From contig JAIUOS010000003.1 of assembly GCA_020161755.1 (NCBI GenBank), forward strand, positions 124,001-188,000: a DNA stretch of 64,000 bases. The letters are read 5' to 3'. A model generated the notes under the pieces. The model was not told the DNA's origin. It saw nothing but the letters and a program-made list of their open reading frames with translations, and did not search any database. The position numbers were made by a program, and so were the translations under genes. Below, piece by piece: positions 1 to 64,000 of this stretch (within the stretch, counting starts at the first letter, position 1; every line of letters begins with the position of its first letter). The DNA is from Actinomycetota bacterium. GTDB lineage: Bacteria; Actinomycetota; Actinomycetes; Propionibacteriales; Propionibacteriaceae.

Positions 1-675
1 GGAACGCATCACCGCGGCGTGGGCGTGCAGTACCAGCTGCATCACCTCGGCCGGCAGGGTGCGGCTGGCGGGGTTGCGGCGCAGATGCGGGGCGATCGCC
101 TGCTCGATCAGGCCCACCTCCCGCTCGGCGGACTGCTTGACCACCCGCAGGTGTCGTGCGTCCATGCCGAAGGCGGCGAGCTTGCGCGACACCACCGCCA
201 CGGTGAGCGCGTCGCGCCCGTAGTAGATGGTGCCGCGGCGCGGCACGACCAGCTGGTGCTTCTCCAGTTCGGCGAGCGCCGGCTCGCTGAGGCCGCTGAG
301 TTCGAGGAGCTCGCGCCGGGTGATCCGGATCGCCCGCTTGGGCGGACGCGCGGGCGGCAGGCCCGCGGCCGGCTCACCGGCGTCCATCGTGGCGCTGCCC
401 GCCGCACCGAGCGGCGGCGGTTCCTGCCCGCGGTCCATCGCGTCGAGGTGCTCGCGGATGACCTTCAGCGGCAGGTAGTGGTTCTTCTGGACGTCGAGGA
501 TGTAGCGCAACCGCTCGATGTCGGACTCGGCGTAGCGGCGGTAGCCGGACGGCGCCCGCTCCGGAGAGATCAGGCCCTCGGATTCCAGGAACCGGATCTT
601 CGAGATCGAGACGTCGTCGAAGTCCGGTTTGAGGATGGCCAGTACCTGGCCGATGCTCCTCAGGCCGAGCGCCAT
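1..675 (-). CDS. ftsR: MerR-family regulator FtsR (3' end off window)
   Basis: The frame begins at ATG 675 and runs off the left edge, so at least 225 residues are present and the C-terminus is missing. An N-terminal MerR-type winged helix (about residues 6-75) contains SIGQVLAILKPDF, ISKIRFLESEGLI, SGYRRY and the conserved stretch NHYLPLKVIREHLDA. A second helical region (RRELLELSGLSEPALAELEK) is also typical of this family. FtsR (mycobacterial Rv1828, corynebacterial FtsR) activates the division gene ftsZ in the species studied. The ATG shares one base with the garA stop (TGATG), so the two are translationally coupled. The order gcvH-garA-ftsR is conserved in Actinobacteria, which supports the identity. 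Confidence 0.9.
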   Translation of the reverse strand, partial: MALGLRSIGQVLAILKPDFDDVSISKIRFLESEGLISPERAPSGYRRYAESDIERLRYILDVQKNHYLPLKVIREHLDAMDRGQEPPPLGAAGSATMDAGEPAAGLPPARPPKRAIRITRRELLELSGLSEPALAELEKHQLVVPRRGTIYYGRDALTVAVVSRKLAAFGMDARHLRVVKQSAEREVGLIEQAIAPHLRRNPASRTLPAEVMQLVLHAHAAVMRS

Positions 676-1157
676 CAGTCCTGCCCGGCGAAGAACACCA
701 TGCGGAACTTGCCGATCTGCACCTCGTCCCCGCGGCGGAGCGCGACCTCTCCGTCGATCAGGGTCTTGTTGACGTAGGTGCCGTTCAGGCTGTTCTCGTC
801 GCTGATCCACACCTGGCCGTCGCGGCGCGCGAACCGGGCGTGGTGGCGGGACACGGTGATGTCGTCGAGGAAGATGTCGCAGCGCGGGTGCCGGCCGGCG
901 GTGATCACGTCGGCATCGATCAGGTAGCGGGCACCCGCCTGGGTGCCGCGCAGGACCAGCAGCAGCGCCGAGCCGACCGGCAGCGCGTCGATCGCGGCCG
1001 CGTCGTCGGCGTCGAGCTCGTCGAGCTGGAACTCCTCGATGACCGGCGGGATCACCCGCGTGGTGTCACCGGACAGCTTGGCGAGGCTCGCACCGCAGTG
1101 CGGGCAGAAGTTCACGGACTCGGTGAGCTCGTGACCGCAGGCGGGGCAATTCATCAT
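675..1157 (-). CDS. garA: FHA-domain regulator GarA/OdhI with N-terminal zinc ribbon
   Basis: The 160-aa product starts with a four-cysteine zinc ribbon (CPACGHE near residue 4, CPHCGAS near residue 18). A DTTRV motif follows at residues 31-35. A C-terminal FHA domain (about 65-155) carries the phospho-threonine pocket signature AGRHPRCDI, SRHHARF and NSLNGTYVN. In mycobacteria and corynebacteria GarA/OdhI is phosphorylated on an ETT motif by PknB/PknG-type kinases and then stops inhibiting 2-oxoglutarate dehydrogenase and glutamate dehydrogenase. The DTT here is probably the equivalent site (inference). Two adjacent ATGs (1157 and 1154) could both start it, behind GGAAGGTGG. It lies between gcvH and ftsR, reading the same way. 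Confidence 0.9.
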   Translation of the reverse strand: MMNCPACGHELTESVNFCPHCGASLAKLSGDTTRVIPPVIEEFQLDELDADDAAAIDALPVGSALLLVLRGTQAGARYLIDADVITAGRHPRCDIFLDDITVSRHHARFARRDGQVWISDENSLNGTYVNKTLIDGEVALRRGDEVQIGKFRMVFFAGQD

Positions 1158-1232
1158 GGTCGGCCACCTTCCGTGCCTTGACTGGACGAGTCCTCCCCGG
1201 ACTCGAGGCTCAAGGACAGGTTGACCTTCAGC

Positions 1233-1613
1233 CTAGCCCGCGACGAGCTCGCTGTACGCGTCCGCATCGAGAAGATCTTCGACTTCCCCCGCCTCCGACA
1301 GCTCGAGCTCGAAGATCCAACCGTCACCGTAAGGGTCAGAGTTGATGGTCTCCGGGGAGTCGTTGAGCAATTCGTTGACCACGGTGACCACACCGCTGGC
1401 CGGCGAGTAGACGTCGGAGACGCTCTTGGTCGACTCGACCTCAGCGCACGCGTCGTCGAGGGCGACTTCCTCGCCCACCTGCGGCAATGAGACGTACACC
1501 ACGTCACCGAGTGCCTCGGCCGCATAGTCGGTGATGCCGACCCGGACGGTGTTGCCGGCACCCTGGCGCACCCACTCGTGCTTGCTGGTGTATCGAAGGT
1601 CATCGGGGAACAC
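1233..1613 (-). CDS. gcvH: glycine cleavage system H protein
   Basis: This is the lipoyl carrier that shuttles the aminomethyl group between the P, T and L proteins of glycine cleavage. From GTG 1613 the product is 126 aa, matching the family. It begins VFPDDLRYTSKHEWV and carries the lipoylated lysine in ESTKSVSD (K63), with the C-terminal GDGWIFELE typical of GcvH. GTG 1613 is chosen because AAGGAG sits 7 nt upstream; an in-frame start at 1658 would add 15 residues without family resemblance. The genes for the other glycine-cleavage proteins are not nearby. The gene lies between the phosphatidyltransferase and garA. Confidence 0.93.
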   Translation of the reverse strand: MFPDDLRYTSKHEWVRQGAGNTVRVGITDYAAEALGDVVYVSLPQVGEEVALDDACAEVESTKSVSDVYSPASGVVTVVNELLNDSPETINSDPYGDGWIFELELSEAGEVEDLLDADAYSELVAG

Positions 1614-1661
1614 GCACGAACTCCTTCTGGCAGCCGGGCTGCCCGTTCCGTTGAGCAAACA

Positions 1662-2258
1662 CTATCGTTGCGAAGCCAGCGGGAACCGACGGATCACGTC
1701 GATCCCCTGCCCGATGTAGAGCAGGCCGGACCACCAGTACAGGGCGGCGCCCCAGATCACGAACGCCCAGCCGACCACCCGCGCCACGGTGTGCCACAGC
1801 TCGTCGCCGACACCGAGCAACACCAGCGGGAAGGCGTAGAGCAGGGCGAAGGTGGCTGCCTTGCCGAGGAAGTGCACCGGCAGGCTGGTGAACCCCCGCC
1901 GGCGCAGGGACGGCCAGATCGCGGTGAACATCAGCACATCGCGCGCGGCGAGCAGGACGACCAGCCACCACGGCACGATGCCGCGCATGGCGAAGCCGAC
2001 CAGCGTGGCCACGATGTAGAGCCGGTCGGCGAGCGGGTCGAGCACCTGCCCGAGCCGGGACCGCTGGTGCCAGCTGCGGGCCAGCTTGCCGTCCAGCCAG
2101 TCGGTGGCGCCGCCGACCGCGAGGACCACCACGGCCCACACGTCGTACTGCTTGTCGAGCAGCAGCCACAGGAACAGCGGGACCCCCAGCAGGCGGATGC
2201 CGCTGAGGATGTTCGGCACGGTGAGCACGCGCTCGGTGTCGTACGGTTCCCCAGGCAT
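1662..2258 (-). CDS. CDP-alcohol phosphatidyltransferase (PgsA2 / cardiolipin-synthase type)
   Basis: An integral membrane enzyme of phospholipid synthesis that moves a phosphatidyl group from CDP-diacylglycerol to an alcohol. The complete family motif DGxxARx8Gx3Dx3D is visible as DGKLARSWHQRSRLGQVLD followed by PLAD. The 198-aa protein has about five or six hydrophobic segments and the common N-terminal VPNILSGIRLL. The segment RRRGFTSLPVHFLGKAATFA is most like the PgsA2-type enzyme found beside gcvH in mycobacteria. The acceptor (glycerol phosphate, phosphatidylglycerol or another alcohol) cannot be read from sequence. It starts 24 nt after the HIT gene in the same operon. Confidence 0.85.
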   Translation of the reverse strand: MPGEPYDTERVLTVPNILSGIRLLGVPLFLWLLLDKQYDVWAVVVLAVGGATDWLDGKLARSWHQRSRLGQVLDPLADRLYIVATLVGFAMRGIVPWWLVVLLAARDVLMFTAIWPSLRRRGFTSLPVHFLGKAATFALLYAFPLVLLGVGDELWHTVARVVGWAFVIWGAALYWWSGLLYIGQGIDVIRRFPLASQR

Positions 2259-2281
2259 GGGTGTCAGCTTAGGCTCTCGGC

Positions 2282-2836
2282 TCACAGCTGGTTCCACGCC
2301 GCGGCGAGGAGCTCCCGCGTCTGGCCGATCAGCTGCGGGAGTGCCCGGGTCTGGGCGACGACGGGGAGGAAGTTGCTGTCGCCCAGCCAGCGCGGCACGA
2401 CGTGCTGGTGCAGGTGCGCGGCGATGCCGGCGCCCGCGACCTCGCCCTGGTTGAGCCCGAGGTTGAAACCGGCGGGGTGCGACACCGCACGCAGCACGGT
2501 CATCGCCTGCGCGGCCATGCCGGCGAGTTCGACGGTCTCCCCGGTCGTCAGGTCGGTGTAGTCGCTGACGTGGCGGTAGGGGCACAGCAACAGGTGGCCG
2601 GGCGAGTACGGGTACAGGTTCAGCACGGCGTACACGTGCTCCCCACGGTGCACGATCAGGCCTTCCGCGTCGTCCAGCCCGGGCGCTCGGCAGAACGGGC
2701 AACTGCCGGACGCGGCGTCGGTCGGCTTGTTCTCGCCCTGGATGTAGACCATCCGGTGCGGCGTCCACAGCCGCTGGAAGGCGTCGGGGACGCCGGGCAG
2801 CGACCCGGCGTCCTCGATCGGAACCTCGTGGCTCAC
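2282..2836 (-). CDS. HIT-family nucleotide hydrolase/phosphorylase
   Basis: The 184-aa protein carries the histidine triad [10 protein letters not shown] near its C-terminus, where the middle histidine forms a nucleotidyl intermediate. An N-terminal zinc-type CPFCRAP (about residue 48) and [17 protein letters not shown] are typical of the actinobacterial HIT protein next to thrS, related to Ap4A phosphorylases. The GTG start overlaps the thrS stop by four bases (GTGA), indicating coupled translation. The substrate is likely a dinucleoside polyphosphate or nucleotide conjugate, perhaps a by-product of aminoacyl-tRNA synthetases (inference from the pairing with thrS). Confidence 0.88.
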
Positions 2837-4815
2837 CGGCGCGGCGGCCTGGTGGCGGCGACGATCTCCTCGATCGCTTCCGCGATCGGCACCCCGTTCT
2901 TCTGGGTGCCGTCGCGGTAGCGGAACGAGACCGCGCCCGCGGTCGCGTCCTGCTCGCCGGCGATCAGCATGAACGGCACCTTCTGGGTCTGGGCGTTGCG
3001 GATCTTCTTGCCGAAGCGGTCGTCGGACCGGTCGACCTCCACCCGCACGTCGGCGGCCAGCAGCTGTGCGGCGACGTCGGCCAGGTACGGCTCGAACTCC
3101 TCGGCGACCGGGATGCACTGCACCTGCACCGGCGACAGCCAGGCCGGGAACGCGCCCGCGTAGTGCTCGGTGAGCACGCCGATGAACCGCTCGATCGACC
3201 CGAACTTCGCCGAGTGGATCATCACCGGCTCGGCCGGGTGGCCGTCGGGGCCGGCGTAGGTGAGGCCGAAGCGGGCCGGCTGGTTGAAGTCGTACTGGAT
3301 GGTCGACATCTGCCAGGTGCGGCCGATCGCATCCTTCGCCTGCACCGAGATCTTCGGCCCGTAGTAGGCCGCGCCGCCCGGATCGGGCACCAGGGTGAGG
3401 CCCGATTCGCGTCCGACCTTCTCCAGGACCGCGGTGGCCACCTCCCACTGCTCGTCGGAGCCGATGAACTTGGTCGACTTCGCACCCTCGGTGTCGCGGG
3501 TGGACAGCTCCAGGTAGTAGTCGGTGAGGCCGAAGTCCTCCAGCAGGTTGGTGACGAAGGTGAGCAGGTGCTTGACCTCGTCCGCGGCCTGGGAGGCCAT
3601 CACGTAGGAGTGCGAGTCGTCCTGGGTGATCGAGCGGACGCGGGTCAGCCCCTGGAGCACGCCGGACTTCTCGTTGCGGTACACGGTGCCGAACTCGAAC
3701 AGCCGCAGCGGCAACTCGCGGTAGGACCGTCCGCGCGACGCAAAGATCAGGTTGTGCATCGGGCAGTTCATGGCCTTGAGGCGGTAGGCCTGGCCCTCGT
3801 CGTCCATCGGGGGGAACATGCCCTCGGCGTAGTACGGCAGGTGCCCGGAGGTGTGGAACAGTCCCTCCTTGGAGATGTGCGGGGTGCCGACGTAGGAGAA
3901 GCCGTTGCGGATGTGCGCGGCGCGGACGTAGTCCTCCATCACCCGCTTGATCACCCCGCCCTTCGGATGGAACACCGGCAGGCCGGCGCCCAGCTCCTCG
4001 GGGAAGCTGAACAGGTCGAGCTCGACCCCCAGCTTGCGGTGGTCGCGACGAGCGGCCTCGGCGAGCCGGTGCTGGTGGGCGAGCAGGTCGTCCTTGCTGG
4101 CCCAGGCGGTGCCGTAGACGCGCTGGAGCTGCGCGTTGCGCTGGTCGCCGCGCCAGTAGGCGGCCGAGCTGCGGGTGATCGCCCAGCCGTTGCCGAGGTA
4201 GCCGGTGTTCGGCACGTGCGGGCCGCGGCACAGGTCCTTCCACGCCACGGTGCCGTCGGGACGGACGTTGTCGTAGATGGTGAGCTCGCCGGCACCGACC
4301 TCCACCGAGGCGTCCTCGGTGGCGGCCGCGTTGCCCTTCAGCCCGATCAGTTCGAGCTTGTAGTGCTCGGACGCGAGTTCGGCGGCGGCGTCGGCGTCGG
4401 TGACCACCCGGCGGACGAAGCGCTGCCGCTGCTTGACGATGCCGACCATCTCCTTCTCGACGGCCTTCAGGTCCTCGGGGGTCAGCGGGTGCGCCACGTC
4501 GAAGTCGTAGTAGAACCCGTCGGTGATCGGCGGCCCGATGCCGAGCTTCGCGTCGGCGTGCAGCCGCTGCATGGCCTGGGCGGCGACGTGCGCGCAGGAG
4601 TGCCGCAGGATCGCCAGGCCCTCGTCGCTGGTGGCGGCGACGGGCTCGACCTCGTCGCCGTCGTGCAGCTCTGCGGCCAGGTCGACGACCGCGCCGTTCA
4701 CCCGGGCGGCCACCACCGACCGGTCGGAGCCGAACAGGTCGAGCCCGGTCGTGCCGGTCTCGACCACCCGGGGTTCGCGCGACTCAGAACGCACCACGGT
4801 GAGGGAGACAGACAC
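2833..4815 (-). CDS. thrS: threonyl-tRNA synthetase
   Basis: The 660-aa class II synthetase has an N-terminal TGS domain (about 1-60), an editing/SAD domain with [12 protein letters not shown] and a C-terminal catalytic core plus anticodon-binding domain. Zinc ligands are visible as the Cys of MNCPMH, the His of TQDDSH and the His of [15 protein letters not shown]. Motif 2 is [19 protein letters not shown] 4815 is preferred because AAAGGAA lies just upstream; longer forms extend into low-similarity sequence. I saw no T-box leader. It heads the run thrS-HIT-phosphatidyltransferase-gcvH-garA-ftsR. Confidence 0.95.
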
Positions 4816-4891
4816 AGGGATTCCTTTCGACGTCGCCGGCGTCGTGCCGGCCCGGTCCATTCTGCCCCAACGCCACCGTCGGGTCTTCACC

Positions 4892-6202
4892 TCAGCGTTC
4901 GCGCGTGACCACCACGTCGGTCGGTGCCGATTCGTGGACGAGGTCGCGGTAGCCGTCCTTCTCGCCGCGGACCCGCACGGTGATGGTGTGCCCGACATCG
5001 GCCCCGCTGAGCGTGTAGGTCTCGCCCTCGGCCCTGGTGATCAGCAGCCCGGAGCGGTACCAGCGGTAGCTGAGCTCGACCCCGTCCGGCCCCCACTCCC
5101 CCGGCTTCGCGGTCAGCGTCCGGCCCTGGACCGCGGCACCGGTGATGGTCGGCACCGACCCGTCGAGGTCGCCCGGCTCGACCACGCTCGTCCAGCCCGA
5201 GTACTGGCGGACGGTCGTGTAGCCGGCCTTGGTACCGCTGACGCGCACCCGCAGGCGGTGGCCCTCGTCGGCCGCGACCAGGCGGTAGCGCGCCTTGGTG
5301 GCGCCCTCGATCTTCGTGTCCTCGTCCTTGCCCGAGCGGTACCACTGGTAGGTCAGCGCGACCGTGCCCGGCCCCCACTCCCGTGGCAGTGCGGTCAGCA
5401 CGTGCCCGACCTGGGCGGTCCCGGAGTAGAGCGGGACCGGGGTGGGGTCGAGGGTGCCGGCGGCGACGGCGCGGGTGGGCTCGGACTCCCGCGAGGCGTC
5501 CGCGAAGTTCGTCGCCCTTCCGGTGACGCGGACGGTGATGGCGTGGGCACGGTCGTCGCCGCCCAGCCGGTAGGTCCGCTCGGTGGCCTTCGCGATCGCC
5601 GTGCCGTCGCGCAGCCACTGCCACGACAGCCGCACATCGCCCGGACCCCACGGATCGACGTCGCCGGTGAGGGTGTTGCCGACCGTCGCGGTGCCGCTGA
5701 TCGTCGGGGTCCGCGGTGACAGCCGTCCGGGCGCCACCGGGCCCACCGCCTCGGTCTCCTGGCGCGTCCGCCCGTAGCCCGGCGCGGTCCCGGTGATACG
5801 AACGCTGATCAGGTGCCCGATGTCGTCGGCCGTGGCCCGGTAGCTGGTGCCGGTCGCACCGCTGATCGGGGCGCCGTCACGGCGCCACTGGTAGACGAGG
5901 CGTACCTTCCCCGGGCCCCACTCGGGCTCGTCGAAGGACAGCACCGACCGGTACCGCGGCGTGCCCTCGATGAGCGGGACGGCACCCGGCTGGAGGGTGC
6001 CCGGGCCGGTGCTCGGCGTCGTGGTCGACGTCGGGGTGGTCGACGGCGTGGTCGACGGCGTAGCGCTGATCGAAGGGGTGGACGAGGGCTGCGGCGCGGA
6101 CGGCGTCCCGCCGGCGACGGCGCTGCAACCGACCAGTGCGACCAGGGCCATCAAGCCCCAGAGCCCGCGGCAACGGGCCACCTCTCCAGCCGGCGTTCGC
6201 AT
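4892..6202 (-). CDS. secreted lipoprotein with four Ig-like repeats
   Basis: The 436-aa product begins with a lipoprotein signal: a basic start, a hydrophobic core and lipobox LVGC at about residue 24. A Ser/Thr/Pro linker (about 30-70) and four tandem repeats of about 90 residues follow. Each repeat has the pattern G-T-x-x-V-G-x-x-L-T, WGPG, YQW-x-R-x-G, Y-x-L-x-x-x-D-x-G-H and V-R-V-x-G-x-x-x-G-Y, seen in Ig-like surface repeats of actinobacteria. ATG 6202 has GAGGAG just upstream. A cell-envelope adhesion or spacer role is likely but unproven. It is transcribed divergently from the HtrA-type protease at 6347. Confidence 0.8.
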
Positions 6203-6346
6203 CGCTCTCCTCGTGCTCGACACCACGCTAGTCTCCCGAGCGCCCCGTTGTGCGGCGGCGCACCCGAGAGCCTGCGCAGCGAACCGGATCTGCGCCAGTA
6301 TGGAACCGGCCACGGACGAGGGCCGGCGTGGGTGAGGAGAAGAATC

Positions 6347-7441
6347 GTGTCGAAACCGGTGGGTGAGGCCGAGACCGGACGGCGAAGCTGGTGGTTCCAC
6401 CGCCCGTCGCTGAACTGGGCCGAGCTGATCGGCATCGGGGTCGCGCTGGCGCTGGCCGGCGGCGGCCTCGGGGCGCTCGCCGCCATCAAGCTCTCCCCCG
6501 CCCCCGGTTCGTGCGACACCACCCGGGTCGCCACCGCCGCGCTGCCGTCCGTGGTCACGGTGTTCGTGCAGGGCCGGGCCGGGTCGGGCTCGGGCAGCGG
6601 CGCGATCATCCGGGCTGACGGAGTGATCCTCACCAACGACCACGTGATCGCCGCGGCGGCCACCTCGGGCACGATCGAGGTGCTGCTCGACAACGGCGAG
6701 CGGCAGCCCGCGCGCCTGGTCGGCACCGACCCGCTCACCGACCTGGCCGTGCTCAAGATCGACCGGAACAAGCTGCCGACGCTGCTGCTGGCGCCGCGCG
6801 AGCCGCTCACCGTCGGCCAGCCGGTGGTGGCGCTGGGAGCGCCGCTCGGGCTGTCCGGGACGGTGACCAGCGGCATCGTGAGCGCGCTCGGACGCAACGT
6901 GCCGGCCCCGAAGGCGGGTGGCGGAACGACCGTGCTGATGGGGTCGATCCAGACCGACGCGTCCATCAACCCGGGCAACTCCGGCGGCCCGCTGGTGACC
7001 TGCGAGGGCCGCCTGGTCGGAGTGAACACCGCGATCTCGACCGTGCCCAACGCGGACGGCACGGCGGGCGGCGGCAGCGTCGGCATCGGCTTCGCAGTGC
7101 CTGCGAGCACCGCCCAGCGGATCGTCGACCAGTTGCTGGCCGACGGCCGGGCAACCCACCCCTGGATCGGCGCGCAGACCGCCGAGATCACCCCGGACAC
7201 CGCCGACCGCTTCGGCACGAAGGCCGGTCTGTTCGTACAGGCCGTGACCGCCGGCGGGCCGGCGGCGACCGCCGGGTTGGCCGAGGGCGACGTGATCACC
7301 TCGATCGCCGGCGGGTCGGCGACGAACGTGTCGCTGGCGTGGCTGCTGGTCAGCGCCAAGGTCGGCGACCAGGTGCCGGTGGAGTACGTGCGCGACGGCG
7401 CGTCCCACCAGGCGACGATCACGCTCGCCGAGCAACCCTGA
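6347..7441 (+). CDS. HtrA/DegP-like trypsin-family serine protease with PDZ domain
   Basis: The 364-aa protein has a short cytoplasmic N-terminus, one membrane segment (about 25-48) and an exported protease domain. The catalytic triad is visible: His99 in TNDHV, Asp132 in LTDLAVLKI and Ser212 in NPGNSGGPL. A C-terminal PDZ domain (about 265-355) contains GLAEGDVITSIAG. The family degrades or monitors misfolded envelope proteins. GTG 6347 has GAGGAG 7 nt upstream. The MFS gene starts one nucleotide after its stop, so the two are probably co-transcribed. Confidence 0.9.
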   Translation: MSKPVGEAETGRRSWWFHRPSLNWAELIGIGVALALAGGGLGALAAIKLSPAPGSCDTTRVATAALPSVVTVFVQGRAGSGSGSGAIIRADGVILTNDHVIAAAATSGTIEVLLDNGERQPARLVGTDPLTDLAVLKIDRNKLPTLLLAPREPLTVGQPVVALGAPLGLSGTVTSGIVSALGRNVPAPKAGGGTTVLMGSIQTDASINPGNSGGPLVTCEGRLVGVNTAISTVPNADGTAGGGSVGIGFAVPASTAQRIVDQLLADGRATHPWIGAQTAEITPDTADRFGTKAGLFVQAVTAGGPAATAGLAEGDVITSIAGGSATNVSLAWLLVSAKVGDQVPVEYVRDGASHQATITLAEQP

Positions 7442-7442
7442 C

Positions 7443-8657
7443 GTGACGGTCGCCGCGCCGTCGGGCGGGCGGACCCGGATCCCCGGCGAGGTCTGGGTCC
7501 TCGTCGCCGCTGCGTTCGTGATCGCGCTCGGCTTCGGGCTGATCACGCCGGTGCTGCCGTCCTTCGCGCAGAGCTTCGGCGTGGGGGCGTTGGCGTCCAG
7601 CGTGGTGGTCAGCGTGTTCGCGTTCTTCCGGCTCGTGTTCGCGCCGGGTGGCGGCTGGCTGATCGCGCGGCTCGGCGAACGGCCGGTGTACCTGGCCGGC
7701 CTGGTGATCGTCGCGGTGTCGACGGGGGCGACAGCCTTCGCCCAGGACTACGTCCAGCTGCTGGTGTTCCGCGGACTGGGCGGCATCGGGTCGACGATGT
7801 TCACGGTCTCGGCCGTCGCGCTGCTGGTCCGGCTGGCGCCGCCCGGCATCCGTGCGCGCGTGTCGTCGGCGTACGCGACCGCCTTCCTGCTCGGCGGGGT
7901 GGGCGGCCCGGTCGTGGGCGGGCTGCTCGGCGGACTGGGCCTGCGGGTCCCGTTCCTCGTGTACGCGGCCACCCTGCTGGTCGCGGCCGGGATCGTCGCG
8001 GTGTTCCTGCGGCACGCGACCCTGCGTCCGGCACCGGGGACGCCGGTGCTGCCGACGTTGACCGCCCGGGAAGCGTGGGGTGACAGCGCCTACCGCGCAG
8101 CCATCGGGTCGGGCTTCGCCAACGGCTGGGGGAATTTCGGGGTGCGCAACGCGATCCTGCCGTTGTTCGCCACCGCGGTCATCGGCCGGGAGACCTGGGT
8201 CGCCGGGATGGCGCTGGCGGTGTTCGCCGCCGGCAATGCGGGCGGCCTGCTGCTCTCCGGGCGCTGGGCCGACCGGGTGGGACGCCGGCCGTTCATCCTC
8301 GCCGGACTGCTCGTCTCGGGGGTGGCGACCGCCGTCACCGGGTTCGCGAGCAACCTGCCGCTCCTGGTGGTCGTCTCGGTGGTCGCCGGTATCGGCGCCG
8401 GCGCGCTCAACCCCGCCCAGCAGGCGACGCTGGCCGACGTCGTCGGACGCGAACGCAACGGCGGGCCTGCGCTCGCGGCGTTCCAGATGTCCCAGGACCT
8501 GGGGTCGATCATCGGCCCGATCCTGGCCGGGCTCCTGGTCGACCACGGCAGCTACTCGCTCGCCTTCGGGGTCACCGGGGCGATCACGCTGCTCGCGGCC
8601 GTCCCGTGGCTCCGCGCCCGGGAGACCCGCACCACCTTCCACCCACACCAGCCCTGA
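7443..8657 (+). CDS. MFS transporter
   Basis: A 404-aa membrane protein with about 12 hydrophobic helices. The loop 2-3 signature appears as GGWLIARLGERPVYLAGL and a second-half counterpart as GRWADRVGRRPFILAG, the hallmark of major facilitator drug/metabolite exporters. The substrate cannot be told. The GTG start follows the protease stop by a single base, suggesting one operon. The gene ends facing the LuxR-type gene across a 177-nt gap that holds an inverted-repeat structure. Confidence 0.87.
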   Translation: MTVAAPSGGRTRIPGEVWVLVAAAFVIALGFGLITPVLPSFAQSFGVGALASSVVVSVFAFFRLVFAPGGGWLIARLGERPVYLAGLVIVAVSTGATAFAQDYVQLLVFRGLGGIGSTMFTVSAVALLVRLAPPGIRARVSSAYATAFLLGGVGGPVVGGLLGGLGLRVPFLVYAATLLVAAGIVAVFLRHATLRPAPGTPVLPTLTAREAWGDSAYRAAIGSGFANGWGNFGVRNAILPLFATAVIGRETWVAGMALAVFAAGNAGGLLLSGRWADRVGRRPFILAGLLVSGVATAVTGFASNLPLLVVVSVVAGIGAGALNPAQQATLADVVGRERNGGPALAAFQMSQDLGSIIGPILAGLLVDHGSYSLAFGVTGAITLLAAVPWLRARETRTTFHPHQP

Positions 8658-8670
8658 TCACCTCACTCCG

Positions 8671-8772
8671 GCGAATCTCGGCCTATCAGCCGGCCGAAGC
8701 CAGCGATGCCAGACGTTTCCCGAGAACCTCGGGATATGGGGCCCGAAATCGGCGCTCATAAGCCAAGATTCC
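8671..8772. repeat. imperfect inverted repeat with inner hairpin in convergent gap
   Basis: The gap between the MFS gene and the convergent LuxR-type gene holds two 19-nt arms (8671-8689 and 8754-8772) that are reverse complements at 15 of 19 positions. Between them lies a perfect 6-bp stem CCCGAG-AAC-CTCGGG (8719-8733). It may act as a bidirectional terminator or be a decayed REP-like element. The rest of the 8658-8834 gap shows no gene. Confidence 0.5.
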
Positions 8773-8834
8773 CAGCAGTCAGCCGCGCGAAGTAGGCGTG
8801 AGGCCGCCATTTCGCGAGGAATCCGGCAATGAGT

Positions 8835-9527
8835 TCACGCCGCGACCAGGCCCCGACCCCGGGCGAGACTGACCGCGACCAGGCGGTCATGGACGCCGAG
8901 CTTGTCGTAGATGTTGCCCAGGTGCTTGTGCACCGTGCGCGGGGACAGCGACAGCCGCGACGCGATCGAGGTCGCCAGCAGCCCCTGCGACAGCAGCTCC
9001 AGCACCTCGAGCTCGCGGGACGTGAGACCGAACTCGCGCGCGGCATCGCGTCCGACGCGGTCGCGCTCGCGGCGCTGGGTGGCGGCCACCGCGTGCGGCA
9101 GCAGCGCCATCAGCGGCGGGATCGCCTCATGCAGCAGCAGCACGTGCTGCTCGGCGAAGCCGTCACGCCGGGCGAAGGCCAGCGCGCGGCGTTCGGCCTC
9201 CTCGGGCTCGGCCTCGATCACCGGCGGCACCACCACCAGCACCTGGCCGAAGTGCCCGGCCTGCAGCACCAGCGGTGCCTGCGCCCCACTGTCGGGGTCG
9301 AGCCCGCCGATGGTGCCGATGAGTTCGGTGGCCGTGGACCAGTCGGGGTGACAGCTCAGCACCCGTCCGCCCGACTCCTCGGGCGCGAAACAGGCCGCGA
9401 CGTCGGCCTCCATCCCGTCCGACAGGTGCCGGCAGATCACCAGCTCGACGTCCGCGTCCACGGCGAGGGCCTGCGACGCCTCCGCCAACATGCTCACGAT
9501 CAGTACGGCCCGCTGTCCACGATCCAT
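8835..9527 (-). CDS. LuxR-type HTH transcriptional regulator
   Basis: The 230-aa protein ends in a clear LuxR/GerE helix-turn-helix (LTSRELEVLELLSQGLLATS, SPRTVHKHLGNIYDKL). The N-terminal about 150 residues (DADVELVICRHLSDGMEADV, LVLQAGHFGQVLVVVPPV) are not a response-regulator receiver domain; they look like a GAF-like or degenerate sensor domain, which I cannot name. ATG 9527 has AAGGAG 7 nt upstream. The gene is divergent from phosphoketolase with a 153-nt shared promoter region, so it may control that gene (inference). Confidence 0.82.
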   Translation of the reverse strand: MDRGQRAVLIVSMLAEASQALAVDADVELVICRHLSDGMEADVAACFAPEESGGRVLSCHPDWSTATELIGTIGGLDPDSGAQAPLVLQAGHFGQVLVVVPPVIEAEPEEAERRALAFARRDGFAEQHVLLLHEAIPPLMALLPHAVAATQRRERDRVGRDAAREFGLTSRELEVLELLSQGLLATSIASRLSLSPRTVHKHLGNIYDKLGVHDRLVAVSLARGRGLVAA

Positions 9528-9680
9528 ACCCGCTCCTTCGCACTCGCCGGGTACCGCTGACAGATTCCTCCTGAGCAGTCCAACAGCCCGCACCGCCGCG
9601 CGTATTCCCCCGCCCTGTTGCCCGCCGACCCCGCGGGGCAAACAATGAAGGAGAAAGCCGTACCACCGAACAGGAGCGTC

Positions 9681-12143
9681 ATGGCCACCGACCCCACCGC
9701 CGCCGCGGAGATCAGCGACGAGACCGCCGAGCTGCTGGAAGGCTGGTGGCGGGCCGCGAACTACCTCTCGGTCGGCCAGATCTACCTGCTCGACAACCCG
9801 CTGCTGCGGCGTCCGCTGAGCCGCGACGACGTGAAGCGGCGGCTGCTCGGCCACTGGGGCACGACGCCCGGCCTCAACTTCCTCTACGCCCACTTCAACC
9901 GGGCCATCATCGAGCGCGACCTCGACGCGATCTACATCGCCGGGCCGGGTCACGGTGGGCCCGGCCTGGTCGCGAACGCCTACCTCGACCACACCTACAC
10001 CGAGGTGTACCCGAACATCACCACCGACGAGGACGGCCTGGGCAAGCTGTTCAAGCAGTTCTCGTTCCCCGGCGGGATCCCGTCCCACGTGTCGCCGGAG
10101 TGCCCCGGTTCGATCCACGAGGGCGGTGAACTCGGCTACTCGCTGTCCCACGCCTACGGGTCGGTGTTCAACTCCCCCGGCCAGATCACGTTCGCGGTGG
10201 TCGGCGACGGTGAGGCCGAGACCGGCCCGCTGGCGACCGGCTGGCACGGCAACAAGTTCGTCAACCCGCTGACGGACGGGGTGGTGCTGCCCGTCCTTCA
10301 CCTCAACGGCTACAAGATCGCCAACCCGACGGTGCTGGCGCGCATCCCCGAGGACGAACTGGCCGACCTCATGCGGGGCTACGGGCACGAGCCGCTGTTC
10401 TTCACCGCGGACGTCGATGACGACCACCTCGAAGCGCACAAGCGGTTCGCCCGGCTGCTCGACGACGCGCTCGACCGGATCGCGGCGATCAAGGCGAGGG
10501 CCGCCGAGGGTGGGGCCGAGGACGTGGAGCGTCCACGCTGGCCGATGATCGTGTTCCGTACCCCGAAGGGCTGGACGGGGCCGGCCGAGGTCGACGGCAA
10601 GCAGACCGAGGCCCACTGGCGCAGCCACCAGGTGCCGCTGGCCAACGCCCGCGACTCCGCCGAGCACCTGGCGGTGCTGTCCGACTGGCTCCAGAGCTAC
10701 CGTCCCGAGGAGCTGTTCGACGCCGACGGTGCCCTCGACCCGCGGTTCGACGCGCTGCGTCCGTCCGGCGACCGGCGGATGTCGGCGAACCCGGTCGCCA
10801 ACGGCGGGCAACTGCTGAACGACCTGCGGATGCCCGACTTCCGCGACTTCGCCGTCGAGCCGGACGCCGACGGGCACGGCGGCCCGATGGTGGAGTCCAC
10901 CAAGCGGCTGGGCGAATTCCTGGCCGAGGTGTCCCGGCGGAACCCGACGAACTTCCGGGTGTTCGGGCCGGACGAGACCGCGTCCAACCGGCTCCAGGCG
11001 GTCTACGAGGCCACGCCCAAGCAGTGGCTGGGCGACTACCTGCCGACCGACGAGCCCGATCCGATGCGCAAGCAGGGCCAGGTGCTGGAGGTGCTCAGCG
11101 AGCACCAGTGCCAGGGCTGGCTGGAGGGCTACCTGCTCACCGGCCGGCACGGCGTGATGAGCTCGTACGAGGCGTTCATCCACGTGGTCGACTCGATGTT
11201 CAACCAGCACGCCAAGTGGATGGAGTCGACGAACGGGATCGGCTGGCGGCGTCCCGTGGCGTCCCTGAACTACCTGCTCAGCTCGCACGTGTGGCGCCAG
11301 GACCACAACGGATTCAGCCACCAGGACCCCGGGTTCCTCGACGTGGTGATGAACAAGTCGCCGGAGGTGATCCGGGTGTACCTGCCGCCGGACGTGAACA
11401 CGCTGCTGTCGACGTTCGACCACTGCCTGCGCAGCAAGCAGTACGTGAACGTGGTCGTCGCCGGGAAGCAGCCCGAGCCGGTGTTCCTGAACATGGACGA
11501 GGCGATCGCCCACTGCACGCGCGGCCTGGGCATCTGGGAGTGGGCGGGGACGGAGGTGCCGGGCACCGAGCCGGACGTGGTGCTGGCGTGCGCCGGTGAC
11601 GTCCCGACCCTGGAGGTGCTCGCCGCGGCCGACCTGCTGCGCCAGCACATCCCGGAGCTGAAGGTGCGGGTGGTGAACGTGGTCGACCTGATGCGGCTCC
11701 AGGACGAGCGGGAGCACCCGCACGGCCTGTCCGACCGCGACTTCGACACGATCTTCACCACCGGGACGCCGGTCATCTTCGCGTTCCACGGCTACCCGTG
11801 GCTGATCCACCGGCTCGCGTACCGGCGGACCAATCACAACAACATCCACGTCCGCGGGTTCAAGGAGAAGGGCTCCACCACCACCCCGTTCGACATGTGC
11901 ATGCGCAACGACATCGACCGGTTCCACCTGGTGATCGACGTGATCGACCGGGTGCCGACCCTGCGGGCACGCTACGCGACCCTGCGCCAGGACATGGTCG
12001 ACCGGCGGATCGACGCCCGGGCCTACGCGTTCGAGTGGGGCATCGACCAGCCGGAGATCGCCGACTGGGTGTGGCCGGACGCCGGGGAGGCGACCCGTGA
12101 ACAGGCGGCCGCGAGCCAGAGCACGGGCGGGGACAACGCCTAG
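9681..12143 (+). CDS. xfp: xylulose-5-phosphate/fructose-6-phosphate phosphoketolase
   Basis: A thiamine-diphosphate enzyme that splits xylulose 5-phosphate (and often fructose 6-phosphate) with phosphate into acetyl phosphate and a shorter sugar phosphate. The 820-aa length fits the family. Signatures include [39 protein letters not shown] and the TPP motif [15 protein letters not shown], with the C-terminal [11 protein letters not shown] and [16 protein letters not shown] 9681 is preferred because AGGAG lies 4 nt upstream; ATG 9645 is possible but lacks a ribosome site. An acetate kinase or phosphotransacetylase partner is not in the window. Confidence 0.95.
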
Positions 12144-12170
12144 CTGTCCCAAACCGGACCGCTCGAGCGT

Positions 12171-12707
12171 GTGATGGGCATGAGTGCAGCCGAGTTCTCG
12201 ATGGCCGCGGCGCTGGAGCCGGGGCTGACATTCGAGCACTTCGTCGCCCTGCACGGCCGGTCGTTGGGCGGTTTCGCCCTGATGATCACCGGGAACGCCG
12301 CCGATGCCCAGGACGCTGTGCAGGACGCCCTGATCGGCGCCTACTCCCGCTGGGACCGGATCGTCGACAACGGTGACCCGCTGGCGTACATCCGTCGCTC
12401 GATCGTCAACCGGCACATCTCGGTGCACCGCAAGCTGAGGCGGCTGGTGGCGCTGGGCGACCGGCAGGGCGCGGTCGCCGACCCCGCGCCCGACCTCGTC
12501 GGACGCCACTGGGCGCTGCACGTGATCGCGCGGTTGCCGGCCCGGCAGCGGGTGGCCGTCGTACTGCGGGTGATCGAGGACCAGGACTTCGGCGTGGTGG
12601 CCGACGCGCTGGGCGTGTCCCCGGCGAACGCCCGCAAGATCGTCTCGCGCGGGTTGGCCACGCTGCGCTCGCTGCTTGACGAGGAAGGCAAGACCGATGG
12701 CCGATGA
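12171..12707 (+). CDS. SigE-family (ECF-like) RNA polymerase sigma factor
   Basis: The 178-aa protein has the sigma-70 region 2 core (FALMITGNAADAQDAVQDALIG, YIRRSIVNRHIS) and a region 4 helix-turn-helix (LPARQRVAVVLRVIEDQDFG, VADALGVSPANARKIVSRGL). The form matches the SigE family of actinobacterial group 4 sigma factors. Three starts are close together (GTG 12171, ATG 12174, ATG 12180) and none has a strong ribosome site. The next gene overlaps its 3' end and encodes a membrane protein, the usual arrangement for a sigma factor with its regulator. Confidence 0.85.
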   Translation: MMGMSAAEFSMAAALEPGLTFEHFVALHGRSLGGFALMITGNAADAQDAVQDALIGAYSRWDRIVDNGDPLAYIRRSIVNRHISVHRKLRRLVALGDRQGAVADPAPDLVGRHWALHVIARLPARQRVAVVLRVIEDQDFGVVADALGVSPANARKIVSRGLATLRSLLDEEGKTDGR

Positions 12708-13461
12708 CTTCGACGACCTGCGGGACCTCGGCGGCCTGCGCACCAGCCTGAAGCTGGCGGCCGACGACTTCCGTCCGAGCTTCGACGCGTCCGCGATGGC
12801 CGAGGCCGGACGAGCCCGGTCACGCCGGCGCACGATCATCGGCGGGATCGTCTCCACGCTCGCGGTGGTCGTGGCGGCCATGCTCGTGGTGCCGACGCTG
12901 CTGCGTCCACCTGCGACGCTGCCCGCCGCGCCGGCGCCGCCGAGCGCACCGGGCACGGGCGTCGCCCAGACGTTCGACCCGATGACCGCCCCGGTTCCGG
13001 GCGCGGTGGCGCCGGACGGGTTCTGGAGGACGACCACGGTGGCGACGGCGAACCTGAAGGTGAGCTACCCGGCGGACTGGACGGAGAGCGAGGACCAGTG
13101 GGGGGTCCTGCGGATCACCGCCCCCAGCGGCTACTTCCTCGAACTGCGCACGGACGCTCTTCAGTCGACCTGCGACGACGGCGCCGATTCTGTCGACGGT
13201 CGGATCGCGCGCACCGACCTGTCCGCGACCACGTCGCTCGGCAAGGGGGCGGTCGTCGTGCGCTGGCACAACGGTGGGTCGTCGCCGGTCTCGCTCAACC
13301 TCGCGCAGCACTCGCGGACGGGGTCGTGCTGGCAGAGGTTCCTGAACTTCGCCGGCGTCGACGACGTCTACCTCGGCTCGGGCGACAACGCCGCCAACCC
13401 GACACCGCACGAACTCGACCAGGCGGTCGCGATCCTGCTCGGCGCAACCCTCCTCCACTAG
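12697..13461 (+). CDS. single-pass membrane protein, possible anti-sigma partner
   Basis: The 254-aa product starts at ATG 12697, inside the end of the sigma-factor gene. It has an acidic cytoplasmic segment of about 50 residues, one membrane helix (about 50-72, TIIGGIVSTLAVVVAAMLVV), a Pro/Ala-rich linker and an external domain of about 150 residues with two cysteines (STCDDG, GSCWQR). The topology and overlap fit a regulator of the neighbouring sigma factor, but I see no recognised zinc anti-sigma motif (HxxxCxxC), so the role is an inference. Confidence 0.65.
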   Translation: MADDFDDLRDLGGLRTSLKLAADDFRPSFDASAMAEAGRARSRRRTIIGGIVSTLAVVVAAMLVVPTLLRPPATLPAAPAPPSAPGTGVAQTFDPMTAPVPGAVAPDGFWRTTTVATANLKVSYPADWTESEDQWGVLRITAPSGYFLELRTDALQSTCDDGADSVDGRIARTDLSATTSLGKGAVVVRWHNGGSSPVSLNLAQHSRTGSCWQRFLNFAGVDDVYLGSGDNAANPTPHELDQAVAILLGATLLH

Positions 13462-13493
13462 CCTCACCGGCCGCCACCGGTGAGGATGGGGGC

Positions 13494-14054
13494 ATGACAC
13501 TGCTGTACCTCGTCCGGCACGGCCAGACCGAATGGAGCCGATCGGGGCAACACACCTCGATCACCGAGCTCGACCTGACCCCGGAGGGCGAGGCACAGGC
13601 GCGCTCGCTGCACGGCCGGCTCAACCCGTCCGACTTCCAGCTGGTGCTGTGCAGCCCCCGGCTGCGGGCCAGGCGCACCGCGGAGCTGGCCGGGTTCGAG
13701 CACTACGAGATCGACGACGACCTGGCAGAGTGGTACTACGGCGACTTCGAAGGGCTCACCAGCCCGCAGATCCGGCAGGGGCGTCCGGGGTGGCGCATCT
13801 GGTTCAACGGGTGCGAGGGCGGCGAGTCCAGCGACGAGGTACGGGCCCGGCTGACCCGCGTCGTGATGAAGGTGCGCGCGTCGGGGGTGGACCGGGCCAT
13901 CTGTTTCGGCCACGGCCACGCGTCCCGGGTGCTGGCGCTGTGCTGGCTCGACTTCCCGATCATGTTCGGGCAGAGCTTCCCGCTGGAGGTCGGCAGCGTG
14001 TCGATCCTGGGGCGCGAGAAGGAGTCGCCGGCGATCATCCGCTGGAACAGCTGA
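13494..14054 (+). CDS. histidine phosphatase (phosphoglycerate-mutase superfamily)
   Basis: The 186-aa protein carries the catalytic RHGQTEW near residue 8 (phospho-histidine), the second arginine in SPRLRARRTAEL, the acidic residue in WYYGDFEG and the second histidine in CFGHGHASRVL. These define the branch-1 histidine phosphatases, here most like acid phosphatase/CobC-type proteins. The physiological substrate is unknown. ATG 13494 follows GTGAGGATGGGGGC. The arfB gene begins 6 nt after its stop, so they likely share a transcript. Confidence 0.87.
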   Translation: MTLLYLVRHGQTEWSRSGQHTSITELDLTPEGEAQARSLHGRLNPSDFQLVLCSPRLRARRTAELAGFEHYEIDDDLAEWYYGDFEGLTSPQIRQGRPGWRIWFNGCEGGESSDEVRARLTRVVMKVRASGVDRAICFGHGHASRVLALCWLDFPIMFGQSFPLEVGSVSILGREKESPAIIRWNS

Positions 14055-14060
14055 GCGACC

Positions 14061-14516
14061 GTGCCTGCGGACGGACACGGGGTGCGGATCGCGCCGGGGC
14101 CCGGCGTCCCGGGCGGCCTGGTGATCCCGGAGGGCGAGCTGGCCGAGCGGTACTCCCACGCGTCCGGGCCGGGCGGGCAGGGGGTGAACACGGCCGATTC
14201 GCGGGTGCAGCTCTCGTTCGACGTGGGTGCCTCGGCGGTGCTGGACGACGCGCAGCGTGATCGGGTGCTGCGGCGGCTCCGGACCCGGCTGGCCGGCACC
14301 GTGCTCACCGTGGACGCGGCCGAGTTCCGCTCGCAGCGCCGCAACCGGGTGGCCGCCAGGGAGCGGCTCGCCGAACTGCTGCGGGACGCGCTGGCGCCGC
14401 CGCCCCCGCCGCGCCGGGCCACCCGTCCGACCCGGGGGTCGATCGACCGGCGGCTCAGGACGAAGCGTCAGCGCAGCGAGGTGAAGAGGCAGCGGGCGCG
14501 GCCCGGGGAGCTGTAG
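14061..14516 (+). CDS. arfB: alternative ribosome-rescue factor ArfB (YaeJ), peptidyl-tRNA hydrolase
   Basis: The 151-aa protein is a short class I release-factor homologue with the catalytic GGQ in ASGPGGQGVNTADSRV. The codon-recognition domain of full release factors is absent. A basic, proline-rich C-terminal tail (RRLRTKRQRSEVKRQRARPG) would enter the mRNA channel of stalled ribosomes. In ArfB this combination releases peptides from ribosomes stuck without a stop codon. GTG 14061 is the start. It ends three bases before the convergent ABC-F gene. Confidence 0.9.
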   Translation: MPADGHGVRIAPGPGVPGGLVIPEGELAERYSHASGPGGQGVNTADSRVQLSFDVGASAVLDDAQRDRVLRRLRTRLAGTVLTVDAAEFRSQRRNRVAARERLAELLRDALAPPPPPRRATRPTRGSIDRRLRTKRQRSEVKRQRARPGEL

Positions 14517-14519
14517 GCG

Positions 14520-16280
14520 TCAACGCGCCCGCTGGACGCGCCCCTCCTGCCAGACGGGCTCGTCGGGCTCGTAGACGGTGCCGTCGGCACCGAAGACCAG
14601 GAAGCGATCGAAGCCGCGGGCGAACCACCGGTCGTGGGTGACGGCCAGGACGGTGCCCTCGAACGCGGCGAGACCGTCCTCGAGGGCCTCGGCGGACTGC
14701 ACGTCGAGGTTGTCGGTGGGCTCGTCGAGCAGCAGCATCGTGGCGCCGGACAGCTCCAGCAGCAGGATCTGGAACCGGGCCTGCTGCCCGCCGGACAGCA
14801 CCTCGAAGCGCTGCTCGGCGGCGGCCGACAGTTCGTAGCGGTCGAGGACGCGGCTGGCCTGCTCGCGTCCCATGCCGACGCGGCCGCGTCCGTCCGGGGT
14901 GGCGTCGCCGCGGTGCAGGATCTGCAACAGGGTCCGTCCGACGAGTTCGGGGTGCTCGTGGGTCTGGACGAACCAGCCCGGACGCACCCGGGCGCCGAGC
15001 CGCGCGCGTCCGGTGTGTTCGACCGGGGCGATGGCGCCGGGCTCCCCCACCGGCTCGTGCTCGAGGTCGGGCAGGGAACCGCCGGCGGCCAGGAGGCGCA
15101 GGAAGTGGGACTTGCCGGACCCGTTCGAGCCGAGGACGGCGACGCGCTCGCCGTACCAGACCTCCAGGTCGAAGGGCCTCATCAGTACCGACGACCCGCC
15201 GGACTCCCCCGGCGGGAGCCGCAGTTCGAGCTGTTCACAGACGAGCGCGCGCTTCGCGGTGCGTCCGCCACGGAGCCGGATGGCGACCTTCTGCTCCAGG
15301 GGCTGCTCGGCCGGCGGACCGGCCTCCTCGAACTTGCGCAGCCGGGTCTGGGCGGCCTGGTAGCGGCTGGCCATGCCGTCGTTGTAGGTCGCCTTCTGCT
15401 TGAGGGTGAGGACGAGGGTCTTGAGCTTGGCGTGCTCCTCGTCCCAGCGGCGACGCAGCTCGTCGAACCGCTCGAAGCGCGCGCGGCGGGCGTCGTGGTA
15501 GCTGCCGAAACCGCCGGGGTGCGTCCACACCCGGTTGCCGCCGGCGCCGAGTTCGACGGTGACGACGCGGGTGGCGGTGTTGGCGAGCAGCTCGCGGTCG
15601 TGGGAGATGAACAGGATGGTCTTGGACGACTCGTTGATGCGCTCCTCGAGCCAGGTCTTGGCGGGGACGTCGAGGTAGTTGTCGGGCTCGTCGAGGAGCA
15701 GCACCTCGTCGGGTCCGCGCAGGAGGTACTCCAGGACGAGGCGCTTCTGCTCGCCGCCCGACAGCGTGCGCAGCGAGCGGTAGCGGGCCCGGTCGTAGCC
15801 GACGCCGAGGGCGCTGGTGGTGACGACGTCCCACACCACCTCGAGGTCGTAACCCCCGGCGTCCGCGTACTCGGCGAGGGCTTCGGCGTAGCGGAGCTGG
15901 GTGTCGAGGTCGTCGGTCTCCATGAGCAGGCGCTCGCACTCGTCGACGGACGCGGCGGCGGCGCGGACGCGGGCCGGCGCCACCGAGAGCAGGAGGTCGG
16001 CGACGGTCGGGTCGTCACCGCCGGAGCCGCCCTCGACTACGCCCTGGCCGACGAACTGGCGCATCACGCCGAGCCCGCCCGAGCGGGTCACCGCCCCGGC
16101 GTGCGGGTCGAGGTCGCCGGTGATGATGCGCAGCAGGGTCGTCTTGCCGGCCCCGTTCGCGCCGACCAGGGCCACCTTCGCGCCCTCGCCGATGCGGAAC
16201 GACACCTCGTCGAGGAGGACGCGCCCGTCCGGCAGCTCGTAGCGCACCCCGGCGACATCCACGTGACCCACGCGGGTCAC
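14520..16280 (-). CDS. ABC-F family ATPase
   Basis: A 586-aa cytoplasmic protein with two ABC cassettes in one chain and no membrane segments. The first has Walker A GANGAGKTT (about 40-47), signature LSGGEQKRL and Walker B LLLDEPDNYLD. The second has GSNGSGKSH, LSGGQQARF and LLLDEPTDNLD. The linker between them is charged and helical. ABC-F proteins bind the ribosomal E site, acting in translation control or antibiotic protection; which applies here cannot be told. Start candidates are GTG 16280, 16271 and 16262. The upstream gap holds a GGGGACGGTTCC palindrome. Confidence 0.88.
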   Translation of the reverse strand: MTRVGHVDVAGVRYELPDGRVLLDEVSFRIGEGAKVALVGANGAGKTTLLRIITGDLDPHAGAVTRSGGLGVMRQFVGQGVVEGGSGGDDPTVADLLLSVAPARVRAAAASVDECERLLMETDDLDTQLRYAEALAEYADAGGYDLEVVWDVVTTSALGVGYDRARYRSLRTLSGGEQKRLVLEYLLRGPDEVLLLDEPDNYLDVPAKTWLEERINESSKTILFISHDRELLANTATRVVTVELGAGGNRVWTHPGGFGSYHDARRARFERFDELRRRWDEEHAKLKTLVLTLKQKATYNDGMASRYQAAQTRLRKFEEAGPPAEQPLEQKVAIRLRGGRTAKRALVCEQLELRLPPGESGGSSVLMRPFDLEVWYGERVAVLGSNGSGKSHFLRLLAAGGSLPDLEHEPVGEPGAIAPVEHTGRARLGARVRPGWFVQTHEHPELVGRTLLQILHRGDATPDGRGRVGMGREQASRVLDRYELSAAAEQRFEVLSGGQQARFQILLLELSGATMLLLDEPTDNLDVQSAEALEDGLAAFEGTVLAVTHDRWFARGFDRFLVFGADGTVYEPDEPVWQEGRVQRAR

Positions 16281-16319
16281 CGTACCCCTGTCCGTCCTCC
16301 CGCCCGACCGGACCGAATC

Positions 16320-16381
16320 GGGGACGGTTCCGAGATTCGCAACGCAAGCCCCGCTCGGCCACGATTCTCGGAACCGTCCCC
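16320..16381. repeat. GGGGACGGTTCC inverted repeat, copy A
   Basis: Two 20-nt arms (16320-16339 and 16362-16381) are reverse complements at 19 of 20 positions around a 22-nt loop. The left side, from 16311, matches 19 of 21 bases of the element at 46839-46859. The right side (16370-16385) is identical over 16 bases to 46897-46912. It sits downstream of the gene ending at 16390 and upstream of the ABC-F start, so it could terminate the former. REP-like mobile palindrome family is the likeliest class (inference). Confidence 0.75.
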
Positions 16382-16389
16382 TGTTTGGC

Positions 16390-17328
16390 TCAGCGGGGGC
16401 AGGTGCCAAGCTTGATGGGTCCCAGCACGAAGGTGCACCGCTCATCGTGGGTGATCTCGGGCAGCGCGTCGTTGTTCGACACCGACGCCACCAGGGGCAC
16501 CGTCCGCAGGTAGGCCCAACCCCACAACCCGTTCGCGTCGGCGCGCGTCCGGCACCCGGCGCCACAGCGGCGGTAGCGGACCTTGACGTCGTGGATGAAC
16601 TTCTTCAGGTCCGAGCACGTCGCCTTCGCCAGACCGTTCAGGTCCTTGCTCAGGCACACGGTGTTGTACAGCGTCACGTGCTGGTTCACGCAGGAGAGGT
16701 AGTCCTTGTTGTTGCCGCACACGCGCCGCTTCAGGGTCTTGAGTTCGTACTGACCGGTCAACTCCTCGTGGGTGGTGGCCTCGCGCGCCTCCTGGTCGAC
16801 GACGGTGGTCGTGTACCCGTTCTGCACACCGGCCGACCACAGCCCGGCACCGATCAGGCCGGCCACCACGGCCGTGGCCAGGCTCGCCAGCACAGCGGGC
16901 AGCCATCGCGAACCCTTCCTCGGCGCCGGCCCTGGGACGGGCGGAACGGGGACGGGTGCCGCAAGGACGGTGGGCCTGCGGGGTGCCGCCGCCCACTGGC
17001 GCACGCCCTGGTCGGGATCGGCAGCCAGCAGCGCCAGCGTGGCGGCCGGGGTGTTCTGGTCGGCAGCCAGGCGCGCTCGCGCGTCCGATCCCCAGAAGGC
17101 CAGCACGCTCAGCGGACGCCCCTGCGTCCAGTACGGCGACCCGGCCGGCGCGACGCCGGCGGCCCGCTGGGTCACCTCTGCGTACAGGGCCGGCCAGTTG
17201 ACGGACGGGTCGCCGTGGAAGGTGCGGAGGAGCCCGTCGGCGGCGGAGATGGTGGCACCGTCCGCTCCGGCCGTGTCCGCGAGCATCATGCGAACCCGGG
17301 TCGTCGAGTCAGTTACGTCCATGGTCAT
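16390..17328 (-). CDS. membrane-anchored protein with leucine-rich-repeat-variant-like N-terminus
   Basis: A protein of about 312 aa. The cytoplasmic N-terminal part includes RLAADQNTPAATLALLAADP, resembling the leucine-rich repeat variant motif of actinobacterial proteins. A Pro-rich stretch, one membrane helix (about 160-182, VLASLATAVVAGLIGAGLWS) and an external domain of about 130 residues with eight cysteines (for example RRVCGNNKDYLSC, CGAGC) follow. The cysteines probably form disulfides outside the cell. I cannot assign a function. Starts at ATG 17328 and 17322 are both possible. Confidence 0.6.
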   Translation of the reverse strand: MTMDVTDSTTRVRMMLADTAGADGATISAADGLLRTFHGDPSVNWPALYAEVTQRAAGVAPAGSPYWTQGRPLSVLAFWGSDARARLAADQNTPAATLALLAADPDQGVRQWAAAPRRPTVLAAPVPVPPVPGPAPRKGSRWLPAVLASLATAVVAGLIGAGLWSAGVQNGYTTTVVDQEAREATTHEELTGQYELKTLKRRVCGNNKDYLSCVNQHVTLYNTVCLSKDLNGLAKATCSDLKKFIHDVKVRYRRCGAGCRTRADANGLWGWAYLRTVPLVASVSNNDALPEITHDERCTFVLGPIKLGTCPR

Positions 17329-17399
17329 CCCGTCGCGCGCGTCGGAGCTCTCACCGTGACCCCGCAGCCTAGCCTCCGGTCCCGAGGCAACCCGGCGTG

Positions 17400-17759
17400 T
17401 CAGCGCAGGAGTTCGCGGGCGAAGCCGAGGTAGCGCGGACCCTGCCACTCCAGTGTGCCGCGGTCGCCGGCGACGACCAGGCCCGACTGCGGCCCGGTCA
17501 CCTCGAGCTCGAGACGGCGTCCGTCGTTGAGCTGGAAGGTGACGTAGTAGCGCTGGCTGGTCGGGCCGTTGCCGCTGGTCACGACGTGGGTGCGCTTGTC
17601 GAGCACCACCACCTCGTCGCGGCGCACCGGGGACGACTTCGCCAGCCTCGACCGGCGGGCCACGCGTAGGACGGCGATCACGACGGGGATCAGCGCGAGC
17701 ACGACGAAGGCGCCGAGCACCACGACCAGGACCACCAGGAACAGGTTCACCCGAGGCAC
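17400..17759 (-). CDS. DUF2500-like small membrane protein
   Basis: The 119-aa product has one N-terminal membrane helix (about 5-32, very Val/Leu-rich) followed by a soluble beta-rich domain. The latter (KRTHVVTSGNGPTSQRYYVTF, LELEVTGPQSGLVVAGDRGT, LEWQGPRYLGFAR) follows the DUF2500 pattern known from enterobacterial YhhM. No function is established. GTG 17759 is the longest start and GTG 17750 the alternative; neither has a clear ribosome site. It is divergent from the gene at 17783 with only 23 nt between them. Confidence 0.72.
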   Translation of the reverse strand: MPRVNLFLVVLVVVLGAFVVLALIPVVIAVLRVARRSRLAKSSPVRRDEVVVLDKRTHVVTSGNGPTSQRYYVTFQLNDGRRLELEVTGPQSGLVVAGDRGTLEWQGPRYLGFARELLR

Positions 17760-17770
17760 CTTATTGGCCC

Positions 17771-17782
17771 TAGGCTGCCGCC
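17771..17782 (+). promoter_or_regulatory. candidate leaderless promoter -10 (TAGGCT-N6-GTG)
   Basis: TAGGCT at 17771-17776 lies six bases before GTG 17783, with no ribosome site. This is the TANNNT-N5-9-RTG arrangement of leaderless actinobacterial transcripts. The assignment is from pattern only. Confidence 0.4.
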
Positions 17783-18151
17783 GTGACCACAGCGCGAAAG
17801 CTCCAGCTCCGCGCCGCGACGACGGTGGTGGTGCTAGGACGCCCCTCCGGCCTCGATCTCGATCTCCCCGCCGACTGCCTGGTGGTGAGCGACGAGGCGA
17901 TGGCGGACGCGGCCGACGCGGTGATCTGCTTCGTGACCAGGGCCGCCGATCTCGACAGCGACGCCGGACCGGCGATCACCGCCGCGAAGGACGACCGGCT
18001 CGCGTGGATCGCCTATCCGAAGGCACACCAGCTGGGCAGCGACCTGAACCGCGACATCCTCGCTGCGCTGGTCACCGAACGCGGGGCGCGCCCCGTCCGC
18101 TCGATCTCGTTCGACAGCGTCTGGTCGGGGCTGCGCTTCCGGCCGCTCTGA
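17783..18151 (+). CDS. small DUF3052-like protein
   Basis: The 122-aa protein ends with WIAYPKAHQLGSDLNRDILA and RSISFDSVWSGLRFRPL. This pattern is shared by a widespread, uncharacterised bacterial family (WIAYPKG..D.NRD...VWSALRFRP) related to DUF3052. The N-terminal half looks like a small alpha/beta fold. No catalytic residues can be named. Its GTG start has no ribosome site but sits six bases after TAGGCT, so it is probably translated from a leaderless mRNA. Confidence 0.65.
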   Translation: MTTARKLQLRAATTVVVLGRPSGLDLDLPADCLVVSDEAMADAADAVICFVTRAADLDSDAGPAITAAKDDRLAWIAYPKAHQLGSDLNRDILAALVTERGARPVRSISFDSVWSGLRFRPL

Positions 18152-18164
18152 GCCGCTCTCAGCC

Positions 18165-18941
18165 TCAGGCCGCGAAGGCACCCGGGGTCGCGCCGAGGAT
18201 GCGGCGGAAGTGCCGCGTGAGGTGCGCCTGGTCGTGGAAGCCGACCTCCACGGCGGCCTGCGCGATGCTGGTTCCCTGCGCGATCAGGTGGCGGGCGGCG
18301 TCCACGCGCCGGCCGGTGACGTAGCGGTGCGGTGGGATGCCGTAGGCCTGCGAGAAAGCGCGGACGAGGTGGCTGGGGTGGACGCCGAGAGCCTGCGCCG
18401 CCTCGGCGATCGTGACCTTCTCGTGGAGACCGTCGTCGAGGAGCGCGCGGAGACGGCGGGCGAGAGGGACGTCCGGGCGACTGTTGCTCGCCTGCCCGAA
18501 GTGGTCACGGAGCGCGTCGCCGAGCGAGAGGACGGCGGTTTCCGCAGCGAGGTTGTCGCCGGGCGAGGCGAGGGCGTCGTGGAGCTCGGCGACCAGCGAC
18601 AGCGCTCCCACGTTGCGGACGGTCGGCGCTCCGGCGGCCGCGCCGATGCAACGGTCGGGCAGCCAGGCCGCGTCCAGGTAGAGCACGCGCTTGCAGAAGC
18701 CCCGGTCGCGCAGCGCGGAGCGTCCGTCATGAGGGACGCCGGGCGGCAGGATCGTGATCGCCCCGGGCAACGCACCGTGGCGGGCGCCCTCGAGGTCGTA
18801 GGTGACCGCGCCCTCGTCGACGAGCAGGACCGTCCAGTCGTCGTGGGTGTGCCGTGGGTAGGCGTGGTGGTCGAAGCTGGCGTGGAGCACCTCGCGGACG
18901 AACGGCACCCCGGGGTGCCACGCTCGCACCGTGTCGGTCAT
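18165..18941 (-). CDS. AraC-family transcriptional regulator
   Basis: The 258-aa protein has an N-terminal cupin-like sensor domain (about 10-110; HHAYPRHTHDDWTVLLVDEG, ILPPGVPHDG). The C-terminal double helix-turn-helix domain (about 165-255) contains IAEAAQALGVHPSHLVRAFS and VEVGFHDQAHLTRHFRRILG, the diagnostic AraC signature. ATG 18941 is chosen; an upstream in-frame start at 18974 adds 11 residues that do not fit the family. It is divergent from the DUF2000 gene at 18992, 50 nt away, a likely target. Confidence 0.87.
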   Translation of the reverse strand: MTDTVRAWHPGVPFVREVLHASFDHHAYPRHTHDDWTVLLVDEGAVTYDLEGARHGALPGAITILPPGVPHDGRSALRDRGFCKRVLYLDAAWLPDRCIGAAAGAPTVRNVGALSLVAELHDALASPGDNLAAETAVLSLGDALRDHFGQASNSRPDVPLARRLRALLDDGLHEKVTIAEAAQALGVHPSHLVRAFSQAYGIPPHRYVTGRRVDAARHLIAQGTSIAQAAVEVGFHDQAHLTRHFRRILGATPGAFAA

Positions 18942-18991
18942 GCAAGAAACGTACAAGACCGCGCACCGGCGCATCGAGCACGATCAGGAGC

Positions 18992-19429
18992 ATGGAGACC
19001 GAGCCGTCCGACACTCCCGTCCGCTTTGACACGAAGGTCGCGGTGCTGCTGCGCGACGACCTGCTGGCGTGGCAGGAGTTGAACGTGACCGCGTTCCTGA
19101 TGAGCGCCATCGCCACCAGCGAACCCGACCTCGTCGGCGAGCCGTACCGCGACGGCGACGGGAACGCCTACCTGCCGATGCTGCGGCAGCCGGTGCTCGT
19201 GATGACGGCGGACGCGGCCACGCTGGCCGCCGCGAGGACGCGAGCACTCGGACGCGGGATGCCCCTCGCCATCTACACCGAGGACCTGTTCGCGACCGGC
19301 CACGACGCCGCGAACCGTGCGGCCGTCGCCGGGGTGCCCGCCGAAGCGCTGAACCTGGTCGGGGTCGCCGTCCGTGGGCCGCGCAACGGCGTCGACCGGG
19401 TCGTCAAGGGTGCGAGTCTTCACGGCTGA
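18992..19429 (+). CDS. DUF2000 family protein
   Basis: The 145-aa protein shows the DUF2000 pattern throughout: RFDTKVAVLLRDDLLAWQEL, NVTAFL, YLPMLRQPVLVM, AIYTEDLFATGHDAANRAAV and GPRNGVDRVVKG. The fold resembles peptidyl-tRNA hydrolase II-like proteins, but no activity is established. CAGGAG precedes ATG 18992. It lies beside a divergent AraC-type regulator, a frequent partner for this family, and is followed by the 68-bp nested palindrome at 19468. Confidence 0.85.
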   Translation: METEPSDTPVRFDTKVAVLLRDDLLAWQELNVTAFLMSAIATSEPDLVGEPYRDGDGNAYLPMLRQPVLVMTADAATLAAARTRALGRGMPLAIYTEDLFATGHDAANRAAVAGVPAEALNLVGVAVRGPRNGVDRVVKGASLHG

Positions 19430-19467
19430 CATCGGGGCCGAGAGGCGCCCTGTTCGGCCTCCGTCCG

Positions 19468-19535
19468 CAAACGCCCCCGAAGTTGACAAACGCCCCCGAA
19501 ACTTCGGGGGCGCTTGTGAGTTTCGGGGGCGTTTG
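19468..19535. repeat. 68-bp nested palindrome, copy 1
   Basis: Outer arms CAAACGCCCCCGAA (19468-19481) and its exact complement TTCGGGGGCGTTTG (19522-19535) enclose an inner pair (19486-19500 and 19503-19517, 14 of 15 paired). The whole 68 bp matches the copy at 44293-44360 at 62 of 68 positions in reverse orientation. It sits in a 166-nt convergent gap, consistent with a bidirectional terminator or a REP-like element. The rest of 19430-19595 shows no gene. Confidence 0.85.
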
Positions 19536-19595
19536 TGCGGGAGCGGACGCTGGCCCCGGGGCGCTGGCCCTCAGGGACCGGGGTGAGCTCCCGGC

Positions 19596-20426
19596 CTACA
19601 CCGACAGCGTCACGTCCCCGGCGCCGGTGCGGACGGCGACCTTGACGAAGGGCTCACCGGGCTCCGGCTCACCGTGGGACGGCACGTGGCTGCGCACCTC
19701 ACCCACAGCGGTCGTGAGGTCCTGCCACACCGCGACGTTGCCCGGCACCTGCACCGTCACGTCGCCCATGCCGGTGCGGACCTCGGCGTTGCCCTCGTCG
19801 ACGACGGCCTGCACGTCGCCGGCGCCCGAGACGATGGTCAGCTGGCCTCGCGACGAACCGACGTGGATGTCCCCGGTGCCGGTGCGGATCTCGAGACGCC
19901 CGGTGCAGTCCTCCACCGACACGTCCCCCGCACCCGAGTTCAGCGTGGCCGAGCCGGTGCGGGACACCCGGATGTCTCCGGCGCCCGTGGTCATGACGGC
20001 GGTCGCACAGGCCTCGGCGGCAATGTCGCCCGCGCCCGTCTTCGCCGCGGTGCTCCCCGCACGCCCCTGGATCGTGATGTCGCCCTGGTGGGTCTCCAGG
20101 GACAGCTGCGCCTCGGGCGCGCAGTGCACGTCTGCGTCGACCGTGACCCCGCCGCCGAGCGCCCAGGAGAGGGCGCCGAGGGTGAAGGACATCCCCGACG
20201 TCGCGTCGGAGGCCAGCCGCGGGATCGTGACCGCGACCCGGTTCCCGTCCGCACGGTGTTCCACGGCGCCGAAGTCGACCGCGTGGTTGCTGGTGAGCGT
20301 GATGCGCACCTCGCCCGGTGCCCCGTCGTGGCTGACGTGGATGTCGCCCCGGTGGTTGGCGAGGGTGAGTTCGGGGAGCCCGTCGAGGGTGTACTCGATC
20401 GTGTGGCTTCGCGTCGTCGTGGACAT
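19596..20426 (-). CDS. DUF4097-type beta-strand-repeat protein
   Basis: The 276-aa protein is built of short repeats of the form G-A-G-D-I/V-x-V (TKTGAGDIAAEAC, MTTGAGDIRVSRTG, LNSGAGDVSVEDC, IRTGTGDIHVGSS). This is typical of DUF4097, a right-handed beta-helix-like family once called a putative adhesin. No signal peptide or membrane helix is present, so it is probably cytoplasmic. It begins 10 nt after the HicB-like gene, and the pair is common in Actinobacteria. No function is known. Confidence 0.82.
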   Translation of the reverse strand: MSTTTRSHTIEYTLDGLPELTLANHRGDIHVSHDGAPGEVRITLTSNHAVDFGAVEHRADGNRVAVTIPRLASDATSGMSFTLGALSWALGGGVTVDADVHCAPEAQLSLETHQGDITIQGRAGSTAAKTGAGDIAAEACATAVMTTGAGDIRVSRTGSATLNSGAGDVSVEDCTGRLEIRTGTGDIHVGSSRGQLTIVSGAGDVQAVVDEGNAEVRTGMGDVTVQVPGNVAVWQDLTTAVGEVRSHVPSHGEPEPGEPFVKVAVRTGAGDVTLSV

Positions 20427-20436
20427 GGCGTTCTCC

Positions 20437-20895
20437 TCAGGCCCAGCCGGTGATCCGGCGGGACGAACGGTGGGATGTGTTCTCGGGCGTCGTGGCGCGC
20501 CGCAGGGTCTGGACGATCCAGGTGTTCAGCGACTGGCCGGCGTTCTGGGCGGCGGCCTCGGCGCGTTTCTTGACGGCCTCGGGAAGCCGTACGGTCACGC
20601 GCGCGGAGTTGTCGTCCTCCCCCGCCTCGGCGTCGAGGCCCACGAGGGTGGCCTCGTCGCGGACGATGTGCCAGCGGGGGTCGCGCCCCTCCATGCGGAC
20701 GGTGACGACGGGGCCGTCGAGCTCCGCGGTCAGCTGCGCGGCCGCGTCGCTCAGCAGTTGGACCATGGCCAACCGGAGCCCCGGCTCCATGACGGACGTC
20801 ACGCGATGGGTGAGTTCTCGTGTCTGGTCATCGGCCAGTGCTGTCGCACGGTCGAGGTCACGAGCCACGGCCTCGAGATACGGAGTGAGTTGCAT
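20437..20895 (-). CDS. HicB/Arc-like DNA-binding protein
   Basis: The 152-aa protein has an N-terminal domain of about 80 residues without a clear match. Its C-terminal ribbon-helix-helix segment (ARVTVRLPEAVKKRAEAAAQ, GQSLNTWIVQTLRR) is characteristic of HicB/Arc repressors. No hicA-like toxin gene is adjacent; the downstream partner is the DUF4097 gene 10 nt away. It probably autoregulates the pair, but whether it works as an antitoxin is doubtful. Confidence 0.72.
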   Translation of the reverse strand: MQLTPYLEAVARDLDRATALADDQTRELTHRVTSVMEPGLRLAMVQLLSDAAAQLTAELDGPVVTVRMEGRDPRWHIVRDEATLVGLDAEAGEDDNSARVTVRLPEAVKKRAEAAAQNAGQSLNTWIVQTLRRATTPENTSHRSSRRITGWA

Positions 20896-20950
20896 GACGC
20901 CATCATGACATCACTCCGACATCAATTCAATGCGAGGGCGCATCAGGGTG

Positions 20951-21574
20951 TCAGGACGCGAATTCGAACCCCACGACGGCATCCGGGTCGATGCTGTGGA
21001 CGATGTCGGTGTAGAAGCTCTGCGCCTGGGTCATCAGGAGCTCGCGGTTCGAGGCGATGTAGGTGGCCTGGACATCGTCCGTGAGGACCTTGGTGGCCAT
21101 GTCCACCGCATCGATGGTCGGCGTGACGAAGCTCAGCACACCGTTGTCCTCGACGACCAGCTCGAACTTCTCGTTGGAGCGACCGATGAAGATGAACCTC
21201 GGGACGGAGATCAGGAACTTCTTGTCGCCGGTCTGGCTGATCCTGACATCCTTGCCCTCGATGCCGAGCTTGGCGGTGAACGAGTACTGGAGGAACGACG
21301 CCCGATCGCTGCCCGGGATGTCCACGCCGAGGAACTGGCTGTGCTGGCTCTTCTTGTCGATGCCCTGGATGCCCAGGCTCATCAGCACGACCTGCTCCTT
21401 CAACGAGACCGAGTTGATCACCTGCGTGTTCAGCGACTCCGACTCGACCTCGAGCACCGCGGGCGGACGCACCGCCCAGACCGCCAGGGACGCCAGCGTC
21501 CCGCCCAGGGCCAGCGAAGTGGCCACCACGAGGAGCAGCCAGACCGGCACCCTCTTCGCCAGTACGCCTTTCAT
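20951..21574 (-). CDS. membrane-anchored DUF4230-like protein
   Basis: The 207-aa protein has one N-terminal membrane helix (about 8-30, VPVWLLLVVATSLALGGTLAS) and an external domain. The region FSFTAKLG-like YSFTAKLGIEGKDVRI, FLISVPRFIFIG and the helical end SNRELLMTQAQSFYTDIVHS resemble the DUF4230 pattern, but the match is from memory only. ATG 21574 has GGAGCG 6 nt upstream. It is divergent from the nitrobindin gene. Confidence 0.55.
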   Translation of the reverse strand: MKGVLAKRVPVWLLLVVATSLALGGTLASLAVWAVRPPAVLEVESESLNTQVINSVSLKEQVVLMSLGIQGIDKKSQHSQFLGVDIPGSDRASFLQYSFTAKLGIEGKDVRISQTGDKKFLISVPRFIFIGRSNEKFELVVEDNGVLSFVTPTIDAVDMATKVLTDDVQATYIASNRELLMTQAQSFYTDIVHSIDPDAVVGFEFAS

Positions 21575-21699
21575 GATTCGCTCCGCGGGGTCGACACTGC
21601 ACAACGGGAAATCCGACGTGCTCAAAGTAGCCGCTGAACCTGTCGTCGAAACGCTCCGCACCGGCGTGGCACGACGCTCGCCTCTGGCACAGTGAAGCC

Positions 21700-22158
21700 A
21701 TGGCACTCGAACCCCGCCTGGCAGCACTGGTCGGCACCTGGCGTGGCGCCGGCAAGGGCTCCTACCCCACGATCGCCGACTTCGCCTACACCGACGAGCT
21801 CACCTTCACCGACATCGGGAAACCGTTCCTGCACTTCGTCGAACGCACGTGGATCGACGGCGAACCGCGCCACACCGAGACCGGCTACTGGCGGATGCCG
21901 ACGCCCGACACCGTCGAGGTGGTGATCGCGATTCCCACCGGGCAGGCCGAGCGGGGCTCGGGCACGTGCCGGCTCGAGGCGGACGGCGTCCTCGTCCTTG
22001 AGATCGACTCGTCCGTGCAGTACACGCCCACCGCGAAGCAGGTCGACCGGATCGTGCGGACGCTGCACGTCGACGGCGACCGGATGCATCACGAGATGTT
22101 CATGGAGGCGGTCGGCCAGGGACTCACCCTGCACCTGGTCTCCGACCTCACGCGGTGA
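21700..22158 (+). CDS. nitrobindin-type heme-binding beta-barrel protein
   Basis: The 152-aa protein shows the nitrobindin family motif GTWRGAGKGSYPTI at residues 12-25. FGKPFLH-like DIGKPFLHFVERTWI, HTETGYWRMPTPD and a C-terminal HHEMFMEAV with the likely proximal histidine also fit. Nitrobindins bind ferric heme in a ten-strand barrel and can react with nitric oxide or peroxynitrite. The length fits. It lies back to back with the unknown membrane protein at 20951 and ends four bases before the convergent AhpD-like gene. Confidence 0.87.
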   Translation: MALEPRLAALVGTWRGAGKGSYPTIADFAYTDELTFTDIGKPFLHFVERTWIDGEPRHTETGYWRMPTPDTVEVVIAIPTGQAERGSGTCRLEADGVLVLEIDSSVQYTPTAKQVDRIVRTLHVDGDRMHHEMFMEAVGQGLTLHLVSDLTR

Positions 22159-22162
22159 GCGG

Positions 22163-22708
22163 TCAGGCCTCCGGGATCGTGCAGAAGCCGGCCGGCTGGA
22201 TGCCCAGCGCCTGGATGGTGCGGGCCCAGCAGTTCACCTGCGCCGCCGTGGTCGCCAGGATGACGATCTCCCGCTCGTCGAACAGTTCGACGAGGTGGGC
22301 CTGGAGTTGCTCGTCGAACACCAGCGGGGTCGACGAGATCGCCCGCGCGTAGGCGATCGCCAGCCGTTCGCGGGCGTCGAAGCTCGCCACCGATTCCTCG
22401 GCGCCACGCTGGAGGGCGGCGAGTTCCGCGTCCGTCACGCCGGCCTCCCCCGCCTCGAAGCTGTTCATGTCGGCGCAGAACGCGCACGAGGCGGTGAGGG
22501 ACGCGGCCACGCGCACCAGCTTCAGGAGGCGTGGCGACGGCTCGCGGTGGGCGACGAGCGACTCCAGGACGCCGGCTCCGAGGGCGGCTCGTGGGTACCA
22601 GGCGAGGAGCCGGGCCGGTTCCATGCGGCGCCCGATGATGCGCTCGGACAGCGCAACCCCCAGGCGGAGGATCGGGTTGGGCCGGCGTGGTTCGGCGATG
22701 ATGGCCAT
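22163..22708 (-). CDS. AhpD-like / carboxymuconolactone-decarboxylase-family protein
   Basis: The 181-aa protein has the AhpD-type segment RVAASLTASCAFCADMNSFE with the redox pair C-x-x-C, followed by DARERLAIAYARAIS and VEL...TTAAQVNCWAR. Family members use the pair for peroxide or thiol-disulfide chemistry. ATG 22708 is preceded by AAGGATG. The palindromic operator at 22736-22751 lies 28 bp upstream and is shared with the divergent Cys-rich/rhodanese operon. This suggests a role in the same thiol/persulfide response (inference). Confidence 0.8.
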   Translation of the reverse strand: MAIIAEPRRPNPILRLGVALSERIIGRRMEPARLLAWYPRAALGAGVLESLVAHREPSPRLLKLVRVAASLTASCAFCADMNSFEAGEAGVTDAELAALQRGAEESVASFDARERLAIAYARAISSTPLVFDEQLQAHLVELFDEREIVILATTAAQVNCWARTIQALGIQPAGFCTIPEA

Positions 22709-22735
22709 GCGAGCATCCTTGCATTCATCGTTTCG

Positions 22736-22751
22736 ATACCCCAGGGGGTAT
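22736..22751. promoter_or_regulatory. CsoR/CstR-type operator with -10 (divergent promoter)
   Basis: ATACCCC-AG-GGGGTAT is a perfect 7-bp-arm palindrome. Its right end merges into TATAGT (22749-22754), a good -10 for the plus-strand operon starting at 22787. G/C tracts flanked by AT-rich ends are typical of CsoR/RcnR-family sites, including the persulfide sensor CstR. A near-copy lies at 25463-25478. Confidence 0.7.
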
Positions 22752-22786
22752 AGTTCGAGCCTAACCTCGGCGAAGGAGACCCCCGA

Positions 22787-22969
22787 ATGTGCAGTCCCAC
22801 CACTTGCAGGACCTGCGGCAAGACCACCTGGACGGGCTGCGGCCAGCACGTCGCGTCGGTCAAGGCACGGGTACCGGCCGACCAGTGGTGCGACGGGCAC
22901 GGCGCGTCCGCCCAGGCCGCGCCCACGGTGAAGGCCAACTCCGGGCTGTTCAAGATCCTCGGGCGATGA
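22787..22969 (+). CDS. 60-aa Cys-rich protein
   Basis: A small protein with cysteines at 2, 7, 10, 18 and 35 and histidines at 21 and 38, in the pattern C-x-x-C-G-K-T-T-W-x-G-C-G-x-H then W-C-x-G-H. A zinc-ribbon or metal/thiol-binding knuckle is likely. I recall similar small proteins in many actinobacteria but no assigned function. GAAGGAG lies 8 nt before ATG 22787. Its stop overlaps the rhodanese start (ATGA), and the CsoR-type operator and -10 lie just upstream, so it leads this operon. Confidence 0.75.
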   Translation: MCSPTTCRTCGKTTWTGCGQHVASVKARVPADQWCDGHGASAQAAPTVKANSGLFKILGR

Positions 22970-23400
22970 TGCGTCCGGCCCTGGCCGCGGCCCTGGCAGC
23001 CGTGACCATCCTGTTGTCCGGCTGCTCGGGCGGCAGCGTCAGCGTGACGTCCGGCCCCACGGCGTCCGCGGCCCCGGCGGCGGGCAGCAGCCTCGCGCCG
23101 GCCGAGTTCGCCGCCGCGGCCAAGCTGCCCGACACCGTCCTGCTCGACGTGCGGACGCCGGCGGAATTCGCGAGCGGCCACCTCCCCGGCGCGGTGAACC
23201 TGGACGTCCGGTCCGCGGACTTCTCGCAGGCCGCCGCGACGCTGGATCCCGGCAAGAACTACGCGGTCTACTGCCACAGCGGCAACCGCTCCAAGACCGC
23301 GATGGCGACGATGAGCCAGGCCGGCTTCACCCACCTGTACGACCTCGCCGGGGGCATCGGCGCGTGGCAGTCGGCCGGCGGCGAGGTGGTCACCGGATGA
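22966..23400 (+). CDS. rhodanese-domain lipoprotein
   Basis: The 144-aa product has a lipoprotein signal with lipobox LLSGC (Cys about residue 21), a short Ser/Ala/Pro linker and one rhodanese domain (about 45-140). The domain shows DVRTPAEFASGHLPGAVNLD and the active-site loop YCHSGNRSKTA with the persulfide-carrying cysteine. It would handle sulfane sulfur on the outer face of the membrane. It is coupled to the upstream Cys-rich gene and to the downstream membrane-protein gene by four-base overlaps, under the operator at 22736. Confidence 0.88.
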   Translation: MMRPALAAALAAVTILLSGCSGGSVSVTSGPTASAAPAAGSSLAPAEFAAAAKLPDTVLLDVRTPAEFASGHLPGAVNLDVRSADFSQAAATLDPGKNYAVYCHSGNRSKTAMATMSQAGFTHLYDLAGGIGAWQSAGGEVVTG

Positions 23401-23801
23401 CCCCACCGACGGTGCGAACGATCACGCTCCCCCGCCGCTCGGGCCTGGCAGCGCTCCGCGAGGGCTGGCTCCCCCGCCACACGGTGGCGATGGTCGTCCT
23501 GACGCCGGTGGTGTTCGTCGGCTACCTGGCCGCGCTGGGGGCCGGTTTCGACGGCCCGCTGTGGGTCGTGCTGATCGGCGCGATGGCGCCCGTCGCCGCC
23601 CTGATCCTGACCACCTACCTGCCGCTGCGCGGTGCCGGCCCGGCGACGGTGTCGTCGTGCATGGCGTTGACCGGCCTCCTGGTGCCCGGCGTCGGCATCC
23701 TGCTGAGCCAGGGCTCGGGGATCCTCAGCGGGGTGCTCGCGCTGGTCATCCTCGGAATCGGCCTGTGGCAGCGCGTGTCCGGAACGCCCGCCTGCGGGTA
23801 G
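23397..23801 (+). CDS. four-helix membrane protein of the rhodanese operon
   Basis: The 134-aa protein has a basic cytoplasmic N-terminus and about four hydrophobic helices (VAMVVLTPVVFVGYLAAL, WVVLIGAMAPVAALILTTYL and two more). I recognise no family motif. Its ATG overlaps the rhodanese stop (ATGA), so it belongs to the same operon. A role in membrane handling of sulfur species would be a guess. It ends 7 nt before the convergent 51-aa gene. Confidence 0.65.
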   Translation: MTPPTVRTITLPRRSGLAALREGWLPRHTVAMVVLTPVVFVGYLAALGAGFDGPLWVVLIGAMAPVAALILTTYLPLRGAGPATVSSCMALTGLLVPGVGILLSQGSGILSGVLALVILGIGLWQRVSGTPACG

Positions 23802-23808
23802 CCGCCGG

Positions 23809-23964
23809 CTAGTGGTGGCCCTTGACCACCATCCGCATGATCCGGCTGTTGAAGGCGAGGAAGCGGGTGAACTGGAACGGCAGGCTGCGCCGCATCCTCA
23901 GGGTCCTGGCGGTGGGCAGCGGCGCCTTCGACAGGTCCGCGACGGGTGTGCTCGGTGAGGTCAT
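23809..23964 (-). CDS. 51-aa basic protein downstream of SQR-like gene
   Basis: A short frame from ATG 23964 to TAG encodes 51 residues. The N-terminus is Thr/Pro-rich, followed by a basic, amphipathic segment (RMRRSLPFQFTRFLAFNSRI, MRMVVKGHH). GGAG lies 6 nt upstream, inside the end of the SQR-like gene, which stops only 3 nt before this ATG, so translation is probably coupled. It could be a small membrane-surface partner of the flavoprotein (inference). No homologue is named. Confidence 0.6.
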   Translation of the reverse strand: MTSPSTPVADLSKAPLPTARTLRMRRSLPFQFTRFLAFNSRIMRMVVKGHH

Positions 23965-23967
23965 GGG

Positions 23968-25422
23968 TCACTCCGGGATGAATTGCCAGCCGAGGCGGGC
24001 CTTGGCCTTGTAGATGAACAAGTAGTGGAGCATCAGCTTCACCCAGTGGCCGTGCACGCCGAGCTCGCCGCGCGTCTCGCGCTCGTCGCGTCCGGTCGGG
24101 TAGCGCTGGTAGTCGGGGACGACCGGCAGCATCGTCATCGCGGCCGCCGAGCCCTTCGTCAGCCCCGTGCCGGCGGACGCGACGCAGGCCGCGCCCATGC
24201 GGGCCATCGACGCGGTGTGCGCCGGCGCCGAGGAGCCGTGCTTGAGGCGGTCGGCGATCGTCAGGGCCACGGTCTTGCCCATCACCCCGGACGGCATCCC
24301 CGTCCGCGGCGGGGACGGGGCGACCAGCGTCCCGTTGGGTGTCTTGCGGGGACGCGAGATCTGGTGCGGCGGGGCGAACGCGATGCCGACCGCCCACACG
24401 TTGTCGTAGCCGGGGGCGGCGTACGTGGAGGGCCAGTCCTCCGCGCGCCACGCCTCGTAGGGCTTGACGGTGTAGTCGGCGTCCACCTTCATGAACCCGG
24501 ACGGGGCGAAGATCTCACCGGTGATGTCGGCACCGTCGGCGTCGTACGCCTTCAGCGCGACGCCACCGAACGGCGGGATCAGCATCGCGAAGTCGAAGCC
24601 GAGGGTGTGGCTCTCACCGTCGAGGGTCTCGTAGTGGATCAGGCCCTGCTCCACCTTCGAGACGTGGGCGCCGAGGATGGCCTCCACACCGCGTTCGCGG
24701 AACAGCGAGCCCGTCCACAGCTCGCTCGTGGTCTGGAAGCCCTGTTGGTCGAAGACCATGCCGTCCACGCCGAAGTCGCCCAGGGCCGCCTCGTTGGTGA
24801 GGTACACGACCCGGGCGAGATCGCGGACGCCGGCCTCGCGCAGTTCGTGGTCGACGTTGAACACGTACTCGAACGCCGCGCCCTCGCAGGTGCAGGTGCC
24901 GTGCCCCATACCGACGACGAGCGTCTGCGGCGTCCCCTGCTTCAGCACCTCGATCACCTCGCGGAGCCGGTGGTTCGCCTCGATGGCGTGGTCGGCGGTG
25001 CAGACGCTCTCGGTGAAGCCACCCGGCCCCATGCCCTCGGTGGCCTCGAACCGCAGCCGCGGACCGGTCGCGTTGATCAGGTAGTCGTAGCGCAGCATCT
25101 CGGTCGTGCCGGCTGCCTCCGGGCAGGTGTACTCGATGTCGACCGCGCCACGGGAGTCGTCCCGATCACCCTTCGGACGGATCGCGACGGCCTTCGCCTG
25201 GCGGAACCCGATGCCCTTGCGGGCGTACACCGGCGCCAGCGGGAAGACCACGTCCTTCTTCGCCATTTCGCCGACGCCCACCCAGATGTTGGACGGGATC
25301 CAGTTCCACTGTGAGTTGGGCGACACCACCGTGACGGTGTGTTCACGCCCCAACAGTCGCCGCAGGTGCAGCGCCGCGGTGTGACCCGAGACACCTGCTC
25401 CCAGAATGACGATCTCTGCCAT
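23968..25422 (-). CDS. sulfide:quinone oxidoreductase-like flavoprotein
   Basis: The 484-aa protein opens with the FAD-binding IVILGAGVSGHTAALHLRR and has a second dinucleotide motif around LVVGMGHGTC. FAD-contacting NATGP and late NVWAVGIA are also present. Cysteines at 141, 177, 179 and 413 include candidates for the redox pair of sulfide:quinone oxidoreductases. The C-terminus (WVKLMLHYLFIYKAKARLGW) resembles their membrane-docking tail. AGGAGGA precedes ATG 25422. A CsoR-type operator and TATGCT -10 lie 41-60 nt upstream. The exact SQR type is uncertain. Confidence 0.8.
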   Translation of the reverse strand: MAEIVILGAGVSGHTAALHLRRLLGREHTVTVVSPNSQWNWIPSNIWVGVGEMAKKDVVFPLAPVYARKGIGFRQAKAVAIRPKGDRDDSRGAVDIEYTCPEAAGTTEMLRYDYLINATGPRLRFEATEGMGPGGFTESVCTADHAIEANHRLREVIEVLKQGTPQTLVVGMGHGTCTCEGAAFEYVFNVDHELREAGVRDLARVVYLTNEAALGDFGVDGMVFDQQGFQTTSELWTGSLFRERGVEAILGAHVSKVEQGLIHYETLDGESHTLGFDFAMLIPPFGGVALKAYDADGADITGEIFAPSGFMKVDADYTVKPYEAWRAEDWPSTYAAPGYDNVWAVGIAFAPPHQISRPRKTPNGTLVAPSPPRTGMPSGVMGKTVALTIADRLKHGSSAPAHTASMARMGAACVASAGTGLTKGSAAAMTMLPVVPDYQRYPTGRDERETRGELGVHGHWVKLMLHYLFIYKAKARLGWQFIPE

Positions 25423-25462
25423 CACGACTCCTCCTGCCGGCCGCGTCGCCGACAGTTCGAGC

Positions 25463-25478
25463 ATACCCCCGGGGGTAC
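25463..25478. promoter_or_regulatory. second CsoR/CstR-type operator, at SQR-like promoter
   Basis: ATACCCC-CG-GGGGTAC contains the perfect palindrome TACCCCCGGGGGTA. On the minus strand it runs into TATGCT, a -10-like hexamer for the flavoprotein gene at 25422, exactly as the site at 22736 runs into TATAGT. Confidence 0.68.
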
Positions 25479-25516
25479 TGGTCGCGCAGGTGGAACGAGG
25501 TTCTGCCCGGACATGC

Positions 25517-25544
25517 GAGAACCCCTTCCGAAGAAGGGGTTCTC
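25517..25544 (-). terminator. terminator after the tRNA cluster
   Basis: GAGAACCCCTTC-CGAA-GAAGGGGTTCTC is a perfect 12-bp stem with a 4-nt loop. It lies just past the 3' end of tRNA-Val on the minus strand. No U-tract follows, as is common in actinobacteria. Confidence 0.75.
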
Positions 25545-25548
25545 TCGG

Positions 25549-25620
25549 TGGGCGACACTGGGATCGAACCAGTGACCTCTTCCGTGTCAGGGAAGCGCGC
25601 TACCGCTGCGCCAGCCGCCC
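25549..25620 (-). tRNA. tRNA-Val(GAC)
   Basis: A full cloverleaf reads from 25620. The acceptor GGGCGGC pairs with GTCGCCC, the anticodon stem is CTTCC/GGAAG with loop CTGACAC (anticodon GAC), and the T-arm contains GGTTCGATCCC. CCA is not encoded. Its 5' end lies one nucleotide after the tRNA-Cys discriminator. Confidence 0.95.
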
Positions 25621-25621
25621 G

Positions 25622-25692
25622 AGGTGGAGACGGGATTTGAACCCGTGTACACGGATTTGCAGTCCGTTGCCTCGCCTCTCGGCCACTCCACC
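25622..25692 (-). tRNA. tRNA-Cys(GCA)
   Basis: The acceptor GGTGGAG pairs with CTCCACC, the anticodon loop is CTGCAAA (GCA) in stem ACGGA/TCCGT, and the T-arm contains GGTTCAAATCC. The discriminator is U, as expected for tRNA-Cys. CCA is not encoded. Confidence 0.95.
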
Positions 25693-25736
25693 GGCAAGAG
25701 CCGGTCTCGAAAGTCGAAGATTTGAGACCTTCTCCG

Positions 25737-25809
25737 AGCGGACGACGGGATTCGAACCCGCGACCCTCACCTTGGCAAGGTGATGCTCTACCAACTGAGC
25801 CACGTCCGC
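25737..25809 (-). tRNA. tRNA-Gly(GCC)
   Basis: The acceptor GCGGACG pairs with CGTCCGC, the anticodon stem is TCACC/GGTGA with loop TTGCCAA (GCC), and the T-arm contains GGTTCGAATCC. CCA is not encoded. It is first in the Gly-Cys-Val transcript. Confidence 0.95.
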
Positions 25810-25892
25810 GTCTGCCTTCTTGCCGGTCGCCCGGCCCGAGTGCGAGAGCAACCATACCCAAGCCCCGCACCGGGCCGCAAAACGACCCTCGA

Positions 25893-27056
25893 TCAGGCTC
25901 CCGCAGAGGCGTGCGGACGCTCGCGGGACAGCAGGAGCAGCACCGCCAGGATCGGGAGCGCCACCAGGAACGCCAGCCTCAGGTCCACCACCGAGGCCAG
26001 GGCCGCCAGAAGCGTGGGCGCCACGGTGATCGCCGTCCCCGAACCCAGCGCACCCAACGACGCCCCGAGTTCCGGACGCAGCCCCGGCGTCGCCATCAGC
26101 CTCGCCAGCGTGATCGGGTACAGCGTCGCGATGCCGAACCCCGCCACGAACTGGCCGAACGCCGCCAACGGCCACACGGACGCGACCGCGACCAGCACGG
26201 TGCCCGCCGCGGCCAGTGTCGAGCCCACGACCACCATCGGCAGCCGTGCGATCAGGCGCGGCCCGACCAGCCGGCCCAGCGCCATGCCCACCTGGAACGA
26301 CGCACCCGCGACCGCCGCCCAGCCGGCTTCCAGACCCATGTCCTTCAGCCGGGCGACCCCGAAGACGACGAACGCGAACTCCACCGACACCGCGCACACC
26401 AGCACCACCCACCGACGGACCACCAGGGCCCGCGACACCGCGGCGGGCGCCACTTCGTGGACGGCCGGCTGCGCGTCCCTGCCGATACTCCGTGCCATCA
26501 GGATCAGTGCCACGCTCGCCGCGGTGATCAACAGCAGGGGCACCCGTGCGCCGATGCCCACCGTCGCCGCCAACCCGAGCAGGATCGGCGCCCCGATCGA
26601 CACCAGGCTGGCCACGCCGTTCGCGCGCGTGAGCTTCACCGCCGCCTGCGGCCCCCGCAGGATGCCCGGCGCCACCAGCACCATTCCGGCCGCGCCGAGG
26701 CCCTGCAGCAGCGCGCCCGAGTACGTCGCCACCTCGCCGGGCACCACGGCCAGCAACAGTGCCCCGAAACCGAGCACGACCGCCGACGCGGTCAGCACCC
26801 AGCGATGCCCCAGGCGCAGCAGGAACGGCCCGGTGAGGGCCATCACGATCAATCCGTAGCCGAACGCCGAGCCCAGCCACGACAGCCGCTCGGTCGAGAC
26901 CTGCAGCTCCTCGGCGAGCACGACCAGCACCACACCGATGCTCGCCACGTAGAAGCCCACGTTCGCCATCGCCAGGGCGACGGCCAACTCGTCTCCGGAC
27001 GGGCCGCCACGTCCGTTCCGGTCGGTCGTTTCCGTCACCGGCTGCCCCTCGGCCAC
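25893..27056 (-). CDS. MFS transporter
   Basis: A 387-aa protein with about 12 hydrophobic helices. The order and spacing (FLLRLGHRWVLTASAVVLGFG after helix 2, RLVGPRLIARLPMVVVGSTL in the second half) fit the major facilitator superfamily, CynX/NimT-like or sugar-efflux-like. The substrate is unknown. GTG 27056 has GGGAGG upstream. It stands alone between two tRNA loci reading in opposite directions, so there is no functional hint from neighbours. Confidence 0.82.
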   Translation of the reverse strand: MAEGQPVTETTDRNGRGGPSGDELAVALAMANVGFYVASIGVVLVVLAEELQVSTERLSWLGSAFGYGLIVMALTGPFLLRLGHRWVLTASAVVLGFGALLLAVVPGEVATYSGALLQGLGAAGMVLVAPGILRGPQAAVKLTRANGVASLVSIGAPILLGLAATVGIGARVPLLLITAASVALILMARSIGRDAQPAVHEVAPAAVSRALVVRRWVVLVCAVSVEFAFVVFGVARLKDMGLEAGWAAVAGASFQVGMALGRLVGPRLIARLPMVVVGSTLAAAGTVLVAVASVWPLAAFGQFVAGFGIATLYPITLARLMATPGLRPELGASLGALGSGTAITVAPTLLAALASVVDLRLAFLVALPILAVLLLLSRERPHASAGA

Positions 27057-27135
27057 GTGGCCTCCCTTGCTCTCGGCACGAGGCTATCGGCTCGATGTGA
27101 CTCCCCCGGCACTCTCGGCTAAGGTGGTTCACCGC

Positions 27136-27210
27136 GGGCGATTGGCGCAGTGGTAGCGCGCTTCGTTCACACCGAAGAGGTCACTGGTTCGAACCCAGTA
27201 TCGCCCACCA
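27136..27210 (+). tRNA. tRNA-Val(CAC)
   Basis: The acceptor GGGCGAT pairs with ATCGCCC, the anticodon stem is CTTCG/CGAAG with loop TTCACAC (CAC), and the T-arm contains GGTTCGAACCC. Unlike the three tRNAs at 25549-25809, the 3' CCA is encoded (27208-27210). Confidence 0.95.
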
Positions 27211-27447
27211 TCCGCGAACTTCGTTCCGGTTCTTGAGACCTGGAATCTCATTGAACGAGACGAATGTCCCCTTTACGCGGGACTCGACCCCCGAAACCCC
27301 ATCAGGTTGATCGATTTGTCTCAATATTCGGACTCACGTCTCGCCATGCGGTAAGCAGAATTGCGTCACGGATTGATAACGACCAAAGTTGCGACTGACA
27401 AAAACTCGGCAACGGAGCCTGGTTCCTTCGGACAGGAAGGCACGCCA

Positions 27448-28242
27448 ATGACCGCCCCAGCCCTTGTAATGGTGGCTCGAGGCAGCTCCGACCCCATGGT
27501 CGCGCAGGTGACACACCAGCTCGTCCACGGCCTGGCGCAGATGCGCCCCGAGATGAGCGTTTCCGGAGCCTTCCTCCAGTCCAGCCCGCCCACCGCCGGT
27601 CAGGTCATCGACCAGCTCGCGGCCGCCGGCGTCAACGAGGTCGTCCTCGTCCCGCTCCAGATCACCCACGCGGTCGAGTGCGACCCCGCCATGAGCGACC
27701 TGCTGCACCGCTCGCGCAACAACTACCCCGACCTGCGCTTCACTCTCTCCCGGCCGATCGGCCCCGAGCTGAGCCTGCTCACCGTCCTCGACCAGCGCCT
27801 GCGCGCCTCGCTCAGCCAGGCCCGCTGCCTCGAGCTCGACGGCCTCGTGCTCTCCGCCGGCTGCGCCGGCGACGTCCGCGGCAGCGCCCTGCTGGCCCGC
27901 CGCGCCCGCCAGTGGTCCACCCACCACCGGCTCCCCTGCCTCACCGCCGTCGCCGACGACTCCGGCCCGTCCGTCGCCCAGGCGATCATGGGGCTGCGCG
28001 CCCAGGGACGCCGGCACATCGCGGTCGGCTCGTTCTTCCTCAGCGCGGACGAGGCGTACCACGCCCAGTCCGACGTCGCGTACCGGTACGGCGCGGTCTC
28101 CGTCAGCGACCCGATCGGCGCCTCCCGTGAGGTCCTCGACCTCGTCCTGGCGCGCTACGCCTTCGCCGCCATGGACCTGCTCGACTTCGGTGGCGACGAA
28201 CTCGTCGAGCCGGTGCCCCACCTGAGCGTGGTCAGCGCCTGA
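27448..28242 (+). CDS. CbiX/SirB-like sirohydrochlorin chelatase
   Basis: The 264-aa protein has two similar chelatase halves. The first begins ALVMVARGSSDP and contains VVLVPLQITHAVEC; the second contains LVLSAGCAGDVRGS and HIAVGSFFLSADEAY. In this class II chelatase family paired histidine/glutamate residues insert Fe2+ or Co2+ into sirohydrochlorin for siroheme or cobalamin. AGGAAGG precedes ATG 27448. The 237-nt upstream region (27211-27447) is noticeably AT-richer than its surroundings and holds no gene, suggesting regulation at this promoter. No other siroheme or sulfate-reduction genes are adjacent. Confidence 0.8.
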   Translation: MTAPALVMVARGSSDPMVAQVTHQLVHGLAQMRPEMSVSGAFLQSSPPTAGQVIDQLAAAGVNEVVLVPLQITHAVECDPAMSDLLHRSRNNYPDLRFTLSRPIGPELSLLTVLDQRLRASLSQARCLELDGLVLSAGCAGDVRGSALLARRARQWSTHHRLPCLTAVADDSGPSVAQAIMGLRAQGRRHIAVGSFFLSADEAYHAQSDVAYRYGAVSVSDPIGASREVLDLVLARYAFAAMDLLDFGGDELVEPVPHLSVVSA

Positions 28243-28249
28243 CGGCTCC

Positions 28250-29110
28250 TTACGAGGCAGCAACCCGCTTCTGCTCGGCGGCCACGTTGAAGTCGGCGGG
28301 CGGATAGGCCAGGCCCATCCCGGCGAGCGTCTCCCGCAGCAGTTCGGCGACCGCCCAGTTGCGGTACCACTTGCGGTCCGACGGGATCACGTACCACGGC
28401 GCTGCCTCGGTGTTGCACTTCGACAGCGCGGCCGAGTACGCCTCCATGTAGGCGGGCCACTTCGCGCGCACGTCCACGTCCCCGGGGTTGTACTTCCAGT
28501 ACTTCGTGGGGTTGGCCAGGCGCGCCGCGAGTCGCTCCTTCTGCTCGGCGAAGGAGATGTTGAGCATGCACTTGATCAGCTTGTAGCCGTCGGCCACCAG
28601 CTCCGCCTCGAAGCGGTTGATCTCGTCGTAGCGCTTGCTCCACACGTCCTCGGGCACCAGGTTCTCCACCCGCACCACCAGCACGTCCTCGTAGTGCGAA
28701 CGGTCGAAGATGCCGATCTGCCCGGGACGCGGCAGCGCCTTCCGGATGCGCCACAGGTAGTTGTGCTTGCGCTCCTCCGGGGTGGGCGCCTTGAACGAGG
28801 TGAGGTCGACGCCCTGCGGATCGACGAGGCCGATCGCGTGCCGGATCAACCCGCCCTTGCCGGAGGTGTCCATGCCCTGGAGCACGACCAGTACCCGCGG
28901 CGCCTTCTCCTGCGTGGAGCGGGCGCTCGCGTACAGCGTCTCCTGAAGGTCGGACAGCTGCGTGCCGAGCGCGGCCGTCTGCGCGGGGGCGTCCTGCTTG
29001 CCCTTGCCCGGGTAGCCGGGGGTCGCGCTCGCGTCGAGCGAACTGACGTTGACCGGTCCGAGCGGCAGCCGCAGCAGTTCGGACAGCGGGGTGTTCTTCT
29101 TCGAGGCCAT
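28250..29110 (-). CDS. ppk2: polyphosphate kinase 2 family protein
   Basis: The 286-aa protein has the PPK2 Walker A GMDTSGKGGLIRHA (about residue 80), lid-region arginines and Walker B IFDRSHYEDVLVVRVE, followed by the conserved IKCMLNISFAEQKERLAARL and VIPSDRKWYRNWAV. PPK2 enzymes use polyphosphate to phosphorylate nucleoside mono- or diphosphates. The length fits the single-domain class; the subclass (AMP, NDP or both) cannot be settled here. It is the last gene of a minus-strand run with ligC and the PolDom gene. Confidence 0.9.
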   Translation of the reverse strand: MASKKNTPLSELLRLPLGPVNVSSLDASATPGYPGKGKQDAPAQTAALGTQLSDLQETLYASARSTQEKAPRVLVVLQGMDTSGKGGLIRHAIGLVDPQGVDLTSFKAPTPEERKHNYLWRIRKALPRPGQIGIFDRSHYEDVLVVRVENLVPEDVWSKRYDEINRFEAELVADGYKLIKCMLNISFAEQKERLAARLANPTKYWKYNPGDVDVRAKWPAYMEAYSAALSKCNTEAAPWYVIPSDRKWYRNWAVAELLRETLAGMGLAYPPADFNVAAEQKRVAAS

Positions 29111-29138
29111 GGGCACAGTCTGGCCCAAACCCGGGTCC

Positions 29139-30197
29139 CTAGCCGAGGATGTCGGCCAAGTCGTAGCGCACCGGTTCCTCCAGCTGGGCGTACGTACACG
29201 AGGCCGGGTCGCGGTCGGGACGCCAGCGGTTGAACTGGGCGGTGTGCCGGAACCGGGTGCCCTCCATGTGCTCGTAGCGCACCTCCACCACCAGCTCGGG
29301 ACGCAGCGGCGTGAACGACAGGTCCTTGCCGTTGTTCCAGCGGCTGAACTCCGAGCTCCGCGGGGTGCGGACGCCCTCCGGCGGCGCCGCCCATGCCCAG
29401 GGGTGGTCGTCGAAGGTGGTGACCAACGGCTGGAGCTCGGTGAACAGCTCGCGTCGCCGCGCGGCCGGAAACGCGCCCACCACGCCCACGGACGCGAGCG
29501 AGCCGTCCTCGGTGTAGAGGCCCAGCAGGATCGACCCGATGCTGGTCTCGTCACCCTTGTAGGTGCGGTAGCCGGCCACCACGCAGTCGGCCGTGCGGGC
29601 GTGCTTGATCTTGAACATCACCCGCTTGTCGGGTTGGTAGGTGCCACCCAGCGGCTTGGCCACCACCCCGTCCAGACCCGCCCCCTCGAACTGCTCGAAC
29701 CAGTCCTGGGCGAGCGCGATGTCGCGAGTGGCCGGGGTCAGGTGGATCGGTTCCTGCGCGTCCTTCAGCGCCTCCTCCAGCAGCGCGCGGCGCTCGGCCA
29801 GTGGCAGCCCGGTCACGTCCCGGTCGTCGAGGGCCAGCAGGTCGAACACCACCAGCCGTGCCGGGGTCTCCTGCGAGAGGCGCGCGATGCGGCTCGCCGC
29901 CGGGTGGATGCGCTGCTGCAACACCTCGAACTCCAGCCGGTCGCCGACCACGACCACCAGCTCGCCGTCCACCACGCAGCGCTCGGGCAGGTTGGCCTTC
30001 ACCGCTTCGACGATCTCGGGGAAGTAGCGGGTCATCGGACGCTCGTTGCGCGACCCGATCTCGACCTCGTCACCGTCTCTGAACACGATCGAGCGGAAGC
30101 CGTCCCACTTGGGCTCGTAGCTCAGCTCCCCGGCTGGGATCGTGGGTACGGCCTTCGCCAGCATCGGCGAGACGGGCGGCATCACGGGCAGGTGCAT
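29139..30197 (-). CDS. ligC: ATP-dependent DNA ligase, LigC type
   Basis: The 352-aa enzyme has the adenylation motif EPKWDGFRS with nucleophilic lysine (about residue 30). Further nucleotidyl-transferase motifs are ERCVVDGELVVV, VVFDLLAL and LDGVVAKPL, with VMFKIKHARTADCVV leading into a C-terminal OB domain. The size and order match mycobacterial LigC, a minimal nick-sealing ligase. ATG 30197 is chosen; ATG 30206 is also in frame. It follows the PolDom gene by 41 nt, a pairing linked in mycobacteria to excision repair rather than to Ku-dependent end joining. Confidence 0.9.
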   Translation of the reverse strand: MHLPVMPPVSPMLAKAVPTIPAGELSYEPKWDGFRSIVFRDGDEVEIGSRNERPMTRYFPEIVEAVKANLPERCVVDGELVVVVGDRLEFEVLQQRIHPAASRIARLSQETPARLVVFDLLALDDRDVTGLPLAERRALLEEALKDAQEPIHLTPATRDIALAQDWFEQFEGAGLDGVVAKPLGGTYQPDKRVMFKIKHARTADCVVAGYRTYKGDETSIGSILLGLYTEDGSLASVGVVGAFPAARRRELFTELQPLVTTFDDHPWAWAAPPEGVRTPRSSEFSRWNNGKDLSFTPLRPELVVEVRYEHMEGTRFRHTAQFNRWRPDRDPASCTYAQLEEPVRYDLADILG

Positions 30198-30238
30198 GGG
30201 GACCATCCTCTCTGCTGCGTCAACGGGCCTTCGTGGGG

Positions 30239-31291
30239 TCACTCCCAGTTCGCGGCGTTCTTCTTGCTGGGCTGCACGCGCGGCGGTTCGCCGGGCATCT
30301 TGGGGTACTCCGGCGGATAGGGCAGCTCGCCCTCGCCGTTCGCGGCGTCCCGTTCGTACCACTCCAGGGCGGTGTCGAGGACGCCCGGCTCGGTCGCGCC
30401 CAGGGCCGCCCAGGGGTCGCCGCGCTCGGCGAACCGGGTGGGCATGGTCAGGATCGTGAAGTCGTCCGGCTGGACGTCGGGCAACTCGCCCCACTCCACG
30501 GGTGCGGACACCCGGCCGAACGGCGTCGGCCGGATCGAGTACGCCGACGTCATCAGCCGGTCACGGGCCATCTGGTTGAAGTCGACGAAGACGCGCTCGC
30601 CGCGCTCCTCCTTCCACCAGTTCACCGTCACCTCCGACGGCATCCGGCGGGCCAGCTCGCGTCCGACCGCGATCGTGGCGTGCCGGGCGTCGATGAAGTC
30701 GCTGCCCCGGATCGGTGCGAACACGTGCACGCCGCGCCCGCCGCTGGTCTTGCAGAAGCCGGTCAGCCCCGCGTCGGCGAGCACCTCGCGCAGTTCCAGC
30801 GCGGCAGCCACCGTCCGGGCGAAACCCACCCCGGGCTGCGGGTCGAGGTCGATGCGCAGCTGGTCGACCGCGTCGGTGTCGGGTGCCCGCACCGGCCACG
30901 GGTGGAAGCGGACGGTGCCCAGGTTCACCATCCAGCAGATGCTGGCCAGGTCGGCCGGCGCCACCTCGACCGCCGTGCGTCCGGACGGGAACCGCACCTC
31001 CGCGGTCTGCACCCACTCCGGCGTGTTCGCCGGCGCCCGCTTCTGGTAGAACGCCTCCCCCACACCGCTCGCGCGGGTGGCCACCACCACGTCGTCGCGG
31101 ACGCCGCCCGGCCACCGCTCCATCGCTGTGGGACGGTCACGCAGGGCGGCCAGGATGCCGCCGCCGACGCTGCGGAAATAATCGACCACCCCGAGCTTGT
31201 TGACCCCAAGGTCAGCGAAATAGGGCTTGTCGGGGCTCGAAATGCGGACTTCGCGTCCGTCGATGTCGAGGAGCTCAACCTGCGCGGCCAT
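30239..31291 (-). CDS. LigD-type polymerase/primase domain protein (PrimC-like)
   Basis: The 350-aa stand-alone archaeo-eukaryotic-primase polymerase matches the PolDom of LigD. Visible features are SSPDKPYFADLG, FYQKRAPANTPEWV, the catalytic acidic pair in LRIDLDPQPG, TSGGRGVHVFAPI and a third acidic residue in VFVDFNQMARDR. Such enzymes fill short gaps and prefer ribonucleotides. The gene heads the run to ligC and ppk2. No Ku gene or nuclease domain is nearby, so a role in gap filling with LigC is the better reading. Confidence 0.88.
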   Translation of the reverse strand: MAAQVELLDIDGREVRISSPDKPYFADLGVNKLGVVDYFRSVGGGILAALRDRPTAMERWPGGVRDDVVVATRASGVGEAFYQKRAPANTPEWVQTAEVRFPSGRTAVEVAPADLASICWMVNLGTVRFHPWPVRAPDTDAVDQLRIDLDPQPGVGFARTVAAALELREVLADAGLTGFCKTSGGRGVHVFAPIRGSDFIDARHATIAVGRELARRMPSEVTVNWWKEERGERVFVDFNQMARDRLMTSAYSIRPTPFGRVSAPVEWGELPDVQPDDFTILTMPTRFAERGDPWAALGATEPGVLDTALEWYERDAANGEGELPYPPEYPKMPGEPPRVQPSKKNAANWE

Positions 31292-31381
31292 GCCGGTCAG
31301 GCTAGTGTCCGCGACCGACACAGCGCGTTGCCGGGCACGGCCGCAGCGCACAACTGCCCATGATGGGCGTGAGGAGTGGAC

Positions 31382-31792
31382 ATGGAACTGAAAGTGATCA
31401 AGACCCCCGAGGAGTGGCGCGCCCAACTCAGCCCGCTGGAGTACCGCGTGCTCCGCGAGGCCGGCACCGAGGCCCCGTTCACCGGCGAGTACACCGACAA
31501 CACGGCCGCCGGCGTCTACCGCTGCCGGGCGTGCGGCGCCGAGCTGTTCCGCAGCGAGAACAAGTTCTCCTCCCACTGTGGGTGGCCGTCGTTCTACACC
31601 GCCGCCGCGGCCGACCGCGTCCGTCTGGTCGAGGACCGCAGCCTGTTCATGCAGCCACGCACGGAGGTGCGTTGCGCGGCCTGCGACTCCCACCTGGGCC
31701 ACGTGTTCACCGGCGAGGGCTACGACACCCCCACCGACGAGCGCTGGTGCATCAACTCCGTCAGCCTCGATTTCGAACCCACGCCGTCGTGA
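31382..31792 (+). CDS. msrB: peptide-methionine (R)-S-oxide reductase
   Basis: The 136-aa enzyme repairs methionine-R-sulfoxide in proteins. It has two zinc CxxC pairs ([16 protein letters not shown]), the substrate loop SHCGWPSF and the catalytic cysteine in [14 protein letters not shown] 31382 lies 5 nt after GAGGAG. It is divergent from the PolDom gene and is followed by the DUF3000 gene after 31 nt. Confidence 0.95.
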
Positions 31793-31823
31793 CGGCGCGC
31801 CACCAAAGGCGCGACCACAACGC

Positions 31824-32438
31824 ATGAGTACGCTCAGCCCTGTGGCTGCCAGGCAGGAACCGAGCACTCCACCGCTGTTCGACACCGCGGTGCAGGCGAT
31901 CCTCGGGATGTCCTGGCGTCCTGAGCTGAAGGTGGAGGAGATCCCCGCGCCGCAGAAGATCGCACCCTTCGCGGTCGCGATCAGCGCCGAGGTCGAGCTC
32001 AACGACGACGAGCTCGGCAGCGGACGGCTCGTGCTCCTCCACGACCCCGCCGGCAACGCGTCCTGGGACGGCGACTTCCGCTGTGTCAGCTACGCACGCG
32101 CCGACGTGGATCCCGAGATGGTCGCCGACCCCCTCCTCACCGAGGTGGGCTGGACGTGGCTGCTCGACGCGCTGGAACGCAACCGCGCCGACTTCTCCTC
32201 GCCCAGCGGCACCGTCACCGCGGTGTCCAGCCGTTCGTTCGGCGGCATCGCCTCAGACCCGCCACGGGCGGAGATCGAATTGCGGGCGTCCTGGACCCCG
32301 TCGGTCGAGTCGGCCGACGACGTCGTCCGGCACCTGCGGGCGTGGTCCGAACTGTTGTGCCTCACCGCCGGGTTGCCGCCACTGCCCGACGGCGTCGTGC
32401 CTATCGCACCGCGCCGTTCGGGAACGTGGCTGCGGTGA
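31824..32438 (+). CDS. DUF3000 protein
   Basis: The 204-aa actinobacterial protein shows FDTAVQAILGMSWRPELKVE, IAPFAVAISAEV and WTWLLDALERN, all typical of DUF3000. No catalytic motif is recognisable and the function is unknown. Its stop overlaps the GTG of the RNase D-like gene (GTGA). The order DUF3000, RNase D/HRDC, dxs is conserved in Actinobacteria. Confidence 0.87.
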   Translation: MSTLSPVAARQEPSTPPLFDTAVQAILGMSWRPELKVEEIPAPQKIAPFAVAISAEVELNDDELGSGRLVLLHDPAGNASWDGDFRCVSYARADVDPEMVADPLLTEVGWTWLLDALERNRADFSSPSGTVTAVSSRSFGGIASDPPRAEIELRASWTPSVESADDVVRHLRAWSELLCLTAGLPPLPDGVVPIAPRRSGTWLR

Positions 32439-33703
32439 CGGCGACCGACGCGCCCGAGGAGGGCTACCCGATCCTGGCCGTGCCGGCCGACGGCATCCCC
32501 GACGTGGTCGACACCCCCGAGGGCCTGGCCGCCACCCGCGCGGCCCTGCTCGCGGGCACCGGCCCGCTCGCCCTCGACACCGAACGCGCGCAGGGCTACC
32601 GCTACACCGCCAAGGCCTACCTGATCCAGGCCCGGCGCTCCGGCTCCGGGACACACCTGATCGACCCGACCGCGTTCGAGGAGGGCCCCGACCGCGCCGA
32701 CTTCGCCGACTTCGCGCGCGAGCTCGCCGACGTCGAGTGGATCCTGCACGCGGCCAGCCAGGACCTGCCGTGCCTCGCCGAGGTGCACTTCCTGCCCGAC
32801 CACCTGTTCGACACCGAGCTGGCCGCCCGGCTGCTCGGGCTGCCCAAGGTCAGCCTGGGCGCCCTGATGGAGCAGGCCTGCGGGGTCACGCTGCTCAAGG
32901 AGCACTCGGCTGCGGACTGGTCGCGGCGTCCGGTTCCCCAGGAGTGGCTGGCCTACGCGGCCCTCGACGTGGAGCGGCTCACCGACCTGCGCGAGTGGTT
33001 GATCATGCAGCTGGAGGAGACCGGCAAGCTCGACTGGGCGCACCAGGAGTTCGCCTACCTGACCGAGCACGCGGCCGATCCGCCGCACCCGCGCAAGGAC
33101 CCGTGGCGCCGCACCACCGGGCTGCACACGCTGCACACACCGATGGCGCTGGCCGTCGTCCGCGAGCTGTGGCAGACGCGCGAGCAGCTCGCCGAGTCCG
33201 AGGACCGCGCGCCCGGACGCGTGGTGCCCGACCGGGCCATCACCGAACTCGCCGCCAAGGTGGACGCCGAGCGCAAGCCGGCCCTGACCAGGGGCGACCT
33301 GCGTTCGGTCCGTGGCTTCAGCAACCGGGTCGCGGCGCGGTACGAGGCCCGCTGGCTGGCCGCCCTGGAGCGCGCGGCCGCCACGCCCCGCTCGGAGCTG
33401 CCGCCGCGCAACAGTGCCCCGGACGGCCCGCCGATGCCGCGCTCGTGGGAGCGTCGCTGGCCGGCGTCCTTCGCCCGGTTCAACCGGGTGCGGCCGGCGC
33501 TCGTCGAACGGGCGGGTGAATTGTCGGTACCGGTGGAGAACCTGCTCTCCCCCGACCACCTGCGCCGCTTGCTGTGGGACTCCCCCGACACCACCGACGA
33601 GGCCGAGATCGACCGACGGCTGACCGAGCTCGGCAGCCGCGCCTGGCAGCGCGAGATCGTGGTGCCGGTGATCGCCCGGCTCTGGGACGCCCCGGCGTAC
33701 TGA
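32435..33703 (+). CDS. RNase D-like 3'-5' exonuclease with HRDC domain
   Basis: The 422-aa protein has a DEDD exonuclease domain: LALDTERAQGYRY (D-x-E), LHAASQDLPCL and AYAALDVERLTDL supply the acidic residues. An HRDC domain follows around residues 220-300 (ALAVVRELWQTREQLAESED, VPDRAITELAAK). It probably trims RNA 3' ends. The start is coupled to DUF3000. Its stop is one nucleotide from the stop of the convergent dxs. Confidence 0.9.
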   Translation: MTATDAPEEGYPILAVPADGIPDVVDTPEGLAATRAALLAGTGPLALDTERAQGYRYTAKAYLIQARRSGSGTHLIDPTAFEEGPDRADFADFARELADVEWILHAASQDLPCLAEVHFLPDHLFDTELAARLLGLPKVSLGALMEQACGVTLLKEHSAADWSRRPVPQEWLAYAALDVERLTDLREWLIMQLEETGKLDWAHQEFAYLTEHAADPPHPRKDPWRRTTGLHTLHTPMALAVVRELWQTREQLAESEDRAPGRVVPDRAITELAAKVDAERKPALTRGDLRSVRGFSNRVAARYEARWLAALERAAATPRSELPPRNSAPDGPPMPRSWERRWPASFARFNRVRPALVERAGELSVPVENLLSPDHLRRLLWDSPDTTDEAEIDRRLTELGSRAWQREIVVPVIARLWDAPAY

Positions 33704-33704
33704 C

Positions 33705-35624
33705 TCAGCCGGCGGCGGTGAGCCCGACCGGCTTCTCCGCGGCGGAGACCACCTCGGTGGCGAACCGGGCCAGGTGCTGGGCGGTCAGCCCGATCTCCTC
33801 CAGCAACTGGGCCCGGGTGCCCTGGGCGAGGAACTCCTGGGGGATGCCGAACTCGCGGATCCGGGTGCCGATGCCGGCCGCCCTGGCCTCCTGCGACAAC
33901 CGGGAGCCGAGGCCGCCGGCCACGCCGTTGTCCTCGACCGTGAGCACCAGGTCGTGGCGCGCCACCAGCGCGAGCAAGTCGGCGGACACCGGCAGGGCCC
34001 ACACCGGGTCGACCACGGTGGTGCCGATGCCCTGGTGAGCGAGCCGCTCGCCCACCTCGACCGCCAGTCCGCACAGCTGGCCGTAGCCCACCACCAGCAC
34101 GGTCGGACGCTCGCTGGCGAACAGCACGTCCACGTCGCCCCGCCGCGACACCGCGGGCAGCGGCTCGGGCAGGCGTTCCTTGGAGTACCGCAGCACGGTC
34201 GGCGCGTCGTCGACGGTCACGGCCAGTCGCAGCGCCTCGGCCAGGCGTTCCTCGTCCCGCGGCGCGGTCAGCCGCAGGCCCGGCACCAGACCGAGCAGGG
34301 AGGCGTCCCACATGCCGTTGTGGCTGGCACCGTCCGGCCCGGTCACCCCGGCCCGGTCGAGCACGAACGTGACGCCCTGCCGGTGCAGCGCGACGTCCAT
34401 CAGCACCTGGTCGAACGCCCGGTTCAAGAACGTGGCGTACACCGCCACCACGGGGTGCAGGCCGCCCGCGGCGAGCCCCGCCGCGGACGTCACCGCGTGC
34501 TGCTCGGCGATGCCCACGTCGAACGTGCGGTCGGGGAAGTGCCGCGCGAACCGGTCGAGGCCGGTCGGGTGCAGCATGGCTGCGGTGATCGCCACCACCC
34601 GCTCGTCCGTGGCCCCGATCCGTGCCAGTTCCTCGCCGAACGCGTCGGTCCAGGTGCGGACGCCCGGCGTGGCCAGCGACTCGCCGGTGACCTCGTCGAT
34701 CGGGCCGACCGCATGGAACCGGTCCTCCTCGTTGTCCTCGGCGGCCTTGAAGCCGCGCCCCTTCTGGGTGATGCAGTGCACCAGCACGGGGCCGCCGAAG
34801 CCCTTCGCCTGGTGGAGCGCGAGCTCGAGGGCCGCCATGTCGTGCCCGTCGATCGGGCCGACGTACTTCACGCCGAGGTCGGAGAACATCCCCTGCGGCG
34901 CGAGCACGTCCTTCACGCCCATCTTGAAGCCGTGCAGCAGCCCGTAGGCCGGACCGCCGAACGGCGCGCGGCGCAGCAGGTTCTTGATGCGCTGGAGCAT
35001 GCGCTCGTAGCGCCGGTCGGTGCGGATCGCGGTGAGCTGGGTGCCCAGTGCCGACAGCTGGGTGGCGATGCCGCCGACCGTCGGGGTGTAGGAGCGTCCG
35101 TTGTCGTTGACGACGACCACGAGCTTCTCGTCGCCGGCCACGGCGATGTTGTTGAGCGCCTCCCAGGCCATGCCGCCGGTGAGGGCCCCGTCGCCGATCA
35201 CCGCCACCACGAACCGGTCCTCGCCGCGCAGCCGGAACGCCTTGGCCATGCCGTCGGCCCAGGACAGCGACGCGGACGCGTGCGAGTTCTCCACCCAGTC
35301 GTGCGGCGACTCGGCGCGGCTCGGGTAGCCCGACAGGCCGTCGGGCTGGCGCAGGGTGTCGAAACGGTCACGCCGGCCGGTGACGATCTTGTGGACGTAG
35401 CTCTGGTGACCGGTGTCGAACACGATCGCGTCGCGCGGGGAGTCGAACACCCGGTGGATCGCGAGGGTCAACTCGACCACGCCGAGGTTGGGGCCGAGGT
35501 GGCCGCCGGTACGGCTGACGGCGCTGACCAGGAAGCCACGGATCTCCTGCGCGAGCTCACCCATCTGCGTGGGGGTCAGCCGGCGAAGGTCCGATGGACT
35601 GTCGATGGTCTCGAGCAGGGGCAC
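33705..35624 (-). CDS. dxs: 1-deoxy-D-xylulose-5-phosphate synthase
   Basis: A thiamine-diphosphate enzyme that condenses pyruvate with glyceraldehyde 3-phosphate, the first step of the MEP isoprenoid pathway. The 639-aa length fits. Motifs are [27 protein letters not shown], the TPP signature [20 protein letters not shown] and the transketolase segments [17 protein letters not shown] and [10 protein letters not shown]. Its GTG start has TAGACT six bases upstream and no ribosome site, suggesting a leaderless mRNA. Confidence 0.95.
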
Positions 35625-35630
35625 CGGCCG

Positions 35631-35636
35631 AGTCTA
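35631..35636 (-). promoter_or_regulatory. candidate leaderless promoter -10 of dxs
   Basis: On the minus strand TAGACT is followed by six bases and then GTG 35624, with no Shine-Dalgarno sequence between. The position overlaps the 3' end of the upstream 122-aa gene. Pattern-based only. Confidence 0.4.
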
Positions 35637-36002
35637 CGCCAGCCGACGAACGAAGACCCTCCCGCGCAACGCCTCCTCGACCAGGGCGACCTCGCGCCGC
35701 ACCCGCAGCAGGCGCGCCGACTGTTCCTCCCACGCCTCCACCGCCGCCTGCACCACCTCCGGCGGCACGTGGTCCTCCAGCCCCGTCCGCAGGCTGCCCA
35801 GACCGTCGGTGTGGACGCTCACCTGCGCCCCGACGAACGCGGACGCGAACCGGGCCAGCACCACCGGGTGGCGTCGCAGCACCGGGTAGGCGCGGTAGTC
35901 GGCCGGGCAGCAGTCGAGCAGGAACGCGGCCGCGGTCTTCTCCCAGTCCTCCACCCCGGGCGGACGCACGGCCTGCGGCCAACCGGGCGGGGCGTACGCC
36001 AT
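35634..36002 (-). CDS. LexA-controlled protein of unknown function, 122 aa
   Basis: A compact soluble protein beginning MAYAPPGWPQAVRPPG, with WEKTAAAFLLDCCPADYRAY and RRHPVVLARF in the middle and a helical C-terminus (LLRVRREVALVEEALRGRVF). I know no named family; it looks like a conserved actinobacterial hypothetical. AGGAGGT precedes ATG 36002. A perfect SOS box TCGAAC-N4-GTTCGA lies 16-31 nt upstream, so it is very probably induced by DNA damage. Downstream is dxs, 9 nt after its stop. Confidence 0.8.
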   Translation of the reverse strand: MAYAPPGWPQAVRPPGVEDWEKTAAAFLLDCCPADYRAYPVLRRHPVVLARFASAFVGAQVSVHTDGLGSLRTGLEDHVPPEVVQAAVEAWEEQSARLLRVRREVALVEEALRGRVFVRRLA

Positions 36003-36017
36003 GAATACCTCCTGCTG

Positions 36018-36033
36018 TCGAACCTGTGTTCGA
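36018..36033. promoter_or_regulatory. LexA / SOS box
   Basis: TCGAAC-CTGT-GTTCGA has perfect 6-bp arms and four central bases, matching the actinobacterial/Gram-positive LexA consensus (GAAC-N4-GTTC with flanking CG). It is placed 16-31 nt before the start codon of the 122-aa gene. Confidence 0.85.
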
Positions 36034-36043
36034 TTATGACAGG

Positions 36044-36558
36044 TCAGCCCTTCAGGTACCACCACACCAGGGTCGCGGCGGCAGCCGCGTCGAGCGCGAG
36101 GATGATGCCGAGCTGCCAACGGCGGAACACCCGTCCGCGCCCCCAGTCGGCGCTGGCGAGCGCTGCGGCGGCCGGCACCAGCGCCGCCACCGCCCACCAC
36201 CACCACTCGGTCATCGCGTCGGTGGCCACCAGGAGGCCCGCGGCCGCGGCCATCGCGGCCCACAGCCACCACCCCAGCTTGAGCATCAGCACCGCCGGCA
36301 GCAGGCACAGGACGAACCCGAGCAGGGCCACCCAGAGCGCCACCCCGAGCTTGCACTCGGCGAACGCGTCGGTGTCCTTGCCGGCCGCCGCGCAGACCAT
36401 CACCGCCACGGTCTGGTTGAACAGCACCACCAGGAACCCGGTCGCCGCCGTTGCGACGACGATCGCGGTGTACGACCAGGCGACCCGGGCCGAGACCGGC
36501 ATGTCCACCGCGGCCTCGGCGGCCGGACGGGCCTGCGCGTGGGCCCGGCGACGTCCCA

Positions 36559-36559
<1 letters not shown>
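36044..36559 (-). CDS. small multi-pass membrane protein
   Basis: The 171-aa protein has a basic N-terminus and about four to five hydrophobic helices (AIVVATAATGFLVVLFNQTV, VALWVALLGFVLCLLPAVLM, AMAAAAGLLVATDA and others). I recognise no family. The ATG overlaps the acnA stop (TAATG), so it is translated from the aconitase transcript. Why it travels with aconitase is unclear. Confidence 0.7.
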
Positions 36560-39363
<2,804 letters not shown>

Positions 39364-39384
39364 GGGGGCTCCTCAAGGCCGAAG

Positions 39385-39402
39385 TATCTTGACGTCGAGA
39401 TA
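39385..39402. promoter_or_regulatory. 18-bp palindrome at the acnA promoter
   Basis: TATCTTGAC and GTCGAGATA are reverse complements at 8 of 9 positions. On the minus strand a TAATAT-like -10 (within GATAATATC) directly precedes and overlaps it, 22 nt before the start codon. A repressor site of an AcnR-like or other central-metabolism regulator is likely; the regulator is unknown. Confidence 0.55.
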
Positions 39403-39425
39403 TTATCCCACCCGACCCGACGAGG

Positions 39426-39608
39426 CTAGCCGACCCGGCGCTCGCTGTGGCGTCGCTCTCCCCACTCGACCCTCTGGTCGGGGTCGGACATCACCAGGTA
39501 CACCAGCCCGCAGTCCTGCGGGCCGGTCACGTCCAGCTGGCACAGGTTGCAGATGTCGCCCGGACGCAGGGGGCACTTCGCCTCCGGCCGGGATCGCGGC
39601 ACAGTCAT
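39426..39608 (-). CDS. 60-aa DUF6767-like Cys-rich protein
   Basis: The small protein contains CPLRPGDICNLCQLDVTG and DCGLVYLVMSDPD, with four cysteines that could hold zinc. It resembles the actinobacterial DUF6767 family of unknown function (match from memory). Its ATG overlaps the stop of the RNA methyltransferase gene (ATGA). It ends 62 nt before the acnA start codon, reading toward it. Confidence 0.7.
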   Translation of the reverse strand: MTVPRSRPEAKCPLRPGDICNLCQLDVTGPQDCGLVYLVMSDPDQRVEWGERRHSERRVG

Positions 39609-40756
39609 TTCGGCTCCAGTAGCGCGACGCACTCCACGTGATGGGTGAGGGGGAAAAGATCGTGGGCGGTCACCGACACCGGATGGTACCCCAGCCCGCC
39701 AACGGTCGCGAGATCGCGGCCGAGCGCCGCCGGGTCGCAGGCCACGTAGGCGATCGCACGCGGACGCCGGCGCGCCACGGCGGCCATCACGGCCGCGCCG
39801 GCACCGGTGCGCGGCGGGTCGAGAACCACCAGCGAGGCCCGCTTCGGCAACCGGTCGAACCGCCGGGCCACGTCGCCGGCGAAGAACCGCGCGCCGGGCA
39901 CGTTCTCCCTGGCCAGTTCGACCGCCGTGCGGTCGCCCTCGACGCCCCACACCGACGCGCCCGCGGCGGCCAGGGCCCCGGCGAACAGCCCGACCCCGCA
40001 GTAGAGGTCGAGCGCGGTCTCCCCTGCCTGTGGACGCAGTCCGTCGAGTACCCGGTCGACGAGCACGTCGGGCGCGCCGGCGTGCGCCTGCCAGAAGCCG
40101 TTCGCCGCCACGCGGTAGGACGCGTCCCGCACGGCTTCGACCACCGGGCGGTCATCGCCGGGGCCCACGAACCGCGCGCCGTCGGACGCCGCCACGCCGA
40201 GCACCTCTCCCCCGGCGGGGCCGGCCGGCGGATCGGCGATCGCCGGGTCGGCGATCCGGCAGCCTCCCTCGGGCAGCGGCACCACCTCGGCCGAGCGGTG
40301 CGCGAGCAGGCCGGGCCGCCCGTCCGCGGTGCGGTGGTAGCGCATCCGCGTCCGCCAACCCAGGGGCGACGGCGGCACCTCCGCCACCTCGCCGGCGAAC
40401 TCGTAGCCGGCGTGGTGGCCGAGCAGTTCGGCCACCACGCGGCGCTTGAGCTCGCGGCTGTGTGCGGGCTCGACGTGCTGGAAGTCGCAGCCGCCGCAGC
40501 GTCCGGCGACCGGGCAGGGCGGCATCACACGGCGGGGGCTCGCCCGGTGGACCGCGATCGCGTCCCCGCGGGCGAAGCGCTTGCTCACCTCCGTCAGGCG
40601 CACGTCCACCAGCTCGCCGGTCAGGGCGTGCCGCACGAAGACGACGCGTCCGTCCGACCGGGCGACGAAGTGGCCACCGTGGGCGACCGGGCCGACCTCG
40701 ACCCCGCGGAGCACCAGACCGGCCTCCCAGTCCGTGCTCGTCGGCGACGGGCTCAT
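39605..40756 (-). CDS. TrmA/RlmD-type RNA uracil-C5 methyltransferase
   Basis: The 383-aa enzyme has an N-terminal TRAM-like beta domain, an iron-sulfur type cluster motif CPVAGRCGGCDFQHV and a SAM domain with LDLYCGVGLFAGALA, VVLDPPRTGAG and the catalytic cysteine in YVACDPAALGRDLA. The family methylates uridines in tRNA or 23S rRNA; the target here is unknown. Its ATG overlaps the permease stop (ATGA). The order permease, methyltransferase beside TrkA genes is common in Actinobacteria. Confidence 0.88.
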   Translation of the reverse strand: MSPSPTSTDWEAGLVLRGVEVGPVAHGGHFVARSDGRVVFVRHALTGELVDVRLTEVSKRFARGDAIAVHRASPRRVMPPCPVAGRCGGCDFQHVEPAHSRELKRRVVAELLGHHAGYEFAGEVAEVPPSPLGWRTRMRYHRTADGRPGLLAHRSAEVVPLPEGGCRIADPAIADPPAGPAGGEVLGVAASDGARFVGPGDDRPVVEAVRDASYRVAANGFWQAHAGAPDVLVDRVLDGLRPQAGETALDLYCGVGLFAGALAAAGASVWGVEGDRTAVELARENVPGARFFAGDVARRFDRLPKRASLVVLDPPRTGAGAAVMAAVARRRPRAIAYVACDPAALGRDLATVGGLGYHPVSVTAHDLFPLTHHVECVALLEPK

Positions 40757-42789
40757 TCGGTCCGCGACGTCTCGCGCGGGTCGCCCATGCGCACCTGCCC
40801 GGTGCCCGGACGGCGCCACGCCGCGGCCGTGTTGCGCTTGACCCGGTCGATCGCGTACTTCGACGACGCCAGTTGCCAGGGCACCGAGGTGACCATGACG
40901 CCCTGCATGAAGCTGAGCCGGGTCTTCACGATGAAGCCGGTCTGGTTGTGCAGGATCTGCTCCCACCAGTGGCCGACCACGTATTCGGGGATGTAGACGC
41001 AGACCACGTCGCGCGGGTTGTCGGAGCGGATGCCCTTGATGTAGTTGAGGAACGGCCCGGTGACCTCGCGGTAGGGCGAGGCGATCACCTTCAGCGGCAC
41101 GTCCAGCTCCTGCGCCTCCCACTGCGCGGCGATGGCCCGGGTCTCGGCCTCGTCCACCGCGACCATGATCGCCTCGATGCTGCTGGCGCGGGTGGCCCGG
41201 GCGAAGTTGACGGCGCGGACGGTCGGCTTGTTGACCTCCTGCACCATGATCACCGCCCGCACCCGGCTCGGCAGCATCCGGGCGTCGACCGGGCCGACCG
41301 CCACCTCGCGGGCCACCTTGTCGTAGTGGCGGCGGATGCTGCGCATCAGCAGGAAGACCGCCGCCATGGCCAGCACGGCCAGGTAGGCGCCGTAGATGAA
41401 CTTCGACGCCAGCACGATGATCAGCACCAGGCCGGTGCCGGTGAGGCCGACCGCGTTGATCATGCGGGAGCGGATCATGTGCGCCCGCACCTTCGGGTCC
41501 TTCTCGGTCTTCAGGTGCCGCGTCCAGTGCCGCATCATGCCGAACTGGCTCACCGTGAACGACACGAAGACGCCCACGACGTACAGCTGGATGAGCGAGG
41601 TCACGCTCGCGTTGTAGATCAGCACCAGCGCGATGGCCGCGGTCGCCAGCGCCAGGATGCCGTTGGAGTAGGCCAGGCGATCGCCGCGGGTGTGCAGCGC
41701 CTTGGGCAGGAACCCGTCCTTGGCGAGGATCGAGCCCAGCACCGGGAAGCCGTTGAACGCGGTGTTCGCGGCCAGGAACAGGATGATCATCGTCATCGCG
41801 ATGACGAAGTAGAAGCCGACCGGGAACGTGTCGAAGATCGTGCGGGCTAGCTGGCCCATGACCGTGTCGTGCGCGAGGTCGACGCGGACGCCGTCCTTCG
41901 CGAAGTGCGACCCACCGGTCTCGTCGATCAGCTTCAGGCCGGTCAGGTTGGCCAGGGCCACGATGCCGCCGAGCATCGTGATCGCGATGCCGCCGAGCAG
42001 GGCGAGGGTGGTGGCGGCGTTCTTGCTCTTGGGCTCACGGAACGCCGGGACGCCGTTGGAGATCGCCTCGACACCGGTCAGCGCCGCACACCCGGACGAG
42101 AACGCGCGGGCCAGCAGGAACACCACCGCCAGCCCGGAGAAGTCGGTGATCGTGCCCACCACCTCGTACTCGGCGGTCGGCGCCGACAGGTGCTCGCCGA
42201 GCCCGAAGAACCGGAACAGGCCCCAGGCGGTCATGCCGAGGACGCCGATCATGAAGCCGTAGGTCGGGATCGCGAAGAACGAGCCGGACTCGCGCACGCC
42301 CCGCAGGTTCATCGTCATCAGCAGCACGATCACGATCGCCGCGACCATGCCCTCGCGTCCCTCCAGGAACGGGAACATCGCCTTCGCGTTCTGTACACCG
42401 GAGGACACCGACACCGCGACGGTGAGGACGTAGTCGACCAGCAGCGCGCTCGCCACCACCAGACCCGCGGACGGACCCAGGTTGACCGTGGCCACCTCGT
42501 AGTCACCGCCGCCGGAGGGGTACGCGTGGACGGTCTGCCGGTACGACAGCACGACCAGCAGCATGACCACCGCCACGGCCAGGGCGATCCAGGGCGAGAA
42601 CACGAAACCGGCCATGCCGGCCAGCGACAGCGTGAGCAGGATCTCGTCGGGGGCGTAGGCCACCGAACTCAGAGCGTCCGACGCGAACACGGGGAGGGCG
42701 ATCCGCTTGGGAAGGAGGGTCTCGCCGAGCTGGGCGCTGGCGAGCTTGCGTCCGACCAGCAGTCGTTTGACCAGGTCCGTGGCGTTCAC
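40753..42789 (-). CDS. APC-family permease (next to TrkA genes)
   Basis: A membrane protein of about 678 aa with some 12 helices starting around ASDALSSVAYAPDEILLTL and a cytoplasmic C-terminal region of about 180 residues. It belongs to the amino-acid/polyamine/organocation superfamily; KUP-like potassium uptake is possible given the divergent TrkA pair. GTG 42789 is preferred because TAGTGT lies 8 nt upstream (leaderless layout) and family similarity begins just after. ATG 42849 would add 20 residues. Confidence 0.82.
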   Translation of the reverse strand: MNATDLVKRLLVGRKLASAQLGETLLPKRIALPVFASDALSSVAYAPDEILLTLSLAGMAGFVFSPWIALAVAVVMLLVVLSYRQTVHAYPSGGGDYEVATVNLGPSAGLVVASALLVDYVLTVAVSVSSGVQNAKAMFPFLEGREGMVAAIVIVLLMTMNLRGVRESGSFFAIPTYGFMIGVLGMTAWGLFRFFGLGEHLSAPTAEYEVVGTITDFSGLAVVFLLARAFSSGCAALTGVEAISNGVPAFREPKSKNAATTLALLGGIAITMLGGIVALANLTGLKLIDETGGSHFAKDGVRVDLAHDTVMGQLARTIFDTFPVGFYFVIAMTMIILFLAANTAFNGFPVLGSILAKDGFLPKALHTRGDRLAYSNGILALATAAIALVLIYNASVTSLIQLYVVGVFVSFTVSQFGMMRHWTRHLKTEKDPKVRAHMIRSRMINAVGLTGTGLVLIIVLASKFIYGAYLAVLAMAAVFLLMRSIRRHYDKVAREVAVGPVDARMLPSRVRAVIMVQEVNKPTVRAVNFARATRASSIEAIMVAVDEAETRAIAAQWEAQELDVPLKVIASPYREVTGPFLNYIKGIRSDNPRDVVCVYIPEYVVGHWWEQILHNQTGFIVKTRLSFMQGVMVTSVPWQLASSKYAIDRVKRNTAAAWRRPGTGQVRMGDPRETSRTE

Positions 42790-42797
42790 GAGACCGA

Positions 42798-42803
42798 ACA
42801 CTA
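42798..42803 (-). promoter_or_regulatory. candidate -10 of APC permease
   Basis: On the minus strand GATAGTGTTC gives TAGTGT eight bases before GTG 42789. The divergent trkA promoter region has the same GATAGTGTTC on the plus strand (TAGTGT at 42866-42871), so the two genes share near-identical -10 regions. Confidence 0.4.
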
Positions 42804-42911
42804 TCTCGCCGGGGCGTGTGGGCGACTCCCCGCCCGGTGTAGCGTCCATGCCATCGGCGACCGGATAGTGTTCCGGGGCAAGCCGCGACCGCCGACCGAA
42901 GGGCAGGGACG

Positions 42912-43574
42912 ATGCACATCGTCATCATGGGTTGTGGGCGCGTGGGTGCGTCCCTGGCCCGGGCACTCGAACGTCGTGGCCACTCGGTGGCCGTGATCGA
43001 CATCGTGCAGGACGCCTTCCGCCGGCTCGGCCCCGAATTCCAGGGCAAGACCGTGAAGGGCGTCGGCTTCGACCGGCAGGTGCTGCAGCGCGCCGGCATC
43101 GAACGGGCGGACGGCTTCGCGGCCGTCTCCAGCGGCGACAACTCCAACATCCTCGCCGCGCGCGTCGTGCGCGAGACGTTCGAGGTGCACAACGTCGTCG
43201 CCCGCATCTACGACCAGAACCGCGCCGAGGTGTACGAGCGCCTGGGCATCCCCAGCGTGGCCACCGTCCGCTGGGCCGCCGACCAGGTGCTGCGCCGCCT
43301 GCTGCCGTCCGGGTCCGAGCCGATGTGGCGCGACCCGTCGGGCAGCGTCCGGCTGATCGAGGTGCACGTGCACCACGGCTGGGTGGGACGCAGGATCACC
43401 GACCTCGAGGCCGCCACCCGGGCCCGCATCCCGTTCCTGATGCGGTTCGGCTCGGGCTGCGTGCCGAACGCCACCACCGTCTTCCAGGACGGCGACCTCG
43501 CCTACGCGGCGGTCACCAACGAACAGGTCGCCGACGTCGAGGACGTCCTGGGCAACCCGCCGGTAGAGCACTGA
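42912..43574 (+). CDS. TrkA-family potassium-uptake regulatory protein (first of pair)
   Basis: The 220-aa protein has an N-terminal Rossmann RCK domain (MHIVIMGCGRVGASLARAL, VIDIVQDAF, GDNSNILAARVV) that senses NAD(H) or ATP, followed by a C-terminal TrkA-C domain (about 135-215). It would gate a K+ channel or transporter in the membrane. GGGACG precedes ATG 42912. The second trkA-like gene follows after 17 nt, and the divergent APC permease is the probable partner. Confidence 0.88.
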   Translation: MHIVIMGCGRVGASLARALERRGHSVAVIDIVQDAFRRLGPEFQGKTVKGVGFDRQVLQRAGIERADGFAAVSSGDNSNILAARVVRETFEVHNVVARIYDQNRAEVYERLGIPSVATVRWAADQVLRRLLPSGSEPMWRDPSGSVRLIEVHVHHGWVGRRITDLEAATRARIPFLMRFGSGCVPNATTVFQDGDLAYAAVTNEQVADVEDVLGNPPVEH

Positions 43575-43591
43575 AGGGGAAGGACCAGCTG

Positions 43592-44275
43592 ATGCGTGTA
43601 GCCATCGCCGGAGCCGGCAACGTCGGACGCTCGATCGCCCGCGAATTGATCGCCAACGGCCACCAGATCCTTTTGATCGACCGCGACCCCAACGCCATCA
43701 AGCCCGAGAGCGTGCCCGAGGCCGAGTGGCTGCTCGCCGACGCCTGTGAGCTCGCCAGCCTCGAGGAGGCCAGCCTCGACACCTGCGACGTGGCCATCGC
43801 CGCGACCGGCGACGACAAGGCCAACCTGGTGCACACGCTGCTCGCGAAGACCGAGTTCGGCGTCCCGCGCACCGTCGGACGGGTGAACCATCCCAGCAAC
43901 GAGTGGATGTTCGACGAGCTGTGGGGCGTGGACGTGGCCGTCTCGACCCCCCGCCTGATGTGCGCCCTGGTCGAGGAGGCGGTCACCGTCGGCGACCTGG
44001 TGCGGCTGTTCAGCTTCCGCGGCGGCCACGCCAACCTGGTCGAGATGACCCTGCCCGAGGCTTCGCCGCGGGTCGGCACCCGCATCGGCGACCTGAACCT
44101 GCCCGGCGACGCGGTGCTGGTGACGATCATCCGGGACGGCGCCGCCCGCGCCCCCGAGCGGGATTCCGCGCTGGAGGCCAACGACGAGCTGCTGTTCGTC
44201 TCCGACCCCAGCTACGAGCCCGAGCTCGCCCAGTACCTGATGCCCCGCAACCTGCGCCTCAGCGAAGTCGGCTGA
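43592..44275 (+). CDS. TrkA-family potassium-uptake regulatory protein (second of pair)
   Basis: The 227-aa protein starts MRVAIAGAGNVGRSIARELI, the glycine-rich RCK nucleotide site, with LLIDRDPN at the end of strand 2. A TrkA-C domain covers about 140-220 (RVGTRIGDLNLPGDAVLVTI). Such tandem TrkA proteins probably form a hetero-oligomeric gating ring. AAGGGGAAGGA lies upstream of ATG 43592. Its stop is followed by the 68-bp nested palindrome at 44293. Confidence 0.88.
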   Translation: MRVAIAGAGNVGRSIARELIANGHQILLIDRDPNAIKPESVPEAEWLLADACELASLEEASLDTCDVAIAATGDDKANLVHTLLAKTEFGVPRTVGRVNHPSNEWMFDELWGVDVAVSTPRLMCALVEEAVTVGDLVRLFSFRGGHANLVEMTLPEASPRVGTRIGDLNLPGDAVLVTIIRDGAARAPERDSALEANDELLFVSDPSYEPELAQYLMPRNLRLSEVG

Positions 44276-44292
44276 CGACACCGCTCCCCGCC

Positions 44293-44360
44293 CAAACGCC
44301 CCCGAAACTGACAGACGCCCCCGAAATTTCGGGGGCGTCTGTGAACTTCGGGGGCGTTTG
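44293..44360. repeat. 68-bp nested palindrome, copy 2
   Basis: Outer arms CAAACGCCCCCGAA (44293-44306) and TTCGGGGGCGTTTG (44347-44360) enclose a perfect 32-bp inner palindrome (44311-44326 with 44327-44342). The length and outer arms are identical to the copy at 19468-19535. The best alignment (62 of 68) is in reverse orientation. It fills most of a 96-nt convergent gap. Confidence 0.85.
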
Positions 44361-44371
44361 CGGACGGGGCC

Positions 44372-44740
44372 TCAGCTCGCGATCAGCTCGTAGTACGGGT
44401 TGTACAGGCGGCGCTGGCCGTCGACGTAGGAGACCCGTCCGCTGACCGTCAGTTCGCGGCCGGCGACGATGCCGTGGATCGCGCGGCGTCCCATCCAGAT
44501 CAGGGTGACCGTGCCGGAGCCGTCGTCGAACTCCGCCTCCAGCCAGGGGGTGCCGCTACGGGGCTTCATGGTCAGCACCGTGATGCTGCCACGCAGCCGC
44601 GCCCATTGCCGGTCGTGGAGGTCCTTGATCATGGTTGCGCCGGCCGACTCGACGATGCGCTGGCGCGCCTCGGACTCCAGTTCGGCGTTCGAGGCGCCGA
44701 AGCGGCGCAGCGCGCGCAGGATGGGGTTGCTACTCGCCAT
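44372..44740 (-). CDS. OB-fold nucleic-acid-binding protein
   Basis: The 122-aa protein has a single OB-fold (about 45-115: ARLRGSITVLTMKPR, WLEAEFDDGSGTVTLIWMGR, GRELTVSGRVSYVDGQRRLY). It matches the actinobacterial OB-fold protein next to DUF3710. It probably binds single-stranded nucleic acid, but the target is unknown. Its ATG follows the DUF3710 stop with no gap (TGAATG), so the two are coupled. Confidence 0.82.
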   Translation of the reverse strand: MASSNPILRALRRFGASNAELESEARQRIVESAGATMIKDLHDRQWARLRGSITVLTMKPRSGTPWLEAEFDDGSGTVTLIWMGRRAIHGIVAGRELTVSGRVSYVDGQRRLYNPYYELIAS

Positions 44741-45514
44741 TCAGGCCTCCGCGGGTCCTTCAGGTAGCTTCATCGGGATCAGTTCGCCGGGCACCATGGG
44801 ACGCGAGCCGCGACGCACCACCAGATTACGGAAGAACTCCGCGAACGGCGCCACCAGCGGGGCGTCCGCGTCACCGATCGCGGCCTCACCCAGCAGCGTC
44901 CCGCGCAGCAGCCACCGCGGCCCCTCGGCGAACCAGATCCGCGAGACGTGGAACAGCTGCTCGCCGCCCGGTCCCTCCTGGGGCAGCACCCGGCGCACCT
45001 CGGCCCCGAACGGGCCGTCGGCCACGGTGGCGTTGCCGCCGCCCTGCTCGGCCTCCTCGACCACGTCCTCGCGCAGTTCGTCGGCGAGCCCGCCGCTGGC
45101 CGGGGCGGCGAACAGCGCCACCTCCAGGCCGGAGTTCTTCCACACCGCGGTCACGGCCTGGACGGCCTGCGACGCCTCGTTCACCTGGAGCTGGAGGCCC
45201 AACCCGTCCCACGGGGTGATGATCAGCGAACCGAGATCGATGCGGGTGACGTGGTCACCGCCCAACTCGACCTCTTCGGAGTCGAAGGGCCCGTCGGCGC
45301 GCCAGTCGACCTCCTCGACGTCCTCATCGAGGTCGTCGTCAGCGTCGTCGTCGAGCTCGTCCTCGGCATCGTCGTCGAGCTCGTCCTCGGCCTCGAGTTC
45401 GAGGTCGGCCTCCTCCGCGGCGTCGTCGGCGTCCTCGCCGACGATCTCGAGAGCCTCCTCCTCGGTGTCCACCGGGTCGGAGTCGACGGGCTTGCGCTTG
45501 CGCCCAAAGATCAC
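44741..45514 (-). CDS. DUF3710 protein with acidic N-terminal repeats
   Basis: The 257-aa product starts with a basic patch (FGRKRKP), then a highly acidic tract (about 20-65) with repeated EDELDDDA units, then the DUF3710 domain ([48 protein letters not shown]). The function is unknown. GTG 45514 overlaps the dut stop (GTGA) and AGGTGG lies just upstream. The run dut-DUF3710-OB-fold is standard in Actinobacteria. Confidence 0.87.
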
Positions 45515-46020
45515 TTGTCCACCTCTGTTGTTGTGAGTACGGCCGGGACGGCCGCCCATTCCGCGACCCCTCCGGACGAGCCGTGCCCGCGTCCACCGCG
45601 GGAGCTCTCCGGAAGTTGGTCGAGCAGTTCGAAGTCGGCCTGCGCCACCCGCTGCACCACCAGCTGGGCGATCAGGTCGCCCCGCACCAGCCGCACCGGG
45701 TTGGTCGTGTCGGTGTTGAGCAGGCAGACCCGGATCTCGCCGCGGTAGCCGGCGTCCACCGTACCGGGGGCGTTCACGATGGTGAGGCCGGAGCGTGCCG
45801 CCAGGCCCGAACGCGGGTGCACGAAGCCGGCCCAGCCCTCGGGAAGCGCGATCGCGATGCCGGTGCCGACGAGCCGACGCTCACCCGGGGCGAGCTCGCA
45901 GTCCTCGGCGATGGCCAGGTCGGCTCCCGCGTCGCCGGCGTGGGCGTACCGCGGCACGGGCATCCCCGGGTCGAGCCTGGCGAGGCCGACCCGGACCCGT
46001 TCCGGGGTGGCCGAAGTCAT
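45511..46020 (-). CDS. dut: dUTP diphosphatase
   Basis: The trimeric dUTPase hydrolyses dUTP to dUMP, keeping uracil out of DNA and feeding dTMP synthesis. The 169-aa protein shows the five motifs: [44 protein letters not shown] and the glycine-rich C-terminal [11 protein letters not shown] that closes over the active site. Its stop overlaps the DUF3710 start. The length fits. Confidence 0.95.
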
Positions 46021-46045
46021 TGCGGCAGTCTAGCCGGGGCGAAGC

Positions 46046-46501
46046 TCACGTCCGGGACGGCGAGATGGCGTGCGCGATGGCCGCCGCCAGCTCCGCGGGA
46101 TGCCTGCTCGACACCAGCCAGTAGGGGTGCGGGTCGTCCGGGTCGTCGAGGGTCACCTCGACCGAGCCGGGGACGAACGCCCGCATCACCAGCCACGCGG
46201 CATGGTCGGCCTCCGGCCCCAGGCGCCGGCGGGTGGCCGCCTTGTCGAGGGCCTGCACGTCCGCCACCCAGGGCCACTCCAGCAGCGCGTCGCCGGCGTG
46301 CAGGCCGTCGGCGTCCACGACGATCAGGACGCGTCCGTACCACAGCAGGGCGCCGGCGACACCGGCGGCGGTCACCACGCCGGCCACGACCGCGACCCAC
46401 GGCCCGGCGTAGAAGCCGACGGCCGTGACGAAGGTCAGCGAGAAGAACATGCCGATGACCCACCAGGCGGGCGGAACGGAGAGTCTCTCGCGGTAGTTCA
46501 T
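46046..46501 (-). CDS. DUF3093 membrane protein
   Basis: The 151-aa protein begins MNYRERLSVPPAWWVIGMFF, the hallmark of DUF3093. It has two membrane helices (about 12-55) and a cytoplasmic domain resembling a PH-like fold (LIVVDADGLHAGDALLEWPW). The function is unknown. It lies 25 nt upstream of dut, reading the same way, a conserved actinobacterial neighbourhood, and is divergent from the DUF4235 gene. Confidence 0.88.
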   Translation of the reverse strand: MNYRERLSVPPAWWVIGMFFSLTFVTAVGFYAGPWVAVVAGVVTAAGVAGALLWYGRVLIVVDADGLHAGDALLEWPWVADVQALDKAATRRRLGPEADHAAWLVMRAFVPGSVEVTLDDPDDPHPYWLVSSRHPAELAAAIAHAISPSRT

Positions 46502-46546
46502 TGATCCAAGCTAGCGGTGCTTGGCAGGATGACCGCAGGAGGACAT

Positions 46547-46840
46547 GTGAATACGTCGCAGAAGCTGCTCTGGAACATCTATGCCGGCCTGGTCGGTGCC
46601 GCCACCACGGTGCTCGCCGCGAAGGCGGTCAACGCCGCGTGGGAGTTGGCGACCGGCGACGCCCCGCCCGAGCCGAACGACCCGGACGTGCCGCTGCGCC
46701 GCGCGCTGACCTGGGCGATCGCCAGCGGGATTGGGATCGGCCTGTCGCAGCTGTTGGTCAACCGTTTCGCCGCCGACCAGTGGACGAAGGTGATGGGCAC
46801 CCCCGCCCCCAGCTTCAACAAGACCACCCTGAAGATCTGA
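46547..46840 (+). CDS. DUF4235 membrane protein
   Basis: The 97-aa protein has two membrane helices (IYAGLVGAATTVLAAKAVNA and ALTWAIASGIGIGLSQLLVN) separated by a short acidic loop, and the order matches DUF4235. The function is unknown. GTG 46547 is chosen since GCAGGAGG lies just upstream; an earlier in-frame start at 46517 lacks one. Its stop touches the GGGGACGGTTCC palindrome copy B. Confidence 0.82.
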   Translation: MNTSQKLLWNIYAGLVGAATTVLAAKAVNAAWELATGDAPPEPNDPDVPLRRALTWAIASGIGIGLSQLLVNRFAADQWTKVMGTPAPSFNKTTLKI

Positions 46841-46841
46841 C

Positions 46842-46914
46842 CGAACAGGGGACGGTTCCCTTCTCGCCCATCGCGCGGGCGCGGGTGGGCGGGAAGGGAA
46901 CCGTCCCCTGTTCG
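46842..46914. repeat. GGGGACGGTTCC inverted repeat, copy B
   Basis: Two 28-nt arms (46842-46869 and 46887-46914) are complementary at 27 of 28 positions around a 17-nt loop. It occupies most of the convergent gap between the DUF4235 gene and the DUF4193 gene, where it can serve as a two-way terminator. It shares 19 of 21 and 16 of 16 flanking/arm bases with copy A at 16311-16385. Confidence 0.8.
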
Positions 46915-46933
46915 TTCGGGGGACCGGACCGGC

Positions 46934-47230
46934 TCAGCCGGCGCAGTCCACGCAGTAGATGAGGCCGTTGCGGACCTCGGCGATCTGGCTGCGGTGCTTC
47001 ACCAGGAAGCAACTGGCACAGGTGAACTCGTCGGCCTGCCGGGGCAGGACCCGGACGGTCAGCTCCTCATGGGACAGGTCGGCCCCGGGCAGCTCGAAAG
47101 TCTCGGCTGCCTCAACCTCGTCCTCGTCGACCTTTCCGGAGTTCTTGTCGTTCCGTCGGGTCTTGAGCTCCTCGATCGAGTCTTCGCTCTCTTCGTCTGT
47201 CTTGCGAGGGGCGTCGTAATCGGTCGCCAT
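46934..47230 (-). CDS. DUF4193 zinc-ribbon protein
   Basis: The 98-aa protein has an acidic, charged N-terminal half (KTDEESEDSIEELKTR) and a C-terminal zinc ribbon formed by TCASCFLVKHRSQ and IYCVDCAG. This is the actinobacterial DUF4193 family, found near dut and sepH in many genomes. The function is unknown. The 203-nt gap to sepH (47231-47433) holds only the two divergent promoter regions and no gene that I can see. Confidence 0.9.
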   Translation of the reverse strand: MATDYDAPRKTDEESEDSIEELKTRRNDKNSGKVDEDEVEAAETFELPGADLSHEELTVRVLPRQADEFTCASCFLVKHRSQIAEVRNGLIYCVDCAG

Positions 47231-47433
47231 GACTGGGTATCCATCTCCGTTCCGCGGTGCCCGCGTAGTGGCGGTTCCTTCTAGGGCATCTGGTGCGAGG
47301 AAGTCATATCACATCCGGGCACCGTTTCCGTCCTTCCGCCGGATCGGGACCGCTGGCAACGCGGCCCTGCCGACAACCGGTTGGGGGGTCGGCTTGGTAG
47401 GTTACCCGTAGACACGAAAGCGGAAGTGAGGCG

Positions 47434-48510
47434 ATGACTCACCGAGACCGGGCAGCCAGTGGCCGGGACGCGGTGCGCCAGCAGCCACCGGCCACCACCC
47501 TGGAGATCTACATGGACAGCGCGCTGACCCCCCGGGAGATCCAGGCACGCATCCGTGCCGGCGAAACCATCGAGGACGTGGCCCGGGCGGCCGGCATGGG
47601 CGTCGACTGGGTCGAGCCCTTCGCCGCCCCGGTGGTGGCCGAGCGCGAGTTCGTCGCCGGTCAGGCGCAGTCGCACCCCGTCCGTCGTGGTTCGGAGACG
47701 ATCGCGCACCGCACGCTGGGCGAGGTGGTGGCCGACCGGCTGGCCTCGCGCCGGGTCGACACCGACACCGTGGTGTGGGACGCCTGGAAGCTCGAGGGAC
47801 GCCGGTGGGCGATCCGCGTCGACTACGACTCCGGCAAGGCGCACCGCGAGGCCCGCTTCGTCTACGACGCCGGCAGCCGCTTCTCGATCGCCGAGAACGA
47901 CGACGCCCGCTGGCTGCTGGGCCTGCACTCGGCGTCCCACGGTCCGCAACCCGGACGCCGCCGCCGCGAGGACGACGCCGAGCCGACCGTCGACCTGAAC
48001 GACGACCTGGCCCTGGTGCGGGTGGTGCAACCGCGCGTCGACGAGCCGCAGGACCCCGACGACACCGCGCCCCTGGACGAACTGGACGGCGAGACCGACG
48101 ACGCCTACGCCGAGGGCGAGCTGGCCGAGGTGGACGGGCTGTACGACATCGTCCCGTCCGCCGATTCCGGCCTCGACGTGCTCTACGACATGCTGTCGAG
48201 CTTCGATGAGGACTCGGTGCAGATCTACGCCGGGCTGATCCGTCCGGCGTCCGCGCCGGTCGCGCGTCCGGTGCTCGACGAGCCGGTGGCCGACGAACCC
48301 GACGACGAGCTCGAGGAGGACGAGCCCGCGGACGTGGCTGTCGAGCCGGAGGTCACCGAACCGGAGATCACCGAGCCCGAGCAGCCGGCCCTGGTCGAGT
48401 CCGAGCCCGCCGAAGAGGCCGCCCCGGCCAAGTCGAAGCGCAAGAGGGCGTCCGTGCCGAGCTGGGACGAGATCATGTTCGGCTCCCCGAAGGGCCCGAA
48501 CAAGCGCTGA
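47434..48510 (+). CDS. sepH: septation protein SepH (DUF3071)
   Basis: The 358-aa protein has a conserved N-terminal DUF3071 region (about 22-160). It includes a helix-turn-helix-like segment (PREIQARIRAGETIEDVARA, WVEPFAAPVVAERE) and WDAWKLEGRRWAIRVDY, ARFVYDAGSRFS. A long acidic, disordered middle follows, ending in a short basic C-terminus (KRKRASVPSWDEIMFGSPKG). SepH in Streptomyces and mycobacteria binds and stimulates assembly of FtsZ. The motif SWDEIMFG at the C-terminus is typical. ATG 47434 follows GTGAGG. Confidence 0.92.
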   Translation: MTHRDRAASGRDAVRQQPPATTLEIYMDSALTPREIQARIRAGETIEDVARAAGMGVDWVEPFAAPVVAEREFVAGQAQSHPVRRGSETIAHRTLGEVVADRLASRRVDTDTVVWDAWKLEGRRWAIRVDYDSGKAHREARFVYDAGSRFSIAENDDARWLLGLHSASHGPQPGRRRREDDAEPTVDLNDDLALVRVVQPRVDEPQDPDDTAPLDELDGETDDAYAEGELAEVDGLYDIVPSADSGLDVLYDMLSSFDEDSVQIYAGLIRPASAPVARPVLDEPVADEPDDELEEDEPADVAVEPEVTEPEITEPEQPALVESEPAEEAAPAKSKRKRASVPSWDEIMFGSPKGPNKR

Positions 48511-48517
48511 GCACCGC

Positions 48518-49168
48518 TCAGGCGGGCTCGAACGGCAGCGGCTCGGGGCTGAGCGTCACGGCAGCCACCTGCGCGGTCACGCGGCGGCGGTGGTGGCGAC
48601 GGCACAGCACCTGGTAGGCGACCTCGGCCGAGTCGGTGTCCCCCACCACGACCTGCGAACCCTCGGTGACCATCACCCCGTCGACCGTGCGTGCGTTGTG
48701 CGTGGCCGGCTCGCCGCACCAGCACCGCGGACGCACCTGGAGCAGTTCCATCCGGTCGCAAAGTTCCACCAGGCGTTGGGACGCCGGGAACAGCTGGGTG
48801 CGGAAGTCGGTGAGGATGCCGAAGCAGAACACGTCGATCTGGAGCTCGTCGACGATGCGGGCGAGCTGGTCGATGTGCTCGCCGGTGTAGAACTGCGCCT
48901 CGTCGCACACCAGGAAGTCGATGCGGTGGCCGCCGGTCAGCTCGGCGACAACGTAGGACCAGAAGTCGAGTTCGGGCCCGACCTCGATCGCGGGTGCGGT
49001 CAGGCCGATCCGTGAGGTGATCTTCGACTCGCCGGACCGGTCGAGCATGGTGAACAGCCGGCCCTGCCGCCCCGCGCTGGTCTCGGTGTAGGCCACCTGC
49101 AACGCCAGGGTCGACTTGCCGCAGTCCATCGGCCCGGTGAAGAAGGTCAGTTCAGCCACGGGCGTCAT
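48518..49168 (-). CDS. tdk: thymidine kinase
   Basis: The 216-aa type II thymidine kinase for thymidine salvage has P-loop GPMDCGKST at residues 12-20, DEAQF in the Walker B/lid region and the zinc site built by CWCGEPATHN and VLCRRHHRRR. The lasso segment LCDRMELL is also present. The start is ATG 49168. It stands between sepH (convergent, 7 nt) and a small divergent unknown gene. Confidence 0.94.
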   Translation of the reverse strand: MTPVAELTFFTGPMDCGKSTLALQVAYTETSAGRQGRLFTMLDRSGESKITSRIGLTAPAIEVGPELDFWSYVVAELTGGHRIDFLVCDEAQFYTGEHIDQLARIVDELQIDVFCFGILTDFRTQLFPASQRLVELCDRMELLQVRPRCWCGEPATHNARTVDGVMVTEGSQVVVGDTDSAEVAYQVLCRRHHRRRVTAQVAAVTLSPEPLPFEPA

Positions 49169-49235
49169 TGTGTCCCACCTCATCGGGGTACACCTACTTC
49201 TTCCGACTCCGGGGTGCCCGAACGAGAATGAACCG

Positions 49236-49535
49236 ATGAGCACCGCTGACGAGACCCCGGTCGAGGTGACCGCACTGGCCCTGAACCTGGCCGTCCCCCC
49301 GGAACTGCGCTGGCGGGAGGACCGGCGCGGAGAGACGTTCGAGTTGAGCACCATCAACGTGCGGCTCCTCCCCGACGGCCACCTCGCGGCCCGCGCGTAC
49401 GGCCGTCCGGTCGCCGGCGGCCGTCCCGGCTACGTGGCATTCCGGGTGCCGGACGAGCCCCGGCTCAGGGCCCTGGTCGCCGCGGCCGCCGACCGTGCGG
49501 GCGCCCTGTGGGCCGCCCATCAGGGCTTGGCGTAG
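49236..49535 (+). CDS. small unknown protein, 99 aa
   Basis: A soluble protein without recognisable motifs. The middle (LRWREDRRGETFELSTINVR, RLLPDGHLAARAYGRPV, YVAFRVPDEPRLRALV) suggests a small alpha/beta domain. Codon use and third-position GC match the neighbours. ATG 49236 is the start, with GAACGAGAATG upstream. Its last 16 bases overlap the 3' end of the convergent trmL gene. Confidence 0.55.
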   Translation: MSTADETPVEVTALALNLAVPPELRWREDRRGETFELSTINVRLLPDGHLAARAYGRPVAGGRPGYVAFRVPDEPRLRALVAAAADRAGALWAAHQGLA

Positions 49536-50020
49536 CTCCCCGCCCCGGCGCCGGGGTGCCCGAGTTGGCGCCAGGCCTCGTAGACCGCGATGGCCGCAGC
49601 GTTGGCCAGGTTGAGCGAACGCATCCCGGCCCGCATCGGGATCCGGACGGACGCGGTCACGCGCGGGTCGGCCAGCACGGCGGCGTCCAGACCGGTGGGT
49701 TCGGGGCCGAACAGCAGCACGTCGCCCGGTTCGTACGCGACCTCGGTGTAGGGCAGCCCGGCGTGCGCGGTGAACGCGAACACCCGCGCGGGCAGCAACG
49801 CGGCGTAGGCGTCCTCCAGCGAATCGTGGACGTACGTGGCCGCCTTGTCCCGGTAGTCGACGCCGGCGCGGCGGAGCTTCGCGTCGTCGAGGTCGAACCC
49901 GAGCGGACGGGCCAGGTGCAGCTCGGCGCCGGTCACGGCCGCCAGGCGCATGGTCGCCCCGGTGTTGTTCGGGATCCGCGGCGAGCAGAACAGGATCCGC
50001 AGCGGCGGCGTGGTCGTCAC
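49520..50020 (-). CDS. trmL: tRNA (cytidine/uridine-34-2'-O)-methyltransferase, TrmL-type SPOUT
   Basis: The 166-aa protein shows the knotted SPOUT motifs: ILFCSPRIPNNTGATMRLA at the N-terminus, VLLFGPEPTGLD in the middle and IPMRAGMRSLNLANAAAIAV at the C-terminus. This matches TrmL, which methylates the wobble ribose of certain leucine tRNAs. GTG 50020 is chosen: similarity starts there and the preceding gene stops 4 nt before. A TTG at 50056 is in frame but unlikely. Confidence 0.9.
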   Translation of the reverse strand: MTTTPPLRILFCSPRIPNNTGATMRLAAVTGAELHLARPLGFDLDDAKLRRAGVDYRDKAATYVHDSLEDAYAALLPARVFAFTAHAGLPYTEVAYEPGDVLLFGPEPTGLDAAVLADPRVTASVRIPMRAGMRSLNLANAAAIAVYEAWRQLGHPGAGAGSYAKP

Positions 50021-50024
50021 CGGG

Positions 50025-50948
50025 TCACTCTGCGCCGGAGGGCCAGTCGAGGGCAAACCGGCTGGTGAACTCCCGGGGCGTGCCGTCCACCGGGTCGGTG
50101 AAGGCCAGGCTGCGGGCGACCAGCGCGAGCGGGGTCGAGAAGTCGTCGGCGGCCACGTCCCGCACCACCGGGTAGAGCGGGTCGCCCAGGATCGGCAGCC
50201 CCAGCCCGGCCAGGTGCACGCGCAGCTGGTGGGTGCGTCCGGTGACCGGGGTGAGCCGGTAGCGGGCGTACCGGCCGCGCTGCTCGACCAGCTCCAGGAG
50301 GGTCTCGGCGTTCGGCTCCCCCGCCACCACCTCGGCCTGCAGGTGGCCCCGCCGCTTCTCGATGCGGTTGCGCACCCGCAGCGGAAACGCGAGGCCCGGG
50401 TCGAACCCGGCCAGCGCCTCGTAGGTCTTGTGCGCCGCGCGCTCCTGGAACACCCCGGCGTAGGCGGCCCGGTGGGCCGGGTCGGCGGTGAGCACCAGCA
50501 CCCCGGCGGTCAGCCGGTCGAGCCGGTGCGCGGGGGCGAGGGCGGGCAGGCCCAGGGACGCGCGCAGCCGCACCAGCACGGTCTGCGTGACGTGCGTGCC
50601 GCGCGGCGTGGTGGCGAGGAAGTGCGGCTTGTCGACCACCACGATGCGCTCGTCGGCGTGCAGCACCTCGATCTCGAACGGGACGACCGGTTCGGCCACC
50701 AGCTGCCGGTGGAACCACAGGAAGGTGTGCGGCCGGTAGGGCTCGGCGCCCGTCCACGGGCGTCCGTCCCGGTCCACGAACGCGCCGTCGGCCAGCATCT
50801 GCTCGACCGGCACCACCGCCGGGAACCGGTCCAGCAGGAAGTCGCGCATCGTCGCCCACGGCGGCTCGGCGTCCGGGTCGCGGTCGGGGGTGCGGACGCG
50901 GGCCGCGTCCAGCCCGTCCCGCGGGGGCAGCGGCGACCTGGGCGGCAC
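50025..50948 (-). CDS. RluA-family RNA pseudouridine synthase
   Basis: The 307-aa protein has the catalytic aspartate motif APAHRLDRLTAGVLVLT, preceded by VVDKPHFLATTPRG and followed by YRLTPVTGRTHQLRVHLAGL. This defines the RluA/RluC/TruC family. No S4 domain is evident at the N-terminus. The rRNA or tRNA target is unknown. It lies 4 nt after the phosphodiesterase gene and 4 nt before trmL, so the run is one operon. Confidence 0.9.
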   Translation of the reverse strand: MPPRSPLPPRDGLDAARVRTPDRDPDAEPPWATMRDFLLDRFPAVVPVEQMLADGAFVDRDGRPWTGAEPYRPHTFLWFHRQLVAEPVVPFEIEVLHADERIVVVDKPHFLATTPRGTHVTQTVLVRLRASLGLPALAPAHRLDRLTAGVLVLTADPAHRAAYAGVFQERAAHKTYEALAGFDPGLAFPLRVRNRIEKRRGHLQAEVVAGEPNAETLLELVEQRGRYARYRLTPVTGRTHQLRVHLAGLGLPILGDPLYPVVRDVAADDFSTPLALVARSLAFTDPVDGTPREFTSRFALDWPSGAE

Positions 50949-50952
50949 GGGC

Positions 50953-52065
50953 TCAGGCCTGGAGCAGCGGGACGGTCATCTCGGCCGGGGTGAGCGACCC
51001 GTGCATGCCGACCAGCGTGAGCTCGCGCGCGAGCTTGCGGCTCAGCACCGCGCCGTCGTCGGCCATCGCGACCAGCACGTCGCCGAACCGGCCGGCCAGG
51101 CGGGGCGCCACGTCGCCGAACCAGCCCTCGGCGATGGCCTCCTCCCGGGTCCGCACCCAGGCCCGGTCGCCGAGCAGGTCGCGCCACCGGTCCGCCACCA
51201 CCTCGGGGTTGCGCGCCATCAGCTGGCGCAGGCGGCCCTCGCCCGCGAACGCGTAGACCCCCGCCATCAGGCCGGGCACGTCCTCGACGATCACCCGGCT
51301 GCCGTGCGGCACGTTCACCATGCCGTGGTCGCCGGTGATCACCAGCCGCACGTCGCCGGGCAGCTCGTCCCGCAGCCGCGCGACCAGCGCGTCGATCGCG
51401 GCCAGTTCGCGCAGCCACGCCGGCGAGCCGAGGCCGTGCTCGTGGCCGGCGTGGTCGAGCTGACGCTCGTAGAAGTAGCCGACCGTCCGCTCCCCCGCCG
51501 TGGTGGCCTGGATCGCCAGCGCGACCCGACGGTCGCGGTCGGACTCGTCGGTCACCGGCAGGAAGGACGGCCCGCGCAGCGCGGCCGTGGTGAGGCCGCT
51601 GCCGGCGAAGTGCGCGGGCGCGATCGCCGCCGTCCGGACGCCGGCCCGCTCGAGCCGTTCGAAGTAGGTCAGCTGGGGCTGCACGTCCAGTCCGTCGATC
51701 GAGGCCGGCCACCGCAGCGTCTGCAGCACGTGGTGCGACGGCGGGTACCAGAACGAGTAGCCCGCGATGCCGTGGCGGCCCGGCACCAGGCCGGTGCCGA
51801 GGCTGGAGATCGAGGTCGCGGTCGTGCTCGGGACGCCGGACGTGATGCCCCGCCCGTCGATCGAGGCCAGGAACGGCGCCTGCTCCGCGTACTCGGCGAG
51901 CTGCAGCGCCCCCAGCCCGTCCACCAGCACCACCAGGTAGCGGTCGGACGCCGCGACGCCCAGCACGTCGGTCGCACCCGGCACACCGAGGTGGGCGCCG
52001 AGGCTCGGCAGCAGGTCGGCCAGCGTCGAGTGCCCGTACCGGGGCAGCAGCTGCTCGGGCGTCAC
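50953..52065 (-). CDS. alkaline-phosphatase-superfamily nucleotide pyrophosphatase/phosphodiesterase
   Basis: The 370-aa protein begins with the metal-binding strand VVLVDGLGALQLAEYAEQAP, has the nucleophile region GVPSTTATSISSLGTG (threonine) and ligands YFYERQLDHAGHEHG and ITGDHGMVNVP. These residues hold two zinc ions in type I phosphodiesterases. No signal peptide is seen, so it is likely cytoplasmic. The substrate is unknown. Its start overlaps the DUF5998 stop by four bases. Confidence 0.87.
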   Translation of the reverse strand: MTPEQLLPRYGHSTLADLLPSLGAHLGVPGATDVLGVAASDRYLVVLVDGLGALQLAEYAEQAPFLASIDGRGITSGVPSTTATSISSLGTGLVPGRHGIAGYSFWYPPSHHVLQTLRWPASIDGLDVQPQLTYFERLERAGVRTAAIAPAHFAGSGLTTAALRGPSFLPVTDESDRDRRVALAIQATTAGERTVGYFYERQLDHAGHEHGLGSPAWLRELAAIDALVARLRDELPGDVRLVITGDHGMVNVPHGSRVIVEDVPGLMAGVYAFAGEGRLRQLMARNPEVVADRWRDLLGDRAWVRTREEAIAEGWFGDVAPRLAGRFGDVLVAMADDGAVLSRKLARELTLVGMHGSLTPAEMTVPLLQA

Positions 52066-52658
52066 CCCCGGCTGCCGGTCGCCTGCTGGAGCGCGGTCGC
52101 GAACGACACCAGCTGGGAGACCTTGGCCTCACCGTCGCCGGCGGCGCTGATCCGCACCGTCAGGTCGTCCCCGGCCAGCGACCCGGTCAGGCCGTGGTCG
52201 GCCTCGCACTCGGGATCCGCGCAGTGGGCGGGCTCCAGGTCGATGCGGCGCATCGTGCCCCAGGAGATGGTCAGCCACGCCTCGGCGATCGTGGCGCGCC
52301 GGGAACCGTAGCGCTCGGGGTGCGACACCACCTGGCTGAGCGCCACCGAGTTCACCTCCTTCAGCGCCACCGACTCGGTGGTGGTCAGCGCCTGGTTGGG
52401 CTCCCCCGGGTTGTCGCCCTCGTCGGTGTGGCCCACGATCAGGCGGGACGGAGTGAGCACCAGCACCGACAGGTGCCGCTGGATCTCGTCGCGGTTGAAG
52501 GTGGCCTCGTGGTGCACCAGGTGCGCGACCGGTTCCTCGGTGCCGAGCGCGAGCGACACCGCATCCGCGACCAGTTCGGGGAAGTAGCCGCAGGCGTGGA
52601 TCTCCGCCCGCAGGCCCGGCGGCAGGTGCAGCGCAGGACGAGACGTCATGGCTGCCAT
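52062..52658 (-). CDS. DUF5998 protein
   Basis: The 198-aa actinobacterial protein carries GYFPELVADAVSLALGTEEP, HHEATFNRDEIQRHLSVLVL, IVGHTDEGD and HCADPECEADHGLTGS, matching DUF5998. The cysteine/histidine cluster near the C-terminus could bind metal. The function is unknown. It is always found, in my recollection, beside the phosphodiesterase gene that it overlaps here. Starts at ATG 52658 and 52649 are both possible. Confidence 0.82.
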   Translation of the reverse strand: MAAMTSRPALHLPPGLRAEIHACGYFPELVADAVSLALGTEEPVAHLVHHEATFNRDEIQRHLSVLVLTPSRLIVGHTDEGDNPGEPNQALTTTESVALKEVNSVALSQVVSHPERYGSRRATIAEAWLTISWGTMRRIDLEPAHCADPECEADHGLTGSLAGDDLTVRISAAGDGEAKVSQLVSFATALQQATGSRG

Positions 52659-52703
52659 CTTCCCACCAACGGTTGCCTCGCCCCCAATTCGGGCCGCGTC
52701 CCT

Positions 52704-52709
52704 TATGGT
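52704..52709 (+). promoter_or_regulatory. candidate leaderless promoter -10 (TATGGT-N8-GTG)
   Basis: TATGGT lies eight bases before GTG 52718 and there is no ribosome site between, consistent with a leaderless transcript for the App1-like gene. Pattern-based only. Confidence 0.38.
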
Positions 52710-52717
52710 GTGGACCC

Positions 52718-53752
52718 GTGAGCACCCGTCCCTTCATCGCCGCACGCGTCGAGGAGTTCCTCGACCGCCGGATCGAGGGGGTGCTGCGCGCGGTGGGTTG
52801 GCGCGAGAAGGTGATCTGCTACACCGGCTACGGCAGCAGCGAGAGCATCCGGGTGCTCGGACGCGTCGTGCTGGTGCCCAAGCGGGCCCGCAGCGGACTG
52901 GGCAAGGCCACCGAGGACCTGATCAAGCGCCGCGGCTTCCGCAACTTCGTCAGCGCGGCCTGCGTCCGCGCGACCGTGACGATCACCGTCGGCGAGCAGG
53001 TGGTCACGGTCACCACCGACCGCGGCGGCTACATCGACGAACGCATCCGCCACCACGGCCTGCCGGCGGGCTGGCAGCAGGTGAAGGTGCGGAGCCGCAC
53101 ATCCAAGGTGGCGCTGGCCGACGTCCACGTGGTGGCCGACGACACCACTTTCGGGGTGGTGTCCGACATCGACGACACGATCATCTCGACCTGGCTGCCC
53201 CGGCCGATGATCGCCGCCTGGAACTCGTTCATCCGCGACGAGTCGGCCCGCCAGTCCGTCCCCGGGATGGCCCGGATGTACACCAGCCTGCTCGCCGAGC
53301 ACCCCGGCGCACCGATCATCTACATCTCCACCGGCGCCTGGAACACCCACGGCTTCCTGTCCCGGTTCCTCAAGCGGCACGGCTACCCGGTCGGCGCGAT
53401 GCTGCTCACCGACTGGGGGCCCACCAACACCGGCTGGTTCCGTTCGGGCATGGCGCACAAGGGCGACACGCTGCTGCAGCTCACCCGCGACTTCCCGCAC
53501 ATCTCGTGGGTGCTCGTCGGGGACGACGGGCAGCACGACCCGGTGATCTACGCGAACTTCGCCCACGTCGCGCCCGACCGGGTACGGGCGATCGCGATCC
53601 GCCAGCTCACCCCGGCCGAGCAGGTGCTCGCCCACGGCACCACGACCGTGCTGCCGGAGGAGCAGGAGGCGGCCGCGGACACGCCCTGGGTGGTGGCGCC
53701 GGACGGACGCGGCCTGCTGGCGGGTCTCCGCGGCCTCGCCGACCCGCTGTGA
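52718..53752 (+). CDS. App1-like phosphatidate phosphatase (DUF2183)
   Basis: The 344-aa protein has a C-terminal HAD-like catalytic domain with VVSDIDDTIIST (D-x-D-x-T) at about residue 147, IIYISTGAWNTHGF, LTDWGPTNTGWFRSG and LVGDDGQHDPVIY, matching DUF2183. In yeast App1 this domain dephosphorylates phosphatidate. The N-terminal half (GYGSSESIRVLGRVVL) is a beta-rich partner domain usual in bacterial members. No signal peptide is seen. It is divergent from the DUF5998 gene. Confidence 0.85.
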   Translation: MSTRPFIAARVEEFLDRRIEGVLRAVGWREKVICYTGYGSSESIRVLGRVVLVPKRARSGLGKATEDLIKRRGFRNFVSAACVRATVTITVGEQVVTVTTDRGGYIDERIRHHGLPAGWQQVKVRSRTSKVALADVHVVADDTTFGVVSDIDDTIISTWLPRPMIAAWNSFIRDESARQSVPGMARMYTSLLAEHPGAPIIYISTGAWNTHGFLSRFLKRHGYPVGAMLLTDWGPTNTGWFRSGMAHKGDTLLQLTRDFPHISWVLVGDDGQHDPVIYANFAHVAPDRVRAIAIRQLTPAEQVLAHGTTTVLPEEQEAAADTPWVVAPDGRGLLAGLRGLADPL

Positions 53753-53788
53753 TTGACTGACGCGAGAACAAGGAGAGACCCAGCACTG

Positions 53789-56245
<2,457 letters not shown>

Positions 56246-56284
56246 TTCCGGCGCGTAGAGGGCGGCTCGCATCGTCGTGCTATT

Positions 56285-56307
56285 TTTTACATGTCATCAT
56301 GTGGAAA
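56285..56307. promoter_or_regulatory. dyad at the hemerythrin-gene promoter
   Basis: ACATG-TCAT-CATGT (56289-56302) is a 5-bp-arm dyad in an unusually AT-rich patch just after TATTTT (56281-56286), a possible -10. It could be an operator of a redox or NO-responsive regulator; no regulator is adjacent. Confidence 0.4.
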
Positions 56308-56319
56308 AGGGGTTCAGCG

Positions 56320-56838
56320 GTGTGCAGCTACTGCGGATGCGACTCGATCGAGGTGATCGGCAGGTTCATGGCCGAGCACGTGGAGATCATCAATGCGACC
56401 GGCGTGTTGCGCGCGGCCGTGCACTCCGGTGACCCCGGCGCGCTCGCGTCCGCCCGTGGCGTCGTGGCCGAGCTGCTCTGGCCCCACACCGTCGCGGAGG
56501 AGGCCGGCCTGTTCCGGGTGATGGCCCAGGACGAGGTGTACGCCGGCCACATCGCCACGCTCTGCGGCGAGCACGTGACCCTCGGCGACCTGCTCGCCGC
56601 CCTCACCCCGGGCGACGACGCCGCCATGATGACCTTCGAGGACGCCCTCCGCGACCACATCGACAAGGAGGACAACGGCCTCTTCCCCGCGGCGGCGATC
56701 GCGCTGGACGGCCCGCAGTGGATCGAGGTGCACGCGACCACCCCGCACTCCCACGACGGTGGCGCGCCACACGTCCACGCCGCCGCGACCGATCACGACC
56801 ACCACGGCCCGGGCGCGGTCGCTAGGGTGACTGCGTGA
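56320..56838 (+). CDS. hemerythrin-domain protein with His-rich tail
   Basis: The 172-aa protein has an N-terminal CSYCGC, a four-helix hemerythrin domain with di-iron ligands in RFMAEHVEII, WPHTVAEEAGLF, CGEHVTLGDLL and RDHIDKEDNGLFP, and a C-terminal tail rich in histidine (HSHDGGAPHVH, DHDHHGPG). Hemerythrins bind O2 or NO; the tail probably binds metal. GTG 56320 has AAGGGG upstream; ATG 56299 is also in frame but lacks a ribosome site. The stop overlaps the carbonic anhydrase start (GTGA). Confidence 0.85.
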   Translation: MCSYCGCDSIEVIGRFMAEHVEIINATGVLRAAVHSGDPGALASARGVVAELLWPHTVAEEAGLFRVMAQDEVYAGHIATLCGEHVTLGDLLAALTPGDDAAMMTFEDALRDHIDKEDNGLFPAAAIALDGPQWIEVHATTPHSHDGGAPHVHAAATDHDHHGPGAVARVTA

Positions 56839-57329
56839 ACTCCGACTTCGACGACCTGCTCGCGGCGAACCAGCGCTACGCCAACTCCGCCCCCCGCAAC
56901 TTCGACGGCTACGCCCACGCCGGCATCGCCGTGGTCACCTGCATGGACTCACGCCTCCAACCGCTGGAGATGATCGGGCTGTACCTGGGCGAGGCGAAGA
57001 TCCTGCGCACCCCCGGCGGCCACGTCACCCCGGACGCCCTGAACGGCTGCATCCTCGGGGTGAACCTGCTCCAGGTGGACCGCATCCTGGTGGTGACGCA
57101 CAGCCGGTGCGCGATGGCCGCCTCGTATGACGACGAACTACGCCAGCGCGTGTCCGACGCCGCCGGTGTGGACGCGTCCGGCTACAGCTTCGGCGCCGAC
57201 CCCGACCAGGCCGGACGCCTCCGCGCCGATGTCGAGCTGCTGGCCTCCCACCCGCTGATCGCGGGTCGCGCACGGGTCGGCGGCTTCCACTACGACGTCG
57301 ACACGGGCCTGCTCAGCCAGGTCTGCTGA
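56835..57329 (+). CDS. beta-class carbonic anhydrase
   Basis: The 164-aa enzyme interconverts CO2 and bicarbonate. Zinc ligands are Cys36 in VTCMDSRLQP, His89 and Cys92 in THSRCAMA, with the Asp38/Arg40 dyad, and the conserved LRTPGGHVTPDAL. The short form is common in actinobacteria. It is coupled to the hemerythrin gene and precedes the Ca2+/H+ antiporter gene by 33 nt. Confidence 0.9.
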   Translation: MNSDFDDLLAANQRYANSAPRNFDGYAHAGIAVVTCMDSRLQPLEMIGLYLGEAKILRTPGGHVTPDALNGCILGVNLLQVDRILVVTHSRCAMAASYDDELRQRVSDAAGVDASGYSFGADPDQAGRLRADVELLASHPLIAGRARVGGFHYDVDTGLLSQVC

Positions 57330-57362
57330 GCCGCGGCGGCCTCGCGCTGCCAGACTGGGCGA

Positions 57363-58442
57363 ATGACCACCATCGGGCTCACCCGCTCCGACCAGATCCT
57401 GCTGGGCGCGTCCGCCGCCGCGGTCGTCGCGGCAGCGCTCACCCGCTACGTCGGCGGCGGCGAGGTGCTCGCCTTCGCCTGTTCGGCGGCCGCGGTCACG
57501 GTGCTCGCCGCCGTGGTCGGGCGGTCGGTCGAGCAGCTCGGCGACCGGTTCGGCGCCGGCGCGACCAGCGTCCTGCAGTCGGCCCTGGGCAACCTGCCCG
57601 AGCTGTTCATCGCCCTGTTCGCCCTCAAGGCCGGCCTGGTGGCGGTCGTGCAGGCCGCGCTGATCGGCTCGATCCTGGCCAACGTGCTGCTGGTGCTCGG
57701 GCTCTCGTTCGTCGTCGGCGGGCTCAAGCACGGCACCCAGCGCATCAACAGCCAGCGCGCGCAGCACATTGGCGTGATGCTCTTCGTCTCGGTGGCCGCG
57801 ATGGTGATGCCGTCGGTGGCCGCGTTCATCCACTCCCCCGCCGAGCCGCACGAGACCACGCTGTCGGTGCTGGCGTCGGTGATCCTGATCGCGCTGTTCG
57901 CGCTCAGCCTGCCCGCGTCCCTGCGCCGTGACGAGGACTCCGAGGGCGACCGGGCCATCGCGAAGAGCCACGAGGCGCCCCGCTGGCCGCTCGCCGTGGC
58001 GCTGGCCATGCTGGCCGGCTCGAGCGTGGCCGCCGCGTTCGTCTCGGACTGGTTCGTGACCGCCCTCGAACCGGCGATGGACACCCTCGGCATCTCGCAG
58101 GCGTTCGCCGGCCTGGTGATCGTCGCGATCGCCGGCAACGCGATCGAGAACGTGGTCGGCATCCAGCTCGCCCTGCGCAACCAGTCGGAGTTCGCCTTCG
58201 CGGTGATCATCAACTCCCCGTTGCAGATCGCCTTGGTGCTCGCGCCGTTGCTGGTGATCATCTCGAACCTGTTCGGGTTCACCGCCCTGACGCTGGTGTT
58301 CTCCCCGTTGCTGGTCGTCGCCGTGCTGCTGGCCGTCCTGCTCGCCGTGCTGATCACGTTCGACGGGCACTCCAACTGGCTGGAGGGCGCCGCGCTGATC
58401 GGGCTCTACGGCGTGATCGCCGGCACCTTCTGGTGGGGCTGA
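57363..58442 (+). CDS. calcium/proton antiporter (CaCA superfamily, ChaA/CAX-like)
   Basis: The 359-aa membrane protein has about ten or eleven helices in two inverted repeats. The ion-binding repeat motifs are visible as ALGNLPELFIALFALKAG and AGNAIENVVGIQLALRNQSE, each with the G-N-x-x-E signature of Ca2+/H+ exchangers. A cytoplasmic acidic stretch (RRDEDSEGDRA) joins the halves. It would expel Ca2+ or Na+. Its stop is 7 nt from the convergent parE stop. Confidence 0.88.
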   Translation: MTTIGLTRSDQILLGASAAAVVAAALTRYVGGGEVLAFACSAAAVTVLAAVVGRSVEQLGDRFGAGATSVLQSALGNLPELFIALFALKAGLVAVVQAALIGSILANVLLVLGLSFVVGGLKHGTQRINSQRAQHIGVMLFVSVAAMVMPSVAAFIHSPAEPHETTLSVLASVILIALFALSLPASLRRDEDSEGDRAIAKSHEAPRWPLAVALAMLAGSSVAAAFVSDWFVTALEPAMDTLGISQAFAGLVIVAIAGNAIENVVGIQLALRNQSEFAFAVIINSPLQIALVLAPLLVIISNLFGFTALTLVFSPLLVVAVLLAVLLAVLITFDGHSNWLEGAALIGLYGVIAGTFWWG

Positions 58443-58449
58443 GCCCCGC

Positions 58450-60522
58450 TCAGGCGTCGATGCGCTCGGCGTCCAGCGCGTACACGCCCTCGATGAGGAA
58501 CTCCTTGCGGGGCGCGACGTCGTTGCCCATCAGCTTCTCGAACGTGCCCTCCGCGCTCAGCGCGTCGTCCACCGTGATCCGCCGCAACGTGCGGTGCCGC
58601 GGGTTCATCGTGGTGTCGGACAGCTCGTGCGCGTCCATCTCGCCCAGGCCCTTGTAGCGCTGCGGCTCCTTGAACGACTGGCCCTTCTTGGTGAGCTCGG
58701 CGAGCTTCCGCCGGTACTCGGCCTCGTTGTAGGTGTACAGGTACTTGTCCTGGCCCTTGCGCGGGTTGGTCAGCTCGAACCGGTGCAGCGGCGGGACGGC
58801 GGTGTAGACCCGTCCGGCCTCGACCAGGGGACGCATGTACTTGAAGAACAGGGTGGCGAGCAGGGTGCGGATGTGCGCGCCGTCGGAGTCGGCGTCGGCC
58901 ATGAAGATCACCTTGGAGTACCGGGCCGCGTCGATGTCGAACGTGCGTCCCGACCCCGCGCCGACCACCTGGATGATGGACGCGCACTCGGCGTTCTTCA
59001 GCATGTCGCCGACCGAGGCCTTCTGGACGTTCAGGATCTTGCCGCGGATCGGCAGCAGGGCCTGGTACTCGGAGTCGCGGGCCAGCTTGGCCGTGCCGAG
59101 GGCGGAGTCGCCCTCCACGATGAACAGCTCGGTGCGGTCGAGGTCGGTGCTGCGGCAGTCGGCGAGCTTCGCCGGCAGCGTGGAGGACTCCAGCGCGTTC
59201 TTGCGGCGCTGCGCCTCCTTGTGGGCGCGCGCCTGCACGCGGGTGCGGGACGCCGCGACGACCTTCTCCATGACCGCCCGCGCCTGCGTGCGCAGCGCCG
59301 CCCGGCTGGAGGTGAGGAAGTCGCCCAGTTCGGTCTCGACGATCTTCGTGACCAGGCGGGTCACCGGCGGGGTCCCCAGCACCTCCTTGGTCTGGCCCTC
59401 GAACTGCGGTTCGGCGAGCCGGACGGTGACCACGGCGGTGAGGCCCTCCAGGGCGTCGTCCTTGATGATCTCCTCGCCGGCCTTCAGCAGCCGGGTGCCG
59501 TCCAGGCCGCGGGCGAACGCGCGGGTGAGGCCGCGTTCGAAGCCGGCCACGTGGGTGCCGCCCTTGGGGGTGGCGATGATGTTGACGAACGACGGCACCT
59601 GGGTGTCGTAGCCGGTGCCCCAGCGCAGCGCGATGTCGACGTCGAGGGTGCGCTCCACGTCGGTCGGCGTCATGGCGCCGGCGTCGTCCAGCATCGGCAC
59701 GGTCTCGGTGAAGGTGTCGGTGCCGCGCAGGCGCAGGATCTCGCTCACCGGCGGGTCGGACGCGAGGAAGTCGCAGAACTCGGAGATGCCGCCGTCGTGC
59801 TTGAACACCTCCACGGTCGACTCGGCCGCCCGGGAGTCGGTGACGACCAGCTCGAGGCCGGGCACCAGGAAGCTGGTCTGCCGGGCGCGCGCCAGCAGCT
59901 GCGGCAGCGCGAGCTGGGCGTCCTTGAGGAAGATCTGCCGGTCCGGCCAGTAGCGCACCCGGGTGCCGGTGACGCCGCGGCCGGCGCGTCCGACCTTGCG
60001 GAGTTCGTTGCCCGGGGTGAACGGGGCGTCCGGGCCCTCGCCGGCGAACGTGCCGGGCACGCCGCGGCGGAAGCTCATCGCGTGGGTGGCGCCGTTGCGG
60101 TCGACCTCCACGTCCAGCCGGGTGCTGAGCGCGTTCACCACGGACGCGCCCACGCCGTGCAGGCCGCCGGTGGCGTTGTAGCTGCCGGCCCCGAACTTGC
60201 CGCCGGCGTGCAGCTTGGTGAACACGACCTCGACACCGGTCAGCCCGGTGCGCGGCTCGATGTCGACGGGGATGCCCCGAGCGCGGTCGCAGACCAGGAT
60301 GCTGCCGTCGTGCTCGAGGGTCACCTCGATGCGCTCGCCGAACCCGGCCAGTGCCTCGTCGACCGCGTTGTCGATGATCTCCCACAGGCAGTGCATCAGC
60401 CCGCGGGTGTCGGTGGACCCGATGTACATGGCCGGGCGCTTGCGGACCGCCTCCAGTCCCTCGAGCACCAGCAGGTGCCTGGCCTCGTAGTCGCGGCCCT
60501 CGGCAGCCTTCGTCGTCGTCAC
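58450..60522 (-). CDS. parE: type IIA topoisomerase subunit B (ParE/GyrB-like)
   Basis: The 690-aa ATPase subunit has the GHKL ATP site (WEIIDNAVDEALAG, DRARGIPVDIEP, TGGLHGVGASVVNAL), a transducer domain with a conserved lysine (QTKEVLG) and a TOPRIM domain (LFIVEGDSALGTAK, MADADSDGAHI). RPAMYIGSTDTRGL near the start is usual. It pairs with the subunit A at 53789. AAGGCTGCC follows the start, and no strong ribosome site is visible before ATG 60522. The 184-nt gap to the next gene holds divergent promoters only. Confidence 0.9.
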   Translation of the reverse strand: MTTTKAAEGRDYEARHLLVLEGLEAVRKRPAMYIGSTDTRGLMHCLWEIIDNAVDEALAGFGERIEVTLEHDGSILVCDRARGIPVDIEPRTGLTGVEVVFTKLHAGGKFGAGSYNATGGLHGVGASVVNALSTRLDVEVDRNGATHAMSFRRGVPGTFAGEGPDAPFTPGNELRKVGRAGRGVTGTRVRYWPDRQIFLKDAQLALPQLLARARQTSFLVPGLELVVTDSRAAESTVEVFKHDGGISEFCDFLASDPPVSEILRLRGTDTFTETVPMLDDAGAMTPTDVERTLDVDIALRWGTGYDTQVPSFVNIIATPKGGTHVAGFERGLTRAFARGLDGTRLLKAGEEIIKDDALEGLTAVVTVRLAEPQFEGQTKEVLGTPPVTRLVTKIVETELGDFLTSSRAALRTQARAVMEKVVAASRTRVQARAHKEAQRRKNALESSTLPAKLADCRSTDLDRTELFIVEGDSALGTAKLARDSEYQALLPIRGKILNVQKASVGDMLKNAECASIIQVVGAGSGRTFDIDAARYSKVIFMADADSDGAHIRTLLATLFFKYMRPLVEAGRVYTAVPPLHRFELTNPRKGQDKYLYTYNEAEYRRKLAELTKKGQSFKEPQRYKGLGEMDAHELSDTTMNPRHRTLRRITVDDALSAEGTFEKLMGNDVAPRKEFLIEGVYALDAERIDA

Positions 60523-60706
60523 CGCCCGAGATTATCTCGGACGGGTAACAGTTCATCGCATCTGCGTAACGGTGTCGGCCGCTGCCGGGGTTTGTCGGAA
60601 CGGTTGCCTACACTGAGAGCTGCCGGGAACAAACCTGACAGCCGTCACGTTGATCCCGGTGCAACACCCGCAGGCTGTGTGTGGGTGAGACAGGGAGGAA
60701 GATCTG

Positions 60707-60898
60707 ATGACCGCAACCGTTACCGAACATCTGACCGCTGCTGACCGCTGCGACCGCTGCGGCGCCCAGGCCTACCTCCGGGTCACCCTCAACTCCGGCG
60801 GCGAGCTGCTCTTCTGCGCACACCACGCGAAGGCCCACTCCGACAAGCTCAGCCAGGTGGCGCTGAAGATCCACGACGAGACCAGCAAGCTCAGCTGA
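60707..60898 (+). CDS. DUF7455 small zinc-ribbon-like protein
   Basis: The 63-aa protein has CDRCGAQAYLRV and FCAHHAKAH, which can build a small zinc knuckle, between charged helices. It matches the actinobacterial DUF7455 family located beside parE and the principal sigma-factor gene in many genomes (recollection). The function is unknown. GGGAGGAAG precedes ATG 60707. A strong hairpin terminator follows its stop. Confidence 0.85.
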   Translation: MTATVTEHLTAADRCDRCGAQAYLRVTLNSGGELLFCAHHAKAHSDKLSQVALKIHDETSKLS

Positions 60899-60911
60899 CG
60901 CACCGCGTTCG

Positions 60912-60942
60912 CGAAGGGCCCCGGGTCTCCCGGGGCCCTTCG
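60912..60942 (+). terminator. strong hairpin terminator
   Basis: CGAAGGGCCCCGGG-TCT-CCCGGGGCCCTTCG is a perfect 14-bp stem with a three-base loop followed by TGTTTCC. It lies 14 nt after the DUF7455 stop and isolates this gene from the macro-domain gene. Confidence 0.85.
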
Positions 60943-60974
60943 TGTTTCCTCGGCGCGGTTGGGATACTCCACCC

Positions 60975-61496
60975 ATGAGCATCGACGCGGTCGCCGGAGA
61001 CCTGACCACCGAACGGGCGGACGCGCTCGTCAACGCCGCGAACTCGACCCTGCTGGGCGGGGGCGGCGTGGACGGGGCGCTGCACGCCGCAGCCGGGCCG
61101 AGCCTGCTGGAGGCGTGCCGCCGGGTGCGGAAGTCACAATGGCCGGACGGCCTGCCGGTCGGCGAAGCGGTCGCCACGGAGGCCGGCGATCTGCCGGCCA
61201 CCTGGGTCATCCACACCGTCGGACCGAACCGCAACGCCGGCCAGACCGACGAACGGTTGCTCGCGTCCTGCTACACCCGCTCGCTGGACGTCGCCGTCGA
61301 ACTGGGCGCGCGGACGGTCGCCTTCCCCGCGATCGGCGCCGGCGTGTACGGCTGGGACGCGGCCACCGCGGCGCGGGTCGCGGTCGCCGCGGTCGCCGCC
61401 CACCCCCGCACCGGCATCGAGCGGGTGCGGTTCGTCCTGTTCTCCCCGCGCCTGCACGACGCTTTCGCGTCCGAGATCGCGGGGCTGGGCGCATGA
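60975..61496 (+). CDS. macro-domain protein (O-acetyl-ADP-ribose deacetylase-like)
   Basis: The 173-aa protein is a single macro domain. ADP-ribose contacts are visible in VAGDLTTERADALVNAANST, LLGGGGVDGALHAAAGP and FPAIGAGVYGW, with GEAVATEAGDLPATWVIHTVGP in the middle. MacroD-type members remove acetyl from O-acetyl-ADP-ribose or ADP-ribose from proteins and nucleic acid. ATG 60975 is chosen over an upstream in-frame start inside the terminator. It is coupled to the peptidase gene by a four-base overlap. Confidence 0.9.
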   Translation: MSIDAVAGDLTTERADALVNAANSTLLGGGGVDGALHAAAGPSLLEACRRVRKSQWPDGLPVGEAVATEAGDLPATWVIHTVGPNRNAGQTDERLLASCYTRSLDVAVELGARTVAFPAIGAGVYGWDAATAARVAVAAVAAHPRTGIERVRFVLFSPRLHDAFASEIAGLGA

Positions 61497-63364
61497 CCAC
61501 GCTGCCCTACGGTTCCTGGCCGTCCCCGATCTCGGCCGCCGACCTCACCGCCGCCGCCGTCGGACTGTCCCGCGGGCTCGTCGACGACGACCGCGTCTAC
61601 TGGACCGAGGCCTACCCCCGGCAGGGCGGACGGGTCGCCCTGTGGGTGCAGGAGCCCGACGGCTCGCGCCGCGAGCTGGCGCCCGAGCACAGCGTCCGCA
61701 ACAGCATCAACGAGTACGGCGGCGGCGCCTGGGCGGTGGCCGGCGGTGTCGTGGTGTACTCCGACCACCCCTCCGGTGACCTGTGGGTGCTGGCGGACGG
61801 CGAACGCCGCCGGCTGGCCAGCGGGGGCGCGCTGCGCTACGGGTGCCTCGTCGTGGTGCCCGACCGCCGGCTCGTGCTGGCCGTCGTCGAGGACCACACC
61901 CGCAGCGACCAGGCCTGCGAGCAGCGGCTGGTCGCGCTCGACCTCGACGCCGACAACGCCGACGGCGGCCGCGTCCTCGCCGCCGGTGCCGACTTCTACG
62001 CGAGCCCGGCCCTGCGCGACGACGGGCTGCTGGCCTGGGTGCAGTGGCAGCTGCCGGACATGCCGTGGGACGCCAGCGATGTGTGGGTGGCCCCGCTGGA
62101 CGCACCCGGGCAGGCCCGAAAGGTCGCCGGCGGCCCGGGCAACAGCGTGCTGTACCCCGCGTGGGCGGCCGACGGGTCGCTGCTGTACCTCGACGACGCG
62201 TCCGGCTTCTGGAACTTCCACCGGTGGGACGGGTCGGCGTCGACGCCCGTCCACACGCACCCGTGGGACTTCTGCGGGCCGATGTGGACGCCCGATCCCG
62301 CCCCGTACAGCCTGCTCCCCGACGGCCGCATCGCCTGCACCTGGGTGCGCGACTGGACCGGCCACCTGGGCGTCCTCGACCCGGCCGACGGCTCGCTCGC
62401 CGGGCTGCCGACCGGCGCGGTCGGGTGCGAGCTCAGCGGCCGCGGCGACCGCGTGGTCGCGCTGTTCGGCTACGCCGACCGTCCGGCCGAACTGCGCCTG
62501 CTCGACCTCGCCGGGAACGACAGCACGCTGCTCCGGCGGGCGTCCGAGGTCCACCTGCCCCCGGGGCTGGTGTCGGTGGCCCGCTCGGTCACCTGGGACT
62601 CCCCCGACGGCCCGGTGCAGGCCTGGTACTACCCGCCGACCAATCCGGACGTGCGCGCGCCCGAGGAGGAGCTGCCGCCCGTGCAGGTCTGGAGCCACGG
62701 CGGGCCCACCGCGTTCTCGGAGTCCGACCTCCGGCTCACCACCCAGTTCTGGACCTCCCGCGGCATCGGCATCCTCGACGTGAACTACTCCGGGTCGGCC
62801 GGTGCCGGACGCGCCTACCGGGAGCGCCTCGACGGAGCGTGGGGCGTGGCGGACGTCCGTGACTGCGTGGACGGCGCGCTGGCCCTGGTCGCGGCCGGGA
62901 TGGCCGACGGTGAGCGGCTCAGCATCCGGGGCGGGTCGGCCGGGGGCTACACCACGCTCGCCGCGCTGACCAGCAGCGACGTGTTCGCCGCCGGCATCAG
63001 CCTGTACGGCATCGGCGACCTGGAGACCCTCGTCGCCGACACCCACAAGTTCGAGTCGGGCTACACCGAACGGCTGGTCGCGCCCTACCCGGAGGGCCGT
63101 GAGACCTACCGCGAGCGCTCCCCCATCCACCACCTCGACAGGCTGGCCTGCCCGATGCTGATCCTCCAGGGACGGCTCGACCGGGTCGTCCCGCCCGAGC
63201 AGGCCGAAGCGATGGCCGCCGCTGTCGCGGCCCGCGGCCTGCCGGTCGAGCTGGTCTGGTTCGACGAGGAGGGCCACGGCTTCCGCCGCGCCGAGAGCAT
63301 CATCGCCACCGCCGAGCACGCGCTGGCCTTCCTCGGCCGGGTGCACGGCTTCACCCCGGCCTGA
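61493..63364 (+). CDS. S9-family prolyl-oligopeptidase-type serine peptidase
   Basis: The 623-aa protein has an N-terminal beta-propeller (about 1-370, repeated short blade motifs) and a C-terminal alpha/beta-hydrolase domain. The nucleophile is the serine of RGGSAGGYTTLAAL, the acid the Asp of ILQGRLDRVVPPEQ and the base the His of FDEEGHGFRRAE. This arrangement is that of dipeptidyl- and acylaminoacyl-peptidases acting on short peptides. No signal peptide is seen. ATG 61493 overlaps the macro-domain stop. Confidence 0.9.
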   Translation: MTTLPYGSWPSPISAADLTAAAVGLSRGLVDDDRVYWTEAYPRQGGRVALWVQEPDGSRRELAPEHSVRNSINEYGGGAWAVAGGVVVYSDHPSGDLWVLADGERRRLASGGALRYGCLVVVPDRRLVLAVVEDHTRSDQACEQRLVALDLDADNADGGRVLAAGADFYASPALRDDGLLAWVQWQLPDMPWDASDVWVAPLDAPGQARKVAGGPGNSVLYPAWAADGSLLYLDDASGFWNFHRWDGSASTPVHTHPWDFCGPMWTPDPAPYSLLPDGRIACTWVRDWTGHLGVLDPADGSLAGLPTGAVGCELSGRGDRVVALFGYADRPAELRLLDLAGNDSTLLRRASEVHLPPGLVSVARSVTWDSPDGPVQAWYYPPTNPDVRAPEEELPPVQVWSHGGPTAFSESDLRLTTQFWTSRGIGILDVNYSGSAGAGRAYRERLDGAWGVADVRDCVDGALALVAAGMADGERLSIRGGSAGGYTTLAALTSSDVFAAGISLYGIGDLETLVADTHKFESGYTERLVAPYPEGRETYRERSPIHHLDRLACPMLILQGRLDRVVPPEQAEAMAAAVAARGLPVELVWFDEEGHGFRRAESIIATAEHALAFLGRVHGFTPA

Positions 63365-63371
63365 CGAGCCC

Positions 63372-64000
63372 TCAGCGGCGACGTCCCGGACGGTCGTCCC
63401 GCGGCGGCATGATCGTCGGCGGCACGTCCGGCTCGGCGGCGGGCTCCGGCACGAAGCCGGCGGTGACCGGCCGGGTGACCACCCCGCGCGGGCCACGGCG
63501 CAACCGCTGCTCGACCGCGCCGGCGACCCGGGTGAGGGCGGAGTTGATCAGGATGTAGATGACCGCGAGCACGATCAGCGTCGGGATCAGGTTGGCGAAC
63601 GCCGTGGCCAGGTAGGAGCCCGAGCGCAGCAGTTCGAGGTAGGAGATCATCGAACCGAGCGCGGAGTCCTTCAGGATCACCACCAGCTGGCTCAGCATCG
63701 AGGGCAGCATGGCGGTGATGGCCTGCGGCAGCAGGATCGTGGTCAGCGTCTGCAACGGGGTCAGCCCGATCGCGAGCCCGGACTCGCGCTGGCCGGCGGG
63801 CAGCGCGTTCACCCCGGAGCGGACGAGTTCGGCCAGCACGCACGAGTTGTAGACCGTGAGCCCGACCACGACGCCGAACAGCGGCAGCGCCGTACCGGAG
63901 ATGCGCAGCCCGTACAGGCCCGCGTAGTACGCGAACAGCATCATCATCAGCACCGGCACCGAGCGGAAGAACTCCACGAACGCCCCGCACGCCCACCGGA
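63372..64000 (-). CDS. polar amino-acid (glutamate-type) ABC transporter permease, 5' end off window
   Basis: The frame is open to the right edge (codons reading RWACGAFVEFFRS precede the internal GTG 63977), so the N-terminus is missing; at least 208 residues remain. Membrane helices, VEFFRSVPVLMMMLFAYY, the permease EAA loop (ESGLAIGLTPLQTLTTILLP) and LVVILKDSALGSMIS identify a HisM/GluD-type permease. The cytoplasmic C-terminal tail of about 45 residues is Pro/Arg-rich. The ATPase and binding protein would lie beyond the window. Confidence 0.88.
   Translation of the reverse strand, partial: RWACGAFVEFFRSVPVLMMMLFAYYAGLYGLRISGTALPLFGVVVGLTVYNSCVLAELVRSGVNALPAGQRESGLAIGLTPLQTLTTILLPQAITAMLPSMLSQLVVILKDSALGSMISYLELLRSGSYLATAFANLIPTLIVLAVIYILINSALTRVAGAVEQRLRRGPRGVVTRPVTAGFVPEPAAEPDVPPTIMPPRDDRPGRRR

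Follow-up and report, generated by a model that had tools for sequence, protein, structure and literature searches.

Two palindromes with the same core, TACCCC-N2-GGGGTA, lie among sulfur- and thiol-related genes in the 64-kb stretch of DNA analyzed here (the window). This raises the question of which repressor would read them and which genes it would control. In the cst operon of Staphylococcus aureus, rhodaneses are controlled by a persulfide repressor of the CsoR family. The analysis indicates that both palindromes are very likely (probability about 0.88) operators of a CstR-type repressor (CsoR/DUF156) encoded elsewhere in the genome and belong to a dispersed persulfide regulon.

Operators and genes of the window

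The original prediction described two same-core palindromes, each running into a -10-like hexamer. Both were located, with the hexamers TATAGT and TATGCT, and the genes are arranged as it had proposed (Table 1). No further exact palindrome is present in the 64-kb window. When up to two mismatches were allowed, four matches were counted against a mean of 1.34 in shuffled sequences; as 4 of 100 shuffles also reached four, this relaxed count is by itself weak evidence. In Streptomyces coelicolor, the 16-bp form ATACC-n6-GGTAT is the operator published for the persulfide-sensing ScCsoR (PMC7533328). Operator 2 departs from this form by one base, as does the site of the second SQR gene (SQR2). By eye, no convincing -35 element accompanies the TATAGT hexamer at operator 1. 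The SQR start codon lies 56 bp downstream of the beginning of operator 2.

Table 1. Features of the window and one-mismatch sites elsewhere in the genome
Feature	Position	Strand	Remarks
AhpD-like (CMD family) protein	22163..22708	-	transcribed divergently from operator 1; regulon membership unlikely
Operator 1, ATACCCCAGGGGGTAT	22736..22751	.	exact ATACC-N6-GGTAT; exact TACCCC-N2-GGGGTA at 22737-22750
Putative -10 hexamer TATAGT	22749..22754	+	overlaps right arm of operator 1; by consensus resemblance only
60-aa Cys-rich protein	22787..22969	+	undescribed family; first of the operon after operator 1
Rhodanese lipoprotein	22966..23400	+	PF00581, 74.6 bits; lipobox LLSGC and loop CHSGNRS (by eye)
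134-aa predicted membrane protein (by eye)	23397..23801	+	overlaps rhodanese gene
51-aa protein	23809..23964	-	3 bases after SQR gene
SQR-like (sulfide:quinone oxidoreductase-like) flavoprotein, 484 aa	23968..25422	-	Cys141, Cys179 and Cys413 aligned to cysteines of solved SQR 3hyv
Putative -10 hexamer TATGCT	25460..25465	-	overlaps operator 2; from sequence only
Operator 2, minus-strand read GTACCCCCGGGGGTAT	25463..25478	.	one off ATACC-N6-GGTAT; exact TACCCC-N2-GGGGTA at 25464-25477
One-mismatch site	C24		ahead of trx-cstR
One-mismatch site	C14:20125		ahead of SQR2-DsrC
One-mismatch sites	C6:7053, C14:53376		inside called genes
One-mismatch sites	C6:44638, C19:67014, C28:46710		intergenic
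One-mismatch site	C6:33032		exact ATACC-N6-GGTAT; upstream of flavoprotein/ferredoxin-type and pyruvate:ferredoxin-oxidoreductase-type genes

Overlaps of 4 bases each join the 60-aa open reading frame to the rhodanese gene and the latter to the membrane-protein gene. The 134-aa membrane protein has no match in Pfam or NCBIfam. In Micropruina glycogenica and in genomes G039 and G064, genes for relatives follow that of the rhodanese lipoprotein, with a thioredoxin gene in between in M. glycogenica and G039.

The flavoprotein has the SQR fold by its profile match to 3hyv (E 5.6e-68), and its three aligned cysteines correspond to residues of 3hyv that we take to be the catalytic ones of SQR; C179 and C413 are invariant in six aligned sequences. 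It misses the NCBIfam SQR cut-off (best 55.8 against 525 bits, for the type III selenoprotein exception model). The 51-aa follower is matched neither in Pfam nor in NCBIfam. A relative of it is found at all 17 SQR loci of the genus, own locus included, and at 15 of the 17 relatives of both CstR and thioredoxin are encoded within about 1.5 kb.

A CstR-like repressor and its probable sites

The repressor gene was expected to lie outside the window. Three CsoR-family genes were indeed found in the genome (a 4.08-Mb draft of 61 contigs; completeness 95.94%, contamination 3.66%), and none of them is on the contig of the window. One product, that of C24, has the two conserved cysteines anticipated: it displays the CstR fingerprint C35-G60-C64, lacking the copper-ligand His four residues before the second Cys. 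Its two paralogues are of the copper type, with C-H-C instead of C-G-C. The C24 protein matches PF02583 (DUF156/CsoR fold) with 82.7 bits for a cut-off of 22.8, and its NCBIfam matches stay below cut-off (RicR, 46.6/175 bits; FrmR, 32.3/133). It scores alike against the copper CsoR 4m1p (E 2.2e-11) and against 7mq1 (E 2.3e-11), deposited as csoR and presumably the CstR of Enterococcus faecalis. Plain scores do not separate CstR from CsoR here, and it is by its Cys/His fingerprint and by the operators that the protein is assigned to CstR. Among the loci gathered here, every one of the 98 distinct CstR-like sequences scoring 62 bits or more has C-(G/A/S)-C, and C-H-C is confined to the two copper-type proteins of this genome.

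The genome search for TACCCC-N2-GGGGTA suggested by the original prediction returned four exact sites, for about 0.47 predicted from base composition, each directly upstream of a sulfur or thiol gene. They are the two operators of the window and the sites of a CoA-persulfide-reductase/rhodanese gene and of a second 60-aa Cys-rich protein gene. With up to one mismatch, 12 sites were found against 1 for a backwards control pattern; the eight with one mismatch are given in Table 1. The cstR gene itself is encoded behind a thioredoxin gene and a near-copy of the operator; operators of the ATACC-n6-GGTAT type are present both at target promoters and at the repressor's own operon.

The CoA-persulfide reductase (C27) combines PF07992, PF02852 and a C-terminal PF00581, a CoADR-RHD fusion. 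It matches 3icr over nearly its full length (E 3.4e-169), followed by 8a56 (E 1.9e-167), which we take to be the solved CoA-persulfide reductase of E. faecalis. With 433.2 bits, it remains below the 578.8-bit equivalog cut-off of TIGR03385 for CoA-disulfide reductase.

The palindromes are conserved upstream of orthologous genes. In a search of 30 genomes of the genus, own copies included, a site precedes SQR at 16 of 17 loci, the SQR2-DsrC pair at 8 of 8 (seven with one mismatch) and CoA-persulfide-reductase-like genes at 23 of 29, one further match having been dropped for too little upstream sequence. All 18 reductase-like loci of at least 70% identity have the site, and the six that lack it are at most 50% identical. 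Across the orthologues, the arms of the footprint are constant and the N6 is variable. Gene calls in relatives come from a simple script, with no annotation pipeline. That the operator is shared, where it lies and that it is conserved are established from the sequence, and the placement and conservation appear consistent with control by CstR of rhodanese, SQR and CoA-persulfide reductase genes. Most of the genes scattered in this genome form one cluster in M. glycogenica, comprising the CoA-persulfide reductase, SQR and its follower, two CstR, the membrane protein, thioredoxin, the rhodanese lipoprotein and the small protein.

The small Cys-rich protein and the extent of the proposed regulon

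In 69 sequences of the small protein, C2, C7, C10, C18, H21 and C35 are invariant, within the motif MC-x-P-x2-C-x2-CGKTTW-x-GCGQH-...-QWC-x-GH. The second copy in the same genome, a 60%-identical paralogue, lies behind another operator. Scanning the 69 members against Pfam and NCBIfam identified no described family (cut-offs were shown for the first member only), the best sub-threshold scores being E 0.0014 for DUF5651 and E 0.0034 for an LRP1-type zinc finger. A profile search of the PDB gave a cerato-platanin-like protein at best (E 0.0088). Plasmid records held no match, and no description of the protein was recognized by title or start of abstract in open-licence PMC literature. The AlphaFold2 model (mean pLDDT 70.9, pTM 0.42) is a predicted strand-strand-helix with CxxC and CxxH. 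As Foldseek retrieved nothing from the PDB at E ≤ 0.001, no fold is claimed.

Of 86 small-protein loci (matches with E ≤ 1.5e-10, the genome's own two included), 44 have a same-form site in the 250 bp upstream. Control windows had exact sites in 35 of 1720 cases and sites with up to one mismatch in 48 of 1720; being drawn from the same loci, they may hold true neighbouring operators. Among the 42 loci without a site, a CstR gene is nearby in the fetched stretch in 19 and absent from it in 23. CstR is linked to the small protein at 48 of 80 named loci, these being the best 80 of at least 568 confirmed, including related genomes and seemingly near-identical cassettes. The small protein is not strictly tied to CstR, as carriers without a CstR match exist, numbering 13 of 87 for the family and 11 of 36 for a survey of the phylum. 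The CstR cut-offs were author-chosen: E ≤ 2e-14 for the family, with a gap beneath it (next match, 4e-12), and E ≤ 1e-12 for the phylum, without such a gap, so that some of the 88 matches may be other CsoR-family proteins. The 36 carriers among 296 phylum genomes, some of them related, may be an undercount, as scoring was limited to 21 first-look candidates per genome. Fisher and Mann-Whitney values for the family and phylum counts carry no kinship correction. A MnmA/cysteine-desulfurase neighbourhood was dropped as a clue, 1 of 160 loci being too few.

The small CxxC...CxxH family is strongly associated with the CstR regulon in actinobacteria, as a new part of the system. It is tentatively proposed that these proteins form a new, probably zinc-binding thiol family for sulfane-sulfur homeostasis in Actinomycetota, widespread and unnamed in the CstR regulon, and that they may act as soluble acceptors or carriers, passing persulfide sulfur among rhodanese, thioredoxin and CoA-persulfide reductase. 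Alternatively, they could be nucleic-acid-binding proteins of the zinc-finger type, or structural proteins, and mere passengers of the operon, which would fit the weak likeness to zinc-finger families and the predicted CxxC- and CxxH-bearing strand-strand-helix. This is the less probable explanation, as the recurrent linkage to CstR, the presence of own operators and the occurrence of two copies here argue for a role in sulfane-sulfur handling.

The AhpD-like gene had been counted in a single sulfide/persulfide regulon with the other genes. Its start codon is 27 bp from operator 1 and its product carries a CxxC motif (SCAFCADMN, by eye), as a divergent member might. Of 14 relatives found in the genus, 10 could be checked (for three no locus was obtained, and the upstream sequence of one was too short); none of the 10 has a site, and they sit elsewhere. 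None of the best 80 of at least 568 confirmed small-protein loci has an AhpD relative nearby. As the site is not conserved upstream, the gene was dropped from the regulon, and its membership is considered unlikely. The remainder of the single-regulon proposal is strengthened by the CstR-like gene, the conserved sites and the match to a published operator. The proposed regulon also extends beyond the window, to the CoA-persulfide reductase, thioredoxin, probably the SQR2-DsrC pair and the second small-protein copy.

Probable regulator, proposed mechanism and related circuits

It is very unlikely that the operators belong to a copper-type CsoR and that the genes respond to copper or thiol stress, even though CsoR-family operators resemble one another, the C24 repressor scores equally against a copper CsoR structure, and the two C-H-C csoR genes adjoin CopZ-like and copper-ATPase-like genes (neighbours named by eye). 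No ATACC-N6-GGTAT-like site (up to one mismatch, G/C-rich spacer) was found around the copper-type csoR genes, in the whole of L019 and in L016 from position 16000 on. The trx-cstR operon is itself preceded by a site, and the targets are sulfur genes. Moreover, the number of sites follows CstR: in the family set, which includes related genomes, the 81 genomes with CstR hold 307 sites against 3 for the backwards control, and the 36 without CstR, 25 of which keep a weak CsoR-type match, hold 24 against 13 (3.79 and 0.67 sites per genome, respectively). Chance matches or hairpins of a G+C-rich genome (71% in the window), where two-mismatch matches are common and roughly half an exact site is expected, are hardly credible in view of the position and arms conserved around a changing N6 core upstream of orthologues, and of the total of 331 sites against 16 for the control in 117 family genomes.

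The switches of the window very probably belong to a genome-wide set that turns on reactive-sulfur genes under CstR. We infer that, at low persulfide or polysulfide, reduced CstR would occupy ATACC-N6-GGTAT over the putative -10 hexamer and shut out RNA polymerase. Rising sulfane sulfur would modify the cysteine pair of the repressor, which would leave the DNA, inducing the dispersed regulon. The induced genes would be those of SQR and its 51-aa partner; the operon of the Cys-rich protein, exported rhodanese and membrane protein; the second Cys-rich copy; the CoA-persulfide reductase with its rhodanese domain; thioredoxin-CstR; and probably the second SQR with its DsrC-like carrier. Their joint task would be to oxidize sulfide, to transfer sulfane sulfur among carriers and to reduce CoA persulfide and protein persulfides.

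The system is of a known kind, a CstR-type persulfide regulon. It shares with the ScCsoR circuit, as described in PMC7533328, an actinobacterial two-Cys CsoR-like repressor and an operator of the same form, as well as autoregulation and control of a rhodanese, both predicted here from the position of the sites. The circuit outlined in that source consists of four genes (PDO, TauE-like exporter, CsoR and rhodanese) and includes no SQR, whereas the regulon proposed here is dispersed and has SQR, CoA-persulfide reductase, thioredoxin, exported rhodanese and the small Cys-rich protein; the published chemistry of ScCsoR and CstR also differs. As in the CstR regulon of E. faecalis (PMC9405070), a persulfide repressor of the CsoR family would here preside over rhodaneses and a CoA-persulfide reductase, but the small Cys-rich protein, the lipid-anchored rhodanese and the SQR follower are not named in the available portion of that account. 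TTHA1953 of Thermus thermophilus, likewise of the CsoR family, is described as regulating sulfur oxidation genes that lie at a distance from its own gene, although its operator, TACNNTACNNNNGTANNGTA, and its Sox gene targets differ (PMC10318464).

These results suggest that a CstR regulon in actinobacteria can be scattered over the genome and cover more than the Streptomyces circuit, extending here to sulfide oxidation, CoA-persulfide reduction, an exported rhodanese and DsrC. With the ATACC-N6-GGTAT rule, candidate members of the regulon can be predicted from sequence in genomes that encode CstR. A first functional handle is also provided on a small-protein family that has hundreds of actinobacterial relatives and is unnamed in Pfam and NCBIfam.

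Operators in the window and elsewhere in the genome

The best reading of the data is a CstR-type persulfide regulon in this actinobacterium, CstR being a persulfide-sensing repressor of the CsoR family. Exact TACCCC-N2-GGGGTA palindromes occur exactly twice in the whole window, at 22737–22750 (operator 1, ATACCCCAGGGGGTAT as a 16-mer read toward the gene) and 25464–25477 (operator 2, GTACCCCCGGGGGTAT), which run on into the −10-like hexamers TATAGT and TATGCT, respectively. Operator 1 is followed by three overlapping genes, and operator 2 by a gene resembling those of sulfide:quinone oxidoreductases (SQR) and then a short gene. Re-reading of the window confirmed the palindromes, hexamers and flanking genes as they were described in the original prediction.

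Genes behind the two operators of the window
Product	Coordinates	Position
60-aa Cys-rich protein	22787-22969	behind operator 1
Rhodanese with lipobox	22966-23400	behind operator 1
Predicted 134-aa membrane protein	23397-23801	behind operator 1
SQR-like flavoprotein	25422-23968	behind operator 2
51-aa SQR follower	23964-23809	behind operator 2

The 51-aa follower has no family match; its relatives that adjoin SQR keep a C-terminal NSRIMRMVVKGHH-like stretch. A nitrobindin-like gene (THAP4 heme-binding, PF08768) lies beside the gene group of operator 1 at 21700–22158, and in Micropruina glycogenica a relative of it is found next to the gene for the small protein, the sole case in 80 named loci (the best 80 of at least 568). 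Near the sulfur genes is also a CbiX-family gene (sirohydrochlorin/cobalt chelatase-like, PF01903, 75 bits) at 27448–28242.

The 4.08-Mb draft genome contains only four exact sites, as compared with about 0.47 predicted from base composition. The contig 27 site has, at a distance of 12 bp, the start codon of a gene encoding a 551-aa CoA-disulfide-reductase/rhodanese fusion; for the contig 38 site the distance is 34 bp, and the gene encodes a 58-aa paralogue of the Cys-rich protein (60% identical). Contig 24 carries TACCCCCTAGGGTA, with one mismatch to the core; a thioredoxin gene, with a CsoR-family gene behind it, has its start codon 18 bp from this site. On contig 14, 34 bp separate another one-mismatch site from the start codon of a second SQR gene, which precedes a DsrC/TusE-like gene. 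The persulfide-sensing ScCsoR of Streptomyces coelicolor targets the 16-bp sequence ATACC-n6-GGTAT (PMC7533328). Operator 1 and the sites of contigs 27, 38 and 24 match this sequence exactly; in operator 2 and in the site of contig 14, 9 of the 10 fixed positions agree.

Another exact ATACC-N6-GGTAT, ATACCACCCGGGGTAT, is found at about 33032 of contig 6 (L017:8032-8047). The gene that starts 103 bp away encodes a flavoprotein with Fer4 domains (Pyr_redox_2, Fer4_20) and is itself followed by a POR-family pyruvate:ferredoxin-oxidoreductase-type gene. This locus is a possible further member of the regulon. A DUF302 gene of contig 19 (L024:7198-7605) lies about 170 bp past a weak one-mismatch core site. 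Genes of this family (PF03625) adjoin CstR in some relatives, at L080 and L082 (confirmed with Pfam) and at L061 and L069 (by eye), and may also belong to the regulon.

The putative repressor and the enzymes

The repressor had been predicted to be encoded outside the window. Three CsoR-family genes were found in the genome, none of them within the window. Two encode copper-type proteins (C-H-C); from neighbours named by eye, one gene adjoins a CopZ-like gene and the other lies between copper-ATPase-like genes. The third, on contig 24 after the thioredoxin gene, bears out the prediction, as its product keeps both cysteines, with Gly replacing the copper-ligand His. From the loci examined, 98 distinct CstR-like sequences score 62 bits or more, and every one of them has the pattern C-(G/A/S)-C; C-H-C was encountered at these loci only in the two copper-type proteins of this genome. 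By score alone, the contig 24 protein is equally close to a copper CsoR structure and to 7mq1, which we take to be the CstR of E. faecalis; its RicR and FrmR matches in NCBIfam are both sub-threshold. A predicted CsoR-family repressor with the CstR fingerprint is present, with a site at its own operon. It would bind the operators and repress through promoter occlusion, with persulfide as the probable inducer.

The contig 27 protein aligns over nearly its full length with 3icr (CoA-disulfide reductase, E 3.4e-169) and 8a56 (CoA-persulfide reductase, E 1.9e-167), and is below the CoA-disulfide-reductase equivalog cut-off. The E. faecalis CoA-persulfide reductase is described as being under CstR control (PMC9405070). 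Residues 3–473 of the window SQR-like protein align with the SQR 3hyv, placing C141, C179 and C413 opposite cysteines of the latter; its score is far under the curated NCBIfam cut-off for SQR, so that no subtype is given. The contig 14 SQR is above the type III SQR cut-off (597.1 vs 525 bits), as is its neighbour above that of the TusE/DsrC subfamily (64.1 vs 53.5; L022:3284-5140 for the pair).

Conservation of the sites and gene clusters in relatives

Sites were sought up to 200 bp upstream of the genes in 30 genomes of the genus, the copies of the present genome being counted. The predicted palindromes are conserved upstream of orthologues: 16 of 17 loci for SQR, 23 of 29 for the CoA-persulfide-reductase-like gene (one extra match, without upstream sequence, was left uncounted), and 8 of 8 for the second SQR with DsrC, seven of them with one mismatch. 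Where the CoA-persulfide-reductase-like protein is at least 70% identical, the site is present in 18 of 18 cases; the six proteins without site are all at most 50% identical. The N6 spacer changes while the arms are constant. The proposed membership of the AhpD-like gene was not upheld: none of the 10 relatives checked (14 found) has a site, which is confined to the window's copy. The putative operator is common to the loci of the sulfur genes, at a conserved position and with sulfur-enzyme neighbours.

In 117 genomes of the family, the pattern was found 331 times, and its backwards version, used as a control, 16 times. Of these hits, 307 vs 3 fall to the 81 genomes in which CstR is matched (E ≤ 2e-14), and 24 vs 13 to the other 36.

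A single stretch of Micropruina glycogenica (L098, one and the same place as L085, handle G040) contains genes for CoA-persulfide reductase, SQR with a 55-aa follower, two CstR, a membrane protein, thioredoxin, the rhodanese lipoprotein, the small protein and a nitrobindin-like protein, with operators between them. The two organisms belong to the same survey family, of the order Propionibacteriales; NCBI files Micropruina under Nocardioidaceae. Three other family genomes (G020, G024 and G037) have the order CoA-persulfide reductase, operator, small protein, CstR. Relatives of CstR and thioredoxin are both within about 1.5 kb of SQR at 15 of the 17 genus loci, and the small follower is present at all 17. 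From this comparison, the genes that are scattered in the present genome resemble parts of a single module.

The small cysteine-rich protein

The small protein has no naming family in Pfam or NCBIfam, and a search for structural relatives yielded none convincing. Residues C2, C7, C10, W15, C18, H21, W34 and C35 are invariant in 69 aligned sequences. The C-terminal tail of the protein often closes with GGFFxRLFGR. The predicted model, of moderate confidence, is strand-strand-helix; its CxxC falls between the strands and its CxxH where the helix begins, which suggests a zinc site.

The protein is present in 87 of the 117 family genomes and 36 of 296 phylum genomes. At least 568 relatives were confirmed in named genomes; the best 80 are all actinobacterial judging from their titles. 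In the 250 bp upstream of the gene, a site is present in 44 of the 86 loci of the family (38 exact), vs 48 of 1720 control windows; the distance between the start codon and the beginning of the site is 37–128 bp, with a median of about 58. A CstR gene is in the fetched stretch of 19 of the 42 loci without site. Of the best 80 loci in named genomes, a site is present at 39 (31 exact), and the flank includes a CstR match at 48. The small protein and CstR occur together in 74 family genomes (small protein only, 13; CstR only, 7; neither, 23) and in 25 phylum genomes (11, 63 and 197, respectively), indicating that the small protein usually, not always, travels with CstR.

In one of 160 loci (L190:965-3894, from a genome without CstR match), the small protein is behind a gene pair for cysteine desulfurase and the tRNA thiolase MnmA. 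A variant at L212:962-1117 differs in its second half (QALAGVPDEQRCAGH) and may mark a wider subfamily without tie to CstR.

The small protein may act as a sulfane-sulfur acceptor or carrier, its likeliest role at moderate confidence. No description of the family was found in the literature, judged by titles or the start of abstracts. As a kind, the CstR-type persulfide regulon is already known; what is new is the dispersed make-up of the actinobacterial regulon and, above all, this undescribed family of small proteins.
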